Shown: positions 1-32,014, counted from the first letter of the stretch. The stretch: 32,014 nt of DNA from Anaerolineales bacterium (GCA_016935415.1 JAFGRA010000125.1:1-32014), one strand, 5' to 3'. Made by a program: numbers and translations. The notes: generated by a model not told the origin, from the sequence alone.

Positions 1-275
1 AACAATTCAATCAATGTTAGGGAACTGTCTGTTTGTGTTTAGAATTTTGCGACGGCTATTAGCGGTCAGTTCCATCAATTGATACGTTTATATTGTAGCG
101 CTTCGCGGGAAAAAGCACAAACCTAACAAAATTGTTAAGAGCGATTTTCACTCACCTGATATGATTACTTTATAGTAGGGAGCCAAAAAACAGGTTAATA
201 TTAATCATATTTGCCGTAGGGATATTTTTATCCTATTTATTCCAAAAACAAAATATTACTGTTATTGAGGGATAG

Positions 276-2636
276 ATGCTCTCCAAGTATAAATATTGGA
301 TACAAGTGCCCAAATTTGCCGATAGTGAGAGACAATACAAAGCCCGAATCTTCAAGACCGGTCTCAGAATAGCTGCTCTTATCAATACAGTTATTGCCAT
401 TGTCGTCTTGCTGGCCGCGCGGGATTTTCTACCCATTTACTTGCCGCAAGGACTTTATATTTACGTCATCATCTTCTTGGGGCAGATTTTCCTTGCTCAA
501 GGTAAGCTTAATTTCGCAGCACAATTCGTGATCTTCGGAGCGTGGCTGCTGGTGCCCATCGGTCTACTCGGACTTACAGGCTACAACGACACTTCCTATT
601 GGAGTTATTTCCTGTTGCTAATCACAGCTTCGGCACTTCTGTTACAAATTCCTGCTCTTATCCTTATTTTTAGCCTCAGCTTAGGCGTCGTCATTCTTAC
701 CCAATTACCAATCACAAATTCATTTTCAATCGTTCAACAAGAATTAATATTGCCATCACAGATTCAGGTTTTTTCAAATCTTGCCAATTTTTTCTTGATG
801 GTGACCCTCTTCTATTTAACCCGCAAAGCTGTGGGGGAATCGGTCGTTAAGCTTCGGCGCAGCCAGCGCAACTACAAAGCATTGTTCGAACAAAACAACG
901 ATGCAATCATCATTTTCGATCTGGATTTTGTGATCTTAGCTTTGAATCACAGAGTTATCAGCCTATTAGGCTACCAAGCAGAAGAACTTATCGGCAAATC
1001 CGTACAGAACATTGTCGCCCCCGAGGAAATAGAATCCAGCCATGAAAATCTGCGCCGTTTGTTGGCCGGTGAAGAATTAACAGTGTACGAACGCACGTTG
1101 GTAACCAAGGATGGGAGACGTCTGCTCTTAGAAATCAACCTTACTCTGGTTCACAACTCGGATGGGTCTCCTGAATGTTGCCAGGCCATTGGGAGGGATA
1201 TCACTCACCGGGAAAGCGTGCGCAGAAAGCTGGAAATAAGTGAAGAGCGTTTCCGCAGCCTGTTCGAAGAATCACCCATTTCACTTTGGGAAGAGGATTT
1301 TTCCGATGTGAAAACCTATATTGAAGAAATTAGAGCTAAAGGTGTAACCGACCTGAACCAATACTTCCTCAATCATCCCGAAGAAGTGGATGCCTGCGCC
1401 GAGCGCGTAAAGATCCTGGCTTACAACCAAACCACGCACGAACAATTGAAATGGATTCCTGTCGACGAATTACTGCAGGGGTCATTTCTAGCAATGTATG
1501 CAGAGGGCAATCGCGTCATGCGCGAAGAATTCGTTGCTTTTGCAGAAGGACAAACGCGTTTTGAAATAGAGACTTATCATTTAGACAAAGAACACACCCC
1601 GCTGCACATCTTCTTGCGCGCATCCATGCTCAATGGGTTTGAGGATACCTGGGGGCGCGTGATCGTCTCGGTCATGGATATCACCAAACTAAAAACCACA
1701 GAAGCTGAATTAAAAAAGTCGGAGTTACAATATCGCACAACCATCGAATCATTAGAAGAAGCCATCATGGTTGTCGATAAAGACCTGCGGGTAACCTTAT
1801 TCAATAATCCCTATACACAATGGGATCAAGCCTTTAATATCCAGGCGGACTGTGCGGGAATGCATGCCTTTGACGTGATACCTTTCTTCCCCGACGACAT
1901 CGCCGAATACTATGCGCGCGCTTTTCAAAGCGGCGAAACCCAAACGTGTGAGGAATCTATTGAAATCGAAGGTGCCGAATATTATCTGGAACTGCGTATC
2001 ATTCCAGTAGCCGACCAAGGTGAAGTCGTCCAGGCGATCACCGTGATCCGTGACATCACCGACCGCCGTGACTTGGAGCAGCGCCTGCGCGTGTCATTGG
2101 CCAACATGGCAACCCTGTCTCGCACCGATCCACTAACCCTGCTTTTCAACCGTCGGGCGATCATCGAATACGCCCAGGCAGAATTGAGCCGCGCGTCACG
2201 AAATGATACGCCACTCAGCTTGCTTTTGTTGGACATGGACCTATTGAAACCGGTAAATGACAAATACGGCCACCAGTTTGGAGACGAGGCCTTGCGCATG
2301 TTGGCCCAAGCCATGGATCAGGCCAAGCGCAGCTACGATTGGGTTGGGCGCTGGGGTGGCGATGAATTCCTGGTGGTATTGCCGGACGCAGGCATAGAAG
2401 AAGCAGCAGAAGTGGCCGCTCGGTTATGCCAACACGTAAACCAATTGAAATTAGCAACACCCAACGGCCACGAAGAAGGATTAAGTATCAGTACAGGTAT
2501 CAGTTGCACAGGCATAGGAAATGAAGCAAACTTCATCCTGGATGAGCTTATCAGCCAGGCGGATGAAGCCCTATATAAGGCCAAAGAACGCGGCCGCAAT
2601 CAATTCGAAATTTACGGCCGCTACCAGAGAAACTAA
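276..2636 (+). CDS. Membrane-anchored sensor diguanylate cyclase (N-terminal TM region, about 3 PAS domains, C-terminal GGDEF)
   Basis: 786 aa ORF; hydrophobic N-terminus; PAS-like segments ending in GRDITHRE, VSVMDITKLK and VIRDITDRR; SRTDPLTLLFNRRA and GRWGGDEFLVVLPD motifs; gaggga SD-like sequence before the ATG. Confidence 0.93.
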   Translation: MLSKYKYWIQVPKFADSERQYKARIFKTGLRIAALINTVIAIVVLLAARDFLPIYLPQGLYIYVIIFLGQIFLAQGKLNFAAQFVIFGAWLLVPIGLLGLTGYNDTSYWSYFLLLITASALLLQIPALILIFSLSLGVVILTQLPITNSFSIVQQELILPSQIQVFSNLANFFLMVTLFYLTRKAVGESVVKLRRSQRNYKALFEQNNDAIIIFDLDFVILALNHRVISLLGYQAEELIGKSVQNIVAPEEIESSHENLRRLLAGEELTVYERTLVTKDGRRLLLEINLTLVHNSDGSPECCQAIGRDITHRESVRRKLEISEERFRSLFEESPISLWEEDFSDVKTYIEEIRAKGVTDLNQYFLNHPEEVDACAERVKILAYNQTTHEQLKWIPVDELLQGSFLAMYAEGNRVMREEFVAFAEGQTRFEIETYHLDKEHTPLHIFLRASMLNGFEDTWGRVIVSVMDITKLKTTEAELKKSELQYRTTIESLEEAIMVVDKDLRVTLFNNPYTQWDQAFNIQADCAGMHAFDVIPFFPDDIAEYYARAFQSGETQTCEESIEIEGAEYYLELRIIPVADQGEVVQAITVIRDITDRRDLEQRLRVSLANMATLSRTDPLTLLFNRRAIIEYAQAELSRASRNDTPLSLLLLDMDLLKPVNDKYGHQFGDEALRMLAQAMDQAKRSYDWVGRWGGDEFLVVLPDAGIEEAAEVAARLCQHVNQLKLATPNGHEEGLSISTGISCTGIGNEANFILDELISQADEALYKAKERGRNQFEIYGRYQRN

Positions 2637-2721
2637 ACTTAACTGAATTTTATCCCCCAACACCAGTAATTCCAATAAAACCATTATAATAACCCAACGA
2701 AATTCTCTTTTGGAATAGCGT

Positions 2722-3225
2722 ATGGAACCATTCGAAACCAACCGCCTATTACTGCGCCCCCTGACAATCACCGACCTGGATGATCTGCACAACCTATACA
2801 GCCGCCTGCGAGTCATGAAATACATTACGGGAAACGCACGCAGTTACCAGAAAACCGGCGAACGCCTTCGGCACCATATTTCCGACCACCAGCAGTACGG
2901 GTTTGGGCTGTGCGCCGCCATACTCAAGGAAACCGGCGAGATGATCGGGCGCTGTGGCATGGAACCGGTCGAAGAAGACCACGGTATGGAAGGTGACATT
3001 GCCTGGATGTTCCTACCCGAATATTGGGGGCAGGGTTTGGCAACCGAGTTCGGCACAGCGCAAATCGAGTATGGTTTCAAACGTTTGGGTTTGGTGCGCA
3101 TCTTCGCTACCGCCAACCGGGACAACCTCGCCTCGATCCGTGTGATGGAAAAGCTGGGCATGAGGTTGGCAGGTGCCTCCGACCAGCGGGTAGAATACGA
3201 AATATTCCCTGACTCGGCTACCTAA
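2722..3225 (+). CDS. GNAT family N-acetyltransferase (RimJ/RimL-like)
   Basis: ETNRLLLRPLTITDLDDL start, GYGF/IGRCGMEPVEE, PEYWGQGLATEFGTAQIEYGF acetyl-CoA loop and NxxSIRVMEKLGM. Confidence 0.9.
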   Translation: MEPFETNRLLLRPLTITDLDDLHNLYSRLRVMKYITGNARSYQKTGERLRHHISDHQQYGFGLCAAILKETGEMIGRCGMEPVEEDHGMEGDIAWMFLPEYWGQGLATEFGTAQIEYGFKRLGLVRIFATANRDNLASIRVMEKLGMRLAGASDQRVEYEIFPDSAT

Positions 3226-3267
3226 GCGCCTTGAATCCAGCAAAGCCGATCCGTAACCATTCAAATA

Positions 3268-4320
3268 ATGATCTCTAAAAGTAACCTCCCAACCTTTCTC
3301 AGCCATTACTACGAAGCCGCTAACGGGCCATTCCGCAACCTATCTCATGTACCACTAACAGAAGCCGAAGCACGTCTAGCGGCGATCCGCAAACGCGGCG
3401 ATGTTTTCGCCAGCAAACGCCCCACCGATTATTTGAGCGTCCGGAACGAGTTAGAAGACCGCGTGCGCACATTGTTCATCGAAAAAGGCGGGCAACCACA
3501 GCTCTCACACCCGCACTACATGATCCTGGGGGCTTGCCCGTGGGTCAAATCATGGTATAAGCAGGGGGCAGAACTCCACATCCCCCTGGCCGAGTTTGAT
3601 CCTGATACGATCAGTTTTACCTACGGCGATACTTTCCCGGCCATGCGCTATCAGGATAGCAGTCCGTATCGCGGCCGGGTGTATACTTTAGATGAGGTAC
3701 CAAATTTAATCCGGCAATTTGGTTTACCGCAAATCACCAACCCCGAGGGCGCCCGCGGGCCAGACCGCTATATCGAAGCCCAGGTCTGGGCAGAGCAGCC
3801 TATCACAAAGTATATGCGAACAGATCGAGAGATTCCCTTATCCGAATTCACTTTCCAGCCCATTGATGAAGCTGCCGCGCGCACCGTCCTTAATTGGCGC
3901 TACCCGGCCCCCTACGATATCTACAACTCCAAGCCGGATAACATCGAAAACGATATCCAATACCTGCTCGATCCCCAATACCCTTATTTTAGTATGACCA
4001 ACCAGGCTGACGAATTAGTCGCCTTCTGCACATATGGCCTGGATGCACAGGTGCCCGGCGGGGAATATTCGACCGAGGCGCTGGATATCGGCCTGGGTAT
4101 GCATCCCAACTTGACCGGGCAAGGGTTAGGCATTCAATTCGTCCAGGCAGTGATCCAATTCGGCATCCAAACCTACCATCCCGAACGGCTGCGTGTCACC
4201 ATCGCTGGTTTCAACCAGCGTGCCCGGCGGGTATGGGAAAAGGCCGGCTTCGTATTTGAACAGGAATTTGGACGCCGCAAAGACAACCATCCCTTTGTCA
4301 TCCTCATCCGGATGGCCTGA
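3268..4320 (+). CDS. Two-domain protein: uncharacterised N-terminal domain fused to C-terminal GNAT acetyltransferase
   Basis: 350 aa; C-terminal GLGMHPNLTGQGLGIQFVQAV...RVTIAGFNQRARRVWEKAGF is GNAT; residues 1 to about 175 (HYMILGACPW...TYGDTFPAMRY...GPDRYIEAQVW) are not GNAT. Confidence 0.85.
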   Translation: MISKSNLPTFLSHYYEAANGPFRNLSHVPLTEAEARLAAIRKRGDVFASKRPTDYLSVRNELEDRVRTLFIEKGGQPQLSHPHYMILGACPWVKSWYKQGAELHIPLAEFDPDTISFTYGDTFPAMRYQDSSPYRGRVYTLDEVPNLIRQFGLPQITNPEGARGPDRYIEAQVWAEQPITKYMRTDREIPLSEFTFQPIDEAAARTVLNWRYPAPYDIYNSKPDNIENDIQYLLDPQYPYFSMTNQADELVAFCTYGLDAQVPGGEYSTEALDIGLGMHPNLTGQGLGIQFVQAVIQFGIQTYHPERLRVTIAGFNQRARRVWEKAGFVFEQEFGRRKDNHPFVILIRMA

Positions 4321-4365
4321 ATCAACTACCATTCACACCCAACCTCCAGCATAGGAGAAGTTCAA

Positions 4366-4623
4366 TTGTCCCCGGGACGCGTGATCAAAGTCGAATGTCG
4401 ATGCGGTTACCTGCTTTTCAAATACTACAAAGGCGGCCGCGGGCGGCTGATTAAATGCTTCCTCGATCACCTTACCGAAGACAACGTCGGTATCGAAACC
4501 CTGTCACTTGGCACACGCCCCACCTGTCCCGCCTGTGATAAGGTCATCGGCGAAATCCGCATCGTGCGCGGCCGCCCGGCGCTTAAGCTCAATCAGGGCG
4601 CTATCAAACCAACCCGAACATGA
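4366..4623 (+). CDS. Small zinc-ribbon-like protein of unknown function
   Basis: 85 aa, TTG start preceded by aggagaag; CRCG...CPAC pairs; basic C-terminus GRPALKLNQGAIKPTRT. Confidence 0.7.
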   Translation: MSPGRVIKVECRCGYLLFKYYKGGRGRLIKCFLDHLTEDNVGIETLSLGTRPTCPACDKVIGEIRIVRGRPALKLNQGAIKPTRT

Positions 4624-4671
4624 GGATATAATACTCTCGCGCGCAAGCAAAAAATCTGAAGGCAAAAATCA

Positions 4672-5154
4672 ATGCAAAATGAAGATAAGATCACAGCATA
4701 TTGGCAGGCCTATCTGGAGACACTGCCCAAAGAATTAGACAAAGCAGCCCTGACCTACACCGCCTGGGCTTTTGGCAGCGGGGCAGAATTGGCCGATGAA
4801 TTAGGCGCGCTGGTTGTACAAGGCACCAAAACCGCCACGCTGTCGGTGATATGGGAATACGAAGCCGAAGGAGAAGCACTGCCCCAGATTGGCGAATTGA
4901 ACATCATCCTGGATGGGAAAGGCACTCCGATCTGCATTATCGAAACAACCGAAATCGAAGTCAAGCCCTTCAATCAAGTGGATGCCCAGTTCGCTTATGA
5001 TGAGGGCGAGGGTGACCGTTCCTTCGCATACTGGCGCGATGCCCATTGGGGCTATTACCAACGCGAATTAGCAAAGATTGGCAAAGCGCCACACCCCGAA
5101 ATGGAAGTGGTTTGCGAACGCTTCCGGGTGGTGTATAAATCACCATCTGCATGA
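4672..5154 (+). CDS. ASCH domain-containing protein
   Basis: 160 aa; AWAFGSGAELADELGALVVQGTKTATLSVIWEYEAEGEALPQIGEL...FAYDEGEGDRSFAYWRDAHWGYY typical of ASCH proteins. Confidence 0.85.
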   Translation: MQNEDKITAYWQAYLETLPKELDKAALTYTAWAFGSGAELADELGALVVQGTKTATLSVIWEYEAEGEALPQIGELNIILDGKGTPICIIETTEIEVKPFNQVDAQFAYDEGEGDRSFAYWRDAHWGYYQRELAKIGKAPHPEMEVVCERFRVVYKSPSA

Positions 5155-5194
5155 GGATTACTGCAATTTCCGGCGTGGTGATACAATCGAAGCT

Positions 5195-5635
5195 ATGAAA
5201 CCCCCACATACACCAGCCTGGGTGCGTTGGCTGCCCGCCATCATGCTCATGCTGGTGATCTTCATCTTTTCCGCTATCCCCGATGCCGGATTACAAACCC
5301 AATTCAGCCCTGATCCGGTCAAGATCCCGAATTTCGGGGTTGCCAACCGGGTAGTCAAAAAACTCGGCCACCTGCTGATCTACGCCCTCTTGGCACGCTG
5401 CTACCTCTACGGTCTGGGCAAGCATGATCGCCGTACGCGCTGGATTGCGTTTGGGTTAGCGGTGCTGTATGGCATCAGCGACGAATTCCACCAATCCTTC
5501 GTGCCCGGGCGCGGTGCGGGGCCGGTCGATGTGTTTATTGATGCTTGTGGGGCCTGGTTGGCGCTTTTTCTCCCTAAGATCATCAAACGCCGAAACAAAT
5601 TTGAAAGCATAAACTTCCAGCATACCAATGAATAA
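5195..5635 (+). CDS. VanZ-like family membrane protein
   Basis: The ORF track starts at 5078, but the ATG at 5195 begins the hydrophobic MKPPHTPAWVRWLPAIMLMLVIFIFS; KLGHLLIYALLA and YGISDEFHQSFVPGRGAGPVDVFIDACGAWLA are VanZ-like signatures. Confidence 0.85.
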   Translation: MKPPHTPAWVRWLPAIMLMLVIFIFSAIPDAGLQTQFSPDPVKIPNFGVANRVVKKLGHLLIYALLARCYLYGLGKHDRRTRWIAFGLAVLYGISDEFHQSFVPGRGAGPVDVFIDACGAWLALFLPKIIKRRNKFESINFQHTNE

Positions 5636-5846
5636 ATGGCAATTCCTCAAAATAAATCACAACCTGCCAGGTGTCAAGCTTTCGCCATGACCAATGGCCC
5701 AATCCGCTTATCCACCCTGCCAGCCCGTTCTGGTTGCGCGTTCCAGGGAGTTCTTGTATAGTAGTGGGAAGTATAGAAATCTCGGTTTTCGGCCATCTGG
5801 CCTGAAAATTGCACGCTATATGCAAAGAAAAATTTCGAAAGTGAGA

Positions 5847-6836
5847 ATGGAGTCTCAGATGATGATTCCGAAGAAAACCTGGCTCGCGTTACTGGCAATT
5901 ATGCTGCTGATTTTATTGGCTGGTTGTGACGCGATCGCTTTGACTCAACCGGCCGCGACGGTCGACCCGAACGCGACCATCGACCCAAATGCCACGCTTG
6001 ACCCCAACGCAACCGTAGCGGCAACGGCCACCCCAATCACTGCGGATGGAGTCGGCGGTGGAGAATCGCAAGAAGATGACGTGAACATTGATCTGACCCT
6101 GGCAGTTGTAGAAATGACGCTTACTGCCCTGGCAAACACAACGCCGACCGTTGTGACCGAAGAAGTAATCGTCACTGAGCAAGTCGTTGTAACCGCAACA
6201 GATGATGCTACTGCTACCAATACGCCCAGCCCTACAGTACCTGGCGTGCAGTTGACCCGCCTAGCAGGGACGCTATCTGCCCTTACCCAGGTTCCGAACA
6301 CGCTGACTGCCATCGTGGTTTCTTCTACCCCCACTCCGGTCACGCCTTCCCCTACTCCGGAACCAGAACAGCTCACCGCCACAGCCGAGAATCTGCCCTC
6401 GCCAACCATTACCCAAACGTTGGTGCCCTGCAATTCGATGCGCTTCGTTTATGACGATACCATCGCCGATGGCACGCGTGTCGACCCCGGCGAAGTCTTC
6501 ACCAAACGCTGGCGCGTGCAAAATGATGGCACCTGCACCTGGACTGCCGGGCAATACGCCCTGGTGTTCTTCGAGGGTGACCGCCTGAACGGCAGCACGC
6601 CTTTGCCCTTGCAGTTCAGCATCCCGCCTGGTGGCTACACGAACCTCTCCGTAGTTTTGACCGCCCCATACACCCCCGGCCCCTACCGCGGCTACTGGCT
6701 GCTGGCCGATGCCGAAGGCAACTTGTTCGGCTACGGCCCCAACAACACCCAGGCTTTCTGGGTTGACGTTGTCGTGCGTGGCGAAGTCCCCACCGTGCCG
6801 GTGGTCGATTTTGCCACGGTAACGCCGTCACCCTAA
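5847..6836 (+). CDS. Lipoprotein with Thr/Pro-rich linker and NBR1-Ig-like domain
   Basis: In-frame ATG at 5847 or 5859; signal peptide with lipobox LLAGC; ATxDPN repeats and TPTP linker; C-terminal FVYDDTIADGTRVDPGEVFTKRWRVQNDGTCTWTAGQYALVFFEGDRL... Confidence 0.85.
   Translation: MESQMMIPKKTWLALLAIMLLILLAGCDAIALTQPAATVDPNATIDPNATLDPNATVAATATPITADGVGGGESQEDDVNIDLTLAVVEMTLTALANTTPTVVTEEVIVTEQVVVTATDDATATNTPSPTVPGVQLTRLAGTLSALTQVPNTLTAIVVSSTPTPVTPSPTPEPEQLTATAENLPSPTITQTLVPCNSMRFVYDDTIADGTRVDPGEVFTKRWRVQNDGTCTWTAGQYALVFFEGDRLNGSTPLPLQFSIPPGGYTNLSVVLTAPYTPGPYRGYWLLADAEGNLFGYGPNNTQAFWVDVVVRGEVPTVPVVDFATVTPSP
5955..6008 (+). repeat. Intragenic tandem repeat, 3 x 18 nt encoding ATVDPN/ATIDPN/ATLDPN
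   Basis: gcgacggtcgacccgaac | gcgaccatcgacccaaat | gccacgcttgaccccaac, followed by a partial unit. Confidence 0.85.
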
Positions 6837-6864
6837 AATTTCCTCTTCCCCTGACCATAAAGCA

Positions 6865-6892
6865 AAAATCCGGTGCCTAGGCACCGGATTTT
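6865..6892. terminator. Perfectly palindromic, probably bidirectional intrinsic terminator between convergent genes
   Basis: aaaatccggtgcc-ta-ggcaccggatttt, A- and T-runs on both flanks, located between the + lipoprotein gene and the - methyltransferase gene. Confidence 0.85.
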
Positions 6893-6937
6893 CATTTTAG
6901 ATTGGAATCAAAATATTTTGGTATCAATTGACGCAAG

Positions 6938-7582
6938 TCAACGTTTTTGTGCAAGCATCCAGAGAAAAGGCACCTCATTATCTGCTTCCATCTGCGTTTC
7001 AATTTTTGTCTCAAGAATATTAAAGCCTGCGGCTATCACCATCCCCTTCATCGTTTCTGGATCGAAACAGCTTATGAACATCGGTACGTTCAGCCATTCG
7101 CCGACCATACCTTCGTATTCTCCGGCTTCGATACTCAACAAGAAGAACCCGTTTGGTTTTATCCACTGCTGTATGCGTTGCAGCAGGCTGGCGTGTTCCT
7201 CACGCGGGAGATGTTCAATCGTATAAAAGGAGACGACCGCATCGAAAGAGGCCGCAGGGAAATCGACCGCCCCGGCATCGGCATGGATAAAAGTACCATG
7301 CGGAACGTTTTGGCGGGCCAATTCGATCTGCGTCTGTGAGATGTCCACCCCGGTTATTTGGTGATTCTGAGCGATTTCAATATCTGCAGGGTCCCCAGAA
7401 CCACAGCCCAGGTCCAGAACAGAAGAACCAGGGGGTAATCTTTCCAACAGTTTGTAGAGCCACCGTATGCGCGGCCATTCATTATTGGTTTCTAAACGTG
7501 CGTAGTCATGTGCGATCTGATCATAACCCTGTTCGACCAGGCGCTTATGTTGTGCAGCATCAGAATTGGCGTTCATATACAC
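6938..7582 (-). CDS. Class I SAM-dependent methyltransferase
   Basis: SSVLDLGCGSGDPADIEIA (motif I), VDISQTQIELARQN, FDAVVSFYTIEHL; ggaggt SD upstream. Confidence 0.9.
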   Translation of the reverse strand: MYMNANSDAAQHKRLVEQGYDQIAHDYARLETNNEWPRIRWLYKLLERLPPGSSVLDLGCGSGDPADIEIAQNHQITGVDISQTQIELARQNVPHGTFIHADAGAVDFPAASFDAVVSFYTIEHLPREEHASLLQRIQQWIKPNGFFLLSIEAGEYEGMVGEWLNVPMFISCFDPETMKGMVIAAGFNILETKIETQMEADNEVPFLWMLAQKR

Positions 7583-7699
7583 CTCCAGTAATATCTAACA
7601 ATAAAAATCAGCAACCTTTCCTATCGAGGCGGCCAGATTGTATTTTACAATGCCAATTATGCGGAAGTCAGGCTGATAATTCAATTATAATACCTTCTC

Positions 7700-8953
7700 A
7701 TGAATAGTTACATCACCCTCTTACGCTGCCGGCCATATTTCCGCAATCTATGGTTGGCATCGGTTGTCAGCCTGCTGGGGGACTGGTTCAACACCATCGC
7801 CACCGTCATCCTGGTCAGCCGCTATACGAACACCGGTTTAGCGGTTAGCGGTCTCTTTCTGGCCCGCACCCTACCACAATTCCTTTTTGGTCCGGTTGCC
7901 GGAGTGGTCGCCGACCGCTTCAACCGCAAGCTCGTCATGGTGATCAGTGATATCATGCGCGCCGGGATCGTGCTCAGTTTCCTGTGGGTAGATCGCCCGG
8001 AGCGCGTTTGGCTGATCTACCTCCTGACCGCGTTGCAACTGACCATCTCCACCTTCTTCAATCCGGCCAGTTCCGCCCTGCTGCCCAGTCTGGTGGAAGG
8101 TGATAAAGAACTGCTGACCAGCAATGTGCTTTCCTCGATCACCTGGTCGGCCATGCTGGCCATCGGGGCAGCGCTGGGTGGCGGTTTTTCGGCCATCTTC
8201 GGCGTGCGCGCCGCCCTGATCGTCGACGCAATCACCTTCTTGGTATCAGCACTGCTGGTATCCCAAATTTACCTGGAGCCGCTCCCCGAAGGTGAAACCC
8301 AGCCGGAACCCACCAGCGGCTGGGCGGATTTCATCGCCGGCCTGCGCTATCTCTGGCAGCACAAGGACACCTTGATGTTAACCACCGTCAAAGCGTTGGG
8401 GCAGATCGGGGCCAGTGATATCATCATCACAGTCTATGCCGAGCGCCTGTTTTCATTGGGCAGAGAAGGTGCGGGGACATTAGGGTTACTCTACGCCGCT
8501 GCCGGAGTCGGAGCTGTACTGGGCCCGGTGATTGGCAACCGCATCGGTGATGGCAGCCAATCCGCCTTGAAGCGCGCCATCCAGATCGGCTTTATTTTGA
8601 TGCCGCTGGGCTGGCTGCTGGTCGGTTGGGCGCCCACGCTGCTCGTGGTCGCGGTTGGTTTCCTGCTGCGCGCCATCGGGGGTTCGGTCAACTGGACATA
8701 TAGCTCCGTACTGATCCAAATGCAAACTCCAGACAAATATTTGGGACGTGTTTTCTCTTTTGATATGGGCTTCTTCACCCTGGGGCTGTCGATTTCCCTA
8801 TGGCTCTCCGGCCAGATGCTGGACAGCTTCCAACTCGACCCGCGCACGCTGACCCTGTATTTCTCCCTGGCCGGTATTGTGCCGGTCGCCATCTGGTTCA
8901 TCTCTCAAAGGCTGCTGGCGAAACAAAATACCCCCGTCACAACATCTCCTTAG
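7700..8953 (+). CDS. MFS transporter (MFS_3/enterobactin-exporter-like)
   Basis: 417 aa multipass; LRCRPYFRNLWLASVVSLLGDWFNTIA and PVAGVVADRFNRKLVMVISDIMRAG typical of MFS_3. Confidence 0.9.
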   Translation: MNSYITLLRCRPYFRNLWLASVVSLLGDWFNTIATVILVSRYTNTGLAVSGLFLARTLPQFLFGPVAGVVADRFNRKLVMVISDIMRAGIVLSFLWVDRPERVWLIYLLTALQLTISTFFNPASSALLPSLVEGDKELLTSNVLSSITWSAMLAIGAALGGGFSAIFGVRAALIVDAITFLVSALLVSQIYLEPLPEGETQPEPTSGWADFIAGLRYLWQHKDTLMLTTVKALGQIGASDIIITVYAERLFSLGREGAGTLGLLYAAAGVGAVLGPVIGNRIGDGSQSALKRAIQIGFILMPLGWLLVGWAPTLLVVAVGFLLRAIGGSVNWTYSSVLIQMQTPDKYLGRVFSFDMGFFTLGLSISLWLSGQMLDSFQLDPRTLTLYFSLAGIVPVAIWFISQRLLAKQNTPVTTSP

Positions 8954-8958
8954 ATACA

Positions 8959-8984
8959 GAACCTCCCGCTTACACGGGAGGTTC
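8959..8984 (+). terminator. Rho-independent-like hairpin after the MFS gene
   Basis: gaacctcccg-cttaca-cgggaggttc six bases past the stop codon; weak downstream U-run. Confidence 0.7.
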
Positions 8985-9010
8985 TCCTATATTTATTTCA
9001 ATTCAATTGA

Positions 9011-9919
9011 TTACGGCCCCTGACATGGAGAAGGATGCGAAGCGCCCAGGCGGGCACCGCACCAAGCCCCTGAATAACTATCCCAGTTTCCAACAAATTG
9101 ATTGGTGTTCTTTTTCAGCTGGAAGGTGAAATTGCCTGTACCACCATAACTATCTTCCCAGGTACCGGTCAGTGTCTGTTTGTCTCCACTAAGCGTACCC
9201 GAAATCTTAATCCAGTCAGCTCCTGCACCGGTCAATGTAGCATTGACAGAATCCCCAGATTGCACGAACGGCCCTGCCCATGCAGTGGTATCGTTGACCC
9301 AGGTCGTCCAGTTTCCGTTCCAATCATACGGCGGTGGGGTTTTGGTTGGCGTTTTAGACGGCGTAGGTGTTGGCGGCGGTGTCATCACCGGCAGGCTCGA
9401 AGTATCCCCGGATACCGTGGCGTAGTTCCCCCATAACCAGCACGTTCCTGACCGGTCGGGGTTTTGAATGATCCAATAGTCGCCGGCCGCGCTGCGCCCG
9501 ACCACTTCTGCCGTCTCCCCAATCAGCAAGGCGCCGATCAAATCGTAAGCCGTGGAATCGCCGGTCCGGCAGTTGGTATTCTGGCTCACCTTCACCATCG
9601 GGACGGACGGCGTGGCTGTCGAGGTAATCGTTGGTGTCATCGAAGGTGTTGGAGTAAACTCTGGTGTATCGGTCGCCACCGGCTCTGGGGTTTCTCCCGC
9701 GGCAGCGTCACCGGCAGTCGTAGCCGTCGGTGCTCCCGCGTCTGGCACTTCGCCGCCAGCGCTTTCGGTGAGCTGGGCCTGAAGGGTTTGAATGGCCTGC
9801 TGATCGGAATTGTCAGAGACTTCGGTTGGCGGTGCCGCTTCCCCAAGCGTACAAGCCAGCGCCAGAAGCCCTAACAACGCCACAATCGAAAAGATTTTGT
9901 AAGAGCGAGTAATTCTCAT
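9011..9919 (-). CDS. Lipoprotein with SH3-like domain, T/P-rich linkers and a C-terminal beta-rich domain
   Basis: Lipobox LLALAC; VKVSQNTNCRTGDSTAYDLIGALLIGETAEVVGRSAAGDYWIIQNP is SH3b-like; PPTPTPSKTPTKTPPP linker. Confidence 0.85.
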   Translation of the reverse strand: MRITRSYKIFSIVALLGLLALACTLGEAAPPTEVSDNSDQQAIQTLQAQLTESAGGEVPDAGAPTATTAGDAAAGETPEPVATDTPEFTPTPSMTPTITSTATPSVPMVKVSQNTNCRTGDSTAYDLIGALLIGETAEVVGRSAAGDYWIIQNPDRSGTCWLWGNYATVSGDTSSLPVMTPPPTPTPSKTPTKTPPPYDWNGNWTTWVNDTTAWAGPFVQSGDSVNATLTGAGADWIKISGTLSGDKQTLTGTWEDSYGGTGNFTFQLKKNTNQFVGNWDSYSGAWCGARLGASHPSPCQGP

Positions 9920-10000
9920 GCAATCCTCCAGTAGGGTTCTGAGTCAATAAAAGTCCAATTTAGGTATATTTATACCGTCCCCCGCCTAATTTTTCCACAA

Positions 10001-10026
10001 AAAAAGCCCGCCAAAACGGGCTTTTT
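10001..10026 (-). terminator. Intrinsic terminator downstream of the tandem FHA genes
   Basis: aaaaagcccg-ccaaaa-cgggcttttt; on the minus strand this is a GC hairpin followed by a T-run. Confidence 0.85.
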
Positions 10027-10036
10027 CGGTTGCATT

Positions 10037-10465
10037 CTACGGATCAGGGATCTCGACGTCCATATCCAATAAAGAGGAAAGTTTTTCCTGGAGTTCCCTG
10101 GTTTCCGATTTCGATTCTTCGACGATCTCATCTTCCGTATTCTGCACGAACAATACACGCATATTCGCCAAAGTGAAAACATCCCCCGATTTTAAGACCC
10201 AACGGTCTATTTTTTGTTCGCCGACAAATGTGCCTAACGTTGAATTCAGATCATAAAGCATACACGTCCCGCCCTCATAACGAATTTGGGCGTGATAGCG
10301 AGAGACGTTCATATTCCTAATAACAACATCGTTATCCAGGCTACGGCCAATTCGGGTAATAATTTTGTCTAGAAAGACGATCTGATTGTCCAGAACGATA
10401 AACGTTCGTTCCGGATTTTCGTTCATGCCGTCTTCTGATTGGAAACTATCCACGACCTGTGCCAC
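10037..10465 (-). CDS. Stand-alone FHA domain protein (copy 1)
   Basis: ITRIGRSLDNDVVIRNMNVSRYHAQIRYEGGTCMLYDLNSTLGTFVGEQKI is an FHA core (GR, SRxH, NSTxGTFV); GTG start with ggag SD. Confidence 0.9.
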   Translation of the reverse strand: MAQVVDSFQSEDGMNENPERTFIVLDNQIVFLDKIITRIGRSLDNDVVIRNMNVSRYHAQIRYEGGTCMLYDLNSTLGTFVGEQKIDRWVLKSGDVFTLANMRVLFVQNTEDEIVEESKSETRELQEKLSSLLDMDVEIPDP

Positions 10466-10503
10466 TGATTACTCCAAAGATCTTAGGTTATAGATAATAG
10501 CTT

Positions 10504-10531
10504 ATTATACGGACATCTTAACATTTTTCAA
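10504..10531 (-). promoter_or_regulatory. Predicted sigma70-type promoter for the 10037-10465 FHA gene
   Basis: Minus strand TTGAAA - 16 nt (aatgttaagatgtccg) - TATAAT, about 40 nt upstream of the GTG start. Confidence 0.5.
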
Positions 10532-10583
10532 TCCCCCTAGGATACTAAATCTAAAAAGCAGGCCTGGGGTGCCTTTAGCGGGG

Positions 10584-10976
10584 TCATTCGTCATCCTCCC
10601 CTGACAGACCCGGGTCTTTTAATTCACTGGTAACGGAAGCCGATTCGTCTTCTAGTTCCTTGATATTCTGAACGAAAAGCACACGGATATTGGCCATACG
10701 AAAGACATCACCAGACTTAAGCACAATTCGGTTTATTCGTTGGTCTTTCACAAACGTACCCAGGGTGGAATTCATATCGTAAAGTACACATTTTCCAAGT
10801 TCATATCGAATCTGTGCATGTCGCCGGGAGATATTGAGACTTTTGAGCACAATATCATTATCAAGACCGCGACCAATCGTCGTGATGATCTTCTCCAGGA
10901 AATAAACCTGATCGTTGATTACCAGGAAAGTCTGTGCTAATGCCGGGATTTCTTCTGCCATTTGCAAATTACACAA
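10584..10976 (-). CDS. Stand-alone FHA domain protein (copy 2, paralogue of 10037-10465)
   Basis: ITTIGRGLDNDIVLKSLNISRRHAQIRYELGKCVLYDMNSTLGTFVKDQRINRIVLKSGDVFRMANIRVLFVQN; strong identity to its neighbour; start may be the internal Met (MAEEIPA). Confidence 0.9.
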   Translation of the reverse strand: MCNLQMAEEIPALAQTFLVINDQVYFLEKIITTIGRGLDNDIVLKSLNISRRHAQIRYELGKCVLYDMNSTLGTFVKDQRINRIVLKSGDVFRMANIRVLFVQNIKELEDESASVTSELKDPGLSGEDDE

Positions 10977-10999
10977 TCATGAATGTGGTCAAAGCCATT

Positions 11000-11887
11000 C
11001 TATTTACCAGCCATTGCCTTTTCTAGCATGGCACGCCAGGGAGGGACTTCGATTCCAAAAGTTTTTTCAAAGCGTTCACACGAGAGTGGTGAATGCACCG
11101 GACGGCGGGCAGGAGCAGGAAACTCAGCCGATGAAGCCGGAACGATCTCTTCCACGATTTGCTCTGCTTTTCCGGGGTCCAGAGCCAGGATTGCGCGCGC
11201 CCATTCGTAACGATTCACAGCGCCCTTACCACTCAAATGATAAAGGCCACCGTGATCCTGTGCAAAGTTATAGCATGTATCGCCACCTTTGGCAATCACC
11301 TGGGCGGTTAGATTTGCCAACGCCTTGCTCCAGGTCGGGCTGCCGGTCTGGTCATCCACGATACGTAAAGTTTTGTGATGGCGCGCCCATTTCAGCACCT
11401 TGGTGACGAAACTCTGGTCGCCGCCCACGCTGTAGACCCAACTGGTTCGAAAGATGAAATATGCGCCGCCGGCCGCCATGATCGCCTGGTCCCCAGCCAG
11501 TTTGGTTTTGCCGTACACGCTGAGCGGGTTGGCCGCATCGTCCTCCACATATATGGTTGGCTTGGTGCCATCATACACAAAATCGGTCGAATAATGAACC
11601 AGCACAGCGTTGAGCCGGGCGGATTCCTCTGCCAGGGCACGCACCGCGGTAGCATTGATTGCTTCGGCAATTTCCGGTTGTTCCTCAGCCTTGTCGACCA
11701 GTGTATACGCCGCGGCATTGACGATCAACCCAGGTTGCACTTCGCCGACGAACTGGCGCAGCGCGTCCGGTTTCGTAAAGTCGATCTCAGGGTAATCGAC
11801 CGCCGTCAACGTCCCAAATTGAGGTAGGATGCGGGCAAACTCACCGCCAAGCTGGCCGTTCTTGCCAAGCAAAAGGATTTGCATCAT
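11000..11887 (-). CDS. rfbD: dTDP-4-dehydrorhamnose reductase
   Basis: QILLLGKNGQLGGEFARIL, NAAAYTLVDKAEEQPEIAEAIN, YSTDFVYDGTKP.Y.EDDAANPLSVYGKTKLAGD. Confidence 0.95.
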   Translation of the reverse strand: MMQILLLGKNGQLGGEFARILPQFGTLTAVDYPEIDFTKPDALRQFVGEVQPGLIVNAAAYTLVDKAEEQPEIAEAINATAVRALAEESARLNAVLVHYSTDFVYDGTKPTIYVEDDAANPLSVYGKTKLAGDQAIMAAGGAYFIFRTSWVYSVGGDQSFVTKVLKWARHHKTLRIVDDQTGSPTWSKALANLTAQVIAKGGDTCYNFAQDHGGLYHLSGKGAVNRYEWARAILALDPGKAEQIVEEIVPASSAEFPAPARRPVHSPLSCERFEKTFGIEVPPWRAMLEKAMAGK

Positions 11888-11894
11888 ACTCCAA

Positions 11895-12770
11895 TCAGCT
11901 GATCTCGCCGCTCACCAAACGCAGCAAGTAGGCCCTATATTCGTTATCGCCCAGCTTATCTGCCAGCGCCTGCAATTGCTGGCGGTCGATATAACCCATG
12001 CGATAGGCAATTTCATCCACACAGGAGATCATCATCCCCTGGCGTTCTTCCACCGCCTGCACAAAATTGGCGGCCTGCAACAAAGAATCATGTGTCCCCG
12101 AATCGATCCAGGCTACGCCGCGCCCTAACACAGTGACCTTCAATTCCCGCTTTTCGAGATAGATGCGGTTCAGGTCGGTGATCTCGATCTCACCACGCGG
12201 CGACGGCGCCAGCGATTCGGCATACTCGACCACATGCCGGTCGTAGAAGTACATCCCTGGCACGGCATAATTTGATTTAGGGTGTTCTGGTTTTTCTTCG
12301 ATGCCGATCGCGGTGCCCTGTTCATCAAATTCGACCACGCCATAACGCCGTGGATTGCGCACCTGATAAGCGAAGATCATCGCCCCTTCCTCCAGGTTCG
12401 CCGCGGCCCGCAGTTGCTCCGGCAATCCATGTCCGAAGAAAATATTATCGCCCAAGATCAGGCAGGTCGGCTCACCGTTGATGAATTCCTTCCCCACCAG
12501 AAAAGCATCGGCCAAGCCACGCGGGGATTCCTGGGCCTTATAGGTAAAATTCAAACCCCATTGCTGCCCATCGTCCAACAAACGTTTGAACGCCGGGAGC
12601 TGGTCGGGGGCGCTGATCACCAGGATATCTTTGATCCCGGACAGCATCAGCATCGATAGCGGATAATAGATCATCGGTTTGTCGTAAACCGGCAACAATT
12701 GCTTACTGATCCCCTTCGTTAAGGGAAATAGTCGAGTTCCGTGTCCACCTGCGAGAATAATACCTTTCAC
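11895..12770 (-). CDS. rfbA: Glucose-1-phosphate thymidylyltransferase
   Basis: [68 protein letters not shown]. Confidence 0.97.
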
Positions 12771-13852
12771 TCCACTTCTCCTCTTTCTACGTAGTTTTTA
12801 TCGATCCAGGATTGGTAATCTGACTGATCGCTCACCGCCGTGACCCAATCAGGATGATCGAGGTACCAACGCACCGTTTTCTGCATTCCGGTTGATAACG
12901 ACTCACGCGGCTTCCAGCCCAACTCCTGCTCGATTTTCTTAATGTTCATGGCATAGCGCCGGTCATGTCCCGGTCGGTCGGTTACATATTGGATCAACTG
13001 GTCGTGCGGCACATTGGGCGATGCAGGCAGCCACTCATCCAGGATGTCACAGATCGTCCCAATCACTTCCAAATTGACCGGTTGGTTGTTTCCACCAATG
13101 TTATAGGTTTCACCGGGCTTGCCCTGCTCAACCACCAGCCAGATCGCTTCGCAATGGTCTTCCACGTACAGCCAATCCCGGATTTGCTTGCCATCGCCGT
13201 ATACCGGCAAGGGTTTACCCGTCAGCGCATTCAAGATCATCAAGGGAATTAGTTTTTCTGGGAACTGGTAGGGGCCGTAATTATTGGAACAATTGCTGAT
13301 CGTTACCGGCAAACCGTAAGTGTGATAATACGAGCGTACCAGGTGATCGCTGGAGGCTTTGGATGCAGCATAAGGCGAATTAGGGGCATACGGAGTAGTT
13401 TCCGCAAAGGCGGGATCATCCGGCGCCAATGTACCAAATACCTCATCGGTGGAGACGTGATGGAAGCGCACTTGTTCAAGCGGCTTTAATTCCTCGGTCA
13501 GCCAAAGTTTGCGGGCCGCTTCCAACAGCGTGAAGGTGCCAATGATGTTGGTTTGAATGAAATCAGCTGGGCCAAAAATGGAGCGGTCGACATGCGTTTC
13601 AGCCGCAAAATGCACCACCATATCGATGTCATGGTCGCGGAATAAGCACTCCACCAACTCGCTGTCGAGTATATCCCCTTCAACGAAAATGTGCCGATCA
13701 GGGTCAGGCAGATCACTCAGGTTTTCCAGGCTGCCCGCGTAGGTCAGCTTATCCAAGTTGACGATCTGCACGCCGGTGTCTGCTTGCAGCAGATAGCGCA
13801 CGAAATTAGAGCCGATAAAACCGGCTCCGCCGGTCACAAGTACATTTCGCAT
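12767..13852 (-). CDS. rfbB: dTDP-glucose 4,6-dehydratase
   Basis: [64 protein letters not shown]; 4-nt overlap with rfbA. Confidence 0.97.
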
Positions 13853-13878
13853 ATCTCTCCTCTTTTCAAAACAGACTT

Positions 13879-13906
13879 ATTTTACCAAATATAACTTTGA
13901 TTACAA
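13879..13906 (-). promoter_or_regulatory. Possible internal promoter ahead of rfbB-rfbA-rfbD
   Basis: Minus strand TTGTAA - 16 nt - TAAAAT in the 77-nt rfbC/rfbB gap. Confidence 0.35.
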
Positions 13907-13929
13907 CCAATCAGGCGCACAAATTCTCA

Positions 13930-14481
13930 TCAATCGAACAATTCGGCTTCGCTCAGCAGTTTCCCCTGGGTATCTTTTCCTGAAACCACCGGTTCAATGT
14001 CTCCCTGAAGCGGCCATTCGATCCCAAGCTCCGGATCATTCCACAAAATAGTGCGTTCCCATTGCGGCGCGTAAAAATCCGTGGTCTTATAAGTGACGTA
14101 GGCTTCTTCGCTCAAGACGTAAAAGCCATGTGCGAAACCCGGCGGCACCCAAAGCTGACGGTTGTTCTCATTCGAAAGTTCCGCGCCTACCCATTGACGA
14201 AAAGTGGGTGAACTCTTCCGAATATCCACACATAAATCAAAAATCTTTCCCTTCAAGACCTGCACCAGTTTGCCTTGTGGCTGCTGGATCTGGTAGTGCA
14301 ACCCACGCAACACACCCTGGCGCGATAAAGACATATTATCCTGCACAAATGCGTGTGGAATTCCCACTTTGTTGTATTTTTCCTGCTGATAGGTTTCGAT
14401 GAAATAACCGCGGTCGTCTCCATACACATCCAATTGGATGAGCAAGACATCGGCGATCTTCGTTGAAATGACTGCAACCAT
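13930..14481 (-). CDS. rfbC: dTDP-4-dehydrorhamnose 3,5-epimerase
   Basis: DDRGYFIETYQQEKY, FVQDNMSLSRQGVLRGLHYQIQQPQGKLVQVLKGKIFDLCVDIRKSSPTF, WVPPGFAHGFYVLSEEA. Confidence 0.96.
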   Translation of the reverse strand: MVAVISTKIADVLLIQLDVYGDDRGYFIETYQQEKYNKVGIPHAFVQDNMSLSRQGVLRGLHYQIQQPQGKLVQVLKGKIFDLCVDIRKSSPTFRQWVGAELSNENNRQLWVPPGFAHGFYVLSEEAYVTYKTTDFYAPQWERTILWNDPELGIEWPLQGDIEPVVSGKDTQGKLLSEAELFD

Positions 14482-14517
14482 AATAAGGCCAAACTCCCAG
14501 ATAAAATATTGTACCGC

Positions 14518-16065
14518 TCAACGGATCCAGTTGAAGCAGCAACCGGTATCACCAATGAGTGGTCTTAGGTCATAAACTTCCCCACCATCAACGGGGACGT
14601 AAAGGTCTTTATAAGCAAACAAGCTCCTGAAGAACATCGCGCTGCCATCCGGTAACCAGCCGCAAGTATGCAAACGGTTATCACAATCCGGGATACTCCC
14701 CAGATAGACACCCTCCTGGAGGTTGCCTACATCAAAAATATAAGTTGTTAGATCATGCAGCTTCAGTTCATCAAACCACAGCGAATTGCCGGTATGATAA
14801 TCCATACTGGCAAAAGCAATGCGGCGGTACGGAAACTCGAAGGGCGCAAACACATAATCTCCCAGATCGCCTTCTAAGGGCACATTGGTAGTCTCAAAAG
14901 CAATCCCTGCGCTGGACAAAAGCAGCCGCGCCAACATGATGGTTGGCTTAACCTCTCCGCTCCCTTCATCGGGTAACCCACGCAGCATCAACAAGCGTTC
15001 ATCATTGAGCCAAATTACAGAAGGTTTCGGATCGGTCAGGCCGTAATCAGAGCGAGGCACCTCTGCGATCAGGCTAAGCTGGGTATCGAATACCCCAATC
15101 GATTTACCTTCCTCACCTTCGATATCGAAGAGGATATACTGCCCGCTGGGCGACCACGCGCTGGGTGAATAGCGCGTCAGGATAACGGCAGAACGTTCTT
15201 CCCATTCATCCCCAATGATCACCCTGGCCTGGCTGCCAATACGCGCCAGCCAAACGCCGCCGCCCCGCCAGGTGAGCCATAAGCTGTCCGGCGCCCACAA
15301 GATCGGCTCCGAGAAACAGCCTGTGTAACTGCCATCCAGGCAGCTATCAAAGACGATCGGGGCAGTGATCCCATCCGTGCGCACTACTGCGGCCACGTGC
15401 TGGCTCACATCCTGCCCGGTAAACATCACCCGGTATTGCCATTCAATGAAGGCAATCCAAACACCGTCGGGAGAAGGCATAATCGCCTTGAACGGTTGGC
15501 TCTCATCCCATTCCCAGGGCACTTCGTAGATCAAGCGAACGCGATTGAGCAACAAATTCACATCGTATAACCTGAAAGTGCGCTCCTGACCTTCCTCATT
15601 GTTATTTTCAGCAACTACACTGATGTTACGGGCGCTCTCATTGATGGCGTACTTCCAAATCTTTCCAGAAATAAAGATCTCGGCATCGTCCCCACTGCCC
15701 AAGAAGGTAGTAACTTCCCCAGTATCCCGGCTCAGCCGCTTGACCACGCCCTCAGCAGGTTCAAGCCAAATCAAGTCATAGGTCAGATTCTCCGGCACAC
15801 CCTGCTTCGGCGAATAGACGAACGGCGTCAATGTCGGCTGTAATTCCTGATTCAACACCGGGTTATCTTCATCCATCTGGACAATCACTGGTGTCGCTGT
15901 CGGGAGTTGGAATTCCGGCTCTACCGGCGTTGGTGTCGGTGTGGAAACTTTAATGTTGCCCAATTTATTCCCCTGGCAGGAAACAAACACCAAACTCAAC
16001 AGAGTCAGGCAGAGCATCCCCAATGAAAGACGACCAACCAGGCGTTTATTAAAGTGTGCGTTCAT
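14518..16065 (-). CDS. Exported lipoprotein with T/P-rich linker and predicted WD40/TolB-like beta-propeller
   Basis: Signal peptide ending LVFVSC; STPTPTPVEPEFQLPTATPV linker; repeated blade-like segments (PSPDGVWIAFIEWQ, WAPDSLWLTWRGGGVW, WSPSGQYILFDIEG, WLPDGSAMFF). Confidence 0.8.
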   Translation of the reverse strand: MNAHFNKRLVGRLSLGMLCLTLLSLVFVSCQGNKLGNIKVSTPTPTPVEPEFQLPTATPVIVQMDEDNPVLNQELQPTLTPFVYSPKQGVPENLTYDLIWLEPAEGVVKRLSRDTGEVTTFLGSGDDAEIFISGKIWKYAINESARNISVVAENNNEEGQERTFRLYDVNLLLNRVRLIYEVPWEWDESQPFKAIMPSPDGVWIAFIEWQYRVMFTGQDVSQHVAAVVRTDGITAPIVFDSCLDGSYTGCFSEPILWAPDSLWLTWRGGGVWLARIGSQARVIIGDEWEERSAVILTRYSPSAWSPSGQYILFDIEGEEGKSIGVFDTQLSLIAEVPRSDYGLTDPKPSVIWLNDERLLMLRGLPDEGSGEVKPTIMLARLLLSSAGIAFETTNVPLEGDLGDYVFAPFEFPYRRIAFASMDYHTGNSLWFDELKLHDLTTYIFDVGNLQEGVYLGSIPDCDNRLHTCGWLPDGSAMFFRSLFAYKDLYVPVDGGEVYDLRPLIGDTGCCFNWIR

Positions 16066-16143
16066 TTCTTTTCAATGTCCACTATCCATACCCAACAACG
16101 TTGGGGAGTATTTTCATTAAAATCAGCCAACTACCTGTATAGA

Positions 16144-17247
16144 TTATCCAAACAGGTAACTGTAATATTTCGCCAGCGCTTTTGTCTTGAAGAGCCGCAT
16201 CAGCAAAAAGGGAATACCAACGGCAATCACGATCAATAAGGGCTGGAACAGGAACTGATACCGGAACAAGAACGGTACCGTCGCCGACAACATAGGCATA
16301 ATCAACAAGATCACCAACGGGTGCATCAGATAAATGCCAAAAGAATGGGCATTCAATTCGTGGAACGTCTTTGCCAATGGGAAAGCAGAATCCTTGAAGC
16401 CCAAGAAGGCTAGAACAAAGCAGATCACGTAAATCGTGATACTCAACGTGAAGGGATTACTGCGCCAGTTCTCTCCCCCGGTGAAACTGTAAATCGCTTC
16501 GTTTTCGAGCAGACCGACGAACAGGAAAACCACCGCCAACCCCAAGAACAGCCATTTATACTTCGTCAATAGCTGGACTTTCATCAAATCCAGGCTAATC
16601 ACGATGCCTAAGGTGAAATAGAAGATCCACTTCGTGAACAAGGCCCAACGTCCCGCAAGCATGAACAGCCAACTCCAACGCGGATCGACCACCCAGATTT
16701 GGGCATAATTCAGCGCGATCATCACCAACTGGATTGCAGCCGCACCGATCAGCACCTTGCCGGGATGCGATTTCGCCAACGGGACGATCACCAACGCCAG
16801 CAGATACAATTGGATCAGCAGCGGTACATAATAATATTCGGGAAACGCCCCACCATACGCCAAGCGGGCCACGTAACGCAGCGGGGAATAGACACTGCCG
16901 TTCAGCCCCCAATAGACGAACGCGATCGCCGACCAGATCAGATAAGGGATCAGCAGCTTGGTGATACGCGCCCGCACCATTTTCCAGGACAACACCGATT
17001 GTTCCCCGCGTGCCGCGTAGGCCACGAAAAAACCGGAGACGAACAGAAAGGCTGGCACACTGAAGGTGGTGATCTTTTGAATGAGCGTCAGACTATAGTA
17101 GACTACCGGCCCGATTTGTTCCGGGCCAATGCCTGCAAACGGCTGCTCCACCACCCAGGACATCACAATGAAACCCCAATTAGCAGCGTGGTGCGCCACC
17201 ACTGCGACAATCGCCAGACCACTGAGTATGAATAATCGTTTTATCAT
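16144..17247 (-). CDS. Acyltransferase family 3 (OafA/WecH-like) integral membrane protein
   Basis: 367 aa, about 10 TM segments; FSVPAFLFVSGFFVAY, KMVRARITKLLIPYLIWSAIAFVYW, NAHSFGIYLMHPLVI. Confidence 0.85.
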   Translation of the reverse strand: MIKRLFILSGLAIVAVVAHHAANWGFIVMSWVVEQPFAGIGPEQIGPVVYYSLTLIQKITTFSVPAFLFVSGFFVAYAARGEQSVLSWKMVRARITKLLIPYLIWSAIAFVYWGLNGSVYSPLRYVARLAYGGAFPEYYYVPLLIQLYLLALVIVPLAKSHPGKVLIGAAAIQLVMIALNYAQIWVVDPRWSWLFMLAGRWALFTKWIFYFTLGIVISLDLMKVQLLTKYKWLFLGLAVVFLFVGLLENEAIYSFTGGENWRSNPFTLSITIYVICFVLAFLGFKDSAFPLAKTFHELNAHSFGIYLMHPLVILLIMPMLSATVPFLFRYQFLFQPLLIVIAVGIPFLLMRLFKTKALAKYYSYLFG

Positions 17248-17260
17248 TCGCTTCCAGGCT

Positions 17261-18163
17261 TCATCGTGTCTGCGTCAAAATGGCTCGAATGGCGCCAGCT
17301 GGATTGGTGATCGATTCTACAGTTTGATAATTGGCATTATTCTGTATGCGCCGCAGCATGGCTTCGCCTTGCCCCAGGCCAACCTCGAAGCACAACCACG
17401 AAGCCGGCTTGAGGTACTCCGGCGCTTCCTTTATCAGACGCATGATTAATGATACGCCAAACGGGCCACCATCGAAAGCCAACTGCGGCTCGTGGGCGCT
17501 GATCTCTTCCGGCATCTTTTCCAGGTTCCCCGAAGAAATATACGGGGGGTTACATGTTACCAGGTCTACCGGCCCAATGCCAGCCGCGTCAAGCGGTGCA
17601 AACAAATCACCGACCAAGAACTGTACCATATCCATCATCTGGAGATATTCAGCATTGGCCTCAGCCAGGGCCACGGCTTCAGCAGACAAGTCGCACCCGT
17701 ATACAACACAGTTTTGTTCATAATGCGCCAATGCCAGCGCAAGATTTCCAGCACCAGTACACAAATCGACTACCTTAACGCCCCCCCTGGCCTCTACCAG
17801 TCCATACAGCTTCTCTAACGCAGCATATCCTAACAGTTCAGTCTCCCGGCGGGGAATCAAGGCAGCTTCACTCGCCAGGAATTCAAGCTCCATGAAACAC
17901 TGCCGCTCGGTAAGATGTGCCAGTGGTATGCCCTCCAGCCGTCTAGAGACATACTCCCGCAACGCGCTCTCTTCTGCTTCGGACAAAAGCGGTAGTTCAC
18001 CCAGTGTTTGGCAGCCGATCGCTCGGGGTAAGCCATATGCGAGAAACCATAAAGTTTTCAGTGTGGTTTCCGGCGTCTCCTCCGGTTTATCCGGCAGGGA
18101 TTGCCAATCCGCCTTGATCTGGGCGAGTAATTCGCGGTACAGTTCCTGATCTTCGATAGTCAA
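17261..18163 (-). CDS. HemK/PrmC-family (N5-glutamine methyltransferase-like) methyltransferase
   Basis: PLAHLTERQCFMELEFLASEAALIPRRETELL, VVDLCTGAGNLALALA, VTCNPPYISSGNLEKMPEEISAHEPQLAFDGG. The ORF-track start at 18316 runs into the upstream gene; TTG at 18163 is suggested as start. Confidence 0.85.
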   Translation of the reverse strand: MTIEDQELYRELLAQIKADWQSLPDKPEETPETTLKTLWFLAYGLPRAIGCQTLGELPLLSEAEESALREYVSRRLEGIPLAHLTERQCFMELEFLASEAALIPRRETELLGYAALEKLYGLVEARGGVKVVDLCTGAGNLALALAHYEQNCVVYGCDLSAEAVALAEANAEYLQMMDMVQFLVGDLFAPLDAAGIGPVDLVTCNPPYISSGNLEKMPEEISAHEPQLAFDGGPFGVSLIMRLIKEAPEYLKPASWLCFEVGLGQGEAMLRRIQNNANYQTVESITNPAGAIRAILTQTR

Positions 18164-18170
18164 ATCAACC

Positions 18171-19169
18171 TCAATCCAGGTGCACGACCGGCATGCGTAG
18201 GTATTCAGTCGTGCGTTTTTTACGCACAACATCGTTGATGATGCGCTCAACCTGCTCGGCTTCCAGTTCCAGGGCCTGGGCGATCTCGGTTTGCGACACG
18301 CCGCGCTCAAAGCCATACCAGACCGTATCGAGGATGTCGAAGGGAATGCGGTAGAAGAACTCTTCCTGGGTGCTGCCGCCCGGATAAGTATCCGTGGTCG
18401 GCACGCGTGAGCGGATGTTCTGCGGAATGTCGAGGTAAGCGGCTAACATATAAACCTGGGCTTTGAACAGGTGGGCAATCGGCTGTACATCCACGCCGCC
18501 ATCACCATATTTCACAAAGAAACCCAGGTCATGTTCGTTCTTATTGCCCGTACCGATCACGGCATAATTGCGCAACTCGGCGTGGTAATAGAGCATATTG
18601 CTGCGCAGGCGCTGCTTGAAATTGGAGGCGGCCACGATCTGTAAATATTCGGCCGCCGGTAGACGCTGGGTGAAGTCTTCACCTTCTGGACTGGTTACGG
18701 TCAGGGAAAAGATATTCAAGGTAGCGCGCTCCAGCAGATCGCCCGGCAAGGTGATCTTGGCGCTCCAACCGGCATCGAACTGCGGGAAAATGCGTTGGAT
18801 GGCTTCATTCCGGCGTGTATAACAACCCAGACCCTTTAGCCCGGCGGTGATGTCTTCAGTGAGTGTGTCCACCCCAAACCGGGCGACCAGTTCCTCAGCA
18901 AAAGGATCATTCTCCGCGCTGGATTCCATTTCCGGCAATTGAATGCCAAGCACGCGTTCGGGGCCAAAAGCACGCACACACAAAGCCAGCACCACCGAGG
19001 AATCGATCCCGCCGCTGATGCCCACCACGGCCCCTTTGCGGCGCATTGTATTGTTTACGGTTTCACGCAGCGTTTCGACAATCCGATTCACTTCCGCTTC
19101 CACGTCGATCTCCAACGCGGCGCGCGTGAATTTATCCGTTTGTTTTTCTACATCTTTACTCATAAACAT
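18171..19169 (-). CDS. NAD synthase-like (NadE family) ATP-PPi ligase/amidase
   Basis: PP-loop [64 protein letters not shown]; overlaps the AsnB gene by 14 nt; ATG at 19163 is an alternative start. Confidence 0.88.
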
Positions 19170-21138
19170 GTTCCTCCGCGGTGCGGCGTACGATCTTGAT
19201 CCGATCGGATTCTTGTAAGGTATTCACCCTGGCTGTAAAGTTGTTCACAAAGAAATGCTGCACCAATTGGGCCGACAGCACCCCCACCAACGCCATCTCA
19301 TCGGTCTCACTGAGCCGCCTGCCGCTGCCTGCCTTACGCAGTAAACGCTGCACCGGTTCCACTTCAAAAAGTCCGGTCTGTTTCAAGGCACGTTCGCCAA
19401 GCATTTCGTCCAGATATTCGGCCCGGTAATCGCCGACGAAGCTATCCTGTACCGGGGCACGGTATGGGCGCTTCGGTCGTCCCCAGATCTCATCTGGGAT
19501 CAATTTACTGCCCAGTTGCTTGAGGATCCACTTCTCCTTCAAGCCACGCAGCTTGAGCCGGGCGGGTAACTTGTTGCTGAATTCGACCACGCGATGATCG
19601 AGGAACGGGTAACGTCCCTCCACCGAGTGCGCCATAGCCACCCGGTCGCCTTGTGAAGATAACAAATACGGCGACATGAAAGTCAGAATTTCCAAGTACT
19701 GCGCCTGCGCCAACGCCGACCAGCCGGAGAACTCCGGCGGCAGGGAAAGTCGCTCCCAATTTTGGGCAGCATCACCACCCTGTCCCACCAGGAAGCGCCG
19801 CAAGCGGGCGGTGTTTTCCCAGCGGATCAGATGTGAATAGAATGGCGAATCCGTCTCCACCAGACCGCGTTTGAAAAAGCCGCGCAGGAAAGCTTCGTTG
19901 GCCGAATCCATCTGGCCAATATCTCGATACAAGCGCCGCAGCAACAACGGGCGCATTTCCGAATCCGGGTCTTTGGCCCAGAAGCGGCGCACAGCCATCT
20001 CCCGGAAAATATTATAGCCGCCCAGCATTTCATCTGCCCCCTCACCGGTCATCACCACCTTCAAGCCACTATCATGTACCAGCCCGGATAATAGAAACAT
20101 CGGTGCCGGGGAAGTGCGCAAGATCGGCGCTTCGGTATGCCAGATCACTTCCGGGAAAACACGGCCGATATCTCTGTGCTCGCAGTGCACGATATGATGT
20201 TCCGTGCCCAGGAAATCGGCCATCTGGCGCTGGTAGGCACTCTCATCATAAGCCGGGTTGGCAAAGCTGATCGAAAAGGTTTCCAGGCGGTTGTCGGTAT
20301 AATTCTTGATGATCGCTGTGGTGGTCGAAGAATCCAGGCCGCCGCTCAAATAGGCGCCCACCGGCACGTCGGCCCGCAGCCGGATCATAGTAGCGTCAAC
20401 CAGCAATTCTTCGAAAGCCTGCAAATACTCATCGTCAGAAGCAAAGGCCGCGTCCTTATCCTGATAATCGAGATGCCAGTAGGCTTCCGTACTGATTTCG
20501 CCATCCTCGACAAGCATGTAATGCGCCGGGGGCAGTGTGTAAATATCTTCGAAGATCGTTTTCGGGGGCAGTACGCTCCAATAGGTGAAGGTCTGGCGCA
20601 AGCTTTCCGGGTCGATGCGGGCCTGCAACGCCGGATGCAGCAGCATCGCTTTGACTTCCGAACCATAGATCAGTTGGCCGTCTCGCACGGCATAATACAA
20701 CGGGCGGATGCCCATCCGATCACGCGCCAGAAACAGGCGCTTTTGGTGATCGTCCCAGATCGCAAAGGCAAACTGCCCGTTGAGGTAGGTCAGACTATCT
20801 GGTCCGTACTCTTCGTACAGGTGAACGATCACTTCCGTGTCGGAGTTGGTCTCGAAACAATGGCCGCGTTTTTCCAGGTCGACGCGCAATTCCAGGTAAT
20901 TGAAAATCTCGCCGTTGAAGACGATCCATACCGAACCATCTTCATTGCCAATCGGTTGGCTGCCGCCCGCCAGGTCAATGATGCTCAAACGCGCACTACC
21001 CATGCCTGTCTTCGCATCGAGATAGATGCCAAACTCGTCCGGGCCGCGGTGACGCAGCATGGCCAACATTTGTTTGAGCAGCGCTTCTGGCACCACCGCC
21101 CCACTATTTAAATTGTGTACACCAACAATGCCACACAC
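19156..21138 (-). CDS. asnB: Asparagine synthase-like glutamine-hydrolysing amidotransferase
   Basis: MCGIVGVHN (Cys2 nucleophile), [33 protein letters not shown]-loop [18 protein letters not shown]. Confidence 0.95.
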
Positions 21139-21150
21139 GATACCGATCCT

Positions 21151-22689
21151 TTAGACTTGCTCGGCCTGTTCGGCTTGCAAAGCGCGCTTGTCGATCTTGC
21201 CATGTGCACTCTTCGGCAGCGCGTCCCGAATTTCAATTTGCCGCGGCACAAAATAATCTTCCATGTTCGCCCGGCAGTAACGCAACACTTCCGCGGCAGT
21301 GATCTCTTCCCGATCCACGACCACGAACGCCTTGACAGCCTGTCCCAAAATCGGGTCGGGCACGCCGACCACGGCGACTTCCTGCACGCCCAACATGCGG
21401 TAAAGAATGCCCTCGATCTCTTTCGGGGCAACTTTTTCACCGCGGCTCTTGATAATGTCATCTTTGCGGGAGACAAAATAGAAATAGCCCGCTGCGTCCG
21501 TTTTGAACAGATCACCGGTATAACACAGACGCTCACCGGGAATCGGGCCGGGGCGAAAGCGGTCCGCACTGGCCTCTGGATCATGCCAGTAGCCACGCAT
21601 CACGTGTCGTCCTCGCACCACCAACTCGCCAACTCCCCCCGTACCCAGGCGTTGGCCGTCTTCACCCTCGATCCAGGCCTCCGTGCCGGGAATCGGGACG
21701 CCCACCGAACCCGGGCGTTCGTTCAACTGCTCTGGCGGCAGATAAAGCGTGCGCTTGGTTTCACTGAGGCCGTACATCGAATATAGCGTCGCCCAATCGA
21801 ACTTATCCCGCAATTGCTCGATATGCTCGACCGGCAAAGCCGCGGCGGTGTTGGTCAGATAGCGTAGGTTGGACAGGTCGTAGTGGCTCAAATCAATTTG
21901 CAAGAGCATGGCAAAAGTGGTCGGCACGCCTGGGAAACCGGTCACCTGCTCGGTCTCCATTTTCGTGAGCACTGCCGCCGGGAAAGTGAACCCTTTTTCC
22001 AAAACCAGCCGTCCGCCAAAACGGAACGTCATCAACAGCTGGTACAGGCCGTAATCGAAGGACATCGGCACCGCGCACAGGATCACGTCGTCTTCAACGT
22101 TGCCAATGTAGGAAATGATCGCATCGGCAGCAAACACCATATTACTGTGATCGCACATGATGCACTTGGGGGTGCCGGTACTGCCCGACGTCGAGATCAG
22201 ACAAGCTAGATCGAGGTCAATATTGACGTGTTCTGGACGCTGATCTGGATATTGTTCCTGCACAACATCCCAGGCAACCACATCTCCCGCGTTCGACTCT
22301 GCCCCACTGACGATCACCTTCCTGAGCGAAGCAACTTGAGCGATCGCGTCCTGGTTGGGCACGTACCCGCGTTGATCAGTGATCAACCCGGCGCATTCAC
22401 CAAGCTCCAATAGATACTTTAATTTATCGCCTTTGGTGGTATGGTTGATGACCATGAACACGCCCCCGGCCTTCAACACGCCAAAAATACTTACAACTAA
22501 TTCAATGCTGTTCGGCAAGAACAGCGCCACCCGGTCGCCACGCGCCACACCCTGGGCACACAAAGCATGCGCCAGGCGGTTGGCGCGCAGCTCTATTTCT
22601 GTATAAGTCAGGCGCTCACTGCCGCTAACCAGGCAAACTTTTTCACCCAGGCGGTCAGCACTGCGCTCGAGGAATTCATGCAGCAACAT
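21151..22689 (-). CDS. AMP-forming acyl/aminoacyl-ACP ligase (ANL superfamily adenylation enzyme)
   Basis: LISTSGSTGTPKCIMCDHSNMV, YGLSETKRTLYLPP, CYTGDLFKTDAAGYFYFVSRKDDIIKSRGEKVAPKEIE, C-terminal catalytic Lys in LPKSAHGKIDKRAL. Confidence 0.93.
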   Translation of the reverse strand: MLLHEFLERSADRLGEKVCLVSGSERLTYTEIELRANRLAHALCAQGVARGDRVALFLPNSIELVVSIFGVLKAGGVFMVINHTTKGDKLKYLLELGECAGLITDQRGYVPNQDAIAQVASLRKVIVSGAESNAGDVVAWDVVQEQYPDQRPEHVNIDLDLACLISTSGSTGTPKCIMCDHSNMVFAADAIISYIGNVEDDVILCAVPMSFDYGLYQLLMTFRFGGRLVLEKGFTFPAAVLTKMETEQVTGFPGVPTTFAMLLQIDLSHYDLSNLRYLTNTAAALPVEHIEQLRDKFDWATLYSMYGLSETKRTLYLPPEQLNERPGSVGVPIPGTEAWIEGEDGQRLGTGGVGELVVRGRHVMRGYWHDPEASADRFRPGPIPGERLCYTGDLFKTDAAGYFYFVSRKDDIIKSRGEKVAPKEIEGILYRMLGVQEVAVVGVPDPILGQAVKAFVVVDREEITAAEVLRYCRANMEDYFVPRQIEIRDALPKSAHGKIDKRALQAEQAEQV

Positions 22690-22720
22690 TGTTTACACCA
22701 ATAATTTTCTCAAAAAAAGC

Positions 22721-22975
22721 TTAATTTGCTTTCGAGCGTATATAACCCGCCAGCTTACTGACCGAATCGAAATTGTCAGGCACAACTTCGTGGTCTTCGA
22801 CAGTAATTTTGTAGTTCTCCTCCACAAACATGACCAATTCCAACACATTCATAGAATCCACCACACCCTCTTCCATGAAAGAAGCTTCATCCGCAAAAGG
22901 ATAACCATTACCTGAGAACAGGATATTCTCAGCTATAAAACTCCGAACGGCCTCTTCAATTTGCATGATCTTCAA
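22721..22975 (-). CDS. Acyl carrier protein (phosphopantetheine attachment domain)
   Basis: 84 aa; EEGVVDSMNVLELVMFVEENYKITVEDHEV with the DSM attachment Ser; taggag SD. Confidence 0.93.
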   Translation of the reverse strand: MKIMQIEEAVRSFIAENILFSGNGYPFADEASFMEEGVVDSMNVLELVMFVEENYKITVEDHEVVPDNFDSVSKLAGYIRSKAN

Positions 22976-23025
22976 TCTCCTAACGACTTGAATGTTGAAA
23001 TCCGAGCGCCGATAAATTGACCAGA

Positions 23026-24546
23026 TTAACCGTAATAAGCCGGTTTTTCCTGAGTAACTTTATTCATCACAACCCCAATAACTTTGACGCCGGTGCGGTC
23101 GATTTGCTCCATCATGCCCCGTACATCTTTTTCCTTACTCGAACCACTGGAAACCACCAATAGAACACCATCAACCTTGGAGGCCAGCACAAGCGCATCG
23201 GGCACAAAGAACGGCGGGGCATCGATGATCACAATGTCCGCTCGCTTTTCGATCTCGTTGAGTACTTTATCCATACGCACCGAACCTAACAGTTCGGTTG
23301 TATTCGGCGGGGTAAAACCAGCGACAACGACGTTCAAATTATCATCCACCCAAGGATGCATAACATCATTGACATTGATCCCGTTAAGAAAAACCTGGCT
23401 CAAGCCAGAATCCTCGGAGATTCCCAATGGGGTATGCAGTTTGGGGCGGCGCAGGTCGGCTTCGAGCAACACAACCTTCTTGCCACCCTGAGCCAGCGAA
23501 ACTGCCAGATTGGAGGCAATCGTCGTTTTACCTTCGGACTCACTGGCACTGGTGACCACAATTGTCTTCAGCGGTGCATCCAGCGTTGAAAATTCCACGT
23601 TAATCCGTAAAGACCGGAAAGCATCCGTCACCGGAGAACGTGGATACTCAGACACATAATCCAAAGTATGATTCTTATCATCGATTTTCGGAATGTAACC
23701 AATCACCGGTCGGCTGACCACTTTCTGCACTTCGGTCGTGGTAGTCAAGGTATCATCCAGATACTCCAGTGCGTATGCCGCACCAGCACCTAGCACAAGC
23801 CCGGCAAACGCAGTAATGGCAACAATGATCGTGTTACTCAGGCCAATCGGATGGGTTGGCAGCTCGGCCGACTCAACGATATTCAGGGTATTCACCGCCC
23901 CAGACTGCGTGTTATCCAATAGTGCAGAGTAATTGGCTTGCAAGACGCCCAACTTCGATTCAAGTGCGGCGATATCGGCCTGTGTATCGGAAATTTGGAC
24001 CGCGCTGGTCAGACCAAGCAAGTCCTCTTGCTTTTTCTCAATTTCAGCCTGGGTATCAACAATGTCCTGCTGGAGATCATCCAATTGCTGCTCCAGGAAC
24101 GCCAGGCGTTCAGTGGTCATCTGCCCAGAACTGGTCGGGCTTTGCAGGATCAATTGGTGCACCAACTCATTCGCCACAACCATCGCCCGCTCTGGGTCGG
24201 TATCGGTAACGGCAATTTCGATAAACGGGCTTCCCGGAACAGCATAAACTTCATACTCCGGCAATTCTGGCAACCCCAGCGCGTCCATAGTGGCATTCTT
24301 GACACCGCCGCGCTTGGCGATGGACGCGTATGCCGATACCAAACGGGATGGGAGATCGAGTTCATTGTAGCTTGGGTTTGGATCGTTGATCGCACTGCCG
24401 ACCGCCACGGTTGCACGCGTATAATAAACTTCGGGCCGGGCTGCGACGATCACGATACTGGCCGCAGCTGCAATGCCTGCTGAGATCAAGATCAACCACC
24501 ACCACTTGATTATAGGGGCAAGGTAGTCAGAAATTTTTATTTCCAT
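23026..24546 (-). CDS. Wzz-type chain-length determinant fused to a BY-kinase (polysaccharide co-polymerase/tyrosine autokinase)
   Basis: Two TM segments flanking a coiled-coil region; ELPTHPIGLSN Pro-rich motif; Walker A SASESEGKTTIASNLAVSLA; VVLLEADLRRPKLH; VIIDAPPF; short tail EKPAYYG. Confidence 0.93.
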   Translation of the reverse strand: MEIKISDYLAPIIKWWWLILISAGIAAAASIVIVAARPEVYYTRATVAVGSAINDPNPSYNELDLPSRLVSAYASIAKRGGVKNATMDALGLPELPEYEVYAVPGSPFIEIAVTDTDPERAMVVANELVHQLILQSPTSSGQMTTERLAFLEQQLDDLQQDIVDTQAEIEKKQEDLLGLTSAVQISDTQADIAALESKLGVLQANYSALLDNTQSGAVNTLNIVESAELPTHPIGLSNTIIVAITAFAGLVLGAGAAYALEYLDDTLTTTTEVQKVVSRPVIGYIPKIDDKNHTLDYVSEYPRSPVTDAFRSLRINVEFSTLDAPLKTIVVTSASESEGKTTIASNLAVSLAQGGKKVVLLEADLRRPKLHTPLGISEDSGLSQVFLNGINVNDVMHPWVDDNLNVVVAGFTPPNTTELLGSVRMDKVLNEIEKRADIVIIDAPPFFVPDALVLASKVDGVLLVVSSGSSKEKDVRGMMEQIDRTGVKVIGVVMNKVTQEKPAYYG

Positions 24547-24574
24547 CGCTTATATACTCTTCCAGGAGTTCTTC

Positions 24575-25810
24575 CTAATTATGATTTTCGCTAACTTCGT
24601 GATAGATGCCTTCAAGGCGTTCTGCTATCACGCTCCATTTATGATTATTCTGAACGTATGCCAGGCCAGCATCACCGATCCGTTGTCTTATCTCAGGATG
24701 CTGCAATAAATACACCACTTTTCTAGCGAATTCGAGCGGATTCTGGGCGACCTCGATATCCTGACCGGAGACGACATCCAGTGCCGACACCGCCAGCGGG
24801 GTGGATACAACCGGCGTTCCCGTCGCCATTGCTTCCAAAACCTTATTCTGGATACCAGCGCCATAAACGACCGGCGTAAGTGCCAGGGTTGCACTGCGCA
24901 GATAAGGGCGAATATCGGGAACCGTGCCCGTCACCTCAATCGCCGGGTTCTCCGCCAATGCCTGAATTTCGGATACCGGATCTTTACCGACGATCAATAG
25001 CTTAACATCAGGTTTCTGTTCCCAGATCGCAGGCATGATATTCTGCACCAGATGAAGCACCATGGTTACATTAGCATGATAACTCATTTTCCCACTAACG
25101 ATCAACGTGGCCGGTTCGCGTTCGACCTCCTCATTGGGGTGGAAATAATCGAGGTCAACACCATTTGGCAGTACTTTCACAACTCCATTTGCACCGTTTT
25201 CGGGGGCCAGAGAAAGCAAAGCATCCTTGTCAATGGTAGATGTAACCAGCACGCGCTCGAAAGCATCCAACATGGCGCGTTCAAAACGCTCTGTCCGGCT
25301 CAATTCAAAAGTTGTCACCCAGCGCCCAAAAAAGCTCTTGCTGTGAGAAGAAGATTGTCGGAACAGATGCGTGATGCTATCCACACTATCCCAGACAATG
25401 GGGGGCTGTTTCCCTCTACCGGCTAGTTTTTTCTTCAAAAACAACCCGTAGCGTGCCCCGCGCAGATGTTCGATGTGCACAATATCGTAACCATTCCCAT
25501 TAGAACGAGTGCTGATCTCATTCAGCATGAAATCAGCCAACTCCGGCGTCCAGCAATAGACCGATTGCAGCGGCTGTGAAGTCGGCACAGCCAATAAGCT
25601 GTTGCTCAACGAGCGCCACTTTGGCAGCGGGAATGCGTGCACCTGATGGCAATATTGTGCCAGGTTTTCAACATCCTGGCATTCCAGTTCATTCGACACA
25701 AGCGTGGCGACAGTTACCTCATGCCCCTCTCCGGCCAGGAAACGAATCAAATTGTAAGGCCGAACCCGAATCAGATTGGGCACATAAGGGACTACGAAAA
25801 GGATTTTCAT
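24575..25810 (-). CDS. Glycosyltransferase, GT4-like
   Basis: MKILFVVPYVPNLIRVRPYNLIRFLAGEGHEVTVATL, KVLPNGVDLDYFHPNEE, VLEAMATGTPVVSTPLAVSALDVVSGQDIEVA; internal ATG at 25810 preferred over 25840. Confidence 0.9.
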   Translation of the reverse strand: MKILFVVPYVPNLIRVRPYNLIRFLAGEGHEVTVATLVSNELECQDVENLAQYCHQVHAFPLPKWRSLSNSLLAVPTSQPLQSVYCWTPELADFMLNEISTRSNGNGYDIVHIEHLRGARYGLFLKKKLAGRGKQPPIVWDSVDSITHLFRQSSSHSKSFFGRWVTTFELSRTERFERAMLDAFERVLVTSTIDKDALLSLAPENGANGVVKVLPNGVDLDYFHPNEEVEREPATLIVSGKMSYHANVTMVLHLVQNIMPAIWEQKPDVKLLIVGKDPVSEIQALAENPAIEVTGTVPDIRPYLRSATLALTPVVYGAGIQNKVLEAMATGTPVVSTPLAVSALDVVSGQDIEVAQNPLEFARKVVYLLQHPEIRQRIGDAGLAYVQNNHKWSVIAERLEGIYHEVSENHN

Positions 25811-25832
25811 GTTCACATCTACTACATCTACG

Positions 25833-27437
25833 CTATCCATTACGGACGCGGAATACGATTGCAGCCATAATAATGATCAGAATAGCCGGAACGGCCAGGC
25901 TTAGCCCAATCGAAATCAATTCATCGTTTTCGGACCGGATGTACACGGGTGCATTCGGATCCAACGGTTCTTGTGTCAAAGAAGCCACCATTGCAGTTGC
26001 GGTTGCCGTTGCCTGGGCGGGCGGCGTCGGGCTGGGCTGCCTGGTGGGGGCCAAATATGAATATGCCTTAGGAGCAATCGCGGGGGCGTCTGCCATTCCG
26101 CGTGCATAGTGGATTTGATAAATGGCTTCCCCGTCATCCGATGTCCAAACATGTTTGGCATCACGCGTGAACCAAACCACGTGTAGTTGGTTACCCAGGC
26201 CCACCGCGATGCGCGGCCACTCAGGAACATCGCCAACATACTCTGCCACGACATCAGCATCAGACCAGGAATCCCCATTCCAGGCCATATGGAGCACATC
26301 CAATCCTTCCTGGTTCTGTTTATGTCTTCCTACAAAAACCAAATGCACCATATCGAGACTGTCGTTTTCCATTGCATAGCCATCTTGACCGGTATTTACA
26401 GCCTTCCAACGCCCGCTGACGCCATAAATCGGAACAGCTTCCGTCCAGGTGCGGCCATCATCCCTGGAAATTTGGTAATACAGTCGATTCGTACTTGAAC
26501 GCAGCCAGACAACAATCAACTGCCCCATTCGATCTTGTGCAATCGCAACATTTTTCTTGATATCACGGTAGAGCGGCATGAATTCTTTGGCCGGTTCCCA
26601 GGTCACACCATCGTCATATGACACGGTATGCAATACGGTACTATCAACATTAGAAACTTTACCGAGGGTACCACCAACGCCCGATTCGAACACAACATGA
26701 ATAGCACCGGTACCCGAAATCAGCATTTGTGGTTTCGCCGCACCGGTGGTGGCCAGCGAAATAGGATTGCGATTAGACCAAGTTTCACCGTTATCCGTGG
26801 AACGGCGATAAAAAACCTGATAACAAATCGGGCATTTTTCAGTTTGTACGTTTTCCGTAAACACGAGATGCAATACGCCGTCATTATCTTTCAGCGATTG
26901 CGAAAAATAACCCCAGTCATTAATATTCGCCCGAAATACATTCTCTAATTCACTCGCCATAATACGATTGGCATAGCGTGCCTGAGCATAGAATACATCA
27001 AAGCTACGGAAAGTAATATGAAAAGTTCCGTCAGGATCGACGAACATATTCGGACGGGTTACCTCACTATTGCCAACAGGTACCTGCTGTAACGCAACCA
27101 GATCTTCTGTCGGTGCCCAGTTAGCCCCATCCATGGAATTGGTATACCAGACAACGTCATACGCCTTTGAAGGGTCACCCTGTTGATCGACTTTACTCAG
27201 GATCGTTCCAGCCCAAGAAACATGAATCCGGCCGGTGGCATCCACAGAGATATTAGGAAACCAGCCATCACCCAGCGTGATCGGTTCAGTCCACCCCGTG
27301 AGCGATTGTCCCAGCGCTTCGTCGGCCTGGCTGGACAACACAAATCCCACACAAACTACGATCAAAACAGCAATTAGTATTCGAACATGGATCGCGCGCA
27401 TAGTTCGTAAAAGTCCTTCTCGTCTATTCCTACTCAC
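25833..27437 (-). CDS. Exported BNR/Asp-box beta-propeller (sialidase-like fold) with C-terminal TM anchor
   Basis: N-terminal signal/TM; repeated Asp-boxes STDNGETWSNR, SYDDGVTWEPA, SRDDGRTWTEA; PSPTPPAQATATATA linker; terminal LISIGLSLAVPAILIIIMAAIVFRVRNG. Confidence 0.85.
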   Translation of the reverse strand: MSRNRREGLLRTMRAIHVRILIAVLIVVCVGFVLSSQADEALGQSLTGWTEPITLGDGWFPNISVDATGRIHVSWAGTILSKVDQQGDPSKAYDVVWYTNSMDGANWAPTEDLVALQQVPVGNSEVTRPNMFVDPDGTFHITFRSFDVFYAQARYANRIMASELENVFRANINDWGYFSQSLKDNDGVLHLVFTENVQTEKCPICYQVFYRRSTDNGETWSNRNPISLATTGAAKPQMLISGTGAIHVVFESGVGGTLGKVSNVDSTVLHTVSYDDGVTWEPAKEFMPLYRDIKKNVAIAQDRMGQLIVVWLRSSTNRLYYQISRDDGRTWTEAVPIYGVSGRWKAVNTGQDGYAMENDSLDMVHLVFVGRHKQNQEGLDVLHMAWNGDSWSDADVVAEYVGDVPEWPRIAVGLGNQLHVVWFTRDAKHVWTSDDGEAIYQIHYARGMADAPAIAPKAYSYLAPTRQPSPTPPAQATATATAMVASLTQEPLDPNAPVYIRSENDELISIGLSLAVPAILIIIMAAIVFRVRNG

Positions 27438-27498
27438 CGCTTAATTCTACCACTTGTACCGGAATAGCCTCAAATAGCTGGGGATATCCTAAGAATTT

Positions 27499-29181
27499 CT
27501 AAGGTTTTAATAAAACTTTATATACCTGCACCTGTCCGGCATCAAAAACCAGGGTCAACGAAGCGCTCTCCGCGGGGTCATAATCACCCAGCGCCGCTTC
27601 GGCCGGGCCGTGGAGCACGTAATCCACACTGTAATCAGCAAAAACCTCGCCTCGCCAGGCATCATTTTTATCGGTTGCGAAGAATTCATCCACAATTTCG
27701 GATTTGGTGTAGAAATCCACCGTTTGTGCCCAGTGCGCCAAAAAGGCATGCGTACCGGTGAACATGGGCACGTATTGGCCGGTGGTCAATGAACTTAAAA
27801 CGACATCATCGCCGTCCGCATTGGCCTCCAACCAATCAAAAGCCGAAAATTCGTCTTCATATAGGTAAAAGGGATAATCATAGCGTGCCAGATCGGTGAA
27901 TCGCCACACCAAGAGGTAAACGTTCGTCGGCAGGATCAGGGCAATAAACCCCACCATCACCAGCTTCTGCACCCGTTCCTTAGTCCAACCCAATTTACGC
28001 TTCTCAACAAAACCCTGTACATAAGGCATGACGTAATCGAACAAACCCCAGGTGACCATGATCGCAATCGGTACCTGCCAGCCATTGAGCAGGTGAATTT
28101 GATAGTCGACCGGCAAATAGATCAGCACAAATGTGACCAGGAACCAGCCAATCACGAAAAGCTCATTATTGCTCTTGGCTCTCAAATCAAACGGGTTCTT
28201 GCGAATCAAGGTGTATATCGCGAACAGAAAAGCCAGACCAAGTAAGATCACCAGATGCAGCAGATTAGGTGTGAACACCCCGGCATTCTTGAACTGAGCC
28301 AATACCTCTTCCCATAACGGGTCAAGAGAAGTCAACAGCACAGAATACAACGCTGGCCAACCGGAAATCAGCCCGACGATCAATCCACTCCAGAACAGGT
28401 ACATGGGGATTTTTCGATCCCGGATCAGGCGCAGCCCGGCATAAGCGGCCAGCACAAAATAAACCGAGATTAGATCATAAGCGTGCTGCCAACCCAGAAA
28501 CAAGGCGAAGAACCCAGCTCCCACCGCATAGCGCAGCTGTCCCTTTGCTGCCCCTCGCAAGATCAGGTCGAACACAAAAATGTAAATCGCCGCGGCAACG
28601 AAGTGCGGGTAGGCCAGGATACACAGGAACGTATTCGCCTCCGCAACATACAGGTCAAGCGGAAAAAGCAGTTCACCATTGGTCAGCGTGTATTTCAACA
28701 CCACCAGCACCCAGCCGAACCCCGAAGTAAAGGTCGTCACCAGGAAAGCAGCCCGGCGCTTACGCACATCTTCGAAGAACCAGGCACTCAGCCAATACAC
28801 CAGCGGCAGAAAAACCAGCGTTGCGGAGAAGCGCAGCACCTGTAAGATGTCCCCAAAGCCCAAACCGGTCAGGTTACTCAAACGCGCCAGTCCCCACCAC
28901 AGCAGGTTGAAAAAGATCGGTGCGTTGGGTTCCGGCGTCAGCTTATTGGCCGAAAGGTTGGCTGTTTTAAATTCCCGCATCCACGAGAAATACTGGGCAT
29001 GATCAGGAATATCCAGCATAATGCCTACAAAGCGCTTTTCCGGGGGTGCGGTCAGCACGCCAAACAGGTAGGGCAAGCTGGTCAGGAAGAGCACGAGGGC
29101 GATGATGATAAACACAAAGCGCCACTCGCCAGCCTTGATCTTTGCAGCTTCTATAGTCTTGGTTTCTGTTTTTTCGTTCAT
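27499..29181 (-). CDS. Multipass membrane protein, probable GT-C-type glycosyltransferase
   Basis: 560 aa, at least 10 hydrophobic segments; early extracytoplasmic acidic motif DIPDHAQYFSWMREF; C-terminal soluble domain DGDDVVLSSLTTGQYVPMFTGTHAFLAHWAQT. Confidence 0.7.
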   Translation of the reverse strand: MNEKTETKTIEAAKIKAGEWRFVFIIIALVLFLTSLPYLFGVLTAPPEKRFVGIMLDIPDHAQYFSWMREFKTANLSANKLTPEPNAPIFFNLLWWGLARLSNLTGLGFGDILQVLRFSATLVFLPLVYWLSAWFFEDVRKRRAAFLVTTFTSGFGWVLVVLKYTLTNGELLFPLDLYVAEANTFLCILAYPHFVAAAIYIFVFDLILRGAAKGQLRYAVGAGFFALFLGWQHAYDLISVYFVLAAYAGLRLIRDRKIPMYLFWSGLIVGLISGWPALYSVLLTSLDPLWEEVLAQFKNAGVFTPNLLHLVILLGLAFLFAIYTLIRKNPFDLRAKSNNELFVIGWFLVTFVLIYLPVDYQIHLLNGWQVPIAIMVTWGLFDYVMPYVQGFVEKRKLGWTKERVQKLVMVGFIALILPTNVYLLVWRFTDLARYDYPFYLYEDEFSAFDWLEANADGDDVVLSSLTTGQYVPMFTGTHAFLAHWAQTVDFYTKSEIVDEFFATDKNDAWRGEVFADYSVDYVLHGPAEAALGDYDPAESASLTLVFDAGQVQVYKVLLKP

Positions 29182-29186
29182 AGTGT

Positions 29187-30698
29187 TTATGAAGGTTCTT
29201 CTACTTGTTGTGAAATTTTAATTCCGGTCTGTTTGCGCGCCAAACCGATCCAAATGCCCACCAAGGTAACTAACACCAATCCCAACGGCACTAAGCTGGA
29301 AGCACCTGAAAATCCCAGGATCGTTCCCAGGTTGCGGGCGATGTTGCCCGCCCCCCAGTGCACCAAAGCATATTCCGTGAAGGGGTTCTGGATCGCATCC
29401 GAAGGGAAAGCCTGTCCGGCCAGGGTCAGCCCCCAGGTCACCACCAGTGACCACAATGCTAGTACAGCACCGCCAATTCTCAACCACAGCTTGTCAGCCC
29501 AGGCTTGCAGCGTGAAGGCCACGGGCAGCGTGAAGAACGGCAACATCGGCAACAAATAACGTGGGCCAATCGAAAAACCGCCCCACCACATGATCGACGA
29601 AGCGTTGAACAGGAACATCTCCAATGAAACCAGCAGCACGACCACGAACGCCACCCGGTGCACAGCTTTACGCCACCACAGCACAAAGCCCGGCAGCACC
29701 AGCAGCAAAACCGGGGAAATATAGAATAGACCACGGAAACCGCTGAATGTAATGCCCCAACTGGCCGCCCAATACGGCATCGTCAGGCTCATAAAACCGG
29801 TGTTGTGTTCGTCAACCCACAGTTCTGAATAGCTGTATCCCAACGTCAACGGCCCACCGAAAATGTAGGTGTTGTAGGCCATCCATCCGGCCGCCACCAA
29901 TCCGCCCCCCAACGTTAACCAACCGACCTTTAACCAGTTCCCATTCCGATACAGTTTGTAGAACGCGTAAATGTACAATGTCACTACGATCAGGGCAACC
30001 GGATATTCGGTCACTACTGCAAAGCCCAATGCCAGCCCTAATAGGAACAACTTCCAACCGGGAAATTGTTCGTTATCAAACAGCACGTAGAACACCAGGA
30101 AAAGCAGGAAGGCGCTCAACTGGTGCCCGTATAAAGCGCCTGCGTAGGCAAATGCCGGGGTCAGCAGCGCGTAAATCAGCACAACCGCCAGTGCCACCCA
30201 CTGAACCGCGCCCAGTTTTCGGGAGATGCGAAACAGCAAAACGCCCAAAAAAGCAGTCGGAATTACGGCCACCACGAAGGTAATCACGATTTGGGCAATT
30301 GCAAAACGCACCTTTTGTTCCAGGATGCCGGTACCTTCGGTATTCAAAGTCGACTGGAAGGCGGAATTATTACTCAAGCGATCCATTAGGGGATCGATCA
30401 CCGGCAGATCGAGGAAAATGCGCAGCCCAGCGTAAACCGGAATACCAATAAAAGCCGTCCCCGGCGCTTTGTCACTGTAGTAATGATCGCCCACTTTGGC
30501 GTAGTCGACTGTATTAGCGACGTAATTGTCTATCCGAAATGAGCCTTCCTCCACCACCGCAAAGACCATATCCAGGCGCGAGTTCTGGTTAGGGTCGGCC
30601 CAACGCGGGAAGGTATACGCAAAGCACACCACCAGGATCAGGAAAAGCATGATCTCGGTCAAGCGTTCCGACGCAAACCGGTTATTTTTCACTTCCAT
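29187..30698 (-). CDS. Multipass membrane protein, probable GT-C/GT39-like glycosyltransferase
   Basis: Multiple TM segments; NSRLDMVFAVVEEGSFRIDNY...DHYYSDKAPGTAFIGIPVYAGL typical of GT-C-like proteins; start adjusted to MEVKNNRF at 30698. Confidence 0.7.
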   Translation of the reverse strand: MEVKNNRFASERLTEIMLFLILVVCFAYTFPRWADPNQNSRLDMVFAVVEEGSFRIDNYVANTVDYAKVGDHYYSDKAPGTAFIGIPVYAGLRIFLDLPVIDPLMDRLSNNSAFQSTLNTEGTGILEQKVRFAIAQIVITFVVAVIPTAFLGVLLFRISRKLGAVQWVALAVVLIYALLTPAFAYAGALYGHQLSAFLLFLVFYVLFDNEQFPGWKLFLLGLALGFAVVTEYPVALIVVTLYIYAFYKLYRNGNWLKVGWLTLGGGLVAAGWMAYNTYIFGGPLTLGYSYSELWVDEHNTGFMSLTMPYWAASWGITFSGFRGLFYISPVLLLVLPGFVLWWRKAVHRVAFVVVLLVSLEMFLFNASSIMWWGGFSIGPRYLLPMLPFFTLPVAFTLQAWADKLWLRIGGAVLALWSLVVTWGLTLAGQAFPSDAIQNPFTEYALVHWGAGNIARNLGTILGFSGASSLVPLGLVLVTLVGIWIGLARKQTGIKISQQVEEPS

Positions 30699-30706
30699 AA
30701 CACTTC

Positions 30707-31897
30707 TCAATCCACCAAATAAATTTGATCCAACGGCTGGCACGCCGTCCGGTAATCGTATCTCTCTTTAATCAAGTTGCGCCCGTTCTGACCCAGTGTG
30801 GTCGCCAACGTCTTATCTTCAAGGAGTTGCAGCACGGCCTGGGCAAAGTCTGCCGGCTGGTCGGCAAGCAGTAAATGTTCTCCCGAAACCACCCCAATTC
30901 CCTCCGCCCCCAGCGAGGTCGAAACCAGCGGCAAGCCTTGCGAAAGCGCATTCAGGATTTTCACCCGCATACCCCCACCGGCGCGCAGCGGCACGATCAT
31001 CACCCCAGTATTGGTGTAAAACTCAGCCGGGTCTTCGACATAGCCGGTCACATTGATTCCAGCGTCCTGTGCTCCCAGTTCAACCAATGCTTCCGGCGGG
31101 CGTGAACCCACCAGATCAAAGACGGCATCCAGTCTTTCAACGCGGATCAAGGGGTAAATCTCATCCAGGAACCAGGTCACGCCGTCGATGTTCGGCGGCC
31201 AGAACATGGTGCCGATGTGCAGGATGTGGTCGGCTTCCGGGTTACGCTCGACATACGCTTCTTCATCCGTATCCACTGCAATCGGGATCACGCAGATGTC
31301 CGATTCGTCCACGCCCATGGCTTCTTCCAGGGCGAGCTTGTCCTCATCACTGACCGCCAGCACAGCGTCGAACTCCCGGCAAATCCAGCCTTCGTAGGTC
31401 TTCAACAGCTTCCAATCGCGCCCCAGCAAAACCTTACGCACCCCGCCGCCCATTGTTTCCCACAGCCGCTTATAAAGCAGCCACAAGGCATTATGAGCAT
31501 CCATCACTGTACGCGCGCCGGGCACACGCAACGCGAACTGCCCCATGTTGAGTTGGTCAGCATGCACGATGTCGAATTGTTTCTCCGCGGCCAGCCGGTC
31601 AATCAACTCGCGCATCGCCTTGCGGTCATCGCGCACCATCATCCACGGTTTACCGGTCAGGAAGCTGCGCGCCATCGCCAGACCATCCAGCACCACGTTG
31701 CGCTCCATCGGAACGGTATGCACCGCCGTGCAGTATTCCCGCAATTTCTCCACTTCAGCAGATTGGTCGCCGCGCACGAAGGACACCAAAGTGACCTCAT
31801 GATTTTGGGCTAGATATTTAATTACATTCCAGGTTTTCACCTTGGGACCGCTGTCAGGCGGGTAAGGCAGCACCTGCGTCAATAATAAGACCTGCAC
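30707..31897 (-). CDS. Glycosyltransferase, GT4-like (stp1-like)
   Basis: VLLLTQVLPYPPDSGPKVKTWNVIKYLAQNHEVTLVSFV, GTMFWPPNIDGVTWFLDEIYPLI, VPLRAGGGMRVKILNALSQGLPLVSTSLGAEGI; GTG start with gaggga SD. Confidence 0.92.
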   Translation of the reverse strand: MQVLLLTQVLPYPPDSGPKVKTWNVIKYLAQNHEVTLVSFVRGDQSAEVEKLREYCTAVHTVPMERNVVLDGLAMARSFLTGKPWMMVRDDRKAMRELIDRLAAEKQFDIVHADQLNMGQFALRVPGARTVMDAHNALWLLYKRLWETMGGGVRKVLLGRDWKLLKTYEGWICREFDAVLAVSDEDKLALEEAMGVDESDICVIPIAVDTDEEAYVERNPEADHILHIGTMFWPPNIDGVTWFLDEIYPLIRVERLDAVFDLVGSRPPEALVELGAQDAGINVTGYVEDPAEFYTNTGVMIVPLRAGGGMRVKILNALSQGLPLVSTSLGAEGIGVVSGEHLLLADQPADFAQAVLQLLEDKTLATTLGQNGRNLIKERYDYRTACQPLDQIYLVD

Positions 31898-32014
31898 GTA
31901 ATTCCCTCGTCGTCGAAATAATTTTTGGGTAGTGGTTAAGTAATAAGTGATAGGTTGTAGCGAACAATAAATATCCTGGTAACAATTTCGTGCATATGAT
32001 CCGACTTCGAGAAA

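Follow-up and report, generated by a model that had tools for sequence, protein, structure and literature searches.

A conserved gene unit of carrier protein, ligase, AsnB and NadE-like enzyme with a likely role in carrier-bound amidation

An acyl carrier protein (ACP), an ANL (AMP-forming) ligase, an AsnB-family enzyme and a NadE-like enzyme form a conserved four-gene unit, to which a HemK-like methyltransferase and an acyltransferase are optional additions. The unit was analyzed in a window of 32,014 nucleotides (the whole stretch of DNA studied), which is the entire contig C222 of a Chloroflexota assembly (425 contigs, 95% complete, 6.5% contaminated). A carrier-bound amidation pathway is likely, and a probability of about 0.5 is given to the fuller reading that the four-gene core builds, on a carrier protein of its own, a small aminoacyl unit with an amide, mostly for surface polysaccharide. 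More tentatively, the unit may represent a carrier-protein pathway that is widespread yet undescribed: AsnB and the NadE-like enzyme would convert an ACP-bound aspartate-type diacid to an amide or amidine, and in some of the cassettes a PrmC paralogue that has moved from translation to small-molecule or glycan chemistry would add an N-methyl group. No description of the gene combination was found in the open-licence literature. The names NAD synthase, asparagine synthase and peptide release factor methyltransferase probably mask a shared pathway in many bacteria, Sinorhizobium meliloti included. If this is true, amidation would join the known chemistry on carrier-bound amino-dicarboxylates, a PrmC paralogue would have a small-molecule role and a NadE paralogue a role outside NAD synthesis, and the database names would be corrected.

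Gene organization

Six intact, closely spaced minus-strand genes occupy positions 16144-22975 (Table 1). Read from the ACP, the ligase follows after a 31-nt gap, AsnB after 12 nt, the NadE-like gene with a 14-nt overlap, the HemK-like gene after 7 nt and the acyltransferase after 13 nt. Both the tight packing and the intact catalytic residues of the preliminary description were reproduced. The motifs are kept in the window proteins and in their relatives (ACP DSM; AsnB Cys2, SGGLDSS and TGEGADE; NadE-like SGGIDSS; HemK-like CNPPYI), the DS motif of the ACP is conserved among relatives, and the GKIDK motif of the ligase is intact. For the HEMK-like gene the most probable start is the TTG at 18163, with GAGG about 5 nt upstream; an alternative, longer reading frame from the ATG at 18316 has a 146-nt overlap with the NadE-like gene. 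A neighboring SGNH-like protein was modeled at low confidence (pLDDT 58.8), and its structural matches were not significant.

Table 1. Cassette genes of the window, with coordinates and family matches
Feature	Coordinates	Strand	Evidence
ACP, acyl carrier protein, Ser in DSM motif	22721..22975	-	PP-binding 21.1 bits (cut-off 20.8); NF052616 (OlsHI-type ACP) 54 bits, below cut-off
LIG, ANL (AMP-forming) ligase, VinN-like pocket D212 Y213 T281 K312 R313	21151..22689	-	AMP-binding 288 bits; pocket alignment to VinN
ASNB, AsnB-family glutamine amidotransferase/synthetase, GTG start	19156..21138	-	TIGR01536 514 bits (cut-off 267); Asn_synthase 311 bits; GATase_7 155 bits
NADE-like, PRK00876 subfamily PP-loop enzyme, insertion of ~45 residues at about 124-176	18171..19169	-	PRK00876/NF002048 436 bits (cut-off 313); NAD_synthase 184 bits
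HEMK-like, PrmC/HemK paralogue, TTG start, CNPPYI, PRRETELLG, AFDGGPFG	17261..18163	-	TIGR00536 (HemK family) 181 bits (cut-off 115.5)
AT3, membrane acyltransferase-3, optional partner	16144..17247	-	PF01757 (Acyl_transf_3) 93 bits

Conservation and genomic context

Informative loci were defined as NadE-like loci with at least 6 kb of upstream sequence (n = 57), and NadE genes in GC-rich loci were located by tblastn. Within 8 kb of the NadE-like gene, the ligase was found in 54 of the 57 loci, the ACP in 53 and AsnB in 52; the five loci with no AsnB nearby count against the core model. Since the core genes recur together in these loci, the gene set is not a chance association. The neighborhood comparison by which the preliminary description had proposed to judge its pathway thus came out in favor of conserved linkage, and the pathway idea is partly supported: of the six-gene cassette that had been put forward, the ACP, ligase, AsnB and NadE-like core is conserved, and the HemK-like and acyltransferase genes are optional only (AT3 homologues at 18/85 loci).

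The best 80 of 431 relatives, examined in a species-genome scan from which the distance of loci is biased, came from Cyanobacteria, Chloroflexota, Ignavibacteria, Calditrichia, KSB1, Acidobacteria including Geothrix, Verrucomicrobia, Planctomycetes and others. One of the loci (L061) is that of the cultured Bellilinea caldifistulae. Plasmid-borne cassettes were also found in Rhizobium, Sinorhizobium, Azospirillum, Mesorhizobium and Shinella. Among 301 sampled Chloroflexota genomes, 9 held a PRK00876-type NadE over the cut-off; in eight relatives AsnB adjoined the NadE-like gene in all except G249, and the ligase, mostly with the ACP, was present on the same contigs where their length sufficed. 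A close ligase was found in 7 of the 301 genomes, 6 of which also had the NadE type (hypergeometric, 6e-10). The seventh (G192) has ACP, ligase and AsnB followed, in the NadE slot, by a WbuX-like PP-loop amidotransferase that scored 136 bits against TIGR03573 (N-acetyl sugar amidotransferase; cut-off 203). On this one case, a different ammonia-ligating enzyme may be tolerated in the fourth slot.

The cassette had been placed in a glycan locus. This held in Chloroflexota, where its neighbors are glycosyltransferases, Wzc-like kinases, rml genes and AT3, and FemAB/GNAT proteins follow the cassette in several loci elsewhere. It did not hold throughout Rhizobiaceae, where the cassette may stand alone, near minCDE in S. 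meliloti and near sugar transport genes in Shinella. For these reasons the neighborhood makes a glycan target (the surface polysaccharide itself or a sugar that precedes it) likely for most lineages, but such a target is not part of the core.

Ligase pocket and substrate

Over the pocket region of the ligase, the best solved structure was VinN (82 bits, compared with 42 for the next). VinN residues D230, F231, S299, K330 and R331, the roles of which are given in PMC11253843, aligned with the five window residues of Table 1, which follow the VinN-type pattern D-[FY], [ST], K-R. VinN attaches (2S,3S)-3-methylaspartate, in the form of a beta-amino acid, to a stand-alone ACP, and VinO processes the free carboxylate on the carrier (PMC11284099). 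The full DYTKR set was present in 40 of 69 cassette-locus ligases, those of S. meliloti and Mesorhizobium included, and was lacking in four other aligned ANL proteins of the source genome. The equivalent of R313 was kept in 67/69, the two exceptions being unrelated ligases; apart from these two, the 29 ligases that lack the full set vary at the Asp and Lys and keep the Arg, so the substrate probably varies.

The pocket points to an aspartate-type amino-dicarboxylate and not to a uronate or a fatty acid, and a uronate as ligase substrate is unsupported. By inference from the aligned residues, the substrates of the cassette ligases would share a second carboxylate, with variation in the amino group.

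HemK-like methyltransferase

PrmC methylates the side-chain amide of glutamine. The HEMK-like protein shares the fold and catalytic motifs of the PrmC/HemK family, NPPY included, and fell just under the cut-off of the PrmC equivalog model (197.8 vs 199.1 bits). Cassette HemKs, the window protein among them, formed one clade (support 100/100) apart from the PrmC proteins of the same genomes, with changed motifs: ETE[LI]LG where PrmC has PETELL[VI], and AFDGGP[FY]G where PrmC has ALDGG (for this second motif the Mesorhizobium protein was an exception in the motif scan). The HEMK-like protein, previously taken for a HemK/PrmC-type enzyme, is thus placed as a cassette-specific paralogue.

HemK homologues occurred at 9 of 85 distinct loci, compared with about 0.3 PrmC expected in 1.23 Mb of flanks, and were also found in the plasmid loci of Mesorhizobium and S. 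meliloti. Its position varies: the gene is part of the operon in Nostoc (L044) and L062, follows it closely in Geothrix and its relatives, and is on the opposite strand in L112. Among 199 Acidobacteriota genomes, 16 carried the cassette NadE and six a close HemK member (at least 67% identity), which in each lies about 1-1.5 kb downstream of that NadE (P about 1e-7, a value that overstates independence as the six genomes are related). In the Chloroflexota sample, a HemK search at E < 1e-45 returned the window's own HemK only, which makes the gene an optional part. It is nonetheless a real cassette partner: a chance neighbor was rejected on the 9 loci observed and the separate clade.

The strongest alternative for this gene, though an improbable one, is that it methylates a protein and not a small molecule, its linkage being co-regulation only. 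To our knowledge all characterized HemK/PrmC relatives act on proteins, which favors this alternative, as does the absence of HemK from most cassettes. Against it stand the recurrence of a cassette-specific clade in several phyla and its position inside the operon in Nostoc and L062. A paper on N-methyl-glutamyl legionaminic acid of flagellin, considered as a parallel and kept as a lead, named no cassette genes.

Amidating enzymes and proposed pathway

AsnB and the NadE-like enzyme both belong to the conserved core with their active sites kept, in agreement with the earlier claim of two ammonia-ligating enzymes in one operon; the glutaminase and synthetase motifs of AsnB are retained in nearly all relatives. 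The NADE-like protein shares the fold and catalytic motifs of the NadE/NMN synthetase family, with the PP-loop, the GFFxKYGDGG core and the NadE-type core residues N183, R187, F217, F218, K220, D223, D227 and K236 all present. It differs as a separate paralogous group with its insertion, which precedes the helix bearing N183 and R187 and is absent from 21 housekeeping NadEs. In the structural model (pLDDT 82.8) the insertion contains three strands. NadE and NMN synthetase were the nearest folds to the model, which gives a precedent for a substrate change in this family. It had been stated that the pathway idea would be refuted if these were the only nadE and prmC copies in the genome, with full housekeeping activity. 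This was not the case: the source genome has another NadE on contig C329 and a PrmC over the curated cut-off on contig C35; the cassette proteins are therefore paralogues, and their reading as housekeeping copies was rejected.

In the proposed pathway, the ligase would activate the beta-carboxyl of an aspartate-type amino-dicarboxylic acid by adenylation and load the acid, a substrate suggested by the VinN-like pocket, on the ACP; the second carboxylate would stay free, held by R313. By family chemistry, AsnB would release ammonia from glutamine, and AsnB, the NadE-like enzyme or both would adenylate and amidate the free carboxylate. In a subset that includes the window, the HemK-like enzyme may N-methylate the new amide, by analogy with PrmC. 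An acyltransferase (AT3 in this window, one of FemAB/GNAT type at other loci) would then take over the unit, which, going by gene neighborhood, is probably put on surface polysaccharide or its sugar precursor in most lineages. Amide formation, N-methylation and glycan target are what we infer for this route. Counting against it, a single free carboxylate should need just one amidating enzyme, and the other is surplus unless one of the pair mainly supplies ammonia or a second site exists. The 29 ligases that lack DYTKR and the position of the S. meliloti genes outside a glycan operon also count against it.

A sugar-borne carboxylate may instead be amidated, with AsnB (WbpS-like), the NadE-like enzyme or both forming a uronamide or other nucleotide-sugar amide, and the ligase and ACP separately delivering an aminoacyl group, as for the Porphyromonas gingivalis Wbp/Vim linking sugar. 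AsnB resembles TIGR03108 (455 bits, below the cut-off of 817), a family linked to the uronamide enzyme WbpS (PMC7468200); FemAB/GNAT genes come after the cassette at a number of loci, and a dinucleotide is the normal substrate of NadE. This account is unlikely all the same: cassettes stand alone outside glycan loci, no uronate-forming gene was found among the annotated window genes (rmlABCD are present), and R313 by itself implies that the substrate of the ligase has a free carboxylate.

Less probable again is a product that is an amidine, not an amide. AsnB would form a carboxamide, and the NadE-like enzyme would adenylate the amide oxygen and ligate a further ammonia, yielding a carboxamidine that HemK may N-methylate. 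Such a route would explain the joint conservation of two intact ammonia-ligating enzymes. The WbuX-like protein in the NadE slot of G192 is in its favor, as the TIGR03573 family includes enzymes that convert acetamido to acetamidino groups on sugars. Set against this, the replacement is a single case below the model cut-off, and the NadE family is known for amides, not amidines. That the functions are independent (a true NAD/NMN synthetase and a true asparagine synthetase for cofactor and amino acid supply, beside an unrelated acylation by ligase and ACP) agrees with the NadE core residues and with the AsnB score over the TIGR01536 cut-off, but is very improbable given the strict linkage seen across distant phyla, the presence of a separate housekeeping NadE, and an insertion before the substrate-binding helix.

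Relation to known systems

Among known systems, a close parallel is VinN/VinL/VinO of vicenistatin biosynthesis: both systems have a stand-alone ANL ligase and ACP with the same pocket residues, and a substrate that would keep a free carboxylate and be processed on the carrier. They differ in that VinO decarboxylates with PLP, whereas the cassette partners are ammonia-ligating enzymes with no polyketide synthase; no PLP decarboxylase was found beside the ligase and ACP among the window proteins scanned. The XrtA/PEP-CTERM exopolysaccharide loci share the polysaccharide context and related proteins (ligase 433 bits to TIGR03098, in addition to the TIGR03108 match of AsnB), but both cassette proteins fall below the curated cut-offs (592 for the ligase) and the NadE-like enzyme is an extra. 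The P. gingivalis pathway likewise decorates a sugar by AsnB-type amidation and transfer of an amino acid, with the amide on a uronate; PMC7468200 makes no mention of an ACP or NAD synthetase.

Only one AMP-binding gene occurs on pSymB of S. meliloti 1021, and its immediate neighbor is the cassette ACP, so the cassette ligase and ACP were assigned as SMb20650 and SMb20651; the assignment rests on this single-gene count, as the record used carries no locus tags. PMC7232532 describes SMb20650 as a pSymB-encoded ligase co-transcribed with the ACP SMb20651, and reports that their co-expression in Escherichia coli gave acylated ACP, in line with the earlier view of the ligase and ACP as a loading system. 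The same paper shows that SMb20650 does not replace FadD; with the VinN-like pocket, this disfavors a fatty-acyl ligase. The functions of these ACPs were said to need further study (PMC5686131), and the pocket narrows the candidate substrates attached to SMb20651, a question dating from 2009. The S. meliloti cousin makes the cassette directly testable. Its operon (asnB, SMb20651, SMb20650, nadE) holds the same four families as the window, with proteins of 40-48% identity and an identical ligase pocket, and differs in gene order and in lying outside a glycan operon. A HemK-clade gene is located about 12 kb from this cassette.

Genes accompanying the cassette

In the window, the cassette is followed by a lipoprotein-like gene, whose 515-residue product had no Pfam match, and then immediately downstream by the rmlC-rmlB-rmlA-rmlD set. 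A ~300-residue exported protein recurs beside the cassette at three loci in other genomes (L-numbers); it also had no Pfam match there, H67, S69, G71 and H262 (L062 numbering) were invariant, and it is perhaps an SGNH-like acyl-transfer protein, but confidence in its structure model was low. In Anaerolineae, a B12-type radical SAM protein of about 551 residues is encoded upstream of the cassette, and was closest to HpnJ-like models, with scores below the cut-off.

Features in and around cassette loci
Feature	Locus	Position	Strand
rmlC, rmlB, rmlA, rmlD (full dTDP-rhamnose set)	window	11000-14481	-
515-residue protein; lipoprotein-like N-terminus, proline/threonine stretch	window	14518-16065	-
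~300-residue exported protein	L062	10998-11879	
	L092	11009-11938	
	L044	11199-12071	
B12-type radical SAM protein	L039, L053, L055, L056, L062, L064, L069, L076, L100	upstream of cassette	
WbuX-like PP-loop protein in the NadE-like gene's slot	L163 (genome G192)	12846-13868	+
HemK-clade gene	S. meliloti pSymB (L139; NC_003078)	about 1438344-1438958	

Variation in cassette composition

On pSymB, about 12 kb separate the cassette from the HemK-clade gene (cassette-type, distinct from housekeeping PrmC); in S. meliloti strain ml45 (L135) this gene adjoins polysaccharide and GNAT genes. NadE-like genes were adjacent in pairs, the second copy divergent, at L115, L120, L121 and G469:C118 (genome:contig). 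Single cassettes at L037 and L114 carried two ligases, only one of which has the pocket aspartate (aligned with VinN D230), a pairing that resembles VinN/VinM.
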